A stretch of DNA of 64,000 nt from an uncultured Acidobacteriia bacterium (lineage in GTDB: Bacteria > Acidobacteriota > Terriglobia > Bryobacterales > Bryobacteraceae). Of this stretch, positions 1 through 64,000 are shown piece after piece. The position numbers and the translations under genes are program-made. The notes below the pieces were generated by a model that saw nothing but the letters and a program-made list of their open reading frames with translations, was not told the origin of the DNA and searched no databases. The stretch is taken from assembly GCA_903923395.1 (NCBI GenBank), contig CAIXXM010000146.1, positions 62,001-126,000 of the forward strand. Direction: 5' to 3'. Numbering within the stretch: position 1 is the first letter of the stretch; every line of letters starts with the position of its first letter.

Positions 1-1919
1 GGATGCAATTCGCAGAGCACACCCAGGCGCTGCCCCTGCCAGAACAATTCCGCCGAACGCGTGGGATGCTGCCAGGATTGTGTTTCCGCGAGGGGCTTCA
101 CCACAACGCCGGAAGCCAGGCTTTCCACGGTCCGCTTCAACTCAAACAGCCCCGCGCGGCCATCATCCTTCGCGAAAACCGCAGCCATCAGATGCTGCCG
201 TTCCACCGGTTTCTCTTCGCCGCGTTTATGAATTTCACGGCCAATTTCGAAGATCCGGAACTGGTCAAAATGTTTCGCATTCTCCGCGATATTGCGGTGC
301 AGGCCGGGCAGCAGCGAAGTGCGCATCAGTTCCTGCCCGGCAGCAATCGGGTTCAGCACGCGGATATGGTCCGTTGCGGCGAAGCCGAACCGGGCAGCTT
401 CCTGTTCACTGATGAATGAGTAATTCGAGACTTCGTTGAAGCCGCGGGACGTCATGAAGCGCCGCTTGGCGCGCAGGAACTCACGCTCCGGCGGATCAAA
501 CGATGGCGCACAGGGTACCAACGGCGGCACGGGATCAATGGTGCTGTAGCCAATCATGCGGCCTACTTCTTCCACCAGATCATCGGGCATGGCAACATCT
601 TTCGTCGCACGCCACGTCGGCACGGAAACGGTGAACTTGCCCGCTTGCGGTTCCGACACACCAAACTGCAGCGACTCCAGAATCCGCCGGACTTCCCCGG
701 CTTCCAGAACACGGCCCAGCTTGCGCGCCAGCCAGTGTAGATCCAGATCAATTGACGGTGCCGTCTTCAGTTCCGCGGAAGCCTGGCACAAGCCACCCAC
801 CAGACGAATCCCGGGCGACAAGACCGGCAGCAGTTCCAGAGCGCGGGCCAGAGCACGCGTTGTGTTCACGGGATCCAGCGCCTTTTCAAAGCGCATGGAG
901 GCATCCGTCCGCAGCTTCAATGCGGAAGACGTCTTGCGCACGCTCGACGCATTGAAGTTCGCACTTTCCAGAACAATGCTGGTGGTGGTGGCAGAGATGG
1001 CAGAGTCCAAACCGCCGATCACGCCGGCAACGGCCACCGGTCCGGCAGCATCCGTGATGACTAGGTTCGCGGGGTTGAGTTCATACTCCTCATGGTTCAG
1101 CGCCATGAGCTTCTCGCCCGCTTTCGCGCGGCGCACAAAGATCGTCCCGCCCGCTAGCTTTTCGCGGTCAAACGCGTGCATCGGCTGCGGCAGTTCGGCC
1201 AGCAGCAGGTTCGTCAAATCGACGATGTTGTTGATGGGGTTGAGCCCAATCGCAGTCAAGCGGTGCTGCAGCCAAAGCGGGGAAGGCTGCACCGTGACGT
1301 TTTCAAACACCAGCGCACTGTAGCGCGGGCATAGAGTGAAGTCTTCAATCTCCACATTCACCGGACCACCCAGCGCGGGCAGCAGCTCCAGGTTCACGTG
1401 ATCGCGCAGGGTCTTGCCAGTGATGGCAGCCACTTCGCGCGCCATACCGTGATGACCCCAGAGATCCGGCCGGTGCGTGATGCTCTTGTTGTCGATCTCA
1501 ATGACCGTGTCTGCCACAGGCAGAACATCACCATCAGCAAGTTCCACAATGCCGCCGTGGTCTTTGTTGATGCCGAGTTCATTGGTGGACGCCAGCATGC
1601 CATCGCTGTCCACACCAGCCACGCGCTTGATGCCCAGCGGAACATAGACCGTGGTGATGCCTTCGCGGCAATTCGGCGCGCCGCAAACAACGGTGCGCTG
1701 GCCATATTTACCGGCATCCACAACAGCCTTGGAACAATGCGTGCCCTCGATGTGCACCGAAGACAGAACCTTCGCGGGAACGGCATCCTGCAACAGTTCG
1801 CCCGCAATTTCCACGCCTTCGCATTCGGCCGTCTTCATGGTGATGAGACGTTCCAGATCCTTGGCCTCAACGTCGAGACCTTCCACGAATTCACGAATCC
1901 AGGAGTAAGAGAATTTCAT
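1..1919 (-). CDS. pheT: phenylalanyl-tRNA synthetase beta subunit (3' end outside window)
   Basis: Beta chain of the alpha2-beta2 phenylalanyl-tRNA synthetase, which charges tRNA-Phe in the cytoplasm. The frame opens with MKFSYSWIREFVEG, the usual PheT N-terminus, followed by a tRNA-binding OB-type segment (about residues 40-150). The editing B3/B4 region and the B5 region (near the EVGRMIGY motif) follow, and then the start of the catalytic-like core. About 639 codons are visible, and the C-terminal part (anticodon-binding FDX-ACB domain) lies beyond base 1. It follows pheS after a 2-base gap, so the two subunits are co-transcribed. No stop interrupts the visible part. Identity is secure. 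Confidence 0.96.
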   Translation of the reverse strand, partial: MKFSYSWIREFVEGLDVEAKDLERLITMKTAECEGVEIAGELLQDAVPAKVLSSVHIEGTHCSKAVVDAGKYGQRTVVCGAPNCREGITTVYVPLGIKRVAGVDSDGMLASTNELGINKDHGGIVELADGDVLPVADTVIEIDNKSITHRPDLWGHHGMAREVAAITGKTLRDHVNLELLPALGGPVNVEIEDFTLCPRYSALVFENVTVQPSPLWLQHRLTAIGLNPINNIVDLTNLLLAELPQPMHAFDREKLAGGTIFVRRAKAGEKLMALNHEEYELNPANLVITDAAGPVAVAGVIGGLDSAISATTTSIVLESANFNASSVRKTSSALKLRTDASMRFEKALDPVNTTRALARALELLPVLSPGIRLVGGLCQASAELKTAPSIDLDLHWLARKLGRVLEAGEVRRILESLQFGVSEPQAGKFTVSVPTWRATKDVAMPDDLVEEVGRMIGYSTIDPVPPLVPCAPSFDPPEREFLRAKRRFMTSRGFNEVSNYSFISEQEAARFGFAATDHIRVLNPIAAGQELMRTSLLPGLHRNIAENAKHFDQFRIFEIGREIHKRGEEKPVERQHLMAAVFAKDDGRAGLFELKRTVESLASGVVVKPLAETQSWQHPTRSAELFWQGQRLGVLCELH

Positions 1920-1921
1920 GG

Positions 1922-2941
1922 TTAGAATTGCTCCAGGAAGCGCAGGTCGCCGCTCTGCAGCCAGCGGATATCGTCAATCGCGTAGCGCATCATCACCAGG
2001 CGCGTCAGGCCGAGGCCGAACGCAAAACCATTCCATTCCGCGGGGTCAATCCCGCTCATCCGCAGCACATGCGGATTGACCAGACCACAGGGCAGAAGCT
2101 CCACCCAGCCGCTGTGTTTGCACACCGGGCAGCCGCTGCCGCCGCAGATCAGGCATTGAATATCGAGTTCGAAGCCGGGTTCCACGAACGGGAAGAAGCC
2201 GGGGCGCAGACGCACCGTCACATCCCGCTTGAAGATGGAGCTCAGCAGGGTTTTCATGAAGTAAATCAGATTGCCCACGGAGACTTCGCGGCCAATCATC
2301 ATGCCTTCCAGTTGATAGAAAGTGTGTTCGTGGGAAGCGTCCACGCTCTCATTGCGGAACACGCGGCCGGGCGCAATCATGCGCAATGGCGGACCCAGCG
2401 TCTCCATGCCGCGCACCTGCACCGGCGAAGTGTGCGTCCGCAACAACCAGCCGCCCTCGAGCCAAAACGTATCCTGCATATCCCGCGCGGGGTGATCCGC
2501 GGGGATGTTGAGCGCGTCGAAATTGTGGTGCTCCGTCTCAACTTCCGGACCATCCAGAACCGTGAAACCCATGGAACGGAAGAGGTCTTCAATCTCCCAC
2601 TGGATTTGCGTCACCGGATGCAATTTCCCCGGCGCCGGGCTCGTTATCGCAGCGGCCGGAGGAACAGTTAAATCCAGCCATTCCGCATCGAGCCGTGCCG
2701 CCAGAGCAGCCTCTTCGAACTTCGTCTTCAGCGCGTCATAGGCGCCTTCGAGCGTTTGCTTGGCCTGGTTGATGAACTTGCCGCGGGCCGCGCGCTCCTC
2801 ACCGGAGAGCTTGCCCATGTCTTTGCTGAGTTGCGCGAGCACGCCCTTGCGGCCCAGCACTTCCACGCGCACGGCTTCGAGGTCAGCCAGGTTTTGCGAG
2901 GCTTCAATGCGCGCGAGAGCGCTGTCGAGAAGGTCTTGCAT
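1922..2941 (-). CDS. pheS: phenylalanyl-tRNA synthetase alpha subunit
   Basis: Catalytic alpha chain of phenylalanyl-tRNA synthetase, 339 aa, the normal bacterial length. An N-terminal coiled-coil arm (about residues 1-90) is followed by a class II aminoacyl-tRNA synthetase core. Motif 2 is seen as FRNESVDASHEHTFYQLEG and motif 3 as GLGLTRLVMM near the C-terminus. A Cys-rich CLICGGSGCPVC loop is present, as in many bacterial PheS proteins. It lies between an unknown upstream gene (2-base gap) and pheT (2-base gap), so the three look like one operon read leftwards. Confidence 0.97.
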   Translation of the reverse strand: MQDLLDSALARIEASQNLADLEAVRVEVLGRKGVLAQLSKDMGKLSGEERAARGKFINQAKQTLEGAYDALKTKFEEAALAARLDAEWLDLTVPPAAAITSPAPGKLHPVTQIQWEIEDLFRSMGFTVLDGPEVETEHHNFDALNIPADHPARDMQDTFWLEGGWLLRTHTSPVQVRGMETLGPPLRMIAPGRVFRNESVDASHEHTFYQLEGMMIGREVSVGNLIYFMKTLLSSIFKRDVTVRLRPGFFPFVEPGFELDIQCLICGGSGCPVCKHSGWVELLPCGLVNPHVLRMSGIDPAEWNGFAFGLGLTRLVMMRYAIDDIRWLQSGDLRFLEQF

Positions 2942-2943
2942 GA

Positions 2944-3408
2944 TTATTCAGCAGCAGGAAGGTACACAGTCTGCGCGCCGCCCAGTTCCAGGCCCAGGTG
3001 GTTCACGTAGAAGAGCAGAATGTCGGGCTGATACTTCGCCTTGAACTCTTCGTAGACACGCGCCTGCCAGCCTTCGGTCAGGTATTTCGCGGATTCGATG
3101 TCCTTGTCGAAGAAGCCCTCCTGATGGGGCACGCCAAGGAAATCCAGCACCGCGCGGATCATGTCCAGATGCGCGATGAGGATGGCCTGCGAGAGGTCTG
3201 TGGCGAATTCCTGGTCGCCTTCTTCCAGCCGCTTGAAGAACTTCGGCACGGAGGCGCGCAGGTTCTCTGCGTTCAGTTTGAAAAGGCGGGTTCTCGTTTT
3301 GAAGCGGTCGTAAAGCTGAAAGGTCTTCAATTTCCCGAAGGAAATGCCGCGCACGAGCTGCCGCAGTCGATCTTGTCCCAGCTGCAGAAACACGTCGGAT
3401 AGCTGCAT
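2944..3408 (-). CDS. conserved protein of unknown function upstream of pheST
   Basis: A 154 aa soluble protein, leading gene of the pheS-pheT operon and only 2 bases from pheS. No signal peptide or membrane segment is visible. The sequence is rich in charged and aromatic residues, with a basic N-terminal third. I do not recognise the family. A further in-frame ATG six codons upstream (3426) is possible; neither start has a clear ribosome-binding site, and I prefer the inner one because it leaves more promoter space against the divergent purA. Position and codon pattern support a real gene. Confidence 0.72.
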   Translation of the reverse strand: MQLSDVFLQLGQDRLRQLVRGISFGKLKTFQLYDRFKTRTRLFKLNAENLRASVPKFFKRLEEGDQEFATDLSQAILIAHLDMIRAVLDFLGVPHQEGFFDKDIESAKYLTEGWQARVYEEFKAKYQPDILLFYVNHLGLELGGAQTVYLPAAE

Positions 3409-3459
3409 AAAGGCCCAGCGTAACATAGTGCGCTAACATTGGGAGTTTGGCCTTTTCTA

Positions 3460-4764
3460 ATGAGTAACCTAATCGTTCTAGGCGCACAGTGGGGAGATGA
3501 AGGCAAAGGCAAGCTGGTTGACCTTCTCTCAGACCGCTTTGATTTCATCGTGCGCTACCAAGGCGGGCACAACGCCGGGCACACCATCATCATCGGGGAC
3601 CGCAAATTTGTCTTGCGCCTCATTCCGAGCGGCATCCTCCGCCCCGGCAAAACTGCCGTCATCGGCAACGGACTGGTGATTGATCCCCTGGCCCTGCTGG
3701 AGGAAGTGGAGCAACTCGCAGCAGCTGGCGTGGATGTGATGAGCCAGTTGCGCATCAGCAATCGCGCGCAGGTTCTGCTGCCTTCCCACCGCATCGTCGA
3801 AAAAATCTCGGAAGCTGCCGCCGGGCGCGTCGCCATTGGCACTACTTCGCGCGGCATCGGCCCCTGCTATGAAGACAAGGCTGGACGCCGCGGTATCCGC
3901 ATTGCCGATCTGATTGACCCTACCTACTTCCCGGAAGCTTTGAAGCAAGTGGTCAATGATCAGCTCACCCGCGCCCGCGCTTTTGGCGTGGAAGACACGC
4001 TCGACCTCGATCAGGTCATCGCGCAATACACCGCTGCGGCGGACCGTATCCGTCCGCTGGTTTGCGATACCGCGATGTTGCTGGCGGATGCGATGAAGGC
4101 GGGCAAGAACCTGCTGTTCGAAGGCGCGCAGGGGACGATGCTCGATCTGGATCACGGTACTTATCCGTTCGTAACCTCTTCCAGTGCGTCGGCTGGCGGT
4201 GCTTGTACCGGAGCGGGCGTACCTCCGACGAAAATCAGCGGCATTATCGGTATCTCGAAGGCGTACATCACGCGCGTTGGCGGTGGTCCGTTCCCGACCG
4301 AAGATCTGGGCGAAGCCGGCACCGCGATCCGGACCCGTGGACATGAGTTCGGGTCCGTTACCGGACGTCCGCGCCGCTGTGGCTGGTTCGATGTGCCTCT
4401 GCTGCGCTACACCGCTGCGATCAATGGCTTCGACAGCATGGTAGTGACTAAGTTGGACGTGCTGGATGGTCTCGAAGAGATCAAGGTCTGCGTGGCGTAT
4501 AAGATCGACGGCGTGATCTATCCGGATATGCCCCCGACGCACCGTGAACTGGCGCTGGTGGAACCGGTCTACGAATCTCTGCCCGGCTGGTCGGAGAGCA
4601 CTGTCGGCATTTCTGATTGGGATGCGCGTCCCCAAGCCGCAAAGAATTACCTGGCGTTCCTCGAAGAGAAGACCGGCGTCGAAGTGGGCTGTGTCTCGAC
4701 CGGGCCGGAGCGCATGCAAACGATCCGCAAGGCCGGGTCGCGGTTCGAATCATTGACGAGTTAG
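3460..4764 (+). CDS. purA: adenylosuccinate synthetase
   Basis: First committed step from IMP to AMP: IMP + aspartate + GTP gives adenylosuccinate. The 434 aa protein starts at the ATG giving MSNLIVLGAQWGDEGKGK. This contains the GDEGKGK GTP-binding loop with its catalytic Asp, and the frame continues through GGHNAGHT with the catalytic His. The central GTTSRGIGP and the C-terminal VSTGPERMQT segments are also canonical. An upstream TTG at 3439 is in frame but would add seven residues not typical of the family. It is transcribed divergently from the pheST operon. Confidence 0.98.
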   Translation: MSNLIVLGAQWGDEGKGKLVDLLSDRFDFIVRYQGGHNAGHTIIIGDRKFVLRLIPSGILRPGKTAVIGNGLVIDPLALLEEVEQLAAAGVDVMSQLRISNRAQVLLPSHRIVEKISEAAAGRVAIGTTSRGIGPCYEDKAGRRGIRIADLIDPTYFPEALKQVVNDQLTRARAFGVEDTLDLDQVIAQYTAAADRIRPLVCDTAMLLADAMKAGKNLLFEGAQGTMLDLDHGTYPFVTSSSASAGGACTGAGVPPTKISGIIGISKAYITRVGGGPFPTEDLGEAGTAIRTRGHEFGSVTGRPRRCGWFDVPLLRYTAAINGFDSMVVTKLDVLDGLEEIKVCVAYKIDGVIYPDMPPTHRELALVEPVYESLPGWSESTVGISDWDARPQAAKNYLAFLEEKTGVEVGCVSTGPERMQTIRKAGSRFESLTS

Positions 4765-4791
4765 GATTTAATCAGTCGGGGCCGCATTTTC

Positions 4792-5073
4792 ATGCAAATT
4801 GAACTCACCTCGGATCAAAAGGCATTCGCCCGCCGCGCGGTGGACTCTCGCCGGCTGCAGAACGAAGAGGATGCTGTTCGGGAGGCCTTGGCTCTGTGGG
4901 AAGACCGTGAACGCCGCCGCTTGGAATTTCTCGCTTCACTGGATCGGGCCGAAGCTTCAGCGGCGCGCGGCGAGGGGCGACCGATAACCCCCGAATCCAT
5001 GCGAGAACTCGCTTCGGAAGTGAAAGCCCGGGGGCGGGCGCGGTTTATCGCTCAGCAAGCTTCGCAACAGTAA
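4792..5073 (+). CDS. ParD-like antitoxin (ribbon-helix-helix)
   Basis: A 93 aa protein with the layout of ParD antitoxins. A short N-terminal beta strand (MQIELTSDQ) is followed by two helices carrying the EDAVREALALWE segment, and then by a charged C-terminal tail that would wrap the toxin. Known members dimerise, bind their own operator and neutralise a ParE toxin. The stop codon overlaps the ATG of the next frame (TAATG), the usual antitoxin-toxin arrangement. The next frame is broken, so this may be an orphan antitoxin. It starts 27 bases after purA. Confidence 0.82.
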   Translation: MQIELTSDQKAFARRAVDSRRLQNEEDAVREALALWEDRERRRLEFLASLDRAEASAARGEGRPITPESMRELASEVKARGRARFIAQQASQQ

Positions 5074-5372
5074 TGTTTAACCGGCTCACGCCAGAGGCGG
5101 AAATCGACCTTGACGATATCTGGTGGTAAGTGGCTTCGCAAAGCGCGAACATGGACGTCGCGGATAGATTTGTCGATTCCATCACCGCCCGTTTTCCTTT
5201 TCTCGCGGACTTCCCATATGCGGGAAGATCCCGGCACCAAGACTTAGGCCAGGGACGCCGCAGCTTTCCGGTCGGGGAGTATCTGATTGTCTATTCCGTT
5301 CAAGAGGAAAACGTCCTTATCCTGCGGGTCGTTCACGGCAAACGGCAGCTGGAAGAAATCTTCGGACCTTAA
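5073..5372 (+). pseudogene. ParE/RelE-family toxin interrupted by an in-frame TAA
   Basis: The frame opens at the ATG overlapping the antitoxin stop and gives MFNRLTPEAEIDLDDIWW. A TAA follows at 5127-5129, and the same frame then continues with VASQSANMDVADRFVDSI through GRRSFPVGEYLIVYSV to VVHGKRQLEEIF. These are the N- and C-terminal halves of one ParE toxin of 99 codons with no frame change. In ParE proteins the interrupted position is usually Tyr (DIWxY), so a single TAC/TAT to TAA change explains it. A GTG directly after the stop (5130) could in principle restart a truncated 80 aa product lacking the first strand and helix. Most likely inactive. Confidence 0.85.
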
Positions 5373-5373
5373 A

Positions 5374-6306
5374 CTACAGTCCCGCCGTTGCCATATACCC
5401 GCGGATCTTTTTGAGATCCTTCGACATCCACGCCAGAATCTCCGCCTTCGGCATGGTCGGCTTCAGTTTCCCGGCATCTGCACCGCCCAGCGGGTACTCG
5501 AAATGCATCTGCAGAGGACCCTGGAACTTCGCCTTCGCCACCATCTGGAGGAACTGGGGGAACTTCACCATCCCCTCGCCAATCGGCTTCCACATAGCCT
5601 TCCAGTCGCCCTTCGCGTTCTTCTCCCACACGAAATCCTTCAGAGCAATACCGCGTAAGTGGGGACCGCAGATGTTGAAGCTGTTGATCCAGCCGCCGAA
5701 GCCGCCTTCTATGGTCGCGTGGCCCACGTCGTAATTGATGCCGCAGTCGCGCGGATCCGTACCCTGCAGGATCTCGTGTAAGTCCCAAATGCTCGCCCCG
5801 ACCAGGCCAATGCCGGAGTGCGTGTGATACATCGCCGTCGCCTGATACTTGCGGTTCAGCGCTGCCAACTTCGCCACGCGCGGCTTGAACTCTTCAATCT
5901 GCGCGGCGTAGGGCTTGGCGTCGGTCCAGTGCAGTGCTGCCCAGCGGTAATGGTGGATGCCGAGCTTCTGCATGGTGGAAAGCAGATCTTCCGCATAGGG
6001 GCTGTCCGCATCCACAATGTCCGTGGTCAGCATCGTGATTTCGATGTTGTGTTTCTTGAAGATGGCGGCAAGCTTCGGCAGTTCGGTTTTGACGTTCTCC
6101 GGTTCGATGTGGCCGCCCTTGCGGACCGCGAGATCAACGCCCTCAAAGCCAATCTCCTCGATGGCGGCAGCCAGTTCCTCGCCCTGCAGGAATTGCAGGT
6201 GTTTCGAGAAGATGGAGAGCTTCAGTTTCGGGGCAGGTTGGGCTTGCAAAAGCACCGGTGCTGCAGCGAGTCCGGCAAGCATGTGGCGGCGGGAGATTTC
6301 GGCCAT
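5374..6306 (-). CDS. Tat-exported sugar phosphate isomerase/epimerase-like protein
   Basis: A 310 aa xylose-isomerase-like TIM-barrel protein. The N-terminus carries a twin-arginine motif, SRRHMLAG, followed by a hydrophobic stretch ending at Ala-Gln-Ala, so folded export by Tat is likely. The barrel begins at KLKLSIFSKHLQ and includes GFEGVDLAVRKGGH, MYHTHSGIG and NYDVGHAT. The His/Asp/Glu residues in these segments are typical of the divalent-metal site of the family. The substrate is not predictable. It runs convergently with the broken toxin gene (one base between stops). It lies downstream of the PIN module on the same strand. Confidence 0.85.
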   Translation of the reverse strand: MAEISRRHMLAGLAAAPVLLQAQPAPKLKLSIFSKHLQFLQGEELAAAIEEIGFEGVDLAVRKGGHIEPENVKTELPKLAAIFKKHNIEITMLTTDIVDADSPYAEDLLSTMQKLGIHHYRWAALHWTDAKPYAAQIEEFKPRVAKLAALNRKYQATAMYHTHSGIGLVGASIWDLHEILQGTDPRDCGINYDVGHATIEGGFGGWINSFNICGPHLRGIALKDFVWEKNAKGDWKAMWKPIGEGMVKFPQFLQMVAKAKFQGPLQMHFEYPLGGADAGKLKPTMPKAEILAWMSKDLKKIRGYMATAGL

Positions 6307-6312
6307 AGGAGA

Positions 6313-6774
6313 TCAGTGTATCGAAGCTGGCACCGCTTCAGCGTTGCGGATGATTCGAAGAAGTTCGAGGTCCGTCAGCACCGTTATCCCATGTGCCGAG
6401 CAAAACTCTAAAACGGCAGGATCTTTGAAGTGGTCATCCAAAGTGCATATGCAGTGCGCACCACCGCTGATGGCGGTCTGGAGGATATGAACGTCATCTT
6501 GATCCCGAATTGGAGTTGTAATCTCCATGGCGACTTCCGCGATTTCTGCAACCGTTGCAAGATCCCGGACGAACTGTACGATCTCCGTGAATGTCAAACC
6601 ATGCCGCTTGGCAAGGCGCGGATACTGCAACACACGCTCCAGTTCTTCAAGAATTGACGCAGAGAGAATGAGCTGGTGACCCCTTGCCAGCAGCTCGATG
6701 AGGAGTGCCCTTGCAGGGCCCGAAGACTTGGGGTTCGCACGAACGAGAACCGCCGAGTCTAGCGTAATTCTCAC
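6313..6774 (-). CDS. PIN-domain toxin (COG1569-type)
   Basis: A 153 aa PIN-fold protein, probably a Mg-dependent ribonuclease toxin. The acidic site residues are visible: Asp in MRITLDSAVLV, Glu in SILEELERVL, and Asp residues in IRDQDDVHIL and CTLDDHF. The GTG start overlaps the stop of the upstream small gene by 4 bases (GTGA), a coupled antitoxin-toxin order. The reading frame is intact and of full family length. I expect it to be the toxin of a two-gene module with the 94 aa protein. Confidence 0.82.
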   Translation of the reverse strand: MRITLDSAVLVRANPKSSGPARALLIELLARGHQLILSASILEELERVLQYPRLAKRHGLTFTEIVQFVRDLATVAEIAEVAMEITTPIRDQDDVHILQTAISGGAHCICTLDDHFKDPAVLEFCSAHGITVLTDLELLRIIRNAEAVPASIH

Positions 6775-7055
6775 TTGATCGATTTATATCCAGGGCGCAC
6801 TGTTCTCATGGCTTCTTCCATGAGTTCTTCCTGTTCTACCTCTGACAAGCTGCTCATCCCATCGCCCAGCCGGTCGTAGAAGCCTTGAATCCGCGTGATC
6901 GCTTCCGCGCGCTGTTCCGGCGCTGCACTATCAGTCTTATAAGTTTTCACGCTAATGGTTTCCGACTCGGCCAGCGGCCTTCCGAGAAGTTCTTCCAGCG
7001 CGGATTTTACGGGCGCAGAGAGGGTTTTCGCGCTGTGAAGTGAGCTGTCAAGCAT
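6771..7055 (-). CDS. probable antitoxin of the PIN toxin
   Basis: A 94 aa acidic protein directly upstream of, and overlapping, the PIN toxin. The C-terminal half is strongly acidic (SLSEVEQEELMEEAM), as expected for a toxin-binding tail. I do not recognise a named DNA-binding fold, although such genes commonly accompany COG1569 PIN toxins. The role is inferred from the size, the 4-base coupling and the order. Not confirmed from sequence alone. Confidence 0.6.
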   Translation of the reverse strand: MLDSSLHSAKTLSAPVKSALEELLGRPLAESETISVKTYKTDSAAPEQRAEAITRIQGFYDRLGDGMSSLSEVEQEELMEEAMRTVRPGYKSIK

Positions 7056-7085
7056 CGGTGTTCACCTGATCCGATCATAACTCTT

Positions 7086-8021
7086 CTACCGCGCCCGCCG
7101 CTTCCGTAACTCATCCAGCGTCACTGCCAGAATAATCACCGCCCCAATCACCACCTGCTGCCAGTAATTCGAGACATTCAGCAGGTCCGCGCCGTTGGAA
7201 AGCAGGCCCATGATCAATGCGCCGATCAGCGTCCCGATGACGCTGCCTTCGCCGCCATTCAAGCTGCCGCCGCCGATGACCACCGCTGCGATGGCCTGCA
7301 GTTCATAACCCTGCCCGGCAGTAGGTTGGCCGGTCATGAGACGCGAAGCCTCTATCATCCCCGCGAGTCCGGTCAACATACCGCCGATAGCGTAGACCGT
7401 AGTAGTGTGGAAATCCACTGGAATGCCCGCATAGACAGCTGCGATCTTATTACTGCCGATGGCGAAAGCATATCTTCCCGAGCGGGTATGTTCCAACAGA
7501 AAATGCACGCTGACGGCACAGATCACCAGCAGCCAAACCACGAATGGAATACCCAGTAAGTTCCCTTCCCCCAGGAAGGAAAAACCAGCCGGGATCTTAT
7601 GTACCGGCAGCCCATTCGAGATAATCAACGCCGTGCCGCGGTAGATACCCAGCGCGCCCAGTGTCACAATAAACGGCGCTATCTTCAAGCGCGTAATGGC
7701 AAAGCCATTCAGGAATCCGCAGACCGCGCCAGTCAGAATACCAATGCCGATGCCAACCGGAATCGGCACGCCACGCTCCAGGGCCATGGTTCCAATTAGC
7801 CCGCTCAGACCAAGAATCGAGCCGACTGACAGATCAATACCGCCCGTGATGATCACGATGGTCATACCCAGCGCCATCGTATTGAAAACAGCCGTCTGGC
7901 GTGCCACCGATGCCAGGTTGTTCGGCGTCAGAAAGTAAGGCGATGCGATGGACAGCGCGACGAAAAGAATAATCAGGCTGAGAAACGGCAGCAACTTTTG
8001 CAGCAGTGGTGTCTTCTTCAT
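7086..8021 (-). CDS. sugar ABC transporter permease (RbsC-type)
   Basis: Inner-membrane permease of a ribose/galactose-type ABC importer, 311 aa with about eight to ten hydrophobic segments. It begins with a cytoplasmic Lys-rich start and a long first membrane segment. Family signatures include TGGIDLSVGSILGLSG and VIGGGSLNGGEGSVIGTLIGA, the latter corresponding to the cytoplasmic coupling region. The start overlaps the end of the ATPase gene by 4 bases, so translation is coupled. No periplasmic binding protein gene is adjacent, so the specificity (ribose, xylose, autoinducer-2 or other) cannot be stated. Confidence 0.93.
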   Translation of the reverse strand: MKKTPLLQKLLPFLSLIILFVALSIASPYFLTPNNLASVARQTAVFNTMALGMTIVIITGGIDLSVGSILGLSGLIGTMALERGVPIPVGIGIGILTGAVCGFLNGFAITRLKIAPFIVTLGALGIYRGTALIISNGLPVHKIPAGFSFLGEGNLLGIPFVVWLLVICAVSVHFLLEHTRSGRYAFAIGSNKIAAVYAGIPVDFHTTTVYAIGGMLTGLAGMIEASRLMTGQPTAGQGYELQAIAAVVIGGGSLNGGEGSVIGTLIGALIMGLLSNGADLLNVSNYWQQVVIGAVIILAVTLDELRKRRAR

Positions 8022-9505
8022 GCGGCGCTATCCAAAATGGCGAGTTTCATGATCTGTTCCTGTGAGGCTCCCTGGGGCAGTTCTCCGGAGATGTGGCCCT
8101 GGCGCATGACGACGATGCGGTCGGCAACCTGAATCAATTCCTGCAGTTCGCTGCTCACCATCAGGATGGCAGCGCCGGCGCGGGCGAGTTCGCCCATCAG
8201 TTCAAAGACTTCGGCCTTGGCTCCAATGTCGATGCCGCGCGTTGGCTCATCGAAGAGAAAGACATGCGCCTGCCGGAAGAGCCATTTCGCGATGACAACC
8301 TTCTGCTGATTGCCGCCGCTCAAGGTGCCCGCCAACTGCGCCGGCGAAGCCGCCTTCAAACGCATCTTGCCGCCCAGTTCCGTGGCCAGTTCCGTCTGCA
8401 TCGCGTGCTTCAACACGCCGAAGTTGCTGATGCGCTCCACGTTGGCCATGGTGACGTTATCGCCAATCGACATGCGGAGGGCCAGCCCGGAAATCTGCCG
8501 GTCTTCCGTGATCAATGCGACACCCGCCTGAACTGCTTCCCTGGGCGTCCTGGCATTGAGCGGCGTGCCATGCAGCAGCACCTCGCCGGAATCCACCGGG
8601 TCTATGCCGAAGATGGCCCGGCAGAGTTCCGTGCGCCCCGCGCCGATCAGGCCGGCCATGCCCGTAATCTCCCCGGCGCGCAACGTCAGCGAAATCTTCT
8701 CCAGGCCCGTCTTCTTGACGCAAAGATTCCGCACTTCCAGCACCGGCGCGCCCGGCTCCAAATGCTCGCGCTCATAGATCGCTTCCACATTGCGGCCCAC
8801 CATATGCGCGATCAGGTGATGCGTGGAAACATCCGCCAGGGCACCGGTGTGAACGGTATGTCCGTCCCGCAACACGGTCACCCGGTCACCGATCTGCCGC
8901 AGTTCATCCATGCGGTGGGTGATGTAGATAATCCCCATCCCGCGCGCCTTCAGGTCACGCACAATCCGGAAGACTTCATTCGTTTCCGCGGCGGAGAGGG
9001 ACGATGTCGGCTCATCGAAAATCAGCAAGCTTGACCCGTGTTGGATCGCCCGGCAAATCTCCACCATCTGCTTGCCTGCCGGACTGAGGCGGTCCACGCG
9101 CCACTCTGCTTCCAGCGGAAAGTTGTGGCGGGCAATCAATTCCCGCGCCTGCTGCATGACCTTCTTGCGGTTGATCATGCCGAATGAACCGCGCTCTTCC
9201 CGGCCAAGGAAGATGTTCTCGGCCACGGTAAGGTGCGTGGCGAGCAGCGCTTCCTGATTCACCATCGCAATGCCGATTTCAGCGGCCTGCGACGGCGTTG
9301 TGAGCGACACCTCCTGCCCCTTCCAGAGCATGGAGCCTGCATCACGCTGCACAATGCCGGAGACGATCTTCATGAGCGTGGACTTGCCCGCGCCGTTCTC
9401 TCCCAGCAGCAGGTGCACCTCACCCGCGTTGACTGAAAGGTCCGCCCCGCGCAGCGCCGTCACGCCGCCAAACCGTTTTTGAATTCCCTGAAGTTGAATC
9501 AACAC
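8018..9505 (-). CDS. sugar ABC transporter ATP-binding protein (RbsA/MglA-type)
   Basis: A 495 aa ATPase with two fused nucleotide-binding domains. The first has a canonical Walker A (GENGAGKST) and Walker B (LLIFDEPTS), with a modified signature (LSPAGKQMVEI). The second has a degenerate P-loop (GLIGAGRTE) but a good signature (LSGGNQQKV) and Walker B (FLFDEPTRGID). This asymmetry is normal for the family. The start is GTG. It forms an operon with the RbsC-type permease. The region immediately upstream holds an unrelated gene, so the substrate-binding protein is missing locally. Confidence 0.94.
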   Translation of the reverse strand: MLIQLQGIQKRFGGVTALRGADLSVNAGEVHLLLGENGAGKSTLMKIVSGIVQRDAGSMLWKGQEVSLTTPSQAAEIGIAMVNQEALLATHLTVAENIFLGREERGSFGMINRKKVMQQARELIARHNFPLEAEWRVDRLSPAGKQMVEICRAIQHGSSLLIFDEPTSSLSAAETNEVFRIVRDLKARGMGIIYITHRMDELRQIGDRVTVLRDGHTVHTGALADVSTHHLIAHMVGRNVEAIYEREHLEPGAPVLEVRNLCVKKTGLEKISLTLRAGEITGMAGLIGAGRTELCRAIFGIDPVDSGEVLLHGTPLNARTPREAVQAGVALITEDRQISGLALRMSIGDNVTMANVERISNFGVLKHAMQTELATELGGKMRLKAASPAQLAGTLSGGNQQKVVIAKWLFRQAHVFLFDEPTRGIDIGAKAEVFELMGELARAGAAILMVSSELQELIQVADRIVVMRQGHISGELPQGASQEQIMKLAILDSAA

Positions 9506-9569
9506 TCGAATGGGCCAGTTTATCGCATTTGGTGAACTGGCCCACTTTAACGATGAAGAATTGAGGAAA

Positions 9570-10472
9570 CTACTCTTTGATCAGCGTAGCCACCGAAATG
9601 TGCGGCCAGTGGACTCCATCAAAATCGAGAATCACCCGCTGCACATACTGCAACTGATAAAACTCGCTTTCAGATTCTTCGTCGGTGACGGTCTCGATCC
9701 AGAAGATCGCATCCATGCGGCTGGCGTTCGCATTCTTGATAACGAATGGGATGTTGAGTATGCCGTTGCCGTCAGCACCTCCGTCAGCCGGCCCGGCCGT
9801 CGTGATCACGATGACATCTGTGGACGTGATGGTCTGCCCAGCGATTTGCGCCCGCAGGATTTCGGTCGGGTCCTGAATGGTTTTTACCGGATCCAGCGCC
9901 ACAGGTAAACCGAAGTCCGGCAGCGGAGTCGTTTTGTAGGGGTCAATATACGGGGAGCCGAGCGGATGAGCCGGGTCCTCGTTGAGGTTTTGGATGGGCT
10001 CAGCCAGCGCAAACGGCAGCGAATTGACCGGCTGGATATTTGGACCGCCGGCGACCGTGGTAAAGAATGTGCTCTGCGAGAGAAGCGAATCGCCATGCGG
10101 AATGGTTGCCTGCCGCACATACGCTTCCTTCCCTTCCGCATTTTCCGGTACATGTACCCAAAGACCGGGTTCTTTGTGAAGGCCGGTGTTGTCAGTGAAA
10201 TCACTCACGCTCTGCAGATAGGTGACTGCGTGGAGCGCGATGGTGGGTTCGATATCACCACGGTTGGGAATGTCGCCGCCGATGGCGGAAAATTCGAGCG
10301 TTTCCTTCGTGCCGTTCAGCATGAGGAAGAATGGCGGGTTCGCCGGGACTCCCTGCCGGGCGGGACGCGCAATCAGATTGAAGCCGTAGCCTCTCCAGCG
10401 ACCGGGAAGCTTGGCAAGCAAGCCCAGTTTGGCGTTGGAGCCGGGGCCGCTTGCGCGGAAAAAATGATCCAT
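9570..10472 (-). CDS. beta-barrel protein of a family often labelled heme-binding
   Basis: A 300 aa protein. The start is fixed by an AAGGAG site about 8 bases before the ATG (complement at 10482-10488), which excludes an upstream in-frame start. The N-terminal region reads LPGRWRGYGFNLIARP, reminiscent of the LxGxWxGxG opening of nitrobindin/lipocalin-like barrels. It continues with TLEFSAIGGDIPNRG, GLHKEPGLWVHVP and ATIPHGDSLL. These blocks recur in a widespread bacterial and fungal family annotated as heme-binding. Actual function is unproven, and no signal peptide is visible. It stands alone, upstream of the sugar ABC genes on the same strand. Confidence 0.65.
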   Translation of the reverse strand: MDHFFRASGPGSNAKLGLLAKLPGRWRGYGFNLIARPARQGVPANPPFFLMLNGTKETLEFSAIGGDIPNRGDIEPTIALHAVTYLQSVSDFTDNTGLHKEPGLWVHVPENAEGKEAYVRQATIPHGDSLLSQSTFFTTVAGGPNIQPVNSLPFALAEPIQNLNEDPAHPLGSPYIDPYKTTPLPDFGLPVALDPVKTIQDPTEILRAQIAGQTITSTDVIVITTAGPADGGADGNGILNIPFVIKNANASRMDAIFWIETVTDEESESEFYQLQYVQRVILDFDGVHWPHISVATLIKE

Positions 10473-10586
10473 CTTGTAAATCTCCTTCATCTTCAAGAGC
10501 GCTGGCTGGAATTGCAAGAGGACAGCATTCACGAACTATTCACGAAGTTTTCTGTGCGGTTCCATCCGTGTTAGCCTTTGCAAATC

Positions 10587-12074
10587 ATGACTCCGGATCA
10601 ACCCACCCGCCGCAGCGCTCTTCTGGGCCTTTCCGCCGCCACTCTTATGCCTGCACAATCTTCCACATCAGACATTTGCCTGCTGGATGCCGCTGAAATG
10701 GCGGCGCTGATCCGGGCGAAGAAACTCTCCGCCAGGGAGGCGCTTGCCGCTCATCTAAAGCAGATTGAACGGGTCAACCCGAAGGTCAATGCCATCGTCA
10801 CACTGGTTCCAGAAATGGCCATGGAAGCAGCCAAGCGGGCCGATGAAGCGCAGGCGCGGGGAGAAACGCTGGGTCCTCTGCATGGCCTGCCCACGGCGCA
10901 CAAGGATCTGGTGGAGACCAAAGGCATCCGCACAACTTACGGCTCGCCGCTCTTCAAGGACAACATCCCGAAGGAAGACGCGCTCATCGTGCAGCATATC
11001 CATCAGGCGGGCGCGATTACTCTGGGCAAGACCAATACGCCGGAGTTTGGTGCGGGTTCGCAGACCTTCAACCGGGTGTTCGGTGCCACGCTGAATCCCT
11101 GGGACACCACGAAGACCTGCGGCGGATCGAGCGGCGGCGCGGCGGTTTCGCTCGCCTGCCGGATGCTTCCGGTTGCCGACGGCAGCGACACCGGCGGCTC
11201 TTTGCGCAATCCCGCGGCCTGGAATAATGTAGTCGGCTTCCGTCCCACGCCGGGCAGGGTGGTGAGTCCCGGTGCGGCGTTTGCCTGGTCCACTCTGAGC
11301 ACCAGCGGTCCCATGGCCCGAACAGTCTCTGACGTGGCCCTGTTCCTGAGCGCGATTGCGGGTCCTGACCCCCGGGCACCGCTCTCCATTCAGGAGCCGG
11401 GCAGCCGGTTCCGCGCTCCTCTGGGCCGGGAGACCAAGGGGCTCAAGGTGGCATGGTTCAAAGATCTGGGCGGCGTTCCCATTGACCCGGCGAACCTGAC
11501 CGTCATCCAAGCCCAGCGCAAGGTCTTCGAAAGTCTGGGATGCATTGTGGAGCAGGCGGAACCCGACTTCACCGGCGCAGAATTCGCCTTCAAGACGCTT
11601 CGCGCCTGGGCTTCGGCGCAATCGCGCGGAGAAACCTACCGCAAAGATCCCGGCTCTTTGAAGCCGACACTCCGGCAGGAAGTCGAAGAGGGGCTCAAAT
11701 TGACCGGCGCCGACGTCGCCCGCGCGGAGGTACTGCACGGCCAGTTGTGGCGCAAAGTGCAGAGTTTCCTGACGAAATACGATTACTTCATCCTGCCTGT
11801 CACGCAACTGCCGCCATTCGATGTCAAGAAGGAGTATCCCTCTGAGATCAACGGCGTCCAGTTACCCACTTACATCGATTGGATGAAGACCTGCTGGTAT
11901 ATCTCAATCGTCGCGAACCCGGCGATCTCCGTGCCCGCCGGTTTCACTGACAAAGGGCTGCCCGTCGGGTTACAGATTGTGGGCCGTTATGGCGATGACT
12001 TCAGCGTGCTGCAAATGGCGTATGCCTATGAACAGGCGACGAAGGTGGCCGGGAAATTGCCGCCGGTTTTGTAG
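10587..12074 (+). CDS. exported amidase-signature hydrolase
   Basis: A 495 aa amidase-signature enzyme that hydrolyses amide bonds (C-N). The start is the ATG giving MTPDQPTRRSALLGLS, a Tat-type leader with twin Arg. The Ser-cisSer-Lys triad is visible as Lys in PTAHKDL (about residue 106), cis-Ser in CGGSSGGAA (about 182) and nucleophile Ser in GSDTGGSLR (about 205). The C-terminal GLPVGLQIVGR is also standard. This is not GatA, because there are no gatB/C neighbours and the protein has a leader. Substrate unknown. It ends 53 bases from the convergent response regulator gene. Confidence 0.92.
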   Translation: MTPDQPTRRSALLGLSAATLMPAQSSTSDICLLDAAEMAALIRAKKLSAREALAAHLKQIERVNPKVNAIVTLVPEMAMEAAKRADEAQARGETLGPLHGLPTAHKDLVETKGIRTTYGSPLFKDNIPKEDALIVQHIHQAGAITLGKTNTPEFGAGSQTFNRVFGATLNPWDTTKTCGGSSGGAAVSLACRMLPVADGSDTGGSLRNPAAWNNVVGFRPTPGRVVSPGAAFAWSTLSTSGPMARTVSDVALFLSAIAGPDPRAPLSIQEPGSRFRAPLGRETKGLKVAWFKDLGGVPIDPANLTVIQAQRKVFESLGCIVEQAEPDFTGAEFAFKTLRAWASAQSRGETYRKDPGSLKPTLRQEVEEGLKLTGADVARAEVLHGQLWRKVQSFLTKYDYFILPVTQLPPFDVKKEYPSEINGVQLPTYIDWMKTCWYISIVANPAISVPAGFTDKGLPVGLQIVGRYGDDFSVLQMAYAYEQATKVAGKLPPVL

Positions 12075-12127
12075 CTGCCGCGTTAGCCTGGTTTTGGCTA
12101 GCGCACAGGCCGCCTTTCGCGGGTTCC

Positions 12128-12769
12128 TCAGAGTATCCCGAGCTCAATCCCGCGCAGCACGGCTCTGGTGCGGTCTCTAACACCAAGCTTCTGGAACGCG
12201 CTGGAAAGCTGGTTCTTGATGCCGCCTTCGGTGCTGCCCAGATGCTCGGCAATCTCCCGGTTGTTCAGGCCCCCGGCCACCAGCCGCAGCACTTTGATCT
12301 CAAACGGAGTCAACGGTTCAGGTTCTGGAATGCTCTCAAACAGCGTTCGTGTCTCCCGCACCGCGCGCATGTTCCGCACCGTCAGGGCGGGCTGCAACAG
12401 CGTTCCACCCGTCGCTACCGTGCGGATCGTTTGCGCCAGTTGTTCTTCGGAGACATCTTTCAGCAGAAACCCCTTGGCACCAGCCCGTACGCCGCGCAGG
12501 AAGAGGATGTCGTCATCAAAGGTCGTCAGCAGAATTACCGGCGGCGCGACATCTCCCCCCTGCAACTCTTCCAGCACCTCAATCCCGCTGCGGCCGGGCA
12601 ACCGGATATCCATGATCACGGCATCCGGCTGTTTGAGGCGGATTTCGAGCAGTGCTTCCTCGCCATTCACAGCTTCGCCGCAAACCCGGATGTCCGGTGT
12701 CAAATCCAGCAGGCTGATGATGCCCCGGCGGACGATGGTCTGGTCTTCCACGATGACGACCCGGATCAA
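12128..12769 (-). CDS. NarL/FixJ-type response regulator
   Basis: A 213 aa two-component response regulator. The receiver domain has the acidic pair Glu8-Asp9, the phospho-acceptor Asp54 (VIMDIRLPG), a Thr in LLTTFDDD and Lys in GFLLKDV. The C-terminal LuxR-type helix-turn-helix is LTPFEIKVLRLVAGGL with NREIAEHLGSTEGGIK. It overlaps the upstream histidine kinase gene by 4 bases, so the two form a pair. The TonB receptor operon transcribed away from this pair is a plausible target. Confidence 0.95.
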   Translation of the reverse strand: MIRVVIVEDQTIVRRGIISLLDLTPDIRVCGEAVNGEEALLEIRLKQPDAVIMDIRLPGRSGIEVLEELQGGDVAPPVILLTTFDDDILFLRGVRAGAKGFLLKDVSEEQLAQTIRTVATGGTLLQPALTVRNMRAVRETRTLFESIPEPEPLTPFEIKVLRLVAGGLNNREIAEHLGSTEGGIKNQLSSAFQKLGVRDRTRAVLRGIELGIL

Positions 12770-14001
12770 CGGAACGCCTCCTGATCCCGAACGGGAAGTT
12801 CCAGTGCGATCTCAAAACCCTTGCCTGGGCGCGAATGGACTTCCATATGTCCACCAGCGGCGCTGACCCGTTCCTGTATTCCGGTCAGGCCATTGCCGAA
12901 CGTGACATGGCTCGTGCCCTGCCCATCGTCGCGGGCATGCAGCAGGTAGCCGTGGGCCGCATGTTCTATCTCCAGCCAGAGGTTCGAAGCCCGTGAGTGT
13001 TTCAAAGTATTCGTAACAATCTCCTGGCAGCAGCGGAAGAGAGCGTGGGACTGGAATGGCGGCGGCTGTGCAGCGTCCCCGGCCAGGGTAAGATGCACAG
13101 ACAACCCGGGAAGTCCGGCAGTCATGGCATGCAATGCGGTGCGAAGGTCAAAGGTGCGCATCTGCCTCAGGTCATGCACCACCTCCCGCACATCCTTGAG
13201 CAACTTCTGCACGATCAACAAAGACTCTTCGAGCCGCTCATTCCGCTCGGTTGTTGCTTCCAGATGCCGCATGAGACGCAGATTTACGCTCAGTGCCGCC
13301 AGGTGATGACCCGAAGAGTCATGCAGTTCGCGCGAGAGTTGCAACCGCTCTGCCAGCCGCGCGGCGTCGTTTTCCATGTGGCGGGACGCGCGGAGTTCGG
13401 CGTTGATCCGCTGCAATTCCCTGGATTGACGGCTTTCTGATGCCGCCATCAAACCGAAGCTGCAGGCCAGAAAGTGCCAGACGAAAGACATCGCCGTGAC
13501 CATGGCCAATGCAAGGCCCATGTGCGCGCGGTCCGTTCCCATCAGGTGGAGCACCGGGTTGTCACCTGTGTACATCACCTGCAAATAAAAAGCGCCGGTC
13601 TGGAAGAGTGTTTGCACAAATACCCAGAACAAGCTGGAACTCTGCGGCAGCACCATACCTGCCTGGAATGAAACCAGAAGAAGCAGTTCCGGCGCGACAA
13701 GAGTTCCCGCACAGCCCTGCAGCAGGAGCAGGTTTCGGGATCCACCGGCCCAATAAATGTTGCCCGGACGGCTTCCCCGCCAGAAGGCCCCTGCCAGCAG
13801 CACGATGGCGATGCCTTCCGCTGCCGCGATCCCGTTGACCGGGACGCCCAGCCGCGAGCAGAGAATTTCCAGGATGCACCCGAAGGCGCGTTCGGCGGTG
13901 TGGCTTGCGCGAAGTTCCACCACACTGAACGCCCCGGCCATGAGACAGGCCAGCACTCCGGCAACTCGCATGATTTGAAGCGGACGCCACATTTGTTCCA
14001 T
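12766..14001 (-). CDS. membrane sensor histidine kinase (HisKA_3 type)
   Basis: About 411 aa from the ATG at 14001; an in-frame start 21 codons upstream is less likely because it precedes the first membrane segment with a polar stretch. The N-terminal half has about six hydrophobic segments without a large external domain. A short coiled coil then leads to the phospho-acceptor helix (SRELHDSSGHHLAALS, His in ELHDSSGH). The HATPase domain shows NTLKHS (N box), DDGQG and GNGLTGIQERV. It pairs with the overlapping NarL-type regulator. The signal is not predictable, but sensing within the membrane seems likely. Confidence 0.93.
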   Translation of the reverse strand: MEQMWRPLQIMRVAGVLACLMAGAFSVVELRASHTAERAFGCILEILCSRLGVPVNGIAAAEGIAIVLLAGAFWRGSRPGNIYWAGGSRNLLLLQGCAGTLVAPELLLLVSFQAGMVLPQSSSLFWVFVQTLFQTGAFYLQVMYTGDNPVLHLMGTDRAHMGLALAMVTAMSFVWHFLACSFGLMAASESRQSRELQRINAELRASRHMENDAARLAERLQLSRELHDSSGHHLAALSVNLRLMRHLEATTERNERLEESLLIVQKLLKDVREVVHDLRQMRTFDLRTALHAMTAGLPGLSVHLTLAGDAAQPPPFQSHALFRCCQEIVTNTLKHSRASNLWLEIEHAAHGYLLHARDDGQGTSHVTFGNGLTGIQERVSAAGGHMEVHSRPGKGFEIALELPVRDQEAFR

Positions 14002-14102
14002 GGTCGCGCGGTTGAGGTGTGCCGGGAAGTGCCGAAAGTCACAAACTTTCCTGACTTTCCGCACTGTTGGTGCACATCGAAAGCAAGGGACACTCCGGGT
14101 AG

Positions 14103-16427
14103 ATGCGAATTCTATTGATCTTCAGCGTGGTTGGGATTCTCTGGGCACAGGATACGGCTGGAACAGGGTCCATCAGCGGTTCGGTCAGCCTGGCGTCCGG
14201 CGCACCCGCTGCCGCTGCGGAGATCTGTCTTCCGGCGCTTTCCCGCTGCGTCAAGGCAGACGCTGCAGGCTTGTTCAAACTGAGTGCCTTGCGACCGGAG
14301 ACGTTGGAACTCCGCGTCGGGATCATTACGTCGAAGGTGGAAGTCAAGGCAGGCAGGGACACGGCGCTGGAGATCCGCCTGCCGGGCACAGATTCTGTGC
14401 AGCAGCAGATTACCGTCAGTGATTCGCTGTTCGTTCCCGCGGATGAGGTGAAGACCTCGTCGTATCTCATCCAGCGCGCCGAAATTGTTTCGAGCGCCTC
14501 AGCCCTGCAGGATGTTTCCCGTTACGTGCAGACTCTGCCGGGCGTGGCGATCGGCTCAGATGATTTCCGGAACGACATCATCGTGCGCGGGGGCAGTCCG
14601 CTGGAAAACCTGTTCATCGTGGACAACGTGGAAGTGCCGAATATCAATACTTTCGCGAACTTCGCGTCAGCGGGTGGCACCGTGGGGATTCTGGATGCAG
14701 CGCTGATTCAGGATGTTACCTTTCTCACCGGCGGCTATCCCGCTCCCTTCGTCAACCGGACGTCCAGCGTGTTGCAGATTTACCAGAGGGAAGGCAACCG
14801 CGAAGGCTTTCGTGCGCGGGCGACTTTAGGCTTCGCCGGGGCGGGCGGCATCCTGGAAGGTCCCATACGAAAAGGCAAGGGTTCATGGGTGGTCTCCGCG
14901 CGCCGGAGCTTCATTGACTTATTCACCAAAGACGCAGGCTTTGGCGGTGTTCCTGTTACTTATACCTTCGATGCCAAAGCGGTCTATGATCTGCGCCCCG
15001 CCGACCGTATCTGGGCAGTTAGTATCGCGGGAGTGGATAACATCCGCCTGGGTGCCACACAAGGCGGCAAGACTACGGATGAGGTGGATAACTTTGATAT
15101 CCGCTACCAAGGCTGGCGCAACGCCACAGGTCTGAACTGGCAGCATTTGTTTGGCGGCAAGGCCGTGGGGCTGTTCGGCGTCAGCCGCTCCCAGGCGAAT
15201 GTGGATACCACTATCAAAGACCTCCTCAAGAATGGCATCCCGGCCCCCTCCACGCCGGTGGACCAGTGGATCGCCGGCAGCCCGGTCGTCTTCCGTGAAA
15301 ACTCCAGCGAGATCGAAAGCACAATCAAATATGATCTAACTGCCGAACTGCCGTGGCTGGGTAAATTCCAGGCTGGCGGCAGTTTGAAATTCTTCCAGCT
15401 GCATTACAACACAGCTTCACCCTACGGGAATGACTCGCCCTATCTGGCAACACCCGGAGTGAATCCCTTCAACCTCTTGAAGGACGAAACCACCACTCAG
15501 ACCGGCGCGTATGTGCAAGACACCAGAGTTGTAAGCAGCCGTTTGAGCCTCACGTGGGGTGCGCGGTTTGATAACTACCGCTATCTGGGGCAAAGCCGTA
15601 TCAGTCCCAGAGCGGGGTTGAGCTTCCGTCTGAGTTCCCGGCTATCTTTCCGGGCAAGTTACGGCACTTACTACCAGCAACCCAATTTCCTTTTTGCTGC
15701 GGTGTTCCCGCAGAACCGTCATCTGGTTCCCTTCCGCGCTGACCACTATGTAACTGGACTGAGCTATGCGCCTTCCCGCACGGTCCGTTTGACGCTGGAA
15801 GCCTACCGGAAGGTCTACAAGGACTACCCTGTGGCCACGCAGTTCCCCGCCGTCTCTCTCGCCAATCTGGGAGACACATTCAATATCCGCGACATCCTCT
15901 TCCCGCTTTCCAGTGCCGGCAGGGGCCGCGCCCAGGGCATCGAGTTCTTTGTGGAGAAGAAATTCTCTGACCGCTTCTTCGGCCAGGCGAATTTCTCCAG
16001 TTCCAGCAGCACCCAGGCGGGTCTCGATGGACTGCAGCGCCCCGCGAACTTTGATTACCGGCACGTCCTGAACGTAACGGCTGCCTGGCAGGCGACCAGG
16101 AAGTGGGATGTCTCGGCGCGGCTATCCTATCTCTCCGCCCGTCCCTACACGCCCTTCGATATCGCCGCATCGCAGGCGCAGGATCGCGGGATCTTTGATC
16201 TCGGCAAGGTCAACGCACTGCGTTTCCCTGCCTATTTCCGGACCGATTTACGCGTGAACAGAAAGCTGACGCTGCGCGGGAAACCGTTGAACTTCTACCT
16301 CGGAGCGCAGAATCTGACCAACAGAAAGAACATCGCAGGCTACACCTGGAACCGGCGGCTGGGGGCGATCCAGACGGACAAACAACTGACGCTTTTCCCT
16401 GATTTCGGGCTGGAGTGGAGGTTTTGA
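14103..16427 (+). CDS. TonB-dependent outer-membrane receptor with N-terminal regulatory-like domain
   Basis: A 774 aa outer-membrane protein. A signal peptide (about residues 1-16, ending ILWAQ) is followed by a carboxypeptidase-regulatory-like fold (about 20-100, GSISGSVSLASG). The plug domain contains DVSRYVQTLPGVA and DIIVRGGSPLENLFIVDN. A beta barrel follows and ends in the aromatic residues LEWRF, as outer-membrane barrels do. It is the first gene of a three-gene operon with the SCO-CusF fusion and the TPR protein. Its start is about 100 bases from the divergent kinase-regulator pair. Copper or a copper chelate is a possible ligand, inferred only from context. Confidence 0.92.
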   Translation: MRILLIFSVVGILWAQDTAGTGSISGSVSLASGAPAAAAEICLPALSRCVKADAAGLFKLSALRPETLELRVGIITSKVEVKAGRDTALEIRLPGTDSVQQQITVSDSLFVPADEVKTSSYLIQRAEIVSSASALQDVSRYVQTLPGVAIGSDDFRNDIIVRGGSPLENLFIVDNVEVPNINTFANFASAGGTVGILDAALIQDVTFLTGGYPAPFVNRTSSVLQIYQREGNREGFRARATLGFAGAGGILEGPIRKGKGSWVVSARRSFIDLFTKDAGFGGVPVTYTFDAKAVYDLRPADRIWAVSIAGVDNIRLGATQGGKTTDEVDNFDIRYQGWRNATGLNWQHLFGGKAVGLFGVSRSQANVDTTIKDLLKNGIPAPSTPVDQWIAGSPVVFRENSSEIESTIKYDLTAELPWLGKFQAGGSLKFFQLHYNTASPYGNDSPYLATPGVNPFNLLKDETTTQTGAYVQDTRVVSSRLSLTWGARFDNYRYLGQSRISPRAGLSFRLSSRLSFRASYGTYYQQPNFLFAAVFPQNRHLVPFRADHYVTGLSYAPSRTVRLTLEAYRKVYKDYPVATQFPAVSLANLGDTFNIRDILFPLSSAGRGRAQGIEFFVEKKFSDRFFGQANFSSSSSTQAGLDGLQRPANFDYRHVLNVTAAWQATRKWDVSARLSYLSARPYTPFDIAASQAQDRGIFDLGKVNALRFPAYFRTDLRVNRKLTLRGKPLNFYLGAQNLTNRKNIAGYTWNRRLGAIQTDKQLTLFPDFGLEWRF

Positions 16428-16452
16428 AATACCGCCGCGTTAGCCTGAACAC

Positions 16453-17235
16453 ATGCCCCTGGCGCTGGCCATCCTCTTCCTTTTCGCCCGCACCTATCCT
16501 GTCGATGGCATCGTCGTCGCGGTGGATCCCGTGGCCCGGACCATGCTGGTCGCCCACAGGGCCATCCCGAAATACATGCCGGCCATGACCATGCCGTTCC
16601 GCGCGGAAGATGCGGCGCAACTCAAGGCCTTGCACCCCGGCATGCGCATCCGCTTTGAGCTGTCGGTCTCGAAATCCACATCGCTCGCACGCAACATCCA
16701 GGCCGCCGGTGGACCCGACGCCGTCATTCCGCCTCCCAGGGAAACTTTGCAGACCGGCGATCTGGTTCCCGATGCTGTTCTGCTCGATGAAACCGGACGT
16801 TCTCTCCACCTCAAGGACCTGCGCGGCAAGGTGCTCGCCATCGATTTCATCTACACGCGCTGCCCGCTGCCGGATGTTTGCCCACGCCTCTCGGCGAACT
16901 TCGCGGTAATCCAGAAGCACCTGCGCCACCGCGCTGATCTGCTGCTGCTTTCGATCACCGTGGACCCCGATTACGACACGCCCCCGGTGCTTGCCGAATA
17001 CGCCAGGCGCTGGACCGCTGACCCCGGCCGGTGGCGCTTCCTCACCGGCGACGTGGCACCCGTCGCCGCCCGCCTAGGGGAGGTCTACTGGACGGATGAG
17101 GGCTCCATCGGCCATAATTCCTCCACGGTGGTTATTTCGCGCGACGGACGGATTGCCGCGCGGCTCGAAGGCTCGCAGTGGCGGCCCGGCCAGCTGGAAA
17201 GCCTGCTGGAACATGAATTGGAGAAGACGAAATGA
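16453..17235 (+). CDS. CusF-like / SCO1-SenC fusion protein
   Basis: A 260 aa exported protein with two parts. Residues about 15-85 resemble the copper-binding CusF/YdeI-type fold, with the methionine motif YMPAMTMPF. Residues about 100-255 are a SCO/SenC thioredoxin-like domain. Its metal cysteines appear as TRCPLPDVC (Cys137 and Cys143), a CX5C spacing rather than the textbook CX3C, and the distal His is in IGHNSST. SCO proteins deliver copper to cytochrome oxidase CuA. The N-terminus is hydrophobic but short. It is followed by the TPR gene with a 4-base overlap. Confidence 0.88.
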   Translation: MPLALAILFLFARTYPVDGIVVAVDPVARTMLVAHRAIPKYMPAMTMPFRAEDAAQLKALHPGMRIRFELSVSKSTSLARNIQAAGGPDAVIPPPRETLQTGDLVPDAVLLDETGRSLHLKDLRGKVLAIDFIYTRCPLPDVCPRLSANFAVIQKHLRHRADLLLLSITVDPDYDTPPVLAEYARRWTADPGRWRFLTGDVAPVAARLGEVYWTDEGSIGHNSSTVVISRDGRIAARLEGSQWRPGQLESLLEHELEKTK

Positions 17236-18869
17236 AGCTGCGTATCGGATTGGTTTTGGCGTTGGCGGTGACCGCGATGGGGGCGCAGAAGAAGCCCGCC
17301 GCGGATAATTGCACACCGCCGCCGAGCGCACTCGCTCCCACCCTCCCCGCGAAACTGCTGGATGGCATGGGGACCGTGCATTTGGCGATCACGACCTCCA
17401 ACCCCGAAGCGCAGAAGTTCTTTGATCAGGGTCTTGCCCAGATGCACTCCTTCTGGGCGCGCGAAGCGGAGCGTTCCTTCCTGCAAGCCGCAGCTCTGGA
17501 TCCGGCTGCACCGATGCCGCAGTGGGGTGTCGCGATGGTGGCCGGTGGTGACTGGCGGCCGCGCTTCCAGATTGATCTGCTGGTGGAGATACAGCAGGGC
17601 AAACTGCCCGTGCCCCCAGCCATGGCCCGCGCCCGCGCCGCCGCGCAGAAAGCTCTGGAGCTGAGCGCCGTTCCCGGCAAAGCCACCGAACTCGAAAAAC
17701 TCTATGTGGCCGCAGTGGCCGCGCGCCGCGATAAACATGCGAGGGACCCCGAAGAAGCCTTCGTGCAGGGCATGCGCAATGTGCTGGCCAAGTATCCGAA
17801 TGAGGTGGAAGCCAAGCTGGATCTTTCATTGATGGTGATGCGCGGGTTCGCGAAGATTGGCAAGAAGCCCCTCGGCCCCGGCACTATGGAAGCCGTCAAC
17901 ATTCTCCGTGCGCTGGTGAAGGAGAACCCGGAACACCCCGGCGTGCACCACTACATCATCCACGGCTGGGAAGGTTCAGCGTTCGCGAATGAAGCCTGGC
18001 CGAGCTGTGAGAAGTATGGCCAGCTGGTGCCGAATATTCCCCATGCCGTGCACATGCCCGGGCATATCTACTCACAGACCGGACGCTGGGATGATGCGGT
18101 GAAGTCCTTCGCCGCGGCTGCCGTGAATGAGCGCATGTGGATGGGCAAGGACAAGCTCTATGGCGATGGCCACCACGGCCACAATGTCCACTATCTGGCG
18201 ACCTCTTATTCCTTCGAAGGCCGCTATCAGGATGCGTTTGAGGCTGCGACGGAACTGTTGGGCTACAAGGAGAATCCCGGCGTGACCTCCGCGGCGGATT
18301 CCTTTACCGGGGCGTATGCGCAGGGCTGGTTCGCGATGCTGCGGACCCTAGTGCAGTTCCGCAAATGGGAGCTGATTCTGGATGGCACCACTTTGCCTGA
18401 ACTGCCTCGCGCGCGGCAACAGGCCTGGCGCCACTGGGCACGGGCTGTCGCGTTCGCCAACACGGGCAAAACGGCGGAAGCTGATGCGGAGGCCAAGCTG
18501 ATGGACCAGTCCCTGGCGGATTTCAAGATCAAGACCAACCGCGCGGCGGAACCGCCTGAGTTGAAGGTCGCGCGCCTGGAGCTGCTGGGACAACTGGAAC
18601 TGGCAAAGGGCCATGTGAAGCCGGGTCTGAAGCAGTTACAGGCGGCTTCCGATGCGGAAAAGCACCTGACTTACACGGAACCGCCCTACTATCCGCGCCC
18701 CGTGGCGGAAGCTTTGGGGCAGGCCGCCTTGAAGAATCACGACATCAGTCTGGCGGAGAAGGCCTTCAAGACGGCGCTGGAACAATATCCGGCTGACGCG
18801 CATGCGGAGAAGGGTCTCAAGACAGCGGCGGTAATGCGCTCGGGCGGACCGGTTCCGGCGGAGGAGTAA
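17232..18869 (+). CDS. secreted TPR-repeat protein
   Basis: A 545 aa protein with a cleavable-looking leader (MKLRIGLVLALAVTAMGAQ). Helical tetratricopeptide-like repeats run through most of the length, for example FDQGLAQMHSFWAREAERSF, RWDDAVKSFAAAA and DISLAEKAFKTALEQYP. Several conserved His-containing segments are present (GVHHYIIHGW, HMPGHIY, DGHHGHNVHY). This protein type is common in Acidobacteria, but its function is unknown to me. The His-rich segments and the coupled SCO gene (ATGA overlap) make a metal-related role conceivable. Confidence 0.85.
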   Translation: MKLRIGLVLALAVTAMGAQKKPAADNCTPPPSALAPTLPAKLLDGMGTVHLAITTSNPEAQKFFDQGLAQMHSFWAREAERSFLQAAALDPAAPMPQWGVAMVAGGDWRPRFQIDLLVEIQQGKLPVPPAMARARAAAQKALELSAVPGKATELEKLYVAAVAARRDKHARDPEEAFVQGMRNVLAKYPNEVEAKLDLSLMVMRGFAKIGKKPLGPGTMEAVNILRALVKENPEHPGVHHYIIHGWEGSAFANEAWPSCEKYGQLVPNIPHAVHMPGHIYSQTGRWDDAVKSFAAAAVNERMWMGKDKLYGDGHHGHNVHYLATSYSFEGRYQDAFEAATELLGYKENPGVTSAADSFTGAYAQGWFAMLRTLVQFRKWELILDGTTLPELPRARQQAWRHWARAVAFANTGKTAEADAEAKLMDQSLADFKIKTNRAAEPPELKVARLELLGQLELAKGHVKPGLKQLQAASDAEKHLTYTEPPYYPRPVAEALGQAALKNHDISLAEKAFKTALEQYPADAHAEKGLKTAAVMRSGGPVPAEE

Positions 18870-18901
18870 GAAACTTGGGTTAATATTGAAGCAGGACGAA
18901 G

Positions 18902-19060
18902 ATGAGAAACTTCTTAGACAAAATCGAGCTGGCGCACCGTTTGGTCTTTGAGATCACCGGTTTCGCATGCGGTTTTGCTTTTCTTGCAAAACTTTTCTTC
19001 TACCACGAGATCCCGTTCGTGACGAGGTTCATTGACTTCGCGTCCAGTCTTTCCAAGTAG
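18902..19060 (+). CDS. possible small membrane protein
   Basis: A 52-codon frame preceded by AGGACGAAG, a fair ribosome-binding site. It starts MRNFLDKIELAHRLVFEI and has one hydrophobic stretch (GFACGFAFLAKLFFY, about residues 20-34), followed by an amphipathic end. It lies 32 bases after the TPR gene in a locally AT-richer stretch. No family is recognised. The ribosome-binding site and membrane-like composition support it; the short length argues for caution. Confidence 0.4.
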   Translation: MRNFLDKIELAHRLVFEITGFACGFAFLAKLFFYHEIPFVTRFIDFASSLSK

Positions 19061-19112
19061 ACCCGGATGCAGTCGGTCAGAGGAAAAGAACCGGTCGGAT
19101 TGAGGTCGTGGC

Positions 19113-19135
19113 AGTCCTTTTTATGGGGACTTTTT
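19113..19135 (+). terminator. weak hairpin followed by T run
   Basis: AGTCC at 19113-19117 pairs with GGACT at 19127-19131, and a run of T follows. The stem is only five base pairs, so termination efficiency is doubtful. It lies 53 bases after the small frame and could end the TonB-SCO-TPR transcript. Confidence 0.3.
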
Positions 19136-19156
19136 GGCTCTATTATTCCTGAAATA

Positions 19157-19360
19157 CTAAGACTTCACAACATCGCTGTAGCCAACCAGCCTGTCCCTGT
19201 TTTCCAATAGCACTACGTTTTCATTTCCGTTGCATTTGCCGTCAGCGCTGGGATATTCACCGTCGCTTGGAGACCTGAAAGTCAGTTCAAGGCAATTTGG
19301 GTTGGCGTTTCGTTTCCGGTTCTCGTCTCCACAATGATTCAGAATGGTCCGTCGTTGCAT
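19157..19360 (-). CDS. doubtful short open frame
   Basis: A 67 aa frame in the AT-richer gap between the TPR operon and the alcohol dehydrogenase. It has no visible ribosome-binding site and no recognised family. The composition (Asn, Asp and Cys rich) is unlike neighbouring shadow frames, which is the only reason to list it. It could be the C-terminal remnant of a lost gene. Confidence 0.22.
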   Translation of the reverse strand: MQRRTILNHCGDENRKRNANPNCLELTFRSPSDGEYPSADGKCNGNENVVLLENRDRLVGYSDVVKS

Positions 19361-19407
19361 TAGCGTGCAGCACGATCAGGCGCGAAGTTCTGGGACAATG
19401 AGAGCGT

Positions 19408-20448
19408 ATGCCATCTACACGCTCTTATGCCGCGCTTGCAGCGCACTCTGCTCTTGCTCCGCACACCATCGAACGGCGCGAACCCGGGCCGTCCGATGTC
19501 GCTATTGAAATCCTCTACTGTGGTGTCTGCCATTCGGACATCCACATGGTTGAAAACGATTGGGGCATGTCCCAATACCCGATGGTCCCCGGCCATGAAA
19601 TCGTAGGCCGGGTTACTGCTGTTGGTTCCTCTGTTACCAAATTCAAGGCTGGTGATCTGGCCGGTGTCGGCTGCATGGTCGATTCCTGCCGCACTTGTCC
19701 TAACTGTGCCGCCGGTGAAGAACAGTACTGCGATGGTATGGTTCTCACTTACGGTTCGCCGGACAGCCACACGGGCGGTCTGACTTACGGCGGTTACTCG
19801 AAGGCCGTGGTGGTCGATGAAAAGTATGTGCTGGGTATCTCTCCGAAGCTCGACCTGGCTGCCACGGCACCTTTGCTTTGCGCCGGTATTACCACTTACT
19901 CACCCCTGCGTCATTGGGGCGTTGGCCCGGGTAAGAAGGTGGGTGTAGTCGGACTCGGTGGACTCGGCCACATGGCACTCAAGTTTGCCCGCTCGTTTGG
20001 CGCGCACGTGGTGCAGTTCACCACTTCGGAAAGCAAGATCGAAGACGCTCTGCGACTGGGTGCACATGAAGTGGTGCTTTCCAAGGACGAAGCGCAAATG
20101 GCGAAGCATGTGGACAGCTTCGACTTCATCATCGACACGGTTTCCGCCACCCATGACTTCAACGTGCTGATCAACCAACTGCGACGCGATGGCAGCCTGG
20201 TGCTGGTCGGCCTGCCTTCGAATGTTCCTCCGGTCGCGCCCATGGGCCTGATCTGGCGCCGGCGTTCCATTGCCGGGTCGCTCATCGGCGGCATCAAGGA
20301 AACGCAGGAGATGCTGGATTACTGTGCCGAACACTCCATCGTTTCGGATATCGAACTGATCAGCATCGACAAGATCAACGAGGCCTACAAGCGGACAGTC
20401 GCAGCGGATGTGAAGTACCGCTTCGTCATCGATATGGCCACCCTGTAA
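19408..20448 (+). CDS. zinc-dependent NAD(P) alcohol/aldehyde dehydrogenase (YahK/CAD-like)
   Basis: A 346 aa medium-chain dehydrogenase, probably reducing aldehydes with NADPH. Catalytic zinc ligands are seen in CGVCHSDIH and PGHE, and structural zinc cysteines in CRTCPNC with the following QYC. The Rossmann loop is GVVGLGGLGHMALKFA. Length and motifs fit the cinnamyl-alcohol dehydrogenase/YahK group. It is a single gene with its own flanks, followed by a strong hairpin 23 bases after the stop. Confidence 0.94.
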   Translation: MPSTRSYAALAAHSALAPHTIERREPGPSDVAIEILYCGVCHSDIHMVENDWGMSQYPMVPGHEIVGRVTAVGSSVTKFKAGDLAGVGCMVDSCRTCPNCAAGEEQYCDGMVLTYGSPDSHTGGLTYGGYSKAVVVDEKYVLGISPKLDLAATAPLLCAGITTYSPLRHWGVGPGKKVGVVGLGGLGHMALKFARSFGAHVVQFTTSESKIEDALRLGAHEVVLSKDEAQMAKHVDSFDFIIDTVSATHDFNVLINQLRRDGSLVLVGLPSNVPPVAPMGLIWRRRSIAGSLIGGIKETQEMLDYCAEHSIVSDIELISIDKINEAYKRTVAADVKYRFVIDMATL

Positions 20449-20470
20449 AGAGTTACTCCGGGGGCTGGAT

Positions 20471-20496
20471 GGTTCCGCCTCGACAGAGGCGGAACC
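20471..20496 (+). terminator. perfect 11-bp stem hairpin after the alcohol dehydrogenase
   Basis: GGTTCCGCCTC at 20471-20481 pairs exactly with GAGGCGGAACC at 20486-20496 around a GACA loop. No T tract follows, so it could be a transcript-end stabiliser or a Rho-assisted terminator rather than a classical intrinsic terminator. It separates the dehydrogenase from the PEP-CTERM gene. Confidence 0.6.
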
Positions 20497-20556
20497 AATG
20501 TGAAATACTACTCGGGTCGGTGTCCGGATTCTTGGGGATTTCCCGCTTGGGTAGTT

Positions 20557-21188
20557 ATGACAAGGTTCTTGCTTTTTCTCCTTCTTGCCACCGGTCTCGC
20601 ACAAGCGGAGCTCGTGTTTACTCCCTCGATTCCAAACCCGGTGACCGTGACGCATTCAGCAATTCTTCAGGGCCTTGCCAGAGCCCGAACGGCATCGTTG
20701 TGGCAAGCGGCATTTATACACTCGTGTCCTGTGGCAGCCCGGGACTGACATTCAACGGCTATTCGTCGATGAGCACCAGCAACACACCGCTGACTGCACT
20801 GACAATCACTTTTCCATTTTCTGTGACTTACTTCGGTCTCAGTGATTCGAGCGGCAATATCAGCGTATTCAACGGTTACAGTGTGAGTGAGTCGCGAACT
20901 GGCAACACCAATAGTGGTACGGGTGCTGCAGGTTATTTATTCGACCCCGCAGGCTTTACGACTGTGACGGTCTACACAAAGTCGTCTCAGTTGGCGGATT
21001 CGGCTTGTGGTTCCGGGCCTCCCGGTCAGCATTGTTATTCGATCTCCGGAGCGCAATTCACGGCTTCGAGCCTGATTTACTCGACGGCGGCGACAGCAGC
21101 CCCTGAGCCAGGGACATGGGGCTTGATGGCGGGAACGGGGTTCGCGTTTATTGCTGTCAGAAGGAGACGTCTCAAAGGTTGGATTTGA
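20557..21188 (+). pseudogene. PEP-CTERM anchored exported protein with a frameshift near the N-terminus
   Basis: One frame starts at 20557 with a good signal peptide (MTRFLLFLLLATGLAQAE) but stops at 20748. An overlapping frame without a signal peptide carries the rest: a Ser/Thr/Gly-rich exported-type domain and a C-terminal PEP-CTERM signal, with APEPGTWG, a membrane helix and the basic tail RRRRLKGW. The two halves are complementary, and a shift between about 20600 and 20680 would join them. It may be a true pseudogene, a sequencing error or an alternative start. PEP-CTERM proteins are sorted by an exosortase, which is not in this window. Confidence 0.65.
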
Positions 21189-22290
21189 GATGTCCGTCAC
21201 GAGTGAGGCGGTAGCGGGTGCCCCGCCATTCTACAGTGCTGCCGGAAACTCCGCACGCCCAGACTGCCGCTCCGAAGAGATCGCGGAGATAGACCTGCCA
21301 GACGGGAGTCCGCAGGCCGATAGCCTTCATGGCGGCGGAGGCACTGAACAGCCTGAAGATCAAGCCTGCCAGCGCTAACTCGGGGAATCCCGCCAATCCG
21401 GCGAGCAGGCTCCAGAAGGTTAGGTGAGTCACCACATAGCCCAGATAACCGCCGGGGTTCGAGACGCGGATTGTCCGGGTCCAGCGCAGTTGGTGTTTCC
21501 AGACATCACTCCAGCTGCCAGAGCCCATGCTGGTCTCGACAACCATATCGGCCAGCCGGACTCTACGCCCCAGCCCTGCGATTCGCGCCCCGATCTGGTA
21601 ATCATCGGCCAGATAGTTCTGTACCGCGGCGAAGCCACCTATGGCCTGTAAGTCAGAGGCCCGCATGGCCAGCGTGGAACCGAAGGCGAAGTGGCTGGCT
21701 GATAACATCTCCGCCACCAGAACGCTGGGGGCGAATTCCGTCGCAATGCCGAGACACTCCATGCGGGCAGCGGTGGAGGTGGCATAGCCCCGGTAGAGGC
21801 AGGTCACCAGCCCCGTGTTTTCCGTGAGCAACAGGCCAACAACGTGCTGCAAATACTCCGGAGGCACTCGGATATCACTGTCATTCTGCACAATCACCGG
21901 ATACTTCGCTGCAGCGGCGAGGATTTCCAGGGACCCTGCCTTGCCGTTCGGCGCTTGATTCGTGGTGGGCAGCACACGAATGGGCAGCGCGGGAAACTCT
22001 GCCTGCAAACGGGCGATATCGTGGCGCGCGGGGTCATCCGGGTCACTCAGTCCGAAAAGGATTTCATAACCCGCCGGATGCTCCAGCAGCGCATGAGAGC
22101 GGATGGCATCGTAAAATCCAGGATCACGTCCGCGCACGGGTTTCAGGATCGACACCGGAAGGTTCGCCTCCGCCACAGCGCTCTTCCGCCGCCCGAAGCG
22201 CAGGCATGCGACGAAGGCCAGGGCGTGATAAGCCATGCCACAGGCAGTCAACACCGCCGGAATCAGCGCGACAAAAGAATGACGCCACAT
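21172..22290 (-). CDS. hpnI: hopanoid biosynthesis glycosyltransferase HpnI
   Basis: A GT21/ceramide-glucosyltransferase-like membrane enzyme of about 372 aa. In known hopanoid pathways HpnI adds N-acetylglucosamine to bacteriohopanetetrol. An N-terminal membrane helix, the ILKPVRGRDPGFYD opening, the acidic metal motif QNDSDIRVP, LADDYQIGARI and the QLRWTRTIR motif (Q-x-x-R-W) all match. Two or three C-terminal membrane helices follow. The ATG at 22290 is preferred over an in-frame one 8 codons upstream. It overlaps the small EamA gene by 28 bases, and hpnJ lies in the same operon. Confidence 0.88.
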   Translation of the reverse strand: MWRHSFVALIPAVLTACGMAYHALAFVACLRFGRRKSAVAEANLPVSILKPVRGRDPGFYDAIRSHALLEHPAGYEILFGLSDPDDPARHDIARLQAEFPALPIRVLPTTNQAPNGKAGSLEILAAAAKYPVIVQNDSDIRVPPEYLQHVVGLLLTENTGLVTCLYRGYATSTAARMECLGIATEFAPSVLVAEMLSASHFAFGSTLAMRASDLQAIGGFAAVQNYLADDYQIGARIAGLGRRVRLADMVVETSMGSGSWSDVWKHQLRWTRTIRVSNPGGYLGYVVTHLTFWSLLAGLAGFPELALAGLIFRLFSASAAMKAIGLRTPVWQVYLRDLFGAAVWACGVSGSTVEWRGTRYRLTRDGHLKSNL

Positions 22291-22625
22291 GCGATCAAGG
22301 CTACCCCGGCCCATCTGCGCCAGTCCACGTTCTCTTTCAGCAGAAAGCAGGCCAGCAGTGTTTCGAGCACAATGTTAACTGCAGTGGCAGGCACCGCAAA
22401 ACTCAGCGGAGCCACGGCCAGCAGCCGGATAAATGCGAAGAATGAGATGCCCATCGCAGCGAAAGAGGCAATGACCCACACGTTGCGGGCGAGTGCGCGC
22501 AGCATGCCCGCCAGAGCACCGGGACGGAAATCATCCACTTCCCCGTGAACCTTCATGCCCTTGGCGCGGCACAAGTCACCGATGGTCGCTGTCAAAACGA
22601 CGGCCAGAACGAGCGCCCACTTCAC
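22263..22625 (-). CDS. small EamA/SMR-type four-helix membrane protein (first of pair)
   Basis: A 120 aa protein with four predicted membrane helices and the DMT-superfamily pattern near the C-terminus (FAVPATAVNIVLETLLACFL, then RRWAGVALIACGVILL). It resembles ArnE/ArnF-type half-transporters, which work as heterodimers. It uses a GTG start that overlaps the stop of the next EamA gene by 4 bases. Position between hpnJ and hpnI suggests that the pair flips or exports a hopanoid intermediate or head-group carrier. This is inference. Confidence 0.8.
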   Translation of the reverse strand: MKWALVLAVVLTATIGDLCRAKGMKVHGEVDDFRPGALAGMLRALARNVWVIASFAAMGISFFAFIRLLAVAPLSFAVPATAVNIVLETLLACFLLKENVDWRRWAGVALIACGVILLSR

Positions 22626-23041
22626 GGATCACTCCGGGTTGTCGCTGGTTGTGACATGCCGGCAATGATGACTCCGGCGGTAATCAAAACGATGCCGACC
22701 CAATGGGACACCGGGACCACTTCCCCCAACAGGAACCGGCCTGCCAGTGCGTTTAGCACATAGCCGATCGCAGTCACAGGAACCACATAACTGAGATCCG
22801 CCCAGCTGAGCAGGGTCATATGGCTGAGAGTCCAGACAATCAACAGGCTGACGCCGAGGGCGACCCAGGGATGGAACAGCACCGCGATCATCAGGAGCGG
22901 TGAGTTTCCGGTATCGCCTGCCTGTTCCATGCCTTTGCGAAGAGCTGCGTCCCCGGCAACATTGCTCAACACCACAATCAGGGCGAACAATCTTGTTTTG
23001 AAGCGCAGAGCTTCGCGGCGGTCCGGGTTAGTCGCCGGCAT
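22622..23041 (-). CDS. small EamA/SMR-type four-helix membrane protein (second of pair)
   Basis: A 139 aa protein with a polar N-terminus of about 14 residues and four membrane helices. The conserved tail is VVPVTAIGYVLNALAGRFLL followed by VSHWVGIVLITAGVII. The ATG at 23041 overlaps the end of hpnJ by 14 bases and gives a sensible N-terminus. It is paralogous in design to the adjoining 120 aa protein, as in ArnE/ArnF heterodimers. The partner substrate is unknown; the context points to hopanoid lipids. Confidence 0.8.
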   Translation of the reverse strand: MPATNPDRREALRFKTRLFALIVVLSNVAGDAALRKGMEQAGDTGNSPLLMIAVLFHPWVALGVSLLIVWTLSHMTLLSWADLSYVVPVTAIGYVLNALAGRFLLGEVVPVSHWVGIVLITAGVIIAGMSQPATTRSDP

Positions 23042-24488
23042 TTGCCGAAGCGGCTGCCTGTTGACGGGTATCGTTGATGAACTTGCGGCGGCGTGCGCGG
23101 AGAGCCATGTATTCCTTGGCTTCCTTGTACAGGCGCTTGCGTTCATGCGCGTCGAAGATGCACTTGCTGACCATGCGCCACACGACTTTGGGACGGAAGT
23201 AGTATTCGCTGTAGAAGCGCTCCACCCAGTCCATCAGTTCGGCTTCGTCGAGGTTTTCGTAAACCACCTTGGGAAGCTGATTGCCGCGGTCGTCCACGAT
23301 GTTGCCGATGGAGATGAGGTCGTTCTTCTTGGCGTAGTCGTAGAACTCGGTGCCGGGGTAGGGGTGCGCGATGGAAACCTGAATGGTTTCGTTGTCGAGC
23401 TTCTTCGCGAAATCGATGGTCTTGCGGATGCTCTCGCGGGTTTCGCCGGGCAGGCCGACGATGAAGTCGCCGTGGATGACCAGGCCGAGCTTCTTGCAGT
23501 TGGCGGTGAAGCGCTCGGCCATATCGATGGTCGCGCCCTTCTTGATGTTCTTGAGAATCTGGGGATCGCCCGATTCATAGCCAACGATGAGCAGGCGGCA
23601 GCCGGCTTCCTTCATGGCTTTGAGGGTGTCGTAATCCGTGGTGACGCGCGAGGTGCAGCTCCACGTGAAGTTCAGGGTCTTGAGCTTCGAGCAGAGTTCG
23701 ATGGTGCGTTCCTTGCGGTAGTTGAAGGTATCGTCATCGAAGAAGATTTCCTTCACGTTGGGGAAGGCTTCGAGCGCGTACTTCACTTCGGCGACGATGT
23801 CATCGCTCGAACGCAGACGCCAGCGGTGGCCGGAGTGTGTTTGGGGCCAGAGGCAGAACGTGCACATGGCCGGGCAGCCGCGCGAGGTGTAGAACGAGAT
23901 GAACGGATTCAGCAGGAAGGGAACGTTGTAGCGCGTGATGTCGATGTCGCGCTTGTAGACTTTGGAGACCCAGGGCAGGGAGTCCAGATCTTCGATCATC
24001 GGCGCTTCGGGGTTGTGGACGTAGCCGCCATCCTTGCGGAAGCTGGCGCCCGGGATTTCTTCGAGCGGCGTGCCTGTGGCGTAGGCGACAATCTGGTGAT
24101 CGAATTCGCGGCGGATCACGAAATCAATCGACTGTCCCTGGGCGAGGCACTTCTCGGGTTCCACTGTGACGGGGGGGCCCACGAAGCAAACCTTCATGTT
24201 CGGGTTCGACTGCTTCATCATCGCCGAGATCTTGCAATCGACATCGAAGCCGGGGGTGGAGGTGAACAGGACGAGGAGGTCAAAGTCCTTCGCCATCTTC
24301 ACCGTTTGTTCGATGGAGATCTTGTGCGGAGGCGCATCGACTACCTTGCTGTCCGGCAGCATTCCCGCTGGATAGCAAAGCCATACCGGATACCAGTAGG
24401 ATTCGATTTCGCGGGAGGCAGGCCAGCGGGAGCTTGCGCCCCCATCGAAGCCTTCAAACGACGGGGGGTTTAGAAACAGCGTTCGCAT
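23028..24488 (-). CDS. hpnJ: hopanoid biosynthesis radical SAM protein HpnJ
   Basis: A 486 aa B12-binding-type radical SAM enzyme. Known HpnJ proteins act in bacteriohopanetetrol cyclitol-ether head-group formation by ring contraction of the sugar. It starts MRTLFLNPPSFEGFDGGA, typical of HpnJ, with an N-terminal cobalamin-type Rossmann region. The radical SAM cluster motif is CPAMCTFC (CX3CX2C). Further radical SAM landmarks are VGYESGDPQILKNI and HGDFIVGLPGET. It is the first gene of the hpnJ-EamA-EamA-hpnI operon. hpnH, hpnG and hpnK are not present nearby. Confidence 0.92.
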   Translation of the reverse strand: MRTLFLNPPSFEGFDGGASSRWPASREIESYWYPVWLCYPAGMLPDSKVVDAPPHKISIEQTVKMAKDFDLLVLFTSTPGFDVDCKISAMMKQSNPNMKVCFVGPPVTVEPEKCLAQGQSIDFVIRREFDHQIVAYATGTPLEEIPGASFRKDGGYVHNPEAPMIEDLDSLPWVSKVYKRDIDITRYNVPFLLNPFISFYTSRGCPAMCTFCLWPQTHSGHRWRLRSSDDIVAEVKYALEAFPNVKEIFFDDDTFNYRKERTIELCSKLKTLNFTWSCTSRVTTDYDTLKAMKEAGCRLLIVGYESGDPQILKNIKKGATIDMAERFTANCKKLGLVIHGDFIVGLPGETRESIRKTIDFAKKLDNETIQVSIAHPYPGTEFYDYAKKNDLISIGNIVDDRGNQLPKVVYENLDEAELMDWVERFYSEYYFRPKVVWRMVSKCIFDAHERKRLYKEAKEYMALRARRRKFINDTRQQAAASANAGD

Positions 24489-24646
24489 TGGTGAATCTAC
24501 TATTGTATTGCACGAAGAGCGCAGACCAGGCATATTGCCGCCAGTCTGCTCTTAGAAGGGGTTGAATGGGGATTCCTGAACTGTGACAGGAGAACGGCCA
24601 GTGCCCCTGTTGGCCGCGCTGCCCGCCGTGCCGGGGATCTTTCTGC

Positions 24647-25696
24647 TTACTTCCAAAGCGCGATGCCAACGCATAGACCGGCGGCCACCACCGCATACGC
24701 GAGAATCATCAAAATTCTTGCCCGCTGTGGCGTATAAAGTTTGGAGCGCATGGCAAGAATGGGGCGGTCACTGAACCAGTAGAGGGCCGCGGCAATCACG
24801 AAACTTACAGGAATCGTAAACAGGGTCCGGGGGAACGGAGCGCGGTGCCCATGCAACAGGACGCCCCAGAGAAAGCCGGAGGTCCACTGGTTGAGATAGA
24901 GCGGGTATGACATGCCGCCTGCCAGTTCACCCAGGGAATGACGGGGTCCGTTGGCTGCCAGCATGACGACCAGGCCCACCGCGCAAAACGGAACTGCTGC
25001 TTCATAGCTGACACCCTGGGTAATGCCGATCCCCGCGCATGCGGCGATGCAGCCCGCTGCGGCCCGAACCCAGACCTTGGGATAGGCTCCGCCAAACTCC
25101 TGCTGTAAGACGACTGCCAGGACGCCGAGCGAGATACTGGCATACGTTTTGCTCGTCCAGGCGATGGCTGCGAGGATGACCCAGGTGACCACACGCCGTC
25201 CCACTTTCGGGAAGAGCACCAGGAGCACGGGCGCGAGCAGGTAGAACTGCTCCACATCATTCACACTCCAAAAGTGATTGCCGGTGCCGGCGAGAGGCAT
25301 TTGGAGCCGGTGGTTCCACAGCTGTCTGGGGCCGAAGAGGTTATAAACGAAGGTCAGGTAATAGAAGACAAACTCGCACCACTTGCGGGAGATGTGCTCG
25401 CGCGACAGGCTGGCCGCGACAAGCAGAAATACAGCGAGTATGTAGGACCACCAGATCCGGACGATCCGGTTGAAGAAAAAGCGGGGCAGGTCTGGCGGCT
25501 TGAGCTTGAGCAACATGCCGCCAATCAGCCAGCCGCTGAGGGCGAAGAACACGCGGACGGCGAAGTCTCCGGCCAGCGTTTTTTCAGGCAATAACCCTTC
25601 ATGGTGCGCCAGCACGGTGCAGGACAGTGCGAGGCGCAGCCAGTCGAAATAGGGATAGTAGGGAGCCGAAGCTCCAGGTCGCCGTTCGGGGTCCAT
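24647..25696 (-). CDS. acyltransferase family 3 membrane protein (OafA-like)
   Basis: A 349 aa integral membrane acyltransferase with about ten hydrophobic segments. The N-terminus has YFDWLRLALSCTVLAHHEG, in which the R and H match the family's conserved R/H positions, followed by FFALSGWLIGGML and FFFNRIVRIWWSY. Such enzymes acylate sugars or lipids at the membrane. It lies 158 bases upstream of hpnJ on the same strand. It could act on hopanoids or on unrelated surface glycans; the gap leaves operon membership open. Confidence 0.88.
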   Translation of the reverse strand: MDPERRPGASAPYYPYFDWLRLALSCTVLAHHEGLLPEKTLAGDFAVRVFFALSGWLIGGMLLKLKPPDLPRFFFNRIVRIWWSYILAVFLLVAASLSREHISRKWCEFVFYYLTFVYNLFGPRQLWNHRLQMPLAGTGNHFWSVNDVEQFYLLAPVLLVLFPKVGRRVVTWVILAAIAWTSKTYASISLGVLAVVLQQEFGGAYPKVWVRAAAGCIAACAGIGITQGVSYEAAVPFCAVGLVVMLAANGPRHSLGELAGGMSYPLYLNQWTSGFLWGVLLHGHRAPFPRTLFTIPVSFVIAAALYWFSDRPILAMRSKLYTPQRARILMILAYAVVAAGLCVGIALWK

Positions 25697-25747
25697 AAAG
25701 ACAACTTCGAACGGCCATTATATCGGCGGGTTTTGCTGGCGGAGAAA

Positions 25748-25778
25748 TGAAGCCTGATCTGGCGCGGACCAGGCTTCA
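25748..25778 (-). terminator. intrinsic terminator-like hairpin after the CHRD gene
   Basis: TGAAGCCTG at 25748-25756 pairs exactly with CAGGCTTCA at 25770-25778. On the minus strand the stem is followed by TTTCT. It begins 25 bases past the CHRD gene stop. Confidence 0.6.
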
Positions 25779-25802
25779 CACAGGGCCTCAGATGCCCGTA
25801 AC

Positions 25803-27905
25803 CTACTGCACTGCGATCTTAACGGCGTTGGAGGTGACGCCGCCTGCGGTGATGGTCAATGTTTGGGTTCCTGCCGCCAAAGAAGCAGGTACATTGGTCG
25901 CCACTTGGTAGAGACCGACGAAGCCGGGGGAGGCTGCGGCATAGTAGACGGTCAGCGCCTGCCCGCCCAGCGTTGCTGCCACGCCCGGCACGGAAGCCAG
26001 CGGCGGATAGTTGACGAAGGCTCCGGTTGGCGTTACAGGGTTGGTCGCGCCGAGGCCGGTGCAATAAATGACAAGGACGTCCTTGCCGCGGACGGCCGGG
26101 TTTTCCGGGCGGATGAGCGAGAAATCTGAGTTCTTGACCACAATGCCGCCGACACCGTCAAAGAAAATGCCGGGTGCTGCCGCGGTGACTGTTGCCTGGA
26201 ACGGCGGTCCGGGGTTGCCGCCGACGCTGACCACGACGGGCTGGTTGCCGAGCGGGGCTTCGAAGGGAACCTGGACGTTCAGGAGGTTCGGGGAGAGGAA
26301 CAGAAGCGGGGCCGTTGCGCCGCCGATGGTGACCTTCACGCCGTCATACGATGCAGGCAGTCTGTTACCGCTGAAGGCACTGAGGGTGTCTGTCAGACGC
26401 GAAAGGCTGTTGCCATAGATGCTGATGAGGCCACCCTGCGGCAGAGTGGTTAGGGTGGGGTCACTCACGGCGCTGATGATTCCGGTGACCTGCGCCGGGC
26501 GAAGGGGGCCAGCCAGCTGCGCACGGACCGCGCCGCCGGGGTTGGCGGTGGTGTGCAGGTTGACGTATTGCTGATCCGGCGTGGTGGTGATGGAGTTGAG
26601 CGTCGCAAGACCCGCAGCATCCATGACGACGACCTGACGCGTGATGTTGCCGGAACCGGTCGCGGAGGGAATGGTGTTGGCGCCGCCGAGACCGGTGTTG
26701 ATGGTGACGGGGCCGCTCACTGTCGAGTCACCGTTGTGGATATGGAGTCCGGTAAAGGTTGTGTTGGCGGGGAAGCGGTAGTTGACGTCGAAGTTCACGC
26801 CGCCGGCGATCACGGAGCCATCATTGCCGCGGATGGTGTTGACGGTGAGCAGGCCCTGGGCGTTCGCGTTGAGTCCGGTAACGGCGGGCACTTCATTCTG
26901 GGGCTGCATGTTGGCGGGAATCACGATGGAATCCATCGCGCGGAGCTGGTCACGCATGATGCCCCCGCTGTAGGTGAGCGTGTGGATGTTGATGTAGGCC
27001 TGACCGGGGGAGTTGAACATGTTCTCCAGGGTGTCGCGCACGCCGGGGTCTGTGGCGACGGCGAGGATGTCGAAGTGCAGGGTTCCGGTGCCTGAGGGGT
27101 CACTGGCGATGGAGTTGGTGCCGGTCAAGCCGGTGGAGATGCGCACGGGGCCGTTCACGCCGGTCACGCCGGAGTGAATGTGGTAACCGACAAAGGTTTC
27201 CGGGTTGTTCAAGGTGTACTTCAGGTCGAAGGTCACCATGGCGTTTTCAATCGTGCCGGTGTTGTCACGGGTGACGGCGGTGGTGACGATGCTGAGGCCC
27301 GTTGCGCCGGAGGGGTTCGCCGGGACTTCATTGGCGGAGGACATCATGCCGCCGACCGTGAGCAGCGACGCGCGCTTGAGCTGCGTCCGCATGATGCCGC
27401 CTGGGAAATCAGTGGTGTGGATGTTGACGTAATACTGGCTGGGGTCAGCGAAGAGGCCGGCCAGTGCGGCAACGCCCGCGGCATTGTCAGGAGTCACTTC
27501 GGCAGTCAGGTCAACGCGGCCGGAGGGGCTGGTGGTGACGATAGTGTTCGCGCCGCCCAGGCCGGTGTTGATGACGACTGGTCCGGAAACCGTAGCGCCG
27601 CCCGAGTGGATATGCAGACCGGTGATGGTGTTATTGGCGGGAAGGTTGTAATCGACGAGAAATTGGACCGAACCGGAGACGATCACGCCCGAGTTGTCCC
27701 GGACCGCGTGGGCCCGGATGGTGGCATAACCGTTGGCACCGGAGTTGTTGGCCGGGACTTCCTTGGAGGAGGCCATCACACCCTGGAAAACGGCGTAATC
27801 GGCAGAAGGGGGCTGTGGGGGCGGCCCCTGTTGTGCGAAAGCAGCCGTTGCAACGGCGCCCAGCAGCACTACGCGGGCTGCGGCGGTAAATCTCGTGATT
27901 TTCAT
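25803..27905 (-). CDS. triple-CHRD exported protein with TIGR03437 C-terminal domain
   Basis: A 700 aa secreted protein. The start is fixed by AGGAAAGAG just upstream and by the signal peptide (MKITRFTAAARVVLLGAVA, ending AFAQ). Three CHRD domains follow, at about residues 35-175, 176-320 and 321-465. Each has an NEVP/KEVP motif, a GLHIHSG or GYHIHSG block and a YVNIHT-PGG-MR-QL block. The last about 230 residues form the Solibacter-type domain TIGR03437 (SIYGNSLS, VQVPFEAPLG, VIYCTGLG). The function of both domain types is poorly known. An extracellular or outer-surface role is likely. Confidence 0.9.
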   Translation of the reverse strand: MKITRFTAAARVVLLGAVATAAFAQQGPPPQPPSADYAVFQGVMASSKEVPANNSGANGYATIRAHAVRDNSGVIVSGSVQFLVDYNLPANNTITGLHIHSGGATVSGPVVINTGLGGANTIVTTSPSGRVDLTAEVTPDNAAGVAALAGLFADPSQYYVNIHTTDFPGGIMRTQLKRASLLTVGGMMSSANEVPANPSGATGLSIVTTAVTRDNTGTIENAMVTFDLKYTLNNPETFVGYHIHSGVTGVNGPVRISTGLTGTNSIASDPSGTGTLHFDILAVATDPGVRDTLENMFNSPGQAYINIHTLTYSGGIMRDQLRAMDSIVIPANMQPQNEVPAVTGLNANAQGLLTVNTIRGNDGSVIAGGVNFDVNYRFPANTTFTGLHIHNGDSTVSGPVTINTGLGGANTIPSATGSGNITRQVVVMDAAGLATLNSITTTPDQQYVNLHTTANPGGAVRAQLAGPLRPAQVTGIISAVSDPTLTTLPQGGLISIYGNSLSRLTDTLSAFSGNRLPASYDGVKVTIGGATAPLLFLSPNLLNVQVPFEAPLGNQPVVVSVGGNPGPPFQATVTAAAPGIFFDGVGGIVVKNSDFSLIRPENPAVRGKDVLVIYCTGLGATNPVTPTGAFVNYPPLASVPGVAATLGGQALTVYYAAASPGFVGLYQVATNVPASLAAGTQTLTITAGGVTSNAVKIAVQ

Positions 27906-28000
27906 AGGGAACTCTTTCCTGCGCATCAGATTACATGATCTATGGAATCGCGGCAGGAAAGATGTTCCCAAATTGTAAAATCTTCCGGCTGGGGGCTGGG

Positions 28001-28366
28001 TTAGCGGCGGTCTTCGTGGTGGCGGCCGTAGTCGCGGTCACGGTCACGGTCCCAGCGGTGATCATGTCCGAACTCACCTCTCGGGCCGGCCCAGTGGCCT
28101 TCGAACCAGCGCTCGCCGTCGTGCCGCGGGGCTACCCAGACCGCGCCTTCATAAGGGGGACGGGTCCAATAACCTTCATGCCAGCGATAGCGGTTGCTCA
28201 CGACATACCAATAGCCATCGACCCAGAAGAAGCCCGGTCCAGGTGCGGCGGGACGGACCCGTACGACGCGCGGGGCGGGTGGCGGACCAATCCGGATTCC
28301 GATGGAGAAATCGACTGCGAACATCATGCCTGCGGCGAGGAGCCCGGCGGCTAGAACTTTGAACAT
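28001..28366 (-). CDS. small exported Trp/Tyr/Gly-rich protein
   Basis: A 121 aa protein. The start is set by GGAGG about 10 bases before the ATG, and a short leader (MFKVLAAGLLAAGMMFA) follows. The middle has repeated aromatic turns (FFWVDGYWYV, WHEGYWTRPPYEGAVWV, WFEGHWAGP), similar to YXWGXW-type repeats of envelope proteins. The C-terminus is an Asp/Arg/His-rich tail of DRDRDRD type. No enzymatic motif is seen. Probably periplasmic or outer-membrane associated. Confidence 0.75.
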   Translation of the reverse strand: MFKVLAAGLLAAGMMFAVDFSIGIRIGPPPAPRVVRVRPAAPGPGFFWVDGYWYVVSNRYRWHEGYWTRPPYEGAVWVAPRHDGERWFEGHWAGPRGEFGHDHRWDRDRDRDYGRHHEDRR

Positions 28367-28440
28367 GTGCACTGCCTCCTGCACAAATCATAGAAAAAGA
28401 ATGGCAAGAGCAGGTCTTTTTCGGGAGATTTTAATGTTCT

Positions 28441-28620
28441 GTTCGCACGTCATTCTGACGTGCGTGCTTCTGTGCCCCCGAACCCTTACTTAAGCTAACT
28501 TCTGTCTCAAACCATTCCCAGGGATCGCGGCTTCCGTTCGCACGTCATTCTGACGTGCGTGCCTCTCTACTCCCGGACCGTTACTTGAAACACATTTTTA
28601 TCTCAAACCACTGCCAGTCT
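28441..28620. repeat. tandem imperfect repeat of about 95 bp, each with a palindrome
   Basis: Two copies begin at 28441 and 28536. Each opens with the same 27 bases, including the perfect inverted repeat CGCACGTCA-TTC-TGACGTGCG (28444-28464 and 28539-28559). Similarity continues more loosely through a shared TCTCAAACCA-type segment near the end of each unit. No coding frame explains it. It fills most of the gap between the small aromatic-rich gene and the dioxygenase remnant. Confidence 0.8.
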
Positions 28621-28661
28621 GGGGCGTAACCCCATCACAGGAACCGATGAGTACTCGATGT

Positions 28662-28687
28662 GAATGACGCGCAACGAAGCGTCATTC
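28662..28687. repeat. 9-bp perfect inverted repeat at the end of the dioxygenase remnant
   Basis: GAATGACGC at 28662-28670 pairs with GCGTCATTC at 28679-28687 around an 8-base loop. The arm contains the same GTCATTC core as the two palindromes to its left, so the three may belong to one element. It coincides with the point where protein similarity of the flanking remnant ends. Confidence 0.6.
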
Positions 28688-28853
28688 GCGAATCGTTCGC
28701 CAGCGCCTGTATCGGCGGAAAAGGGAGCAGGTGCCTGGCTCCAGCGCGGGTCCTCTGAAAGGAGTCCACCGCAAGTGTTTTGATCAGTTCCTCAAACTCC
28801 AATTCAGAGAGACAAGCGGGGACGATGGTATATCCCGCATCCGCAGTAATCAT
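28680..28853 (-). pseudogene. N-terminal remnant of a phytanoyl-CoA dioxygenase-like gene
   Basis: A frame starting 16 bases after the aldehyde dehydrogenase stop reads GYTIVPACLSELEFEELI and then TRAGARHLLPFPPIQALAND. I recognise this as the opening of phytanoyl-CoA dioxygenase family proteins (a GYxIVPxxLS block followed by RAGxRHLL). Likeness stops after about 58 residues, at the inverted repeat, and a TGA closes the frame at 28635. The Fe-binding HxD...H region is absent, so it cannot be active. Family assignment rests on memory of the motif, not a search. Confidence 0.6.
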
Positions 28854-28868
28854 CGTCCCCAGTGTAAG

Positions 28869-30356
28869 TTACAGCTTTACCGTGACCGTCTTAATCTCGG
28901 TGTAATTCTGCAATCCATATTCCCCGAGTTCGCGGCCGATACCGGATTGTTTGAAGCCGCCGAACGGCGCGGCTGCGTCGAAGACGTCGTAGCAGTTCAC
29001 CCAGACCGTACCCGCGCGCACATTATTCGCAATGGCATGCGCTTTTCCGATATCCTTCGTCCAAACCGCTGCTGCGAGGCCGTATATTGTGTTATTCGCG
29101 CGCTGAATGACCTCATTCATGTCGCGGAATTTGATGATGGACATCACGGGTCCAAAGATCTCCTCCTGCGCGATGGTCATGTTATCTTGCACGTCTCCGA
29201 AAACCGTCGGCGCGACGAAGTAACCTTTATCCCCCACGCGCTCTCCTCCGCAAAGCAAATTCGCACCCTGTGAGACGCCGGACCGGATATAGCCCAGCAC
29301 TTTGTCGAGCTGGTCCTGGTCCACCTGCGGACCCTGTTCCGTGCGGCTGTCAAAGGGATCGCCAACAGTCCGCCGCCTGGCGCGGGCCACGCTCCGTTCC
29401 ACGAACTCGTCGTAACATTTTTCTTCCACAAAAAGCCTGGAGCCCGCGCAGCAGCACTGCCCCTGATTGAAGAAGAGCGCGAAGTGGGACCCTTCAATCG
29501 CAGCATCCATATCGGCATCCGCGAACACGATGTTGGGGCTCTTGCCGCCCAGTTCCAGCGTGACCCTCTTGAGGTTCGATTCCGCGGAGGCCTTCATGAT
29601 CAAATGTCCGACTTCAGTGGAACCCGTGAAGGCCACCTTGTCGATATCCATGTGGTGCGCGATGGCGCTGCCAGCAGTGGGCCCATAACCCGGAAGCAGG
29701 TTGACCACGCCCTCAGGAAAGCCAGCCTCCACGATGAGTTCGCCCACGCGGAGCGCGGTGAGCGGCGTTTGTTCGGCGGGCTTCATCACCACGGTATTGC
29801 CGGTGGCCAGAGCCGGGCCGAGCTTCCACGCCTGCATCAACAGCGGGAAATTCCAGGGAATGATCTGGCCGACCACGCCCACCGGTTCATGGCGTGTGTA
29901 GCAGAAATAATTGCCGTTGACAGGAATGGTCTTGCCCTGTTGCTTATCGGCCCAGCCCGCGTAGTAGCGGTAACAGGCGATGGTCAGCTTGAGATCGGCG
30001 GCGCGGGCGACGTTATACGGCTTGCCGTTATCGAGGCTTTCAAGCCGGGCGAGATCATCGGCATTGGCTTCGATCAAGTCCGCCAGCCGGTTCATCAGCC
30101 GGCCGCGTTCGGCTCCGCTCATCTTGCGCCACGGTCCGCCGTCGAAGGCTTTGCGCGCCGCACGCACGGCACGCTCCACATCCGGTTTGTCGGCTTCAGC
30201 GACTTCGCAGATCAGTTCCCCCGTCGAGGGGTTGAGGGTTGGAAAAGTCTTGCCGGATTCGGCGTCCACCCACTGGTTATTGATCAGCAGCTTCTTCGCT
30301 GTGATGGGAGGGTGGTTTGCTTGATTCTCTTGCAGAGGCGGGGCAAAGGTTGCCAT
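28869..30356 (-). CDS. NAD(P)-dependent aldehyde dehydrogenase
   Basis: A 495 aa class 1/2-type aldehyde dehydrogenase oxidising aldehydes to acids. The start is set by AGGAGA about 8 bases before the ATG (MATFAPPLQ). Landmarks are [37 protein letters not shown], catalytic Glu in [10 protein letters not shown] and catalytic Cys in [14 protein letters not shown] further motif is [10 protein letters not shown]. It closely resembles plant and bacterial ALDH1/2 proteins. Substrate unknown. Confidence 0.95.
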
Positions 30357-30446
30357 GGTACGGTTCTCCTGCCGGCGGAGACGGCTCATCCTGGAGCGCA
30401 GCCGGACAGCCGGGAGCGTATCATATTGGAGGGTTGGAGGGAATCG

Positions 30447-30650
30447 TCAGCGTTTGACGGTCAGAGCCGCGAGCAATCTCTCGCTGGCCTCTGTGATTTC
30501 CTTGACCGCAAGATCATAAGCCGCGGCATTGGCTTTGGAAGGCGCGCGGAAACCGCCGATTTTCCGGACATATTGCAGTGCAGCAGCCGCCGCTTCCTCA
30601 TGCGTTGCCGGTTCTTCCGGGCGTCTCAATAACTTAATACTGCGGCACAT
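30447..30650 (-). CDS. DUF2277 family protein
   Basis: A 67 aa protein with the hallmark N-terminus MCRSIKLLRRPEEPAT, followed by EEAAAAALQYVRKIGG. It matches the DUF2277 family in length and motif. Function unknown. It follows the phosphodiesterase gene by 3 bases and is probably co-transcribed with it. Confidence 0.9.
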   Translation of the reverse strand: MCRSIKLLRRPEEPATHEEAAAAALQYVRKIGGFRAPSKANAAAYDLAVKEITEASERLLAALTVKR

Positions 30651-30653
30651 AAC

Positions 30654-31883
30654 TTACTTCAGAATGGGAGCCAGCACTTTCAAGTCCCCATCAATCTTAT
30701 GGGTGATCTTCAGTCCCAGGATCCTGGCGATCAGCGGATAGACGTTGATGTTTTCGAACTCATCAATTGTTATGCCCTGCTTGAAGTCGGGTCCCGCGGC
30801 ATAGAAGATCGCCTTCATTTCGGGAACGCGGGCCACATCGAAGCCGTGTGTGGAGCGGGGTCCGCCATTGGCACCCTGGCGTGGAGGCCGGTTCGGGTCA
30901 GTGACCGTCAATGCAATGGGCTTCAGAGCCAGCACCACAACATCGCCGATTCTGGCATTGCCGGTGTAATGGAGTTCTTTCGGGATTTCACTCTGCCGGT
31001 AAACACCGAAGCGGCCGTCTTCCGCCTTCTTAAGGTCAGCGTAAACCTTGTCAAGTTTGGCATTGGCTTCGGGCGTGCCATCGGAATAGATCTTAAAGTC
31101 ATTGCCGCCGCCGACGGTGCGAAGTCCTTCAAAACTGGTGAACTTGCCGAGGTCGATGTTACCTTCCACCTTGATCATGCCGTGGTCTGAGACGACGATG
31201 ACATCGACGGGAACGCCGGTCTTGTCGATACGCGCCAGCAGGTCGCCCAGCACCTGATCAACATCCTGTACGGACTTTCTGGTCTCCGCGGCGTCGGGTC
31301 CATAAGCGTGGCCTTCATGGTCCACATCCGCAAGATACATAGTCATAAAACGCGGGCGTTTGTCTTCGGGGAGTTGTAACCAGGCGATGATCTGATCTGC
31401 CTTGGTCTGGTTGGTGACTTTGCCGTCGTAGTTATACCAGTAAGTGGGCCGTGTGCCCTGGATCTCATAATCAGAGCCGGGCCAGAAGTAACATGCTGCT
31501 TTCAGGCCTTGTTTCTCCGCCAGAACCCAGAGCGGAGTGCCGCCCCAGAAGCGTGTATCATAGGCGACCTTGGCATCGCTGAACTGGAAGCGGGCCTGTA
31601 TCTTGGGGTCCCAGAAGCTGTTCTCCACAATACCGTGATGTGCGGGGTACATGCCGGTCACGATTGTGTAGTGATTGGGAAAGGTCGTGGACGGGAAGGA
31701 CGGTAACATCGCCTTGGCTGTAACGCCGCGCTTGCCCATTGCGATGAGGTTCCTGGCTTCGTAACGTTCCGCGTAGTCACTGCGGAAGCCATCGAAGGAG
31801 ATCAGGAGAACGCTGGATTTGCTCTGCGCACCCGCAAAAGAGGGGACCAGCAGCAGTAAGGCGAGGAGTGCGCGTCTTAGCAT
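30654..31883 (-). CDS. exported nucleotide pyrophosphatase/phosphodiesterase-like enzyme
   Basis: A 409 aa member of the alkaline phosphatase superfamily, ectonucleotide pyrophosphatase/phosphodiesterase branch. A signal peptide (about residues 1-19) is followed by ISFDGFRSDY (metal Asp). The nucleophile Thr is in PSFPSTTFPNHYT. Further zinc ligands are in YLADVDHEGH, VVSDHGM and STHGFD. It would hydrolyse phosphodiester or pyrophosphate bonds outside the cytoplasm. It sits between the TPR gene (8-base gap) and DUF2277, likely in one transcript. Confidence 0.92.
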   Translation of the reverse strand: MLRRALLALLLLVPSFAGAQSKSSVLLISFDGFRSDYAERYEARNLIAMGKRGVTAKAMLPSFPSTTFPNHYTIVTGMYPAHHGIVENSFWDPKIQARFQFSDAKVAYDTRFWGGTPLWVLAEKQGLKAACYFWPGSDYEIQGTRPTYWYNYDGKVTNQTKADQIIAWLQLPEDKRPRFMTMYLADVDHEGHAYGPDAAETRKSVQDVDQVLGDLLARIDKTGVPVDVIVVSDHGMIKVEGNIDLGKFTSFEGLRTVGGGNDFKIYSDGTPEANAKLDKVYADLKKAEDGRFGVYRQSEIPKELHYTGNARIGDVVVLALKPIALTVTDPNRPPRQGANGGPRSTHGFDVARVPEMKAIFYAAGPDFKQGITIDEFENINVYPLIARILGLKITHKIDGDLKVLAPILK

Positions 31884-31891
31884 GGAAGATA

Positions 31892-32206
31892 TTACCCCAA
31901 AATGTCGAGTGCGGCTTGCAGTTCACTGCGCGTGTGCATATCTCCGGTCTTGGTGGTGACGGAGATACCCTGCAGATACATGGCGCGGGCCTGATCCAGT
32001 TTGCCGGCCTTTTCGCAGGTCTGGCCACCATGAAAGTACGCGGCGGCGTATTCGGGATGCCGGTTGATCAAGTCTTGAAACTGTTCCAGGGCGGCATCGA
32101 GCTGGCCATCCTTCACCAGTTCCATGGCGAGTCCGTAGCGGGCAAAGTTGCTGGCGGGGTCCTGCTCAAGCATCTGCCGGAGAATGTCGAGGCGGTTGTT
32201 GGGCAT
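31892..32206 (-). CDS. small TPR-repeat protein
   Basis: A 104 aa cytoplasmic protein with about two tetratricopeptide repeats (FARYGLAMELVKDGQLDAAL, AYFHGGQTCEKAGKLDQAR). The start is the ATG preceded by AGGAG, giving MPNNRLDILRQMLEQDP. Such small TPR proteins are common in this phylum next to envelope or regulatory genes. It leads the phosphodiesterase-DUF2277 transcript. The partner is unknown. Confidence 0.82.
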   Translation of the reverse strand: MPNNRLDILRQMLEQDPASNFARYGLAMELVKDGQLDAALEQFQDLINRHPEYAAAYFHGGQTCEKAGKLDQARAMYLQGISVTTKTGDMHTRSELQAALDILG

Positions 32207-32229
32207 GCTCCTGTTACTATACCGTCCGA

Positions 32230-32610
32230 ATGCCCTGCCCGCTGTTTTTGCCGTCACATCCGTTGGGAGAGATCAATCCCGGCGCCTCACCGCTGGGTGA
32301 TTTGTTCACCGGGGTATGCCAGGGGGATCCGGCCTATGCGATCCCGCGGGAAATGCTTCGGAAGGGCTGCAATTACGGCTATGCGCGGGAGCATTGTGCG
32401 CTGGCGAAGCAGGCTGAGGCGGATTCCTTTTGCTTCGTGATCGCCAGAGGAGGAGCGGCATCTGTAACCGTGCGCTGGTCTCAGGAACGGGATCATCATC
32501 CGGTTGCGGTGGGAGAAATCGAGGTAGCGCGCGATGCCGGAAATGCCCGTGATGCGATCGAAGCGCAGGCGCAGGCTTATGCCTCCGTCTACTGGCGGCG
32601 TCTAAGCTGA
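32230..32610 (+). CDS. conserved Cys-containing protein of unknown function
   Basis: A 126 aa protein with cysteines at 3, 30, 47, 56 and 68. The conserved-looking blocks are CPLFLPSHPLGE, LGDLFTGVC and CNYGYAREHC. The spacing suggests a metal or iron-sulfur site. I recall similar unnamed proteins from Acidobacteria, but no function is known to me. It starts 23 bases from the divergent TPR gene and ends 4 bases before the thioesterase, so the two are probably co-transcribed. Confidence 0.72.
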   Translation: MPCPLFLPSHPLGEINPGASPLGDLFTGVCQGDPAYAIPREMLRKGCNYGYAREHCALAKQAEADSFCFVIARGGAASVTVRWSQERDHHPVAVGEIEVARDAGNARDAIEAQAQAYASVYWRRLS

Positions 32611-32614
32611 GGGT

Positions 32615-33091
32615 ATGGAACCGAAACACGTGCGGGATTCCGCGTCTGAATACTCCGAGCTCGCGCTTCCGAATGATGCGAACACGCTGGGCAATCTTCT
32701 GGGCGGGCGGATCATGCATCTAGTGGATATCGCAGGGGCGATCGCCGCGATGAAGCATGCCAGAAATCCGGTGGTGACCGCTTCCATGGACAACATGCAG
32801 TTCATTCATCCGGTGAAGATTGGCCAGTGGGTGCGGTTGAAGTCCAGCGTGAACCGGGCGTTCCGGACTTCGATGGAGGTCGGGGTCAAGGTTTGGGTGG
32901 AAGACCTGATGACGGGGAAGCAGCAGCACGTGTCGTCGGCGTTTCTGACGTTCGTGGCTCTGGACGTCAACGGGAAGGCGACGCCGGTGCCGCCGATTGT
33001 TCCAGAGACAGAGGAAGAGCAGCGGCGGTATGAAGAGGCTGGCGCGAGAAGGGAATACCGGCTGACGTTGCGGGGAAAGACGCAGGCCTAG
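32615..33091 (+). CDS. acyl-CoA thioesterase (hotdog fold, YciA-type)
   Basis: A 158 aa single hotdog-domain thioesterase that hydrolyses acyl-CoAs. It has PNDANTLGNLLGGRIMHLVDIAGAIA with the catalytic Asp/Asn region. FIHPVKIGQWVRLKSSV and VSSAFLTFVALD are further typical blocks. Length matches the family. Its TAG stop shares the palindrome CTAG with the stop of the convergent membrane coiled-coil gene. Confidence 0.92.
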   Translation: MEPKHVRDSASEYSELALPNDANTLGNLLGGRIMHLVDIAGAIAAMKHARNPVVTASMDNMQFIHPVKIGQWVRLKSSVNRAFRTSMEVGVKVWVEDLMTGKQQHVSSAFLTFVALDVNGKATPVPPIVPETEEEQRRYEEAGARREYRLTLRGKTQA

Positions 33092-33369
33092 CGGGATTCT
33101 TCGATGTGCTTGAGGCGCGCATCGAAGACTTGTTCCATGCGGAACATCTCGCCACGGAGGAGATCGCGGGTGTCCAGGATCTTGCGGTCTGTTTCGGTAA
33201 AGCGCCGTTCCACCTCATCGAACCGCCGGTTGATATCCGAACGGAATTCACTCATGCGAACGTTCATGTCGCTGAGACGCGAGTTATTTACGAGAACGCC
33301 GATGACAACGGCGAGCGTGGGAAACGCAGCGGTGGCGACTGCGGTCACGAGTGGGGCGTCGAAAGCCAT
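33088..33369 (-). CDS. small membrane-anchored coiled-coil protein, copy 1
   Basis: A 93 aa protein. One N-terminal membrane helix (about residues 6-26, VTAVATAAFPTLAVVIGVLV) is followed by a long charged heptad-type coiled coil (about 35-93, with RRFDEVERRFTETDRK). It is nearly identical to the next gene on the same strand. It lacks seven residues present there. No enzymatic motif is seen. Such proteins may oligomerise at the membrane, but the role is unknown. Confidence 0.75.
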   Translation of the reverse strand: MAFDAPLVTAVATAAFPTLAVVIGVLVNNSRLSDMNVRMSEFRSDINRRFDEVERRFTETDRKILDTRDLLRGEMFRMEQVFDARLKHIEESR

Positions 33370-33393
33370 GCTCTGCGGTCAGGATAGCAGAGT

Positions 33394-33696
33394 TTAGCGG
33401 GATTCTTCGATGTGCTTCAGTCGGGCGTCGAAGACCTGCTCCATGCGGAACAGTTCGCCGCGGAGGAGATCGCGGGTGTCCAGGATTTTGCGGTCTGTTT
33501 CGGTAAACCTGCGGTCCGTCTCAGCAAATCTGCGGTCGACTTCATCGAACCGCCGGTTGATATCCGCCCGGAATTCACCTATTCGAACGTTGACATCGCC
33601 GAGGCGCGAATTATTGACAAGGATGCCGATGACAACGGCAACGGTGGGAAACGCAGCGGTGCCGACTGCGGTCACAAGTGGGGCGTCGAAAGCCAT
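33394..33696 (-). CDS. small membrane-anchored coiled-coil protein, copy 2
   Basis: A 100 aa tandem paralogue of the neighbouring gene. It has the same membrane helix and the same C-terminus (FDARLKHIEESR), with one extra heptad (RFAETDR before RFTETDR) in the coiled coil. The 21-base expansion keeps heptad phase, so the coil lengthens by exactly two helical turns. The two genes are separated by 24 bases and probably co-transcribed. Function unknown. Confidence 0.75.
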   Translation of the reverse strand: MAFDAPLVTAVGTAAFPTVAVVIGILVNNSRLGDVNVRIGEFRADINRRFDEVDRRFAETDRRFTETDRKILDTRDLLRGELFRMEQVFDARLKHIEESR

Positions 33697-33720
33697 GCCC
33701 TGCCGTCCAGACCGCAGAGC

Positions 33721-34044
33721 TTAGTCGCTCTCTTCGTCCTTGAACATGTACTTAATATTGCTCTTATACAGCAACAGATTCGGGGCACCTTCGCGGTTGA
33801 ACTTCAGGCAGGAACGGTCATACCATTCGATGACACCCTTCAGAACTTCTCCATCCTTCAGCGTGATGACCATCGGCGTCTTCGCCTGCATCTGCTTGAC
33901 GTAATAGAAGTTCTCAGCGTTGGTCTGATCCGGCGGCACGGGGCGCTTCTGCGCTGGACCCGCTGCGGCCTTCTTGGGCTGGTCCGCTTTCTCTTTGAAC
34001 TCATTGAATGACGGACGGATCAGTTTGCGGTTGGCGGACTCCAC
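33721..34044 (-). CDS. Hfq-like Sm-domain protein with N-terminal extension
   Basis: A 107 aa protein with a GTG start preceded by AAAGGAA. Residues about 46-101 form an Sm fold: a helix (FYYVKQMQAK), Sm1 (MVITLKDGEVLKGVIEWYDRS) and Sm2 (LLLYKSNIKYMF). Hfq uses such domains as a hexameric ring pairing small RNAs with mRNAs. Here the usual YKHAI of Sm2 is YKSNI, so the proximal RNA pocket lacks the classic His. An extra Lys/Pro-rich arm of about 45 residues precedes the fold. Confidence 0.75.
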   Translation of the reverse strand: MESANRKLIRPSFNEFKEKADQPKKAAAGPAQKRPVPPDQTNAENFYYVKQMQAKTPMVITLKDGEVLKGVIEWYDRSCLKFNREGAPNLLLYKSNIKYMFKDEESD

Positions 34045-34193
34045 AGGTTCCTTTCGGGCGCTCGAAAGCCTGGCTGCAAGGGGAATTCCAGTCGGTTGTG
34101 ACCAGCCTAAATCAGTCCAGGGCGCTTCCGGAGCTTTTCCCTATTGATATCACACCAATTTCACTATGAGCAAAATTGAGCGGCACTTTGGTA

Positions 34194-35453
34194 CTACTTC
34201 TTGTAGACAGTGCCGCCCTTCATCACGAAGCTGACTTTCGTCAAAGCCGAGATGTTTTCGAGCGGGTTGCCGGGGACGGCCACGATGTCCGCCAGGTACC
34301 CGGCCTTCAGTGTTCCGATTTGCTTTTCCCAGCCCAGCAGCCGGGCCGCATTTACGGTGCCCGCCTGTACAGATTGCAGGGGCGACAGGCCATACTGCAC
34401 CATCAGTTCGAATTCACGCGCCTGCGTTCCGTGGGGAAAGGGGCCGACGTCCGAGCCCATCACGACAGGCACACCGGCGGCGATCTGTTTCTTGAACTCT
34501 GCGGCGTGGTACGCCATGCTGCGGCGGCGGGAGGCGCTCGCGGCTTCAGAACCGGCGTGATCGGCAAAATACTCTGAGATGGCGAAGGTCGGCACCACGG
34601 GAATCCATTTTTCCTTCATCATGCGCATGGTCTCTTCGCTGAGTTGCGTACCGTGATCGATGGACGAAACCCCTGCCTTCACGGCCCAGCCTGTGCCGGG
34701 TTCACCGTTGGCGTGGACCGCAACCACTTTCCCCACGCGCCCTGCTTCCTGCACAGCCACGCGCAGTTCCTCTTCGGTGTATTGGTAGGGGGTCTTGAAA
34801 ACGCCGTTCACCAGACTGTCGCGGCCGGTTTCGTAGATCTTGATGAAATCAGCGCCTTCTTTGAACTGTTGCCGGATGACCTTGACCAATTCCGCAGCAC
34901 CATCTGCGCGGGTAGCGTTGGAGAGCAGGTGTTCTTCGGGGTTGAAGTTATTTGTGTCTTCGTGGCCTCCGGTAAGGTCCACGGCATTGCCGCTGATCCG
35001 GAGGCGGGGCCCCGGGATCATGCCCTTATTGATGGCGTTGCGGACTGCGGTGTCAGCGGATCCGGCACCCTCCGTACCCATATCCCGCTCGGCCGTAAAA
35101 CCGGCCATGAGGTCCTCTTTCGCGGCAAGCAGGGCGATGATGGTGCGTTGCGGGACGGACTCTTCGACGGTCTGCAAATCCTCGGCGCCGGGGTGCAGAA
35201 AGAGGTGGACGTGCGCATCAATCAGGCCGGGGAGCAGCGTGCGGTCCCCCAGATCAATGACCTCTGCTCCCGCCGGGTGGTTGACCTTGGCACCAACTTC
35301 CGCAATGTGGTCCCCTTGCACGAGAATTTCGCCAGGTGCGGTGATCTTGCCGGACTCCACGTCCAGAAGACGCGCAGCGTGCAGAACGGTGGCCTTGGGG
35401 GCCTGGGCGAGGGCGATGGTACAGAACAGAATTGCAGTGAAGATCAGGCGCAT
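34194..35453 (-). CDS. exported amidohydrolase (imidazolonepropionase/prolidase-like)
   Basis: A 419 aa metal-dependent amidohydrolase. A signal peptide begins at the ATG giving MRLIFTAILFCTIALAQAP; a longer in-frame opening is unlikely. The metal site HVHLF follows LLPGLIDA. A metal Lys/His region (ADFIKIYETG), VVAVHANGE, SIDHGTQLS and VMGSDVGPFPHG complete a TIM-barrel amidohydrolase. The type is common as Xaa-Pro dipeptidase-like secreted hydrolases in Acidobacteria. Substrate unknown. Confidence 0.9.
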   Translation of the reverse strand: MRLIFTAILFCTIALAQAPKATVLHAARLLDVESGKITAPGEILVQGDHIAEVGAKVNHPAGAEVIDLGDRTLLPGLIDAHVHLFLHPGAEDLQTVEESVPQRTIIALLAAKEDLMAGFTAERDMGTEGAGSADTAVRNAINKGMIPGPRLRISGNAVDLTGGHEDTNNFNPEEHLLSNATRADGAAELVKVIRQQFKEGADFIKIYETGRDSLVNGVFKTPYQYTEEELRVAVQEAGRVGKVVAVHANGEPGTGWAVKAGVSSIDHGTQLSEETMRMMKEKWIPVVPTFAISEYFADHAGSEAASASRRRSMAYHAAEFKKQIAAGVPVVMGSDVGPFPHGTQAREFELMVQYGLSPLQSVQAGTVNAARLLGWEKQIGTLKAGYLADIVAVPGNPLENISALTKVSFVMKGGTVYKK

Positions 35454-35496
35454 GGATTTACGCCATGTTACCGCAAACTTGCGTCGCGAACTCTGG

Positions 35497-35997
35497 CTAC
35501 TTATCGCGGAACAAGCGCGCGAACGCATCCCGTGCGTCATCGGCGGTGCGCGGCGGCGGCGTGTTCAGCGTGGGTGCCTGACGGAGTGCAGGCTGGCCAC
35601 TCCCGCCGGCGTTCGAAACATCGCGGGCCACGGTGACGCGGGGGCGGAATTGATCGCACGAGTTGGCCTGGTCTTTCACGGCGATGCGCACCAGAATGGG
35701 CTTCAGGCACTGGAACCGCGTGGAGGGCTCAAAGTTCGAACATTGCTTGCAGCAGTGCAACGCGACAGAACATTTCGGGCACGTGCCAGTGAAATCCGTT
35801 CCAGCAGGCAGCGTCGTGGCGCAACTGTAACAGCGCGAAGCCGTGACGGTTTGCACGAGGCGGGGCAGTCTCGGGCCGGTGATGTCTATGGAGGGCTTGG
35901 GACCCTGCGGCTTGGGACGGAACCCGTTGCCGTTATTGCTGTGGTTTGTACCGGAATCGCTGTAGCCGGCTTGTTTGTATTTGCGGTCGGAGTCCAT
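35497..35997 (-). CDS. zinc-ribbon-like protein of unknown function
   Basis: A 166 aa protein. A low-complexity Gly/Asn/Pro N-terminus leads to a Cys-rich core with nine cysteines: CYSC (56, 59), CPKC (73, 76), CCKQC (82, 83, 86), and Cys97 and Cys114. This layout suggests one or two zinc sites. The C-terminal tail ends DDARDAFARLFRDK, a short amphipathic helix. I know the type from Acidobacteria but not its function. The amidohydrolase follows on the same strand after 43 bases. Confidence 0.72.
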   Translation of the reverse strand: MDSDRKYKQAGYSDSGTNHSNNGNGFRPKPQGPKPSIDITGPRLPRLVQTVTASRCYSCATTLPAGTDFTGTCPKCSVALHCCKQCSNFEPSTRFQCLKPILVRIAVKDQANSCDQFRPRVTVARDVSNAGGSGQPALRQAPTLNTPPPRTADDARDAFARLFRDK

Positions 35998-36300
35998 GAA
36001 GACTTTCTAACTCCTGAATTTCATCAACTGTTGAGGCGTCGGGGGAACAGACGGGGCGTCCGGACGCTGCTGGAGATTTCAAAAGGGGTTACTGCATCGC
36101 GGGGGTGGCTCAGCCAGGGGTTTGCTTGCCGGCCCACACGGGTGTTACACAACATTCTTACCATGCTTTTCTGTCCATGTACAGGGGTGGTGGAATTTGT
36201 TTTATCCGCAGGGGTGGTTTCCGGCACTTTGTGAAGCGGTGAGACGGTATGTTTCAGGGTTGTTGAAAATCGTTCCGGCGCGGGCGGGTTATGCTGAGAT
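35998..36300. other. non-coding gap
   Basis: About 300 bases between the divergent zinc-ribbon gene and the cytochrome/copper-oxygenase gene. I see no convincing open frame, RNA gene or long inverted repeat in it. Promoters for both flanking genes must lie here, but I cannot place them. Confidence 0.5.
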
Positions 36301-37587
36301 GTGATTGATTTACTGGCGTTTCCGCTGCTGCTTGCCGCTGTTCCGCGCGCGCCGGTCTACTCCACTGACGTCGCGCCCATCCTCTTGCAGAACTGTGCTG
36401 GTTGTCACCACGCGGGTGAAGTTGCGCCGTTTCCTCTCACCACGTATGAAGACGCGAAGAAGCGGGCGAAGTTAATTGCAGAGGTCACACGCACCCGGTA
36501 TATGCCTCCCTGGCAACCTTCCGGGCCGCCCCATCACTATGCCGGGGAACGCCGTTTGAGTGATGTCCAAATCGCGACACTGGCCAAGTGGGCAGAGGTT
36601 GGCGCGCCGGAAGGCAACCCCGCGAAGACGCCCCCGGTACCTGCTTATTCAGACGGCTGGAAGCTTGGTCCACCGGATTTGACCGTTGCCCTGCCGAAAC
36701 CGTTTACCATCCCCGCGGAGGGTGGCGATGTCTATGAGTGCTTCACCGTTCCCATGAACCTGGCGAAGACGCGCTATCTGCGGGCGTTTGAGTTTCGTCC
36801 CTCCAACCGCAAGGCCGTGCACCACGCCATTCTGTTTACTGACCATTCCCGCGTGAAGCTGGACGCATCTTATCCCTGCTTCGGCACCATTGGCACCTTG
36901 CCTTCCGCGGGCTTGGGCGGCTGGTCGCCGGGCAATGGACCCACCAGGATGTATGAGGACGCGGAGATCACGGTGGAACAGGGCTCGCGGCTCATCGCAC
37001 AAGTCCACTATCACCCTTCCGGCAAAGAGGAACAAGACCAGTGGCAGGTGGGCTTGTACTTCACAGACAAAGCGCCGTCGAAACATGTTGCAGATGTCGG
37101 GCTGAGTTCCAAGTTGATCGACATACCAGCCGGCGAAGCGCACTATGTGGTGCGGGATCACTTCGTGCTCCCCATTGCTGTTTATGCCGTGGGAGTTATT
37201 CCGCACGCGCACTACGTTTGCCGCGGGATGCATGGCTGGGCAACTCTGCCCGATGGTCGGAAGATTGACCTGTTGACCATCAAAGACTGGAACTTCAGCT
37301 GGCAGGATCAGTACAGATACAGCAAGCCAATCCTGCTGCCGGAGGATACACGTGTCGAGATGGAGTTCGTATATGACAACTCGGATGCAAACCCCCGGAA
37401 CCCGCACCGTCCCGCGCAGAGAGTCACCTGGGGCGCGGGCGTGGAAGATGAAATGGCAGGCCTGCATATTCAAGCCATTCCCGTGCACATGGAAGAGCTT
37501 TCCGAATTAGGAAAAGCACTCTGGGGGAAAGTGATGCGGTCTGTAGGTGGAAGCTTTTACAGGTTACCCGCGACGCCGCCGCAGTAG
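36301..37587 (+). CDS. c-type heme plus copper type II monooxygenase-like protein
   Basis: A 428 aa exported protein with a GTG start. The N-terminal domain has a heme c motif (NCAGCHHAGEVAPF, Cys32, Cys35, His36) and the distal block RTRYMPPWQP. The remaining about 300 residues resemble the two-lobed PHM-type copper monooxygenase fold, with candidate copper ligands in KAVHHAILF, AQVHYHP and IPHAHYVCRGM. Heme-to-copper electron transfer within one chain is plausible. The substrate is unknown. The gene ends 31 bases inside the convergent phosphopantetheinyl transferase gene. Confidence 0.82.
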   Translation: MIDLLAFPLLLAAVPRAPVYSTDVAPILLQNCAGCHHAGEVAPFPLTTYEDAKKRAKLIAEVTRTRYMPPWQPSGPPHHYAGERRLSDVQIATLAKWAEVGAPEGNPAKTPPVPAYSDGWKLGPPDLTVALPKPFTIPAEGGDVYECFTVPMNLAKTRYLRAFEFRPSNRKAVHHAILFTDHSRVKLDASYPCFGTIGTLPSAGLGGWSPGNGPTRMYEDAEITVEQGSRLIAQVHYHPSGKEEQDQWQVGLYFTDKAPSKHVADVGLSSKLIDIPAGEAHYVVRDHFVLPIAVYAVGVIPHAHYVCRGMHGWATLPDGRKIDLLTIKDWNFSWQDQYRYSKPILLPEDTRVEMEFVYDNSDANPRNPHRPAQRVTWGAGVEDEMAGLHIQAIPVHMEELSELGKALWGKVMRSVGGSFYRLPATPPQ

Positions 37588-38132
37588 TTTGGCACCGGCA
37601 CCGCGCCATCTGCGGCAAGGCTGGCGAAATGCCCGGCTGGCGCTGCGATGACGATAGTCCGGACCTCTTCCGCCACGGGGTCAAAGAGCGCACCACCGCG
37701 CGCCTTGGAGGCGGCTTCACGAAGCGTCCACCGCTGGTGCTGCGCGTCACGGTCCGCGGGTATGTCTTTTTCGCCCAAACGCTGCAGCAGCTTGCCGATA
37801 TCTGTGTTTCCCCGGAGGCGTTCGATATCTATCCCCACAGGAACATCACGGGACACAGCAATCATGGCGTATTCGTCACAGTGCGAAAGGTTGAACTGCA
37901 GGCCATCGGTGAAGGGTTTGCCGTGGTCATTGACGTGGAAGAGAATGTCGAGCGGAGGAATCTCCAAATAAGTGGCAAGAATGGTCCGCAGCGCCGAATG
38001 TGCGCGTGTCCAGCGGACGCTGGAGATCTCATGTACAAACCTCGCGGCGCGCTGCTGTTCGGCTTCCGACAACACCACTTCCCGGGGTTCCCGCAGGTCT
38101 ATGGTCCAGATATCAATCAGCGAGGTGAGCAC
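37557..38132 (-). CDS. 4'-phosphopantetheinyl transferase (Sfp-type)
   Basis: A 191 aa enzyme that converts apo carrier proteins to holo form by transferring phosphopantetheine from CoA. The GTG start is preceded by GGAAGA and overlaps the upstream gene end by 20 bases. Motifs are NLSHCDEYAMIAVSR, VGIDIERL (metal Asp/Glu) and WTLREAASKARG. The last corresponds to the W-x-x-K-E-A motif with Arg in place of Lys. It is somewhat short for the family. It closes a four-gene operon whose first gene encodes a carrier protein domain, its obvious target. Confidence 0.88.
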   Translation of the reverse strand: MLTSLIDIWTIDLREPREVVLSEAEQQRAARFVHEISSVRWTRAHSALRTILATYLEIPPLDILFHVNDHGKPFTDGLQFNLSHCDEYAMIAVSRDVPVGIDIERLRGNTDIGKLLQRLGEKDIPADRDAQHQRWTLREAASKARGGALFDPVAEEVRTIVIAAPAGHFASLAADGAVPVPNYCGGVAGNL

Positions 38133-40065
38133 GGATATCTTCCAGTAATTCCTGCCCTGCCTGTTCCAGATATAAGTGGCCGCCCGGGAACATACGGAGC
38201 GAAAAAGCCCCGGTCGTTTCTTTGCTCCAAAGCTCCAGATACTCCTGTGGAACACCGCTATCTTCCGCGCCGCCATAGACGCGCAGAGGTAGCGTCAGAA
38301 TCTCGCCCGGTTGATAAACATATCTTCGGTAGAGTGCCGTGTCCGCGCGGAAAAGAGGCAGCACCGCTTCCAGAACCTTCTGCGGCCGCCCTGGATTCAT
38401 TCTTGCCAGACTGGCCAGCAGCTCTTCGTCCGAAGGATCAGGGCTCACCTGTGTTCTTAAGTGCGGTGCCCTTGCGCCGGAAACAAAGAGTTTCTCCGGC
38501 AGCGGGCCACCAGCCTTCTGCAGCCGGCGGGTAAATTCAAAAGCCAGTCCAGCGCCCATGCTGTGACCGAAGAAGGCGAAGCGGCCTGTCAACTTCGGTG
38601 CCACATGTTCCATCAAGGCATTCAGCATCGCTTCTGGTGTTGCAAGCGGCGTCTCGGATGCGCGGCCTTCCCGCCCCGGATATTGCACCGCTGTTACGCC
38701 GGACCACTTACGGAAAACGTTGGGCCCCGTTGCGGCGTAGGGGAAACATATTAACTTGACCGGACCCGGTGCGCCTTCCATTGGCACCAGCCAATCCGCC
38801 GCGCGCTTATTGCGGATTTTCAGCGCCAGCATCTTCTTCTGTTCCAGCGTTAGTGCGGCGGTAACAGAGCCCTTCACCGGACGCGGCTTGCGCTTGGGCA
38901 TTTGCTCGCGCAGGTAGTCTTCGAAGGGTTCGGCGGTGAGATGTCTGGCGTAGTCCAATGCGGCTTTGCGTGAGGCTGACGCGATTTCATTCCAATGGGC
39001 TTCATCATGCGTCAGGCTGGCGGTCGCTTCGATCCACGGTGCCATGTTCTGGGGCGGTGTCTCGCCTTTCGGCACCATCTGCTGGTCAAGACTGCCATGA
39101 AAGCGGCCGATCTGTTGGACGGGAAGGATATAGGGTACGCCCAGCTTCGCTTCGCCCAGTCCCCCGGTGTCACTGGCAATTACCGGGATTCCCCGCAGCA
39201 TGGCCTCCTGCACTACGCGCGCCCGGGCTTCTGCCCAGATGGAAGGCACCAGCAGGACGCGTGTACGCTCAAAGACCACGTCGATGTTATCCACGGGTTC
39301 CAGAACGGTCACGTTGGGCAGGGCATTCAGTTTGGCAAGATCTTCATCTGTCGTGCCCCAACTTCTAACGCCGGCGAACTTGGTGTCCGGCAATGCCCGG
39401 GCGATATCGAGAAACAGATCAATTCCTTTGACCAGACAGGGATTGATCAGCGTCACGAACTCATTACTGTAACGTCCGCGCTGTGGCCAGGGGCCGCCAT
39501 CCATCAATGAGATAGGGAAGTGGATTGCCGGAATCCCGCTGTGCTCCCGGATATAATCCGCGACATACTGACTTACACCCACCACGCCATCGGCTTCCCG
39601 GATGGAGTTGGTCTTTTCTTCACTCGGAAACGCGCAATCCGGACCAAAAGGAAGCGCGACAGTCGCGCGGCCGAAGTAGACCACAAAAGCATTACTTTCC
39701 AATGCGGCCCGCAGCAGGATTTGCGCTGTATCATCCGTGGAACATACGATGACGTCGGGCTGGAAGGCTTCGATTTGCCGCGCAAAATAAGCCCGCAGGT
39801 TCGGACTCTCCGTGCAGGTATGAACATCCACGCCATGCAGACGGAAACGGACCACCCCGTGCTCGCCGATATACGCGGAGATATCGCGCTTCGCCAGATC
39901 GCTGAGTAATTCCCTGTGCGCTTCCGGACCATGCGCCGCGGTGCGTGCCACAACACTAACGGCGTGCCCGCGTTCCGCCAGCGCCTCCATAAGCAGGCGG
40001 TTGGACTTATCGCCGCCACCCTGCGCGGGATAGTAAGTCGAGTTATGGGCCAGCAGGAACCGCAT
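38113..40065 (-). CDS. glycosyltransferase fused to type II thioesterase
   Basis: A 650 aa two-domain protein. Residues about 1-395 are a GT-B/GT4 glycosyltransferase (MRFLLAHNSTYYPAQGGGDK, VPSIWAEARARVVQEAMLRG, IPVIASDTGGLGE). Residues about 406-420 form a basic helix (LTLEQKKMLALKIRNKR). Residues about 430-650 are an alpha/beta-hydrolase like type II thioesterases of NRPS/PKS systems, with nucleophile Ser502 in GHSMGAGLAFE, an Asp in YGGAEDSG and a His in PGGHLYLE. Such thioesterases release or proofread acyl groups on carrier proteins. The fusion suggests that sugar transfer and release occur on the same tethered substrate. It starts 1 base after the neighbouring glycosyltransferase stop. 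Confidence 0.87.
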   Translation of the reverse strand: MRFLLAHNSTYYPAQGGGDKSNRLLMEALAERGHAVSVVARTAAHGPEAHRELLSDLAKRDISAYIGEHGVVRFRLHGVDVHTCTESPNLRAYFARQIEAFQPDVIVCSTDDTAQILLRAALESNAFVVYFGRATVALPFGPDCAFPSEEKTNSIREADGVVGVSQYVADYIREHSGIPAIHFPISLMDGGPWPQRGRYSNEFVTLINPCLVKGIDLFLDIARALPDTKFAGVRSWGTTDEDLAKLNALPNVTVLEPVDNIDVVFERTRVLLVPSIWAEARARVVQEAMLRGIPVIASDTGGLGEAKLGVPYILPVQQIGRFHGSLDQQMVPKGETPPQNMAPWIEATASLTHDEAHWNEIASASRKAALDYARHLTAEPFEDYLREQMPKRKPRPVKGSVTAALTLEQKKMLALKIRNKRAADWLVPMEGAPGPVKLICFPYAATGPNVFRKWSGVTAVQYPGREGRASETPLATPEAMLNALMEHVAPKLTGRFAFFGHSMGAGLAFEFTRRLQKAGGPLPEKLFVSGARAPHLRTQVSPDPSDEELLASLARMNPGRPQKVLEAVLPLFRADTALYRRYVYQPGEILTLPLRVYGGAEDSGVPQEYLELWSKETTGAFSLRMFPGGHLYLEQAGQELLEDIRAHLAD

Positions 40066-40066
40066 G

Positions 40067-41326
40067 TTATTGACCTGTCTTCTTCAGCTTCCGGAGTAAC
40101 AGCGCGCGCTTTTCCGGTGTTAGGGCTTCGAGTGAGACTGCGGGTTTCACCGGTACCGCCGCCGCAGGCTGCAGACTTTCGAGCCAGCGCTGCAACTCGC
40201 CCGCGTCGAGATGATTGACGAACTGCACGGCTGCTTTGCGGGAATCCCCGGAAACCTTCTGATAAGTATCCTGGTTCTCCAGCAGCGTGCTCAGCCAAAG
40301 GTTCCACACAGCGCCGTTTTGCGGCCGCACGACGGGCACTGGCATATGCCGTTCATCGAAGCGGTCTTCATACTTGATAATCGGCGAGACGGGAGCCAGA
40401 TAACTCACGCCCAGAGTGGATTCCGAAAGCCCCCCATAATCACTTGCGATCACCGGAATGCCCCGCAGCATGGCCTCCATCACGATCAGGCCAAAACCTT
40501 CGTACCAAAGGGAAGGCATGAGCAGTATTTGCGTTTCGCGCAACACCTCGTCAATGTCTTTCACGGCATCGCGCAAAGTCACATTGGGGATGGCCCGCAG
40601 CAGTGCCTCATCTTCACCCGTGGTTCCCCAGCCGCGCAGGCCCGTGAAGGGAACTGCCGGAAACGCACGCGCCAGATCCGCAAATACACTGATGCCCTTC
40701 ACGGCGCAGGGGTTGATCATGGTGACCGTACCCTTGCCCCAGTTCTGATAAAACGGCCACGGAGCAGCACCATACATCGGCGGATGAATTACCTTCGACT
40801 TCACGCCGACAAACTTCTCCACGTGTGCCGCGACGCTGTGGCTGATGGTGACGATCCCGGCCGCACCGCGCAGGAGCTTGGTGGCCGTCTCATCCTGGTT
40901 CCAACTCTCCGTCCCGAAAGGAAAGAACTGCGGCGTATGACCGAGATAAACCACTTTGCCCGGAGCGGAGCGGAAAGCCTCCCGCAACAGGCCATGGCTC
41001 AGGTCTTCGGAAGACACCAGCACCCAATCCGGATTCCACGTCTCAATCTGCGCCCGCAACACCAGCGGCCGCGCTGCAGGTGCGTCTACGTTGAAAAAGC
41101 GGATACCTTCCGGCGATACGGTTTCCGCACCGCCTTCGAGCGACTGTCCGCGAAGTTCAGCCTCGAAGCGGGCGCGCTCCTCCGGCGTGGTCTTTTCGGC
41201 GGCAGCGGCGACCACCCTGCACTCATGCCCGTGCGTGGCCAGATGCCGCAGCCAGACCAGATTGCTGCGCGTCGAGCCACCCCTCGGCGGAACATGTGAC
41301 GCATTCGAGGCCAGCAGTACCTTCAA
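40067..41326 (-). CDS. GT4-type glycosyltransferase with linker-like C-terminus
   Basis: About 419 aa. The N-terminus is MKVLLASNASHVPPRGGSTR if the TTG at 41326 is used, about 10 bases after GGAGAG. A GTG three codons upstream (41335) is the alternative but sits too close to that site. It is a GT-B fold with PSLWYEGFGLIVMEAMLRG and IPVIASDYGGLSE for nucleotide-sugar binding. It ends LTPEKRALLLRKLKK, very like the helix found between carrier and condensation domains in NRPSs. It overlaps or abuts both neighbours and is paralogous to the glycosyltransferase half of the next gene. Confidence 0.86.
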   Translation of the reverse strand: MKVLLASNASHVPPRGGSTRSNLVWLRHLATHGHECRVVAAAAEKTTPEERARFEAELRGQSLEGGAETVSPEGIRFFNVDAPAARPLVLRAQIETWNPDWVLVSSEDLSHGLLREAFRSAPGKVVYLGHTPQFFPFGTESWNQDETATKLLRGAAGIVTISHSVAAHVEKFVGVKSKVIHPPMYGAAPWPFYQNWGKGTVTMINPCAVKGISVFADLARAFPAVPFTGLRGWGTTGEDEALLRAIPNVTLRDAVKDIDEVLRETQILLMPSLWYEGFGLIVMEAMLRGIPVIASDYGGLSESTLGVSYLAPVSPIIKYEDRFDERHMPVPVVRPQNGAVWNLWLSTLLENQDTYQKVSGDSRKAAVQFVNHLDAGELQRWLESLQPAAAVPVKPAVSLEALTPEKRALLLRKLKKTGQ

Positions 41327-41327
41327 G

Positions 41328-43295
41328 CTACTCACTCTCCAACAAAGCCCGCAATTCTTCTTCGGACAGGTTGTCGATTTCCGCCAGCAGCCGGTCGACC
41401 TCTTCCGGATCCGCCTGCGCAAGTTCCACAGCCGCAGCCATGCCCGCCACCGTCAGGCGGCCGGAGTAGATGATGTCGAGCGAAAGGTCCACGCCGGTCT
41501 CTTGCCGTATGCGCGAAAGCAACTGCACCGCCAGCAGAGAATGGCCGCCGAGATCGAAGAAATCCTCATCCAGGCCCGGCGTGGGGATGTGCAGCACTTC
41601 GGCCCAAATACCGGCGACCGTGCGCTCCAGAGGCGACCCCACAGCCTCGCCCGCCGCCAGATGCGCATTTCGGGCCCGCCGCTCTTCCGCGATGGCGCTC
41701 AGAATCTGCCCGGGGCGGCTCAACTCCGCCGCAATGTGACCGTAGTTGACCTTGGACGCAGTGGCTTCGGTGGAGACTTTCGGCGTTTCCGCGATCAATT
41801 CCACCTTGGCATCCGGCACATACTGCAGAGCCGCGCAGGCTTCCGCGGATAATCTTGTTCCTACCGCCCCGATAAACTGCCGGGCCGGTTGATTCCTGGG
41901 ACCCTCCACCACGCCCACCTCGACGGCGCTCTTCCCCGCCGCTACTGCAAGCTGACCGGCGTACGCGAGCATCTGGTGTTCAACACCTCTGCCCAGCGCG
42001 CGGCAGCTCAAGAGTATGCTGTCGACGAGCAAAGTGTCCGCGGTCCAGCGCAGAAACATCGCGCCCACCAGACCGTATGACCCAAAGCGGTCCGTCACAT
42101 CGACCGTCAGGCACTGCACGGGGTCACTGCCCACCAGCGCCGAGACTTCCGCCTCCGTGCGCCGGATCAGCGTCGTATTCATCTGGTTCGTGCGTTGCGT
42201 CAACTGCGCCACACGCGCCACCTGACCGGGTGTTACGGGCTGTATATGAACGTCCACATGCAGCTGGGCAATGAAATCACCCAGAGAGCCTGCTGTCTTC
42301 TCGACTTTCCCGCGCTCCGCCTGCTGCCGGTAGCTTTCATTGCGCTTGCGGTCTTCTTCGGTCACCCGAAGCTGATCGAAGATCCAGACGTGGTTCAGAA
42401 AATGGGGGATCTCGTCGTCATGGTGGGGCAGCGTGAGGCAGGTCACTTCGGGATACCCGGCTTCCACTTCGCCAGTTTCCTTCGGGTTGTCATCCACAAA
42501 GACAAAACTGTCCAGGCCCAGGTTCAGTTCCGCAGCCATTGCCGCCAGATGCGGACCCTTCGGTGCCCAGTCAATCCGGTGTGAGAGGAAATCTTCCCAC
42601 TGCAGAGGCATTTCCGGGTGGACCCGGAAAGTCTCCGCCACATCCTCGTAGTTGTTCTTGCTGGTCAGGGTCAGCAGCATTCCCGCATCCCGGCGCGCCA
42701 GCATAAACTGCTGCAGATTGCGGCGGGCGGCATCGATGACCACACCCTCCGGCCCGTCTTCCCCGCAGGTGCCCTTCCACAGAGTGTTGTCGCAATCGAG
42801 TGCAATCACCTTGGCAGGACGCACCCGCAGCGCATGCAACATTCTCGCCACGGTGGTGCCCAGGGCCGCGAAGAACAGCGGGGTGTAGGGAACATCCCCC
42901 AGGTCTTCGGCGTGGGCGTCGTAGATGTCATTGACGGGATAGCGCTGCAGGATTTCCGCCGAACGGACTACGTAGACGGAATCGCCCGCCAGGGTTGCCG
43001 CAGCGGCTTCTTCATCGAGCGCGTGGACCGCGGGGCAAAACACAATCAGCACCGGACCGCGCCCGGCAAGCGCCTTCGCCAGTTCGCCCGTAAATTCCGG
43101 ACTCAGCTTCGACGCGCGCAGCAGAATCACGTTCGGTGCTGTAGCCGGGTCCAGCACGGACTGAATTACCTGGTTATAAGGGGCAAACCGGATTTCATCA
43201 TTCCAGCCCAGTTGTCCCCGCCAGAATTCCAGCGCGTCGGCAATCGGATCAGCTGTGAAATCGGCGGCTATCGCGATTCCGTTCGAGGCAGTCAT
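41328..43295 (-). CDS. FkbH-like HAD-IIIC enzyme fused to an acyl carrier protein
   Basis: A 655 aa protein. The N-terminal part (about residues 1-160) is the FkbH-type leader domain. HAD motif I follows as IALDCDNTLWKGTCGEDG (Asp167, Asp169), then TLTSKNNYEDV, FVFVDDNPKE and a GNAT-like region (about 350-500, QLTQRTNQMNTTLIRRT). A carrier protein forms the end, with the phosphopantetheine Ser586 in DLGGHSLLAVQLL. Known FkbH/OzmB-type enzymes load a three-carbon glyceryl unit from 1,3-bisphosphoglycerate onto a carrier. The tail EEVDRLLAEIDNLSEEELR resembles NRPS inter-protein tails. It heads the operon, about 107 bases from the divergent TonB receptor. Confidence 0.9.
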   Translation of the reverse strand: MTASNGIAIAADFTADPIADALEFWRGQLGWNDEIRFAPYNQVIQSVLDPATAPNVILLRASKLSPEFTGELAKALAGRGPVLIVFCPAVHALDEEAAAATLAGDSVYVVRSAEILQRYPVNDIYDAHAEDLGDVPYTPLFFAALGTTVARMLHALRVRPAKVIALDCDNTLWKGTCGEDGPEGVVIDAARRNLQQFMLARRDAGMLLTLTSKNNYEDVAETFRVHPEMPLQWEDFLSHRIDWAPKGPHLAAMAAELNLGLDSFVFVDDNPKETGEVEAGYPEVTCLTLPHHDDEIPHFLNHVWIFDQLRVTEEDRKRNESYRQQAERGKVEKTAGSLGDFIAQLHVDVHIQPVTPGQVARVAQLTQRTNQMNTTLIRRTEAEVSALVGSDPVQCLTVDVTDRFGSYGLVGAMFLRWTADTLLVDSILLSCRALGRGVEHQMLAYAGQLAVAAGKSAVEVGVVEGPRNQPARQFIGAVGTRLSAEACAALQYVPDAKVELIAETPKVSTEATASKVNYGHIAAELSRPGQILSAIAEERRARNAHLAAGEAVGSPLERTVAGIWAEVLHIPTPGLDEDFFDLGGHSLLAVQLLSRIRQETGVDLSLDIIYSGRLTVAGMAAAVELAQADPEEVDRLLAEIDNLSEEELRALLESE

Positions 43296-43402
43296 GGTCG
43301 TTGAAATAAGGCGTGAAACTACCCTTCGATTCTAGCGAATCCTTTATGTTGAGCCACAAAACAGCAGAGATGCTGATTGGTGGATGTTACGTTGGGAACT
43401 TG

Positions 43403-45193
43403 ATGCGTATTTCAGCTGTATTAGCTTTGTGCGGAACCGCACTTTTTGCACAAACGACCGTTCCACAGAAGGAAACGGTGATTGTAACTGGCACGGCCAC
43501 GCCGATCCCTCTGGCGGAGGCGGACCGGGATGTTTCCAGTTTGTCCCTGCCGGAAGCAGAGCGTCCCCTGCTTTTCAACTGGTTTGATCTGTTGCAGACC
43601 GATCCCGCGCTCGATCTGCGCCAGCGCTCCGGCGGGGCGTTTCAGGCGGACCTCTCGATCCGCGGCGCTTCGTTCGGACAGACGTTGATCCTGCTGAACG
43701 GCATGCGGATCAGCGATGTGCAGTCCGGCCACTTGAGTTTGGATGCCCCTCTGCCCTTTGAGGCCATTGGCAGTGTTGAGGTTCTCAAGGGTTCGGGGTC
43801 CACGCTTTACGGGTCAGATGCGGTGGGTGGTGTGGTGAACCTGCGCACGCGCAAGCCGGAGACTTCGGAACTGCGCCTGCTGGCGGGTGGCGGGAACGAC
43901 GGCTTCAACCAGCAGCATGCTATCGGGGATTATGTGCGGGGCAATCTGCTGGAGGAAGTGGCCATCGCGCGCGATTTCTCCACCGGTTTTGCCGAAGACC
44001 GCGACTATCGCAATCTCGCCATCAGTTCGCTCACCAGCATGACGACGAAACTGGGGTCATCCTCTGCTTTGCTGGCCTATAGTGACCGCCCCTACGGTGC
44101 CAACCTGTTCTACGGCAATTACCCCTCCTGGGAACGCGACAAGACCTGGTTCGCCAGCGGTCATCAGGATCTGGGCGAAAACACCGAAGCCAGCTTTGCC
44201 TTCCGCCGCCATACGGATCTCTTTGTGTTGTTCCGCTACAGTCCGCAAATCTATACCAACCGGCATGCCGTGGAAAGCTGGCAGGGCGACCTTCGCAGGC
44301 ATAACAAACTGCCCTTCCACGCCACTCTCAGCTACGGTGTGGAAGGTCTTGCGGAGGCGATTGACTCCACCAATCTGGGCCATCATGACCGCAAGCGCGG
44401 TTCCGGGTACGTGATGTATGACATCCGCTCCGCCAAGCGTTTCTCCCTCACTGCCGGAATTCGGGAGGAGTTCTATGGCGCGCATCAGGTGGCGCATTCG
44501 CCGACCATCAGCGGCGGTGCCTGGATCAATGCCCGGGTGAAACTGCGCGCGGCCGCGAGCCGTGCCTTCCGCCTGCCCAGCTACACCGATCTTTACTACA
44601 GCGATCCGGCCAACCAGGGCAATCCCAATCTGAAGCCGGAATCCGCTACAAGTTATGAGGGCGGCGCGGATCTCTACTGGAACCGCTCCATACATGCGGC
44701 AATTACTGTCTTCCAGCGGCGCGATACCAATGGCATTGACTATGTGCGGGCCACGCCGAATGACATCTGGAAAGCAACGAATTTCGACAAGCTGCATTTC
44801 ACCGGCGTGGAGACTTCCACGATCTTTGAACTGCCCCGCCATGACCGGTTGACCCTCGCGTTTTCCGCGCTGCGCGGCATTGACGCCAACTCCCAGGTAG
44901 CGCTCAGCAAATATGCCTTCAACTATCCCGTGCACAGTGGCACAGCGGAGTACCGGGCGAATCTTGGAAGCCAGGTGGTGGCGCGAACCAGACTCGGTGT
45001 GATTGACCGTCTGGGCACCTCGCCCTATGCGCTGTGGGATGCTTCCGCGGCCCGCTCTGGCGGATTGCTGCGTCCCTTCGTACAATTGACCAACATCACC
45101 AGTACGAATTATCAGGAGATTGCCGGAGTCATCATGCCAAAGCGAAGTTTTGTGATCGGCCTCGAAATAGCGCTGCGGAGTTTGCAGAAGTGA
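43403..45193 (+). CDS. TonB-dependent receptor (BtuB/FepA-like)
   Basis: A 596 aa outer-membrane receptor. The ATG at 43403 gives a signal peptide (MRISAVLALCGTALFAQ), and a TonB-box-like strand (KETVIVTGTA) follows. The plug domain has DLSIRGASFGQTLILLNGMR and LKGSGSTLYGSDAVGGVVNL. The barrel continues to a C-terminal short strand. It imports a bound ligand using TonB energy. A cobalamin- or siderophore-type ligand is possible, but no riboswitch or metal box is seen upstream. It is divergent from the FkbH operon and overlaps the next gene by 4 bases. Confidence 0.9.
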   Translation: MRISAVLALCGTALFAQTTVPQKETVIVTGTATPIPLAEADRDVSSLSLPEAERPLLFNWFDLLQTDPALDLRQRSGGAFQADLSIRGASFGQTLILLNGMRISDVQSGHLSLDAPLPFEAIGSVEVLKGSGSTLYGSDAVGGVVNLRTRKPETSELRLLAGGGNDGFNQQHAIGDYVRGNLLEEVAIARDFSTGFAEDRDYRNLAISSLTSMTTKLGSSSALLAYSDRPYGANLFYGNYPSWERDKTWFASGHQDLGENTEASFAFRRHTDLFVLFRYSPQIYTNRHAVESWQGDLRRHNKLPFHATLSYGVEGLAEAIDSTNLGHHDRKRGSGYVMYDIRSAKRFSLTAGIREEFYGAHQVAHSPTISGGAWINARVKLRAAASRAFRLPSYTDLYYSDPANQGNPNLKPESATSYEGGADLYWNRSIHAAITVFQRRDTNGIDYVRATPNDIWKATNFDKLHFTGVETSTIFELPRHDRLTLAFSALRGIDANSQVALSKYAFNYPVHSGTAEYRANLGSQVVARTRLGVIDRLGTSPYALWDASAARSGGLLRPFVQLTNITSTNYQEIAGVIMPKRSFVIGLEIALRSLQK

Positions 45194-46551
45194 GACGCCT
45201 GCTGCTGCCTGTAACCGGATTGCTGGTACTGGGTGCGCTGTTTTCCAATGGAACAGCGCAGACGCGCAAGAAGAAAGCCGTCGTGGCGAAGAAGACCACT
45301 CCGCCGGTGGCAGCAGTGAAACCTCCCGCGGGCCCCGCGCCGTTCATGCTCGATCCACTCAACCCCCGCACCTTCCGGTTCCGCGGGCAGACCGTGGTTC
45401 TCACGGGCGCTTCAGAACGCTACACCGCCGTACAAAATCCCAACTTTGATTTCCGCAAGTATCTGGATTCTTTGGCGGAAGACCACTTGAACGCCGTCCG
45501 GATCATCGATGGAACTTACGTGGAAAGTGGTGAGCCTTATCTTTCGCCCTGGGTCGGCGCGGCCGGGAAGTATGACACTTCCCAGTTCGAGCCGAAGTAT
45601 TTTGACCGTTTGAAGAGCTTTATCAGTGAAGCCGGGCTGCGCAATATCGTGGTCAATCTCACGCTGTTCAGCACCATGTATGGCACGGGCAAAGGTTATG
45701 GTGTCTGGGCGCAAAGCCCTCTGTTTTCGGCAAAGGTGAATTGGGACCGCTTTAACACCCTGGAAGACAGCGCACTTACTGCTGCGCAGGATGCATTGAT
45801 CCGCAAGACTGCGGCTGAGCTCAACTCCCTCGATAACTTCTATTTCACGGTCTGCAATGACTGTAAGTATTCCGGCGCCACCGCGAAGGACACGGCGGCG
45901 TGGGTGGAACATATGACGGCCACTGTGCGCGATGCCGAGTCGAAGTTGCCGAATAAGCATTTGATTGTGGATGCCATGCCACAGTTCCGCGCCACCGGTA
46001 TCAACGCGGCTCCTTGCAAGGCATTGGAGATACGCAGGGAAGCCTGGGTTTGGATGTTCGCGAACGGTGGTGCCTATACGACGCTTGACCCTTCCTTCAC
46101 CGCGCAGACTCCTGAGGGTCCGTCCTGCAAAGAAAGCCGCATCCAGTTAGGCGTACTGCAGAATTTCCTGCGCCAGTTCAACCTGATTGCCCTGAAACCC
46201 GATGCGGACGCCGTGCGCCAGTGGGCTCTTGGTGCCAGTGATGCCTGGACGCTGAGCGATCCGGGCCGCACCTATGCGGTGTATCTCAGAAATCCCGGCA
46301 CGGAGACCAGGAAATCGATCCTGCTGATGGATCTTCCAGCGGGTAAGTGGCAGATCGAATGGTGGAATCCGCGGACAGGCGATCAGGATAAGGCAGAACC
46401 TGTGGAGCACAAGGGAGGGAGCTTGCGGATTTTGACGCCGGGTTATACAGACGATTTGGCGATGAAGCTGACGTTGCAAGTTCCCCCGCCCGAGCCGAAA
46501 GAACCGTCTGCAAAGAAAACAGCAGCTCCGGTGAAGAAGCCTGCCAGATAA
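45190..46551 (+). CDS. exported glycoside hydrolase-like TIM-barrel protein
   Basis: A 453 aa protein translated from a GTG that overlaps the receptor stop (GTGA). It has a leader (about residues 1-23), a Lys/Pro-rich linker, and a barrel starting NPRTFRFRGQTVVLTGASER, the opening seen in cellulase-like and collagen-binding glycosidase families. Acidic active-site candidates are not obvious. The C-terminal domain (RKSILLMDLPAGKWQIEWWN) is a beta-sandwich of the type that follows such barrels. The coupled receptor suggests a shared glycan-related ligand. Function inferred. Confidence 0.75.
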   Translation: MRRLLLPVTGLLVLGALFSNGTAQTRKKKAVVAKKTTPPVAAVKPPAGPAPFMLDPLNPRTFRFRGQTVVLTGASERYTAVQNPNFDFRKYLDSLAEDHLNAVRIIDGTYVESGEPYLSPWVGAAGKYDTSQFEPKYFDRLKSFISEAGLRNIVVNLTLFSTMYGTGKGYGVWAQSPLFSAKVNWDRFNTLEDSALTAAQDALIRKTAAELNSLDNFYFTVCNDCKYSGATAKDTAAWVEHMTATVRDAESKLPNKHLIVDAMPQFRATGINAAPCKALEIRREAWVWMFANGGAYTTLDPSFTAQTPEGPSCKESRIQLGVLQNFLRQFNLIALKPDADAVRQWALGASDAWTLSDPGRTYAVYLRNPGTETRKSILLMDLPAGKWQIEWWNPRTGDQDKAEPVEHKGGSLRILTPGYTDDLAMKLTLQVPPPEPKEPSAKKTAAPVKKPAR

Positions 46552-46552
46552 C

Positions 46553-47038
46553 ATGCTTTCCCTGCCTGTCATCAGGGCTTTGATCGTTAGTCTATGTCTC
46601 GGCTCCGTGCTCCTGGCAGAGGCGCAGAGGGAGGACCGCTGGAAGGGCCTCGGCCAGATTGAGCACGGCATAGAGTATGACGACAACGCAGTGTTCAGCG
46701 CCCGAAGCTCCTGGTCCGATGTTCAATTTCTAATTCTGGGATCAGTCGAAGCCCTCGAAGTAACAACAAAGCGGGAGGGGACCCGGATGTGGACGCACCC
46801 GGTAATTACGGAGAATCGAATATCAGACGGCAAGGAAAGCTTTCTCCGAACCGACATAGCGCGCATCGTGTATGTCCGGCTAAAGCCACTGTCACAGTTT
46901 GAACAAACGGCACTCCATGAGGATGTTGGCTGGCTTGCACCGAGACTTTGGCTTCACGGCTTATTCAAAGGTAAGTTGAAAGTCCAGTTATATGACGCTG
47001 CTCTGCCGGAAGATAATTCCCGGCTCTCCTGCAAGTGA
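46553..47038 (+). CDS. exported protein of unknown function
   Basis: A 161 aa protein starting 1 base after the barrel gene stop. A leader (about residues 1-24, ending LLAEAQ) is followed by a mixed alpha/beta domain with no motif I recognise. It is the third gene of the receptor operon. No lipobox is visible. It may be a periplasmic companion of the receptor. Confidence 0.65.
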   Translation: MLSLPVIRALIVSLCLGSVLLAEAQREDRWKGLGQIEHGIEYDDNAVFSARSSWSDVQFLILGSVEALEVTTKREGTRMWTHPVITENRISDGKESFLRTDIARIVYVRLKPLSQFEQTALHEDVGWLAPRLWLHGLFKGKLKVQLYDAALPEDNSRLSCK

Positions 47039-47056
47039 ATCTATCGCGCGGTATGA

Positions 47057-47944
47057 CTACCGAAGTCCGTCCACAAGCATCCTGGACAGATCGGCGATCA
47101 GCAAATACGCCGGGTTGTCCACGGTCCAGTCAGCTTTTGGAATCTCTTCGCAGGCAATCGAAATCGCCACCGGGCCATCCTTGCTGAACACGATCCCCAC
47201 GTCACCGCGGAACTGATTCAGTGCCCCGGGTTTATCGGCCACGTCCACACCCTGGAAGCGGCGCGGCATACCTTCGCGGCCCTGCTGCTTCTTCATGATG
47301 TCCAGCATTTCCGCGGAGGCATCCTTGCTCACGATCTCACCCTTGTGAAGCTTCTCCAGAATGCCCACCATCTCGCGCGGAGTGGTCACGCCGATCCCGT
47401 ACTTCGCCAGTTCGGGGTCACGGCCAGCATCGCTAACCCCGTGCGGGGAATTGTCGCGGCTCAGAATCTTCCGCAGAGAGCGGGTGTTCTTCGCTCCAAG
47501 CTGATCCATCACCCTGTTCACATCATTCCCCGGCACGTGATCCAGTACTAGATTCGTCGCCGTGTTGTCGCTCAGCAGGATCATGAAGCGGAGTAGATCC
47601 CGCAGGTTGTAAACAGCGCCGTCAGACATCTCCTGCAACACGCCGGAGCCGGGAACCTTGTTCTCTTTCGTGAGGGTGGAGGTATCGGTCCACTTCGCGC
47701 GTCCCGCAGCGACAGCGGTATAAACCCCAATCATGATCGGCAGCTTGATGGAACTGGCGGTAATCACCCGGTTGCCGCCGTTGCGGTCAAACTCTGCCCC
47801 GGTCTTGAGGTTCTTCGCATGCAGCGTCACGCGTCCCTCAAACTTGGCGATGCGCGCGGTGATGTCGCGTTCGAGCGGGCTCTGCGCGGAAGCGGCAGTA
47901 ATGACGAACAGGCTCAAACACAGCCTTGGGGCGAATGTACGCAA
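47057..47944 (-). CDS. class A beta-lactamase-like serine hydrolase
   Basis: A 295 aa exported protein with a signal peptide (about residues 1-20). Active-site elements of class A enzymes are present: SSIK (Ser64, Lys67) and SDN (Ser125-Asn127). The third element is KPG (238-240) in place of KTG. The omega-loop Glu is uncertain (a candidate lies in RDPELAKYG). Known class A enzymes hydrolyse beta-lactams; the Pro substitution next to the substrate strand may reduce or alter this. It stands alone between convergent and same-strand neighbours. Confidence 0.85.
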   Translation of the reverse strand: MRTFAPRLCLSLFVITAASAQSPLERDITARIAKFEGRVTLHAKNLKTGAEFDRNGGNRVITASSIKLPIMIGVYTAVAAGRAKWTDTSTLTKENKVPGSGVLQEMSDGAVYNLRDLLRFMILLSDNTATNLVLDHVPGNDVNRVMDQLGAKNTRSLRKILSRDNSPHGVSDAGRDPELAKYGIGVTTPREMVGILEKLHKGEIVSKDASAEMLDIMKKQQGREGMPRRFQGVDVADKPGALNQFRGDVGIVFSKDGPVAISIACEEIPKADWTVDNPAYLLIADLSRMLVDGLR

Positions 47945-47974
47945 CGTAGGAATACCTCGTTGTTCAGAATAAAC

Positions 47975-48451
47975 TTATCCGATCAACAGGACAATCGCCT
48001 GAGCCTCGGCTGACTTGCCTTCGCCGACCGGACCTACCTTCTCCGCGGTCTTGAATTTCACGGACACCTGCGCCAGCGATATCCCCATTGTTGTTGCGAG
48101 GGATTCACGCATGGCCAGCCGGTAGTCCTTGAGTTTCGGCGTTTGCAGGATGATTGTGGAATCCACGTTGGCGATCCGGAAACCGGCAGCAGCCGCCAGA
48201 TCACAGGCATGCCGCAGAAACTGCAGACTGCCGGCACCTTTCCATTTCGGGTCCGTATCCGGGAAGTGCGCACCGATATCGTGATCGGCCAAAGCGCCCA
48301 GGATGGCATCCGTCACGGCGTGGCTCAGCACATCTGCGTCAGAATGCCCGTCGAGCCCGAATTCGCACTCGACTGTGACGCCGCCCAAAATCAGCGGCCG
48401 GCCTTCCGCAATCCTGTGGTTATCCCACCCCTGCCCAATCCGGAAGCTCAT
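47975..48451 (-). CDS. ispF: 2-C-methyl-D-erythritol 2,4-cyclodiphosphate synthase
   Basis: MEP-pathway enzyme forming the cyclic diphosphate from CDP-methylerythritol phosphate, 158 aa as usual. The metal residues are in FRIGQGWDNHRIAEG, and the conserved region includes LDGHSDADVLSHAVTDAILG. DIGAHFPDTDPKWKG and the C-terminal VKFKTAEKVGPVGEG are also typical. The start overlaps the ispD stop by 4 bases, giving the common ispD-ispF pair. It also feeds isoprenoid supply for the hopanoid genes. Confidence 0.97.
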   Translation of the reverse strand: MSFRIGQGWDNHRIAEGRPLILGGVTVECEFGLDGHSDADVLSHAVTDAILGALADHDIGAHFPDTDPKWKGAGSLQFLRHACDLAAAAGFRIANVDSTIILQTPKLKDYRLAMRESLATTMGISLAQVSVKFKTAEKVGPVGEGKSAEAQAIVLLIG

Positions 48452-49197
48452 TTGCGGGCCGCGTCCTGCTCAAAGAAGAGCCGCGCCAGGTCCATGTCGC
48501 CGGGGCGTGTGATCTTGATGTTGCGGTCGCTGCCCAGCACCACGCTGACTTCCACCTGCTCCAAACGTTCCACCAGGCTGGATTCATCGGTGCCCACGAA
48601 GTTATCGCGTTTCGCGGCTTCAAACGCGCGTCCCAGAATCTCTTTGCGGAAGACCTGCGGGGTCTGCGCCAGCACCAGACGCTCGCGGGAAATGGTAGCC
48701 CGGACCTTCGCACCGGTCGCCTGCGCGCCACTCACCTGCTTCACCGTATCGACAGGCACAATCCCGACAATCGCAGCGCCCGTGGCAGCCGCCTCGTCAA
48801 TGACTTTCTTGATGGTTTCGAGTTCAATGAACGGGCGAACCGCATCATGCACCGCCACAATGTCCACTTCCTGCGGCAGCGAAAGAAATGCCTTCTCCAC
48901 GGATTCCTGCCGTGTGCTGCCGCCTTCCACCACGCGAAGGCCACCCAGCACGTGCCGGCACTCTTTTTCGAGCAACTGCTCCACCCACTCAATGTCTTCC
49001 AGGCGCACCGCGACGACAATATCGGTGATCAGCGGCGAGGCCGCGAACTTCCGCACGGTGTGCACCAGGATTGGCGCGCCGTCAAACAACATGAATTGTT
49101 TGCGGCTGGTGCCTGTTGTCTCGGCCGAAGCGGCAGGTGTGCCCTTCAGCATGCGTGTTCCCAAGCCCGCCGCGGGCAGTATAACGGCTACTCTCAC
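48448..49197 (-). CDS. ispD: 2-C-methyl-D-erythritol 4-phosphate cytidylyltransferase
   Basis: A 249 aa nucleotidyltransferase that makes CDP-methylerythritol from CTP and MEP. The N-terminal CTP-binding motif is VILPAAGLGTRMLKGT. VAVHDAVRPFIE and the LAQTPQVFRKEIL segment are diagnostic. It lies between the PIN/TRAM gene (2-base gap) and ispF (4-base overlap) in one transcript. Confidence 0.97.
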   Translation of the reverse strand: MRVAVILPAAGLGTRMLKGTPAASAETTGTSRKQFMLFDGAPILVHTVRKFAASPLITDIVVAVRLEDIEWVEQLLEKECRHVLGGLRVVEGGSTRQESVEKAFLSLPQEVDIVAVHDAVRPFIELETIKKVIDEAAATGAAIVGIVPVDTVKQVSGAQATGAKVRATISRERLVLAQTPQVFRKEILGRAFEAAKRDNFVGTDESSLVERLEQVEVSVVLGSDRNIKITRPGDMDLARLFFEQDAARK

Positions 49198-49199
49198 GT

Positions 49200-50243
49200 T
49201 CAGTTCTCTCCGACGGTCTGTTCCCTGCGCTGCAAGCGTTCCGGCCCCGCACCGATGGGCGGATGCGCCCGCTCGTCGTATTTGCCGAAGATCATCTTGC
49301 CCGCCGTGGTCTGCAGGACGCTGGTCACGGAGATATCAATCGTCTTCGAGATCATACGCCTTGCGTTGTCAACCACCACCATAGTACCGTCATCGAGATA
49401 AGCCACACCCTGCGTTGCTTCTTTGCCCTCTTTGAGGATGAAGACACGCATCATTTCACCGGGCAGCACCACGGGTTTGAGCGAGTTCGTCAGTTCATTG
49501 ATATTGAGGACTTCCACCCCGCGCACCTGCGCCACTTTGTTCAGATTGAAGTCATTGGTGACGATCTTGCAGCCGTAGAGCTTCGCCAGTTCGATCAGCT
49601 TCATGTCGACTTCGCGTACGCCAGGGAAATCCTCCTGCACCACGCGAACATCCAGGTTGGGGATCTTTTGGATCTTCTGAAGCACGTCGAGTCCGCGCCG
49701 GCCGCGGCTGCGCTTCATGCCATCTGCAGAATCTGCCACCATTTGCAATTCGTGCAGTACGAACTGAGGGATGACGAGGACGCCATCGAGAAAGCCGGTC
49801 GCGGCGATGTCGGCGATGCGGCCGTCAATGATAACGCTGGTATCGAGGATCTTGTAATAGACCTTGCTGTTGGTATCGGCGCAGACTCCCGCACCCAGAT
49901 TCAACATTGCGCCCTTCGCCGCACCGGCGCAGCCACCCAGGAAGACGAGCACCAGCATGGTTGCCAGTTGCGCGAGTTTCACGGCGTCGCTGTCCCCCAG
50001 GCCCCGCAGAATGGTTCCCGCCAGAGCCGCCGCCGCCAGACCGGCCAACATGCCGAGCGCGATGCCGGCCAGCTTTTGCATACTCAGACGGCTGCAGCGC
50101 TTCTCAATCAGGATAAAGATCCCCGCTACTGCGATTCCCACCGCCGCTGCAGTGATCTGGTCCCACCCAAAGGGCCGGAACCACGCTGCACCAGCCGCCA
50201 GCAATACTGTAAAAAGTACCCGTACCAGAATGTTGTCGAGCAC
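49200..50243 (-). CDS. membrane PIN/TRAM-domain protein (YacL-like)
   Basis: A 347 aa protein from the GTG preceded by GGGAGAA. Four hydrophobic segments (about residues 5-115) are followed by a PIN nuclease fold ([28 protein letters not shown]) with acidic metal ligands. A C-terminal TRAM domain follows ([18 protein letters not shown]), a probable RNA-binding module. The YacL type often stands beside ispD/ispF and carD. Function is not established; a membrane-bound RNase role is plausible. Confidence 0.9.
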
Positions 50244-50319
50244 GTTCTCCCTTCGCCGTCCAAAGCATCCGCGGCTAGCCGAGAATTCTAACAGAAGCGC
50301 AAAGGAGTTGGCGCACAAG

Positions 50320-51696
50320 CTACTCAGGGACGGCGGAAACTAGAAACTGCGCGAATTTTCCGTCCAGCGTGACATAAGTCGAGATGTTGAGTGTTCTTGA
50401 CGAAGTCTTTACGCGGTACGCACGATAGATCATCCCGCCGCGGCCTTCTTGTGACACCTCATGGAAGTCTTCGGCTTTGCCCAAAGGACCCAGCGATGCC
50501 GCGAAGTCAAAGATGGTCTGCGCGCTGAAGTAACTCTCCAGGTCACTGGTGATCAGGCTATGCTCCACCTGCCCGTTTTGCAGGCCGCTGAACAGCTTTT
50601 TCGCATTCTCCAGCGTCGGCGTGCCCATGGGGTCGGCCTCGCCCGCATAGAGCAGTTCTTCTATCTTCGCTGCCACCGCGCGATAGCCGCGGCCTTCGCC
50701 ATTGGTTAGAACGGTGATGGAGGTCTTCTCATCCGGGAACATGGTGTTCTGCGAGAGGAAGCCGGCTGCACCACCTGTATGCGACCAGCGCCGCGTACCC
50801 TTGCCGGTTCTTCCGATATCCAGCCCGAGGCCATAACCCGTGGCGCTGCCGCCCTTGAGGCGCACATCCTCCGTCATCGTACGGAGGCTTTCCGGTGCCA
50901 GCACTTTGCCTGTCATGAAAGCCATATCCCACTTAGCCAGGTCGCGCGCCGTCATAGCGAGTTCCCCCGCCGCGTACATCCAACCGTTGCCTTCGGGCTT
51001 CTGCCAGCGTGCCGGGCCAAGTGCGAACTGTGTATGTCCGTCGGGGTCGTCTTTGCTCCAGGTGTCTCTGGTAATATCGACCGGTGACTTAACGCCGATG
51101 GGATCAAAGAGCCTGGTTCGAAGAAAGGCAATCAAAGGCTTGCCGGTCAGTTTCTCGATGATCTGTCCGATGATGACGTAGTTGGTATTGCTGTACTGCC
51201 ACTTGGTGCCGGGGTCAAAGTCGAGCGGGATCTTCGCCCACTTATCGAGAATCTCTTTGGCAGTAACATCCTTCTGCATGAAGGGTGCCACATAGTCGAG
51301 CGGATAGTAATCCTGGTAGCCGGAGGTGTGGGAGAGTAACATCCGCAGAGTAACTTCGCTCGCACGTGTAAGTTGGGGGAAGAAGCGGGAGACTTTATCG
51401 TCGAGCGAGAGTTTCTTCTCCTGCACCAGCAGCATGACAGCAGAAGCTGCGATGTGTTTGCTGTTGGAGGCGATCTTATAGCGCATCTCCGTTGTGGCAG
51501 CCACGCGTGGAGAAAGTTTGGCGTCGCCATACGCCTTCGCGTAGAGGTCATTGCCGCGCGCCACAGCGATGGAGACGCTGGGCACTTTCGTCTCCGCCAT
51601 GATCTTTGCCACAGCTTCATCGATGGCCTTCTCAGGAATGGAACTCTGCGCGTAAGAACCCGCGGCGAGGGCGAACAGGAGCAGAAAAGTGCGCAT
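50320..51696 (-). CDS. exported serine hydrolase (class C beta-lactamase/DD-peptidase fold)
   Basis: A 458 aa protein starting at the ATG of [19 protein letters not shown], a clear signal peptide; the frame is open further upstream but reads through a dead toxin gene. Active-site motifs are SNSK (S-x-x-K), YSNTNY (Y-x-N) and HTGG (in place of KTG). A C-terminal domain of about 110 residues of DUF3471/NTF2-like type follows. Substrates could be peptides, esters or beta-lactams. It lies 17 bases after the toxin remnant on the same strand. Confidence 0.88.
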
Positions 51697-51713
51697 GGGG
51701 GGAGGATACCGCA

Positions 51714-51943
51714 TTACATAATTCTGACAGCTTGGCCCGGAATGATCGCGGCAAGCGCCGCAATGACTATTGGAACCAGTGGGATGAGATCGCGCAGTCT
51801 GTTGGTGGGTGCCTTCATGATGACAATCGAAATCAACCGGCCATGGAGGTTTTGTTGCTCGGGAATGTTTTGGTCCACAGTCAATAGGGCCCAAAACTGT
51901 GCCGCAGGTTCTCGTCAACGCACTCGTCAAGCAGCAGTCGCAT
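51714..51943 (-). pseudogene. DUF5615 PIN-like toxin with internal deletion and frameshift
   Basis: Directly after the DUF433 antitoxin stop, the ATG at 51943 opens MRLLLDECVDENLRHSFGPY, the hallmark start of DUF5615 proteins, and then hits TGA at 51881-51883. In another frame, from 51881, the C-terminal half is intact: TVDQNIPEQQNLHG, then ISIVIMKAPTNRLRDLIPLV, ending AVRIM and TAA at 51714-51716. The two halves meet with about 30-40 central residues missing. This is a deletion that also shifted the frame, so the toxin is dead. Confidence 0.85.
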
Positions 51944-52147
51944 CTATCCCGCCAAGAGCAGCACTTTCGCTTCCTCGAGAACCTGGAGGGCCATATTTCG
52001 GGTCACCGTTGGAAAGCCAGCGAGAAAGTCCTCGAGCGTCTCTCCTCCCTCCAAATACTCAAAAAGAGTCTGGACCGGTACTCTGGTGCCCGCGAATACG
52101 GGTACCCCGTGCATCGTTTCAGGGTCGATGTTGATCACAGACGACAT
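51944..52147 (-). CDS. DUF433 family antitoxin
   Basis: A 67 aa protein with the typical opening INIDPETMHGVPVFAGTRVP, then LFEYLEGGETLEDFLAGFP. DUF433 proteins are small helix-turn-helix antitoxins usually followed by a DUF5615 toxin. Here the toxin frame starts on the very next base but is broken. The ATG at 52147 is chosen because further upstream the frame runs into the metallophosphoesterase gene. Intact reading frame with a dead partner. Confidence 0.88.
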   Translation of the reverse strand: MSSVINIDPETMHGVPVFAGTRVPVQTLFEYLEGGETLEDFLAGFPTVTRNMALQVLEEAKVLLLAG

Positions 52148-52161
52148 ATTTCTACTATGCC

Positions 52162-52995
52162 TTACTTCTTCTCCACCACAGGATAGGCATTCGGCAGCGC
52201 GCCATAACCGTACCACTTCTGCTCCACTGACGTCCCTTTGACCTCTGCAATCCGGAACCCGGAACCATCCGGGCCAATCGGCATCCCTGCCGGACCGGTC
52301 GTAATCATCTCCAGATCGCCATCCTTGCCGTAAGAATTCCGGTGATAATGGCCCGCGAAGATGTAGTGCACGCCAGCCGCCTTCAACATGCCTAAAACGC
52401 GCTTCCGTGTTTCCATCGGCAGATTGAAATACTGGTCTGCTTCATCCGCCTTTTCGAGGAAGAACGGAATGTGCTGGTAAACGATGATGACCGCCCCTGC
52501 TGCCTTCGCTTTTGCCAGTTCCTCACCCAGCCACTTCTCCTGCGCTTTGGCTTCGTTCTGCACGGCACCGGGCGCTTTCATCAGGCTGGAATTCAGCACA
52601 ATACCCCAAACCGGACCTTCGTGGAAGGAATAGTAATCCTTCCCGTAAGCCTTCCGGTAGGCGGCCAAAGTGGCTGGTGTGGGCTCATTCGCCACATCAT
52701 GGTTGCCGGCCACGCTGTAGAGGTGCACGGCGGGGTCCAGCTTCTTGTTGATCCGCTGATACTCGGCGATCTGGGCGACATTGCCCTCCTGGTTGGTGAG
52801 ATCGCCGCAGACCACCACGAACCTGGGCTTCAAGCGGTTGAAGCTGGCCACGGCGAATTCCCAGTTCGCGGTTTCCTGCACAAAGTCTTTGTTCGCCGTG
52901 TACATGCCGAACTGCGGGTCAGAGGTCTGGATAAAAAAGAAAGGCTCCGCCGCGAACAACGGCAGAGCCATGAGTACGGAGAGAAGAAGGCGCAT
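52162..52995 (-). CDS. exported metallophosphoesterase (CPPED1-like)
   Basis: A 277 aa calcineurin-like phosphoesterase with a leader (about residues 1-16). Metal-site blocks are TSDPQFGM (Asp, with Gln in place of the usual His), VVCGDLTNQ, VAGNHD, QHIPFF and FAGHYHRNS. The layout fits the CPPED1/PPT1-type group. It would act on phosphoesters in the periplasm; substrate unknown. It ends 14 bases upstream of the DUF433 start. Confidence 0.9.
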   Translation of the reverse strand: MRLLLSVLMALPLFAAEPFFFIQTSDPQFGMYTANKDFVQETANWEFAVASFNRLKPRFVVVCGDLTNQEGNVAQIAEYQRINKKLDPAVHLYSVAGNHDVANEPTPATLAAYRKAYGKDYYSFHEGPVWGIVLNSSLMKAPGAVQNEAKAQEKWLGEELAKAKAAGAVIIVYQHIPFFLEKADEADQYFNLPMETRKRVLGMLKAAGVHYIFAGHYHRNSYGKDGDLEMITTGPAGMPIGPDGSGFRIAEVKGTSVEQKWYGYGALPNAYPVVEKK

Positions 52996-53001
52996 CGCCC
53001 T

Positions 53002-55443
53002 CTACTTTACGACGAGATTGACCAGTTTTCCCGGCACTGCGATGACCTTCACGATAGTTTTACCTTCCAGCAACTCGCGAACCTTCTCATCACCCAGCGC
53101 CGCTGCTTCCAGTTCCGCTGAGGAAATGCCGGCCGCCACCACCAAACGTGCCCGCACCTTCCCGTTCAACTGCACCACGATTTCGACCTCATTCTCCCGC
53201 GCCAGGTCTTCATCGGCTGCCGGCCAGGGTTGCTTCAAGACCGGACCCGTATTCCCGACCTCTTCCCACAACTGCTGCGCGAGATACGGCGCGAACGGAG
53301 CCAGCATCATGGTGATGATCTGAATCACCTGTCCCATGGCAGCAGAAGACAGCCCGGCTTCACTCGCGTAGCACTCGTTCACCAGTTCCATCAATGCGGC
53401 GATGGAGGTATTGAAGTGCCAGCGGGTATCGAAATCATTGGTGATCTTCTTCAGCGTCTGGTGCAGCTTGCGCAACACCTTCGCATCCGTGCTGCCATCG
53501 CCCTTCACTTCGCTCAACGGCAAATTGCGCGTGGCGAAGCGGTAGACGCGGCCCAGGAACCGGTAGATGCCTTCCACGCCGGCATCGGTCCAGTCCATGT
53601 CCTTTTCAGGAGGCGCAGCGAACAGCGCAAACAGCCGCGCGGTATCCGCCCCGTAACGCTCGGCCACGGAATCCGCACCCACCACATTCCCCTTGCTCTT
53701 GGACATCTTCGCGCCATTGGCGATGACCATGCCCTGCGTGAAGAGCTTCTTCACGGGCTCATCGTTCGGCGTCAGCCCGAGCCCCTTCATCATCTTGGTC
53801 CAGAAGCGCGAGTAGATCAGGTGCAAAATGGCGTGTTCCACACCGCCGATGTATTGATCAATCGGGAACCAGTAAGCGATCTTTGCCGGATCAAACGGCG
53901 CATTGCTATTCTTCGCATCGCAGTAGCGGTAGAAGTACCAGCTGGAATCGACGAAGGTGTCCATCGTGTCCGTTTCGCGCTCCGCCGGTCCACCACACTT
54001 GGGACACGTGGTCTGCACGAATTCCGGCACGGCGGCCAGCGGCGAACGGCCCTGCCCTGTGAGTTCCACCTGGCGCGGCAACAGCACGGGCAGTTGATCA
54101 TCGGGCACGCCCACCACACCATGCTCTGGACAATGCACTACGGGAATCGGCGTGCCCCAGTAACGCTGGCGGGAAACGCCCCAGTCCTTCAAGCGGTAAG
54201 TAATCGCCGCCTTGCCGAAGCCCTGCGCCTCGGCGTAGGCTGTCATGGCTTTCCGCGCATCCTGGCTCTTCATGCCGGAATATTGCGCGGAACTCTCCAC
54301 AATGCCGTATTCACCGGAGGCCACCGTCATCAGTTCGGCATCCGGCAATTCTCCATCTTCCGGCCGGATTACCGGCACAATGGGGAGCTTGTATTTGCGG
54401 CAGAATTCGAAATCGCGTTCATCATGCGCCGGCACCGCCATCACCGCACCCGTCCCGTAACCCATCAGCACAAAGTTGCCGACCCACACCTGCATCTTCT
54501 CCCCGCTGAAGGGATTGACCGCGTGCAGACCCGTGAAGAAGCCTTCCTTCTCCACATCGCCCGGACCCTGCTGCGCCCGTGCATCCACCATCTTCTTCGC
54601 GGCAGCCTGCGCTTCGGCACCCAGCAGCGTCCGCACAATCTCGTGCTCCGGAGCCAGAATCAGCACCGTCGCGCCATAGATCGTGTCGATGCGTGTGGTG
54701 AAGACACGAACCTTGCCGTAGCTCTCCACTTCGAAGTCCACTTCCGCACCCTCACTGCGCCCGATCCAGTTCTTCTGCATGGTGAGCACGCGGTCCGGCC
54801 AGTTGCCCTCCAACTGCGAGATGTCGTTGAGCAGTTCATCGGCGAAGGCCGTGGTGCGCAGGAACCACTGTTCCAGAGCGCGCTGTTCCACGGGTGTATC
54901 TTCATGGCGCCAGCAGCAGCCATCCACCACCTGCTCATTTGCCAGCACGGTGGCACACTTCGAACACCAGTTGACCAGCGCCTGCTTCCGGTAAGCCAGA
55001 CCCTGCTCCAGCATGCGCAGGAAGAACCACTGGTTCCAGCGGTAGTAATCGGGCTCGCAGGTGGTGACTTCGCGGTCCCAGTCATAGCTGAACGCGTAGC
55101 GGCTGTGCGTCTGCTTCATCTTGGCGATGTTTTGCAGCGTCCATTCGCGCGGGGGGCACTGGTTCTTGATGGCCGCGTTTTCGGCCGGCAGACCAAAGGC
55201 GTCCCAGCCCATGGGGTGCAGCACGTTATAGCCGCGCATCCACATATAACGGGCCAGTGCGTCACCGATGGAGTAATTGCGGATATGCCCGATGTGCAGC
55301 GCACCGCTGGGGTAGGGAAGCATCTCGAGCACGTAATACTTCGGCTTCGAGGAATTCTCCTCGGCCTTGTAAAGGTCGGACGCAGCCCACTCTTCGCAGC
55401 GCTGCAATTCAATCAGATTGTGGTCGTAAATCTTCTCGGGCAT
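53002..55443 (-). CDS. leuS: leucyl-tRNA synthetase
   Basis: An 813 aa class I aminoacyl-tRNA synthetase that charges tRNA-Leu. The HIGH motif is [10 protein letters not shown], preceded by LEMLPYPSG. The KMSKS motif is [13 protein letters not shown]. The CP1 editing domain includes [18 protein letters not shown], with the conserved Thr/Asp residues. [14 protein letters not shown] and VYRFATRN also match. Length is normal. It is divergent from the ATP-grasp gene, with 8 bases between annotated starts. Confidence 0.98.
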
Positions 55444-55451
55444 AGAGTTGG

Positions 55452-56759
55452 ATGGGCAATTTCAGTGTGACACAGCACGGCAGGAGGGGGAATTTATGTG
55501 AGAAGTTTCCGCCCGCGGGCGCACTCAGAACATTGGAACCTACCACTCCGCGGAAACTGACCGGCCTTGCACCGCTGGCCCGGATCGCCTTCAACGGTGG
55601 CGACCTGACGCCGGTTGCCACCCACTATCTGGAACGCTGGAAAAGCGACGCAGCCGATGCCGACGCCGTGATGGATCTTTCCACCGTGCTGCAACTGATG
55701 GGGGAGCAGGAGCAGGGTCTGGAGCTCCAATCAATCGCGCTTGATCTCCGGCGGCATTATCGCGTTGTTGGCGCAACCGAACCGCCTGCACTCCGCCTGC
55801 TCTCCATCCACACCCCCGGTGATCTGACCAGAAACAACACGCTGGAGTTTCTGGTGGAATCCACTGACGTGGAACTGCAGCTTCTCTATGTGACGGAAGA
55901 CACGCCGCTTCCGGACCCCCTGCCGGACCACGACCTGGCCATCGTTTCTGTCTGTCAAAGCCGCCGGAACCACAGCCTGCTGCAACATCTGGAGGGGTTG
56001 ATGAAAGACTGGCCGCGCCCGGTGCTTTGCCGGCCCCGTCTGATTGACCGCCTCTCGCGGGACGGTGTTGCCGGACTGCTGCGCGATATTCCCGGCACGG
56101 TGGTTCCCGCAACCATCACGCTTGCGCGCCAAACTCTGGAACAGTTGGGGCGGTCTGAAATGGTCATCAGTGAACTGCTTCCCGATGGCGACTTCCCCAT
56201 CATCATTCGCCCCGTCGATTCCGACAAAGGCTTCGGTCTGGCCAAAATCACCAACGCGGACGAGATTGTGGACTACCTCAAGGGCCGTCCGGAGGCAAGT
56301 TTCTACACGGCGCGCTTCGTCGAATACCGGAATGACGATGGGCAGTACCGCAAATACCGCATCGTCTTCATTGGCGGAGAACCTTACGTTTGCCACATGG
56401 CCATTTCACCCAGCTGGATTGTGCACTACATGAGCGCGGGCATGTTCGAAAATCCGGAGAAGCGGGCAGAGGAAGCGCGTTTCTTTGAAAGCTTTGAGGA
56501 GGATTTCGCCCTGCGCCACCGCCATGCCCTGCGCCTCATCGCGGAACGTCTCGCACTGGAATATGTCGGCATTGATTGCGGCGAGGCACCCGATGGCCGC
56601 TTGCTGCTGTTCGAAGCAGACAGCGGAATGACCGTTCATTCCATGGACCCGCCTGAACTCTTTCCTTACAAACGGCCGCAGATGCGGAAGGTGTTTCAGG
56701 CCTTTCGGGAAATGCTCCTGCATATGGGCGAACGCCGGCCGTTCGAGAATGCAGCTTGA
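55452..56759 (+). CDS. ATP-grasp protein with N-terminal helical domain
   Basis: Up to 435 aa; the true start may be an internal TTG near 55533 (giving [14 protein letters not shown]), because the first 27 residues look untranslated. A helical region (about residues 60-100, [20 protein letters not shown]) is followed by a pre-ATP-grasp Rossmann part ([14 protein letters not shown]). A RimK-like ATP-grasp fold comes next, with [32 protein letters not shown] and [20 protein letters not shown] for metal-ATP. It would ligate a carboxylate to an amine. The substrates are unknown. Confidence 0.82.
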
Positions 56760-56760
56760 G

Positions 56761-57609
56761 TTAGCCGCACAGGCGCTTCAGGGCTTCCACATCCCTCAAT
56801 TCGTCGCCCTCATTTTCGGCAGGAGTTTCGAGAATGAAGGCCTTTTCGCGCAGGCTTGGATGCTTCAGAATCCGGCTGAACGCTGCTTCTCCGATGTTGC
56901 CCTTGCCGATGTTGTCATGCCGGTCGAGGTGTGATCCCAGCTTGCCCTTGGAATCATTCGCATGGATCACCCGCACGTGTTCGAGGCCCAGAACCCGGTC
57001 GGCATGTTGAATGGTTTCTTCGAGACCTTCTGGCGTTGTGATGTCGAATCCCGCGCCGAAGAGGTGGCAGGTATCGAGGCAATAGCCGATCGGCAGTGCA
57101 GTCTCCCGCGCGGCCAATTCACGCATCATCGCGAGTTCCTCCAGTTTGCCTCCCAACTGTGTTCCGCTGCCGACCGTATTTTCGAGCAAAACGGTGAGTT
57201 TGCCTGCGGAAAATCCCGCCGCAGCTTCTGCCAGTCCCAGAACGAACGCGGCGATTCCCTGCTCCACGCTCTGCCCTTTGTAGTTCCCCGGATGCAGCAC
57301 AAGATATTCCGCGCCAATGGCAGCCGCCCGTTCCAGTTCACCGCGGAACGAGGCAACCGACTTCGCGCGGATCTCCGGATCGAGGGTCGCGAGATTGGCC
57401 AGGTAGTTGACGTGGATGACCAGCGGCTGGAGGTCCCAGCGGTCCCGCGCCTCCTGCAGTTTCTTCGCCTCGTCCGGCTTCACGCCCGCCGCGCGCCACA
57501 TTCTGGGGCTGGCGGAAAAGATCTGAAAGCAGTTGGCCCCCAGTTCCCTGGCACGAATGGCGGCCCCTTCGAGGGAGCCGGAGGTTGAGGTGTGCAGGCC
57601 GATGCGCAT
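56761..57609 (-). CDS. nfo: endonuclease IV (deoxyribonuclease IV)
   Basis: A 282 aa AP endonuclease in base excision repair, cleaving 5' of abasic sites. The TIM barrel shows zinc ligands in LVIHVNYLANLA, EYLVLHPGNYKG, TVLLENTVGSG, IGYCLDTCHLFGAG, VIHANDSKGKLGSHLDRH and the final ILETPAENE. Length and start (MRIGLHTSTSGSLEGA) are typical. It is convergent with the ATP-grasp gene, with one base between stops. Confidence 0.96.
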   Translation of the reverse strand: MRIGLHTSTSGSLEGAAIRARELGANCFQIFSASPRMWRAAGVKPDEAKKLQEARDRWDLQPLVIHVNYLANLATLDPEIRAKSVASFRGELERAAAIGAEYLVLHPGNYKGQSVEQGIAAFVLGLAEAAAGFSAGKLTVLLENTVGSGTQLGGKLEELAMMRELAARETALPIGYCLDTCHLFGAGFDITTPEGLEETIQHADRVLGLEHVRVIHANDSKGKLGSHLDRHDNIGKGNIGEAAFSRILKHPSLREKAFILETPAENEGDELRDVEALKRLCG

Positions 57610-57635
57610 GAGTACCAGTATGGCGGGAGAGGGAT

Positions 57636-58085
57636 TTACTTCAGTCTTCCGTCAAAGTGGAAGGGTGCCGGACTTCCAAAGTTGATGAGAGGAAAGTCGT
57701 GGTGTTGTGGATTGATCAAGTAATTTCTTTCCTGCGGTATCAAAGAAGACGGTACAGAGAGTACCGCAGTGAAACAGTCTAAAATCCATTTCTGTCCCAA
57801 GGCTCGCGTGGACTGATTGGGTGCCGCATCATCCCATTGCTCCGGCAAAGGACCGAACTCCTCCACCCGCGCAATGGCAATGGACTCTGGAATGAAAATC
57901 TCAACGATTGCCATTCCGGCGGGCAGGCCCGAACTGTTCGCGAGAACCTCCAAAGCGCATAACGACCTGCTTTCACACGTGTATACGACAGCGTAGCCCT
58001 TCGGATTCCAGCGACCGCCATAAAGCATAGCGCCGCGACCATCATTAGCCGGGTATATGGCTCGCGAAATCCGGTAAACGGTCAT
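57636..58085 (-). CDS. RES-domain toxin
   Basis: A 149 aa RES-fold protein. Known members of the RES/Xre class (MbcT type) destroy NAD+ by phosphorolysis or hydrolysis. The conserved Arg, Tyr and Glu residues appear in VYRISRAIYP, YGGRWNPKGYAVVYT and LCALEVLAN. The C-terminus WILDCFTAVLSVPSSLIPQE with NYLINPQH is also characteristic. It follows its antitoxin gene after 9 bases. The frame is intact, so this toxin should be functional if expressed. Confidence 0.9.
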   Translation of the reverse strand: MTVYRISRAIYPANDGRGAMLYGGRWNPKGYAVVYTCESRSLCALEVLANSSGLPAGMAIVEIFIPESIAIARVEEFGPLPEQWDDAAPNQSTRALGQKWILDCFTAVLSVPSSLIPQERNYLINPQHHDFPLINFGSPAPFHFDGRLK

Positions 58086-58094
58086 GCCGGGGTC

Positions 58095-58358
58095 TTACCA
58101 GACACCATGTTCCATTTGGCCGAGCACATCATCCACCCGTTGCATGCCTTCAACCGAGGCGAGGAGCGAAATTGGTGTGGCGAAGTCCAGGCTGCGCACG
58201 GGAGTTCCCAGCCAGCGCAGAGCGGCATCGGAGTTACCAAAAACACCGGTCGCTCTATCCAGAACGGCTTGGATGTTAACGGACGACTCAACAGTGCGCG
58301 GAGTGCCTCCAGCCTTCCTGGGTAGATTTCCCTGCCCGCCAACGATGAACTGCTGCAT
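58095..58358 (-). CDS. MbcA/ParS/Xre antitoxin (DUF2384 domain)
   Basis: An 87 aa antitoxin. The C-terminal DUF2384 motif VFGNSDAALRWLGTPVRSLD with ATPISLLASVEGMQRVDDVL is diagnostic. The N-terminal half is short and lacks the full helix-turn-helix of longer members, so DNA binding may be reduced. In known pairs the C-terminal end blocks the toxin's NAD pocket. It directly precedes the RES toxin. Confidence 0.88.
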   Translation of the reverse strand: MQQFIVGGQGNLPRKAGGTPRTVESSVNIQAVLDRATGVFGNSDAALRWLGTPVRSLDFATPISLLASVEGMQRVDDVLGQMEHGVW

Positions 58359-58450
58359 ATCCAGATTGTACGTTGTGGTGGACCCGGCGGGGATTTTCGC
58401 GCAACTCTGGCGATTCCCGTCGCTGGTCCCTCTTTGTGGACCCTCGAAGG

Positions 58451-60703
58451 TTATTTCACCGGCTCAAACACAACCCGCGCCTTCGCATCCACCTTGTTGA
58501 ACTGCATCGGGAAGCTGGTCCCGTTGTAGTAAGCCTCCCATTGATCCTTGTAGTGGAACGAGAATAAGTGCCCGGATTGGCCAATCGGGATATTCAACAG
58601 CGACTGATCCCAATCCCCAACCACCGCATCAAAGCGCTCTGACGGTCCCAGCTTCCTTGTCGTCTGCTTCACACTCGTCGATCCGCCGCTTTGCAGCACT
58701 GGACCTATGTTGAAGTACTTACCCACATAGGGAATCTGTGATGCCACCGGGTTGACCACTGTCAGGAACACATACTTGCCGTACTTCCACTTCTTTACGT
58801 CCGTCCCCTGCATCCTGCGGCCCTCATCCATGGCATCGGCGAAGGCGCGGAGCAGGGTCTCATCGTAACTTGCGAACCAGCCTGCCGGACGCTCCTTCAA
58901 TAACCGTTCCAGGACCGCCGGAGATAACTGGAGCAGATACGCATCACCATTACCCGGCGACGCCCGTTCCGCCACCGCCTTGCGGAGATACTGGAATGCA
59001 AGGGTCACAATCAGACCCTCGGGCCGTTCGCCATCCATCTGGCCATCCCAGTTGCGCAGCATCGCCACGGCATCCGTGAAATCTTTGTTCGTGGCATGGC
59101 GTGCGTCGTATGCGGCCGTCAGTTGCCGGCCAAGGAACTTACTGAAGCCGGAGTAAACATCCCGCTGGATGTTCAGGTTATCCTGCGGCGTCACCTTGTT
59201 TCCCAGGGCCTGCAGCCGGTTCCAAATCTGCCGTGAGCGGTAGGGCGACGCAAAATAGCCACTTACACGGTACTTATAATCCGGCGGGAAAGGATTCTGG
59301 TTCGCCGTGACGATATAGCCATTCTTCGGATTAAACGCAGAAGGAAGCTCATCGAAGGGGATATAACCTTCCCATTCGTTCTGCCCCGTCGAGCCATCCA
59401 CCGGAACATCGCCCCAATAAGTGGTGCGGATGGGTAACTGGCCCGTGGCGTGGTAGCCGATGTTGCCGTCAATATCGGCGTAGACAAAGTTCTGTCCGGG
59501 TCCGGGGAAGCGCGAGATCGCCTTCGTGAATTCCTGCCAGTTGCGGGCCCGGTTAATCTCCACCATCGGCAGCCCGAAATTCTTCGGTGACGCCGCCGCC
59601 CACTTGAGCGTTATCACGCGTCCATTTTCATCGCGCCACACAGGTCCATGGCGTGTAACCCAGTTCACCACCTCAACGGGCGGCTTGCCTTTGATGCGGA
59701 TCAATTCCCGTTCCGCGCGCGCCTGCTCGATATGTCCGTTGAAGACGTACTGGCCGGTGCGGATGTCCATTTTCTCCAGATAGAGATCCTGCACATCGAA
59801 ATGCAGATTTGTGCAGCCCCAGGCGATCCGGTCATTGTGGCCAACGATAATTCCCGGCACGCCCGGCAGAGCGACGCCGGACACGTTCAAGCCCGGCGCG
59901 GTGATGTGCGTCATGAACCAGACGCCCGGTTCCGCGAACTCCAGGTGCATGTCATTGGAGAGCAATGGCTTTCCGGATGCCGTGTGGCCCGGTGCCACAG
60001 CCCAGGCATTCGAGCCGGGCTGCACATCCCCGCCGGGTTGGAATTCCGGACCCATCCGGTAGGGAAACAAATAGTTCACTTTGGCCGGATCGCCTGTCGA
60101 AAGCATCGTCGCCTTCCGCAGCTTCTCTTCCCAGGTGGTCGTGAGGTTGCGGTACATATAAAGCCCGATCAGCAACGAATCGACCACACTCCATGGCCTT
60201 GGATCGTATCCCAACACCGTGAACTCGAAGCTGTAATTGCCGCGGTGGGAATCGATGAAAGCATTGACCCCGCGCGCATAGGCAGCGAGTTCTGCCTTAT
60301 CCGCGGGCGGCAGTTCGGCGTACCAAAGTTCAGCGATGCGCCGCGTGCGCAGGCGGCGGGTCTCTTTATCGGACTCCAGTGCCGCCGGGCCAATCACTTC
60401 GGCAAGATCGCCCGCCGAAAAGCGGCGCAGCGCATCCATCTGCCACATGCGGTCTTCCGCGGTGACGTAGCCCTGCACGAACAGGGCATCTTCCTGCGAG
60501 GCCGCACGGATGTGAGGCACTCCCAGAGAGTCGCGCTCCACGGCAACCGGCCGCGCCACGGCGGACGTGATTGTACCCGTTGTCTGGGGCATGGCCATCC
60601 AGAAGAATTTGTAGAACGCACCCAGAGCCACAACCGCGGCAATGGCGATCAAAATATTGACAATTCGCAGGATCCAGCGCACTAATGCGATTGTAGACCC
60701 CAT
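58451..60703 (-). CDS. penicillin acylase family hydrolase (Ntn fold)
   Basis: A 750 aa N-terminal nucleophile amidohydrolase with an N-terminal membrane anchor (about residues 8-30) before the alpha chain. The autocatalytic site is VQPGSNAWAVAPGH, with Ser231 as nucleophile after Gly230. It is followed by GKPLLSNDMHLEF and GLNVSGVALPGVPGIIVGHN. Relatives cleave acyl amides, including beta-lactam side chains and acyl-homoserine lactones. The substrate here is unknown. Its start is 23 bases from the divergent CNNM/CBS gene start. Confidence 0.92.
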   Translation of the reverse strand: MGSTIALVRWILRIVNILIAIAAVVALGAFYKFFWMAMPQTTGTITSAVARPVAVERDSLGVPHIRAASQEDALFVQGYVTAEDRMWQMDALRRFSAGDLAEVIGPAALESDKETRRLRTRRIAELWYAELPPADKAELAAYARGVNAFIDSHRGNYSFEFTVLGYDPRPWSVVDSLLIGLYMYRNLTTTWEEKLRKATMLSTGDPAKVNYLFPYRMGPEFQPGGDVQPGSNAWAVAPGHTASGKPLLSNDMHLEFAEPGVWFMTHITAPGLNVSGVALPGVPGIIVGHNDRIAWGCTNLHFDVQDLYLEKMDIRTGQYVFNGHIEQARAERELIRIKGKPPVEVVNWVTRHGPVWRDENGRVITLKWAAASPKNFGLPMVEINRARNWQEFTKAISRFPGPGQNFVYADIDGNIGYHATGQLPIRTTYWGDVPVDGSTGQNEWEGYIPFDELPSAFNPKNGYIVTANQNPFPPDYKYRVSGYFASPYRSRQIWNRLQALGNKVTPQDNLNIQRDVYSGFSKFLGRQLTAAYDARHATNKDFTDAVAMLRNWDGQMDGERPEGLIVTLAFQYLRKAVAERASPGNGDAYLLQLSPAVLERLLKERPAGWFASYDETLLRAFADAMDEGRRMQGTDVKKWKYGKYVFLTVVNPVASQIPYVGKYFNIGPVLQSGGSTSVKQTTRKLGPSERFDAVVGDWDQSLLNIPIGQSGHLFSFHYKDQWEAYYNGTSFPMQFNKVDAKARVVFEPVK

Positions 60704-60726
60704 TGGTGACTATTCTGGTAGAGCCA

Positions 60727-62091
60727 GTGGAAACAACGAACTATATCTTCCGGCTGCTTGTGCTCGGGCTGATTCTGATGGTGAACGCGTTTTTCGCGGC
60801 ATCAGAGGTCGCATTACTCTCCGTGCGCGACTCCCGTCTGCGCCAGTTGGCGGAAGAAGGCGTCTCCGGCGCGAAGATCGCCCTGCAGTTGCTTGCGAAC
60901 CCGGAGAAGCTGCTTTCCGTAACCCAAATCGGGGTGACGCTGGCCAGCCTGGGCCTGGGCTGGGCTGGCGAAGACACCCTGGACCGGATGTTCCTCACCG
61001 TCTTCCACCCCATCCTCACCCCGGCGACCTCCGTCATCCTGCACGGGCTGAGTTTCCTGCTCGCCTTTGTGTTGATGACCTACGCGCACGTCGTCATCGG
61101 CGAAGTGGTCCCGAAGAATCTGGCCATCGACAAGGCTGACCGGCTGGCCGTCGTGGTGGCCCCGGTGCTGATGCTCTTTTCCCGGTTCGCCGCCTTGTTC
61201 GCCGTGGTGATCGAACGCTCTGCCGGCGCCATTACCCGCAGCCTGGGAGTCAATGCCGGGCATCGCGGTGGAGGCCACTCCGCTGAGGAATTGAAGCTGA
61301 TCGTGAGTTCCAGCCGCTTTGCCGGCCAACTGCCGGAACTGCAGGGGGATATCATCCACCGCGTGCTCGATCTGGAAGAGGTGCTCGTCCGGGAAATCAT
61401 GGTCCCCCGGCCGGACGTGGTTTCCGTTCCCGTCAACTCCACACTCGATGAGGTTCTGGCGGCCATGGTGGAAAGCCAGCACTCCCGCCTGCCTGTTTGG
61501 GAAACGGCCCCCGAACACATGAACGGTGTCATCTATTTCAAAGATCTGCTGCGCGTGTGGCATGAGCGGCGGGGTGCCATGCGCCAGAACCGGCCCGTGC
61601 CGCAATTCCATTTGGAGCGGATTGTCCGCAAACCGTTGTTTGTTCCGGAAACCAAACCTCTGCTGCAGATGCTGGAAGAGTTCCGCGAGAAGCACGCGCA
61701 CATGGCGCTGGTGGTGGACGAGTTTGGAACGGTCACCGGCCTGGCCACGGTGGAAGATGTGCTGGAGCAGATTGTGGGCCGGATTGAGGATGAATTCGAC
61801 GAAAAGTTGAAATTGCCCGAAGCCGATTCCGACCTGGTGGAGGTGGAAGGTTCATGCAGCATCCGCGAGTTTGAATCCGACTACGGCATCCAGTTGCCGG
61901 AAGATGAGGGCTTCGAAACCGTGGCGGGTTACGTTCTTTATGAATTGGGCCGCATCCCGAAACCTGGTGACAGCGTGGAATATAAAGGCCGCCGCTACAC
62001 TGTGACCTCCATGGAGCGGAACCGTATTGCGAAGGTTCAGGTAGAGAAACTGCCGGTGCCGGAAGGAGATCCCCCCAATGCTGGGATTTGA
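60727..62091 (+). CDS. CNNM/CBS/CorC-type membrane protein (hemolysin family)
   Basis: About 454 aa, using a GTG that gives METTNYIFRLLVLG; TTG/GTG codons up to 60703 are possible but would touch the divergent gene. Four membrane helices of a CNNM/DUF21 domain carry NAFFAASEVALLSVRDSR and VVPKNLAIDKAD. Two CBS domains (LVREIMVPRPDVVSV, LVVDEFGTVTGLATVED) follow. A CorC_HlyC domain (GFETVAGYVLYELGRIPKPG) ends the protein. Homologues handle Mg or other divalent cations; old hemolysin naming is misleading. It overlaps the next gene by 14 bases. Confidence 0.92.
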   Translation: METTNYIFRLLVLGLILMVNAFFAASEVALLSVRDSRLRQLAEEGVSGAKIALQLLANPEKLLSVTQIGVTLASLGLGWAGEDTLDRMFLTVFHPILTPATSVILHGLSFLLAFVLMTYAHVVIGEVVPKNLAIDKADRLAVVVAPVLMLFSRFAALFAVVIERSAGAITRSLGVNAGHRGGGHSAEELKLIVSSSRFAGQLPELQGDIIHRVLDLEEVLVREIMVPRPDVVSVPVNSTLDEVLAAMVESQHSRLPVWETAPEHMNGVIYFKDLLRVWHERRGAMRQNRPVPQFHLERIVRKPLFVPETKPLLQMLEEFREKHAHMALVVDEFGTVTGLATVEDVLEQIVGRIEDEFDEKLKLPEADSDLVEVEGSCSIREFESDYGIQLPEDEGFETVAGYVLYELGRIPKPGDSVEYKGRRYTVTSMERNRIAKVQVEKLPVPEGDPPNAGI

Positions 62092-63115
62092 TGCAAAGGC
62101 CGCGCGTGCCACCTGGACCGCCGCGCTGGTGCTTGTCTCGCTGTATCTGATTTATGTGGTCCGCGAAGTGCTGCTGGTGGTGACCATCGCCGTGCTCTTC
62201 GCCTACCTCCTCTACCCTCTTGTGGATCTCTTTGACCGCCGTTTGCCCGAGAGGATGCGCGCCGCGGCCCTCGCCATGACGTACCTGGTGGTGTTGGGTT
62301 TGATCGGAATCTTCGGCTCTTTCATCGGTTCCGTGGTGGCGGAGCAGGCCACCGCACTCGCCCAGAAAGCTCCTCAATTCGTCAGTCAAATGAAGCAGAG
62401 GGCCTCTTCGCCGTCGGGTGAGCCAAAGACTTGGAAAGACCAGGCTCTGGGGACGCTCGAATCCACCATCGAACAGCACTACAGCGACATCGCGGCGGAA
62501 GTTCCCAAGTTCGGATTACAGATTCTCTCCGCTTCCGGCAATCTGATTTACGTGATTCTGGTGCCGATTATCAGCTTCTTTATTCTGAAAGACGGCCGCT
62601 CCATCCGGGATAAGTTCATTGCGCAGTTTGACGCCGGGCAGGATTCCGTCCGGGATACGCTCAATGACGTCCACACGCTGCTGCTCTCCTATATGCGGGC
62701 GCAGTTATTTCTCTGTCTTGCGACCCTGGGCACCTTCGCAATTGTGCTGCACTCCATGGGGGTTCCCTACGCCATTCTGCTGGCAGCGGTGGCGTTTCCG
62801 CTGGAGTTCATTCCCCTTGTGGGACCTCTGTGCGCCGCTGCGATTATCGTTTCCGTCAGCATCTTCAGCGGGTATCCGCATGTGTTGTGGGTGGCTTCGT
62901 TCCTGGGACTTTACCGGCTGTTTCAGGATTACGTCCTCTCCCCGCACCTCATGAGCGCCGGCGTGGAGTTGCATCCGCTGATGGTGATCGTCGGCGTGAT
63001 TGCGGGCGGCGAAATCGGCGGCGTTGCGGGAAGTTTTCTCAGCGTGCCCGTGCTGGCCCTGCTCCGTTTGCTGGTCCATGATCTGCGGAAGCGACTGCAT
63101 TCGAAACCCGCATGA
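62078..63115 (+). CDS. AI-2E family transporter
   Basis: A 345 aa membrane protein of the AI-2E/PerM/YdiK family with about eight helices. Two helices at the N-terminus precede a soluble helical insert (about residues 90-150). The C-terminal block includes VPIISFFILKDG, GVPYAILLAAVAFPLEFIP, and LVGPLCAA with DYVLSPHLMSAGVELHPLMV. Reported roles include small-molecule efflux and Na/H exchange, so the name does not fix the substrate. Coupled to both neighbours (14-base and 4-base overlaps). Confidence 0.93.
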   Translation: MLGFDAKAARATWTAALVLVSLYLIYVVREVLLVVTIAVLFAYLLYPLVDLFDRRLPERMRAAALAMTYLVVLGLIGIFGSFIGSVVAEQATALAQKAPQFVSQMKQRASSPSGEPKTWKDQALGTLESTIEQHYSDIAAEVPKFGLQILSASGNLIYVILVPIISFFILKDGRSIRDKFIAQFDAGQDSVRDTLNDVHTLLLSYMRAQLFLCLATLGTFAIVLHSMGVPYAILLAAVAFPLEFIPLVGPLCAAAIIVSVSIFSGYPHVLWVASFLGLYRLFQDYVLSPHLMSAGVELHPLMVIVGVIAGGEIGGVAGSFLSVPVLALLRLLVHDLRKRLHSKPA

Positions 63116-64000
63116 GGAAGCTTGCCGCCACAGTCCTGCTGACAGCGGCCTGCCTGCGGGCGCACGCCATCAGCATCTCCACGGGTGATGCCGTCATCCG
63201 GGGCAAGCGCGTCGAGTACATCCTGCGCATGCCGCAATACGAATTAAGAGAAGGCACGCCCGCGATGCTGCTCTTCACCCAGTTGCAACTGCGCAGCAAT
63301 GGCGAGACCGCCCGTTTGCTGGATGCCGAATGCCACCTCGACCCCGCGAAGAATCAATATCTCTGCGCTGCCGATTACTCGTTCGCCCGCGTGCCCGGCG
63401 ACTTGGAAGTGCAATGCAGCCTGCAGCAGGTCACAGTTCCGAATCACGTCCACATGTTGAAGGCGGAGCGGGATGGCAAGTATGACCAGGCGATACTCGA
63501 CAGTTCGTTCCCTCTGGGCGTTCTCACGTTCCGGCCTCCCACCAAACTTGGCATCGCGGTAACGCAAATGAGTGCCGGGGCAATCCGGATGTCCACCAGC
63601 GTTGCGCAACTACTGCTGCTCGCCGCGCTGATCCTGTCTTCTGCCGCGCACAAGCGGCGGGCGATTCTCGCAGTAGCGTTCTTCGCCGGGGAATGCGCCG
63701 CAGCCGTGCTGATTTCCCAGGGCAACTGGCAACCAGCCCCCCGCTTTGCCGAAGCAGCAGCCGCTTTGGGTCTCGCCTATCTTGCCGTTGAGTTGCTCGC
63801 GTGGCCCAATGCCGGGGGCCGCTGGTTGCTTGCCCTCGCGTTCGGGACCTTTTCCGGACTCTACTTCGCCGCCTTCCTCCGCGAAAGCGGTTACCGCCCG
63901 GAGTATGTTCTGAGCGGTTCCGTCACGGCAGGCGCTCTCCTGGCTGGCATCTGCGGAGTGCTTCGATCCTGGTTCGACCACGCAGCTTGGTTGGACCGTT
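63112..64000 (+). CDS. HupE/UreJ_2-like membrane protein (3' end outside window)
   Basis: About 296 codons are visible. A signal peptide (MRKLAATVLLTAACLRAHA) is followed by an extracytoplasmic beta domain (about residues 20-155) and then several membrane helices. The helices align with the HupE/UreJ_2 type in spacing. The usual metal-binding histidines appear replaced, for example TSVAQLLLLAAL where GYDHLLFLLAL is expected, and FGTFSGLYFA where FGLLHGLGFA is expected. Homologues are thought to move nickel or cobalt. Family call is tentative. It overlaps the AI-2E gene by 4 bases and is incomplete. Confidence 0.65.
   Translation, partial: MRKLAATVLLTAACLRAHAISISTGDAVIRGKRVEYILRMPQYELREGTPAMLLFTQLQLRSNGETARLLDAECHLDPAKNQYLCAADYSFARVPGDLEVQCSLQQVTVPNHVHMLKAERDGKYDQAILDSSFPLGVLTFRPPTKLGIAVTQMSAGAIRMSTSVAQLLLLAALILSSAAHKRRAILAVAFFAGECAAAVLISQGNWQPAPRFAEAAAALGLAYLAVELLAWPNAGGRWLLALAFGTFSGLYFAAFLRESGYRPEYVLSGSVTAGALLAGICGVLRSWFDHAAWLDR

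Follow-up and report, generated by a model that had tools for sequence, protein, structure and literature searches.

Thiotemplate pathways usually leave glycosylation until late, when the product has already been released. The described systems closest to the locus we consider here either load glycerate onto a carrier protein by means of an FkbH enzyme, or make glycosyl-glycerates. The starter modules of vioprolide and corramycin, in the portions of the papers drawn on here, have the order FAAL-ACP-C-FkbH/HAD-T (PMC10099666, PMC8949500): glycerate loading by FkbH and its carrier (PCP) replaces the adenylation (A) domain, and an NRPS then extends the chain. In the suomilide, varlaxin and dysinosin pathways, glycerate loaded by FkbH has been proposed to be tailored while still on its carrier, again within the loading module. 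As far as those accounts go (PMC6520454, PMC10143770), the tailoring is the work of methyl- and sulfotransferase domains and is followed by peptide extension, and the glycosyltransferase AerI is held to act on the Choi unit rather than on glycerate. The methoxymalonyl and tetronate systems, as outlined in PMC7489565, use FkbH with a stand-alone ACP that feeds a PKS, and they proceed to oxidation or FabH-like release rather than to glycosylation. Mycobacterial GpgS and GpgP yield (di)glycosyl-glycerates, the product class predicted here, but in the part of the account cited (PMC4555173) they act on 3-phosphoglycerate, with a separate phosphatase and without carrier protein or thioester. Our search of the open-licence literature, subscription papers lying outside its scope, found no description of a system that combines FkbH, glycosyltransferase (GT) and thioesterase (TE).

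Such a combination is encoded in a 64 kb stretch of DNA (‘the window’) from an uncultured member of the Bryobacteraceae which, with their kin, are to our knowledge a soil lineage of little-known chemistry. The features are these:

41328-43295, minus strand: gene A, FkbH + PCP fusion, 655 aa
41352..41390, minus strand: C-terminal tail of A, LLAEIDNLSEEEL, a motif present in relatives and a candidate docking helix toward the glycosyltransferases
40067-41326, minus strand: gene B, GT4 glycosyltransferase, 419 aa, TTG start with GGAG upstream
38113-40065, minus strand: gene C, second GT4 glycosyltransferase fused to a thioesterase, 650 aa
37557-38132, minus strand: gene D, probable phosphopantetheinyl transferase (PPTase), divergent Sfp-type, 191 aa, GTG start

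All four frames are open on the minus strand, and the domains that the initial annotation had assigned to them are borne out by matches to FkbH, PP-binding, GT4, Thioesterase and ACPS families. The genes had also been described as overlapping; C and D do overlap, by 20 nt, but A and B, and B and C, are spaced 1 nt apart. For D, a start at 38132 is more likely than one at 38276. That the domain set arose by chance or was mis-called can be ruled out: FkbH, PCP, GT and TE all score above their curated cut-offs, D attains the one that applies to it, and 52 loci share the set.

The FkbH part of A (aa 161-482) matches the TIGR01686 profile with 278 bits against a cut-off of 146.65, and the carrier (aa 559-623) matches PP-binding with 60 bits against 20.8. 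The HAD motif DCDNTLW (aa 167-173) and the C-terminal SCRALG (aa 430-435) are both present, and we take them to be motifs that FkbH enzymes conserve; on these grounds A's HAD domain appears to be of the glyceryl-loading FkbH class. The carrier serine, in GGHSL (aa 583-587), is kept in 67 of 68 aligned rows, the remaining row being gapped. D-x-D-x-T and SCR[AV]LG are each kept in 67 of 68 as well, the exception being L161, which matches A by its carrier only.

B and C both combine a GT4 Pfam domain with an E-x7-E motif. In B, which matches GT4 Pfam families (Glyco_trans_1_4, 50 bits) and has a predicted model of pLDDT 88.7, the motif is EGFGLIVME (aa 276-284) and is kept in 54 of 55 aligned rows; in L017 it ends as E-x7-Q. 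In C it is EARARVVQE (aa 279-287), kept in 47/47. A helix at the C-terminus of B, LTPEKRALLL, presumably resembles NRPS inter-domain linkers. No GpgS model is among the NCBIfam matches of proteins B and C, both of which match GT4 families. The solved structures nearest to the GT folds are MshA and BshA, one BshA entry containing UDP and L-malate. BshA, a UDP-GlcNAc:malate GT4, would be a parallel in that a GT4 fold glycosylates a small hydroxy acid, but its acceptor is a free acid, it uses no carrier protein, and identity is only ~15%. GT4 folds are generic, and so distant a likeness leaves the acceptor unfixed, which counts against glycosylation on the carrier.

Besides its GT4 match, C has a Thioesterase domain (PF00975, 113 bits) with GHSMG at aa 500-504, an Asp in GAEDSG and a His in GGHLYL. 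Among aligned rows the triad is kept at Ser in 47/47, at Asp in 43/47 and at His in 45/47, the domains of L037 and L049 being gapped at both Asp and His. With PF00975, Ser-Asp-His and closeness to RifR and RedJ, the domain is type II-like; RifR, RedJ and BorB are its nearest relatives in sequence and in fold, with the difference that those are stand-alone proteins whereas the window's TE is fused to a GT. Type II thioesterases are mainly known for editing, a point that tells against the pathway proposed below. So does the score of D, which lies at the family cut-off: 25.1 bits against 25 for ACPS. The HetI model gives 75.7 bits against an equivalog cut-off of 370. D can therefore be called, from these matches and its motifs GIDIE and WTLREAASK, a divergent yet probably recognisable PPTase; it is the sole PF01648 match in the genome.

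No ketosynthase (KS), NRPS A, condensation (C) or FAAL domain was matched anywhere in the 64 kb window by tblastn (E 1e-3, queries from two loci compared below, L010 and L058), just as the initial annotation had maintained for KS, A and C domains. The A-domain search covered the window; in the genome as a whole, which is 98.5% complete, there is no Condensation domain and no FAAL C-terminal domain (PF23024). Three KS frames do occur in the genome, of 402-478 aa, a size consistent with stand-alone fatty-acid enzymes. An NRPS/PKS gene cluster would have C or KS domains together with A or AT; with no KS, A or C match, the window does not qualify as one. These searches found no megasynthase hidden in the window (KS, A, C, FAAL) or genome (Condensation, PF23024, KS).

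For comparison we assembled 67 FkbH-PCP loci, the window counted: 33 from the best 80 of 212, plus 41 further stretches, less 8 duplicates, plus the window. They were chosen by likeness to FkbH-PCP, so all counts are conditional on that; 47 of the best 80 were left out for want of a match to the C glycosyltransferase (blastp 1e-4), and partial matches (G040, G043, G096, G062:C148) are not counted. The order FkbH-PCP-GT-GT-TE is intact in 52 of the 67. Eight of the 15 incomplete loci lie at contig edges (L006, L016, L018, L028, L044, L120, L144, L152), three are NRPS-type (L058, L142, L143), and four lack part of the set despite having FkbH-PCP and 3-7 kb of downstream DNA: L009, L127 and L146 have no GT match, and L021 has only GTc and no TE. 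These four partial sets, the TE gaps of L037 and L049, and the E-x7-Q of L017 all count against the pathway. In 12 of the 52 complete loci, GT-GT-TE forms a single open frame; two of these fusions, L007 and L151, lie within longer frames, and their exact starts are uncertain.

A match of any sort to KS, A, C or FAAL is found in only three of the 52 complete loci, and 34 have none despite at least 3 kb on both sides (upstream measured from the FkbH match). The regular PKS or NRPS neighbours that, according to the initial annotation, would speak against independence are thus not seen. The four-gene order suggested at the outset fares less well: the PPTase adjoins the operon in 12/52 complete loci, so it is ruled out as a core member, and the conserved unit consists of three genes. 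The set has been inherited without condensation machinery across many genera of one bacterial family. In a phylum sample that held few members of that family, the GT was found at E 1e-45 in 2 of 395 other genomes, and the 20 kb surrounding those two contained no FkbH match.

Might the operon supply a precursor, or a tailoring step, to an unlinked megasynthase? Among 45 sampled genomes with the operon, 19 have condensation domains somewhere, an observation that also weighs against a self-contained pathway, but 26, the window's included, have none, and the operon has a thioesterase of its own. We regard this explanation as very unlikely.

The exceptions point to where the operon came from. FAAL and C are fused ahead of FkbH-PCP in L010, L017 and L156, the three exceptions among the 52, with the intervening ACP present in L010 and L017; these resemble the vioprolide and corramycin modules, as far as those are described in the sources cited, except that two GTs and a TE follow. 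In L006, C lies upstream of FkbH-PCP. The window form has neither FAAL nor ACP nor C, and with C and the FAAL C-terminal domain absent from its genome it is not a module of that type. In trees, rows without FAAL-C are split from FAAL forms and NRPS FkbHs with support of 98/96, and the FAAL forms sit between the NRPS FkbHs and the stand-alone clade. This branching suggests, on sequence grounds, that the window form is a derivative that lost its lipid-loading front, FAAL-ACP-C, in which case sugar transfer would be the sole chain-building reaction that remains. The self-contained route first proposed thus holds insofar as megasynthase neighbours are rare and most sampled operon genomes lack condensation domains, but not as to independence from megasynthases: the FAAL minority and the tree make the operon look like a reduced assembly line, still tied to them. 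The same loss could mean that the operon is a functionless remnant of a decayed NRPS cluster, and in four loci the GT set is lost or absent; yet the genes are open and tightly spaced, and catalytic residues are kept in nearly all aligned rows, the GT proteins that were compared having 44-58% identity to those of the window. We consider decay extremely improbable.

In two other Acidobacteria the GT has itself joined an NRPS. In L058 it is fused in front of NRPS modules, directly behind C-FkbH-PCP, and in L161 the order is GT-C-A-PCP-C-A-PCP-TE; these fusions place the GT family on carrier-bound intermediates. The tail motif of A, LLAEIDNLSEEEL, is found by pattern in 48 of the 52 operon loci (L024, L128 and L135 show it by eye, and L027 ends inside it), and also in L058; L142 and L143, which are NRPS-type, lack it in the segment that follows their carrier.

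Taken together, these observations lead us to favor, with a probability of roughly 55%, a minimal thiotemplate pathway in which glyceryl would be placed on the PCP and would receive its sugars while bound to it, until the TE cleaves it off. D, or another PPTase, would attach phosphopantetheine to the carrier serine of A, and the FkbH of A would load its own carrier with D-glyceryl from a phosphoglycerate, which in FkbH systems described in the literature is 1,3-bisphosphoglycerate. B would then put a sugar on a glyceryl hydroxyl of the tethered unit, probably guided by the C-terminal tail of A, and the GT of C would put on a second sugar or modify the other hydroxyl. Finally, the type II-like TE fused in C would free the product, whose simplest form would be a (di)glycosyl-glycerate. 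The module from which all this may derive would be a FAAL-ACP-C-FkbH-PCP acyl-glycerate module with downstream GT and GT-TE, minus FAAL-ACP-C. The fuller statement, that two docked GTs extend glyceryl-S-PCP in a carrier-protein line where glycosylation is the sole chain-building step, with off-loading by the TE, and that this line arose when a lipo-NRPS module gave up activation and condensation, we put forward tentatively, at a little short of an even chance.

The reverse order of events needs no other genes. The GTs could make, on some acceptor, a short glycan that in turn accepts glyceryl, a possibility that speaks against on-carrier glycosylation, and the TE or FkbH-PCP would esterify glyceryl onto it to give a glycerate-decorated saccharide; a TE fused to a GT would bring acyl transfer beside the glycan, and the operon of L004 has in its vicinity a gene for a Wzt-like ABC transporter, relatives of which lie near L003, L007 and L014. 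This we think unlikely: the transporter cluster occurs in just 4 of 32 clustered loci, the TE resembles hydrolytic type II enzymes, and the same GT precedes NRPS condensation modules in L058 and L161. A glycolipid is likewise improbable as the product. Here glycosyl-glycerate would be acylated, in the window by an unlinked enzyme acting in trans, much as glucosyl- and diglucosylglycerate are octanoylated in mycobacteria, according to the portion of PMC4555173 cited, and the FAAL and C domains upstream in L010, L017 and L156, and the C of L006, would be in keeping with it. The window's genome, however, encodes neither a condensation domain nor a FAAL C-terminal domain, and no widely shared acyltransferase was seen among the annotated neighbor clusters of the 32 loci.

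If the on-carrier pathway is correct, it departs from the usual late glycosylation in that the GTs come directly behind the carrier and either share a protein with the release domain or are closely coupled to it. It would provide a very small, testable model of glycosylation on a carrier, a thioester route to glycosyl-glycerates distinct from that of GpgS and GpgP, and a clear example of reductive evolution in an assembly line. Together with L058 and L161, it would make the glycosyltransferase an in-line assembly-line domain that acts on a tethered intermediate, and it predicts a compound class from Bryobacteraceae and their kin.

Beyond the core, the only widely shared neighbors seen in the 32 clustered loci are a 2-hydroxyacid dehydrogenase and a Gfo/Idh/MocA enzyme, some small clusters being unannotated. 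The D-2-hydroxyacid dehydrogenase, which reached no NCBIfam equivalog cut-off among the matches listed, is present in 8 of the 52 complete loci and absent at the window, and neither enzyme is a core member. The window has a divergent neighbor of another kind:

43403..45193, plus strand: TonB-dependent receptor (Plug, TonB_dep_Rec), in a frame open from 43313

Among the compared loci the receptor is found only at the window, L002, L003 and L004 (tblastn 1e-6). It is limited to the window's four-row clade and so is ruled out as core; it is possibly a clade-specific neighbor, and its start is probably at the signal peptide.

The operon lies on the minus strand and comprises four genes, each with its catalytic motifs in place:

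41328-43295, minus: A, an FkbH domain fused to a peptidyl carrier protein (PCP)
40067-41326, minus: B, a GT4 glycosyltransferase (GTb)
38113-40065, minus: C, a second GT4 glycosyltransferase (GTc), fused to a thioesterase (TE)
37557-38132, minus: D, a divergent phosphopantetheinyl transferase (PPTase)

The initial annotation spoke of four overlapping genes. All four are present and the operon is compact, but A and B are separated by 1 nt, as are B and C, and the only overlap, of 20 nt, is between C and D. GTb and GTc are 37% identical, which suggests that they are probably old duplicates.

That no megasynthase accompanies these genes is borne out. Ketosynthase (KS), NRPS adenylation (A), condensation (C) and FAAL queries, taken from the homologous loci L010 and L058, found no match in the whole 64 kb (tblastn, E 1e-3), and neither a condensation domain nor a FAAL C-terminal domain was found anywhere in the window genome (6.15 Mb, 98.5% complete). 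This genome has one copy of FkbH; KS occurs three times, in frames of 402-478 aa.

When gene A was used to scan species genomes, and 121 family genomes (the window's counted) were searched as well, 67 distinct loci emerged, including the window. The order FkbH-PCP-GTb-GTc-TE is kept in 52 of them, and we term these complete. The PPTase adjoins the operon in just 12 of the 52, and so the four-gene set first described contracts to a core of three genes; one stop-free frame spans GTb, GTc and TE in 12 of the 52. Thirty-four complete loci show no KS, A, C or FAAL match (E 1e-6) and are flanked on both sides by 3 kb or more (upstream, measured from the FkbH match). Three (L010, L017 and L156) do have matches, each time FAAL and C ahead of FkbH-PCP, with an ACP alongside seen by Pfam in L010 and L017; in L006, a C domain lies at the contig edge. 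Forty-five complete loci come from genomes in the 121-genome sample. Of these operon genomes, 26 have no condensation domain at all and 19 do; among genomes with completeness ≥90 and contamination ≤5, 20 of 35 have none anywhere.

Among the 15 incomplete loci, eight stop at a contig edge, three are NRPS-type, and four (L009, L021, L127 and L146) keep FkbH-PCP without the full GT-GT-TE set in the 3.1 to 7.4 kb examined downstream. L021 has a GTc-like gene and no TE; the other three have no GT match in that downstream DNA. Loss of the set, or a different use of FkbH-PCP, is therefore possible at these four. One locus, L028 (= L132, G084), sits on a contig labelled Nevskia soli (Pseudomonadota); the same contig occurs in a window-family genome, and the label looks mis-assigned.

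Where did the operon come from? The order FAAL-ACP-C-HAD-T has been described for vioprolide and corramycin (PMC10099666, PMC8949500). L010, L017 and L156 share this FAAL-C-FkbH-PCP order, and continue with a window-like GT and GT-TE. In a 43-row FkbH tree, 27 rows without FAAL-C separate from the four FAAL/C rows and the NRPS-type rows (support 98/96), and all 31 operon-type rows separate from 12 NRPS-type rows (95/93); a 94-row tree is concordant (96 and 92). Both trees were midpoint-rooted for drawing, so the direction of change depends on an outgroup argument. If the NRPS rows serve as outgroup, the simplest account would be a single loss of FAAL-ACP-C that preceded the spread of the window's lineage.

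A D-2-hydroxyacid dehydrogenase and then a Gfo/Idh/MocA oxidoreductase lie downstream of the operon in eight loci (L008, L012, L013, L015, L020, L025, L039 and L145), all in one sub-clade of the tree. A TonB-dependent receptor (43403-45193 in the window; likewise in L002, L003 and L004) is divergent from the operon, an arrangement restricted, among the loci compared, to the window's small clade.

The carrier serine is present in 67 of 68 aligned rows (one is gapped), as are, in 67 of 68 each, the D-x-D-x-T and SCR motifs of FkbH. GTb has E-x7-E in 54 of 55 rows and EGFGL in 53, whereas GTc has E-x7-E and EARxR in 47 of 47; the two glycosyltransferases thus carry distinct conserved signatures. 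Among 47 TE rows, the triad Ser is found in 47, Asp in 43 and His in 45, the Asp and His positions being gapped in L037 and L049. A EIEGLSDEEVRALL-type C-terminal tail follows the carrier in 48 of the 52 complete loci by pattern, and in three of the four misses by eye. We take such tails to resemble assembly-line docking segments, and by this analogy the tail is a candidate docking helix.

What the glycosyltransferases act upon is best explained, from domain order, as a carrier-bound unit, because in two other Acidobacteria a GT precedes a condensation domain. L058 (Holophagales) encodes a C-FkbH-PCP protein and then one that starts with a window-type GT, directly after the glyceryl-loading carrier, and continues C-A-PCP-C-A-PCP-C; L161 encodes a single GT-C-A-PCP-C-A-PCP-TE protein. 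For suomilide, varlaxin and dysinosin, it is proposed that FkbH glycerate is tailored by methyl- and sulfotransferase domains of the loading module (PMC6520454, PMC10143770). Structure models of B (mean pLDDT 88.7, pTM 0.86) and C (86.0, 0.59) match GT4 enzymes, MshA and BshA foremost; a BshA structure contains L-malate, which is a small hydroxy acid. Since GT4 folds resemble one another, this likeness is only suggestive.

The TE is nearest, in both sequence and fold, to the type II thioesterases RifR, RedJ and BorB. Because the operon has no other thioesterase and this one is joined to the final GT, it would release the product from the carrier, most simply by hydrolysis; transfer onto another acceptor is a further possibility. 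A second family, FkbH-PCP-TE proteins of ~1000 aa, occurs in cyanobacteria and Planctomycetes (L032, L033, L034, L041, L042, L045, L051, L054, L057 and L059; also L047), with no KS, A or C match in the surrounding DNA examined. Its nucleophile motif has Cys (GGMCAGG and similar) in 10 of 11 complete proteins, and Ser in L047; a Cys-TE acting on glyceryl-PCP could form a lactone, or act as a transferase.

The route proposed initially, in which a glyceryl unit is loaded, glycosylated while tethered and released, is the best current model, provided that its core is cut to three genes, its ancestry placed in a lipo-NRPS starter module, and the PPTase treated as an optional neighbor. Glycerate loading by FkbH-PCP is the known part; glycosylation as the sole chain-building step on a carrier is possibly a new principle, and we found no description of such a system in the open-licence literature.

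D is the sole PF01648 match in the window genome, in which no AcpS was found (TIGR00516). Within genus g1 (G000, G041 and G097, the window genome among them), the two genus mates show one weak match or none; family-wide, 115 of 121 genomes match, mostly far better. D might also serve fatty-acid synthesis, or genus g1 might have a divergent AcpS, instead. Elsewhere on the minus strand of the window, two tandem small ORFs (33088-33369 and 33394-33696; 93 and 100 aa) are highly alike, both beginning MAFDAPLVTAV, and are probably a recent duplication.
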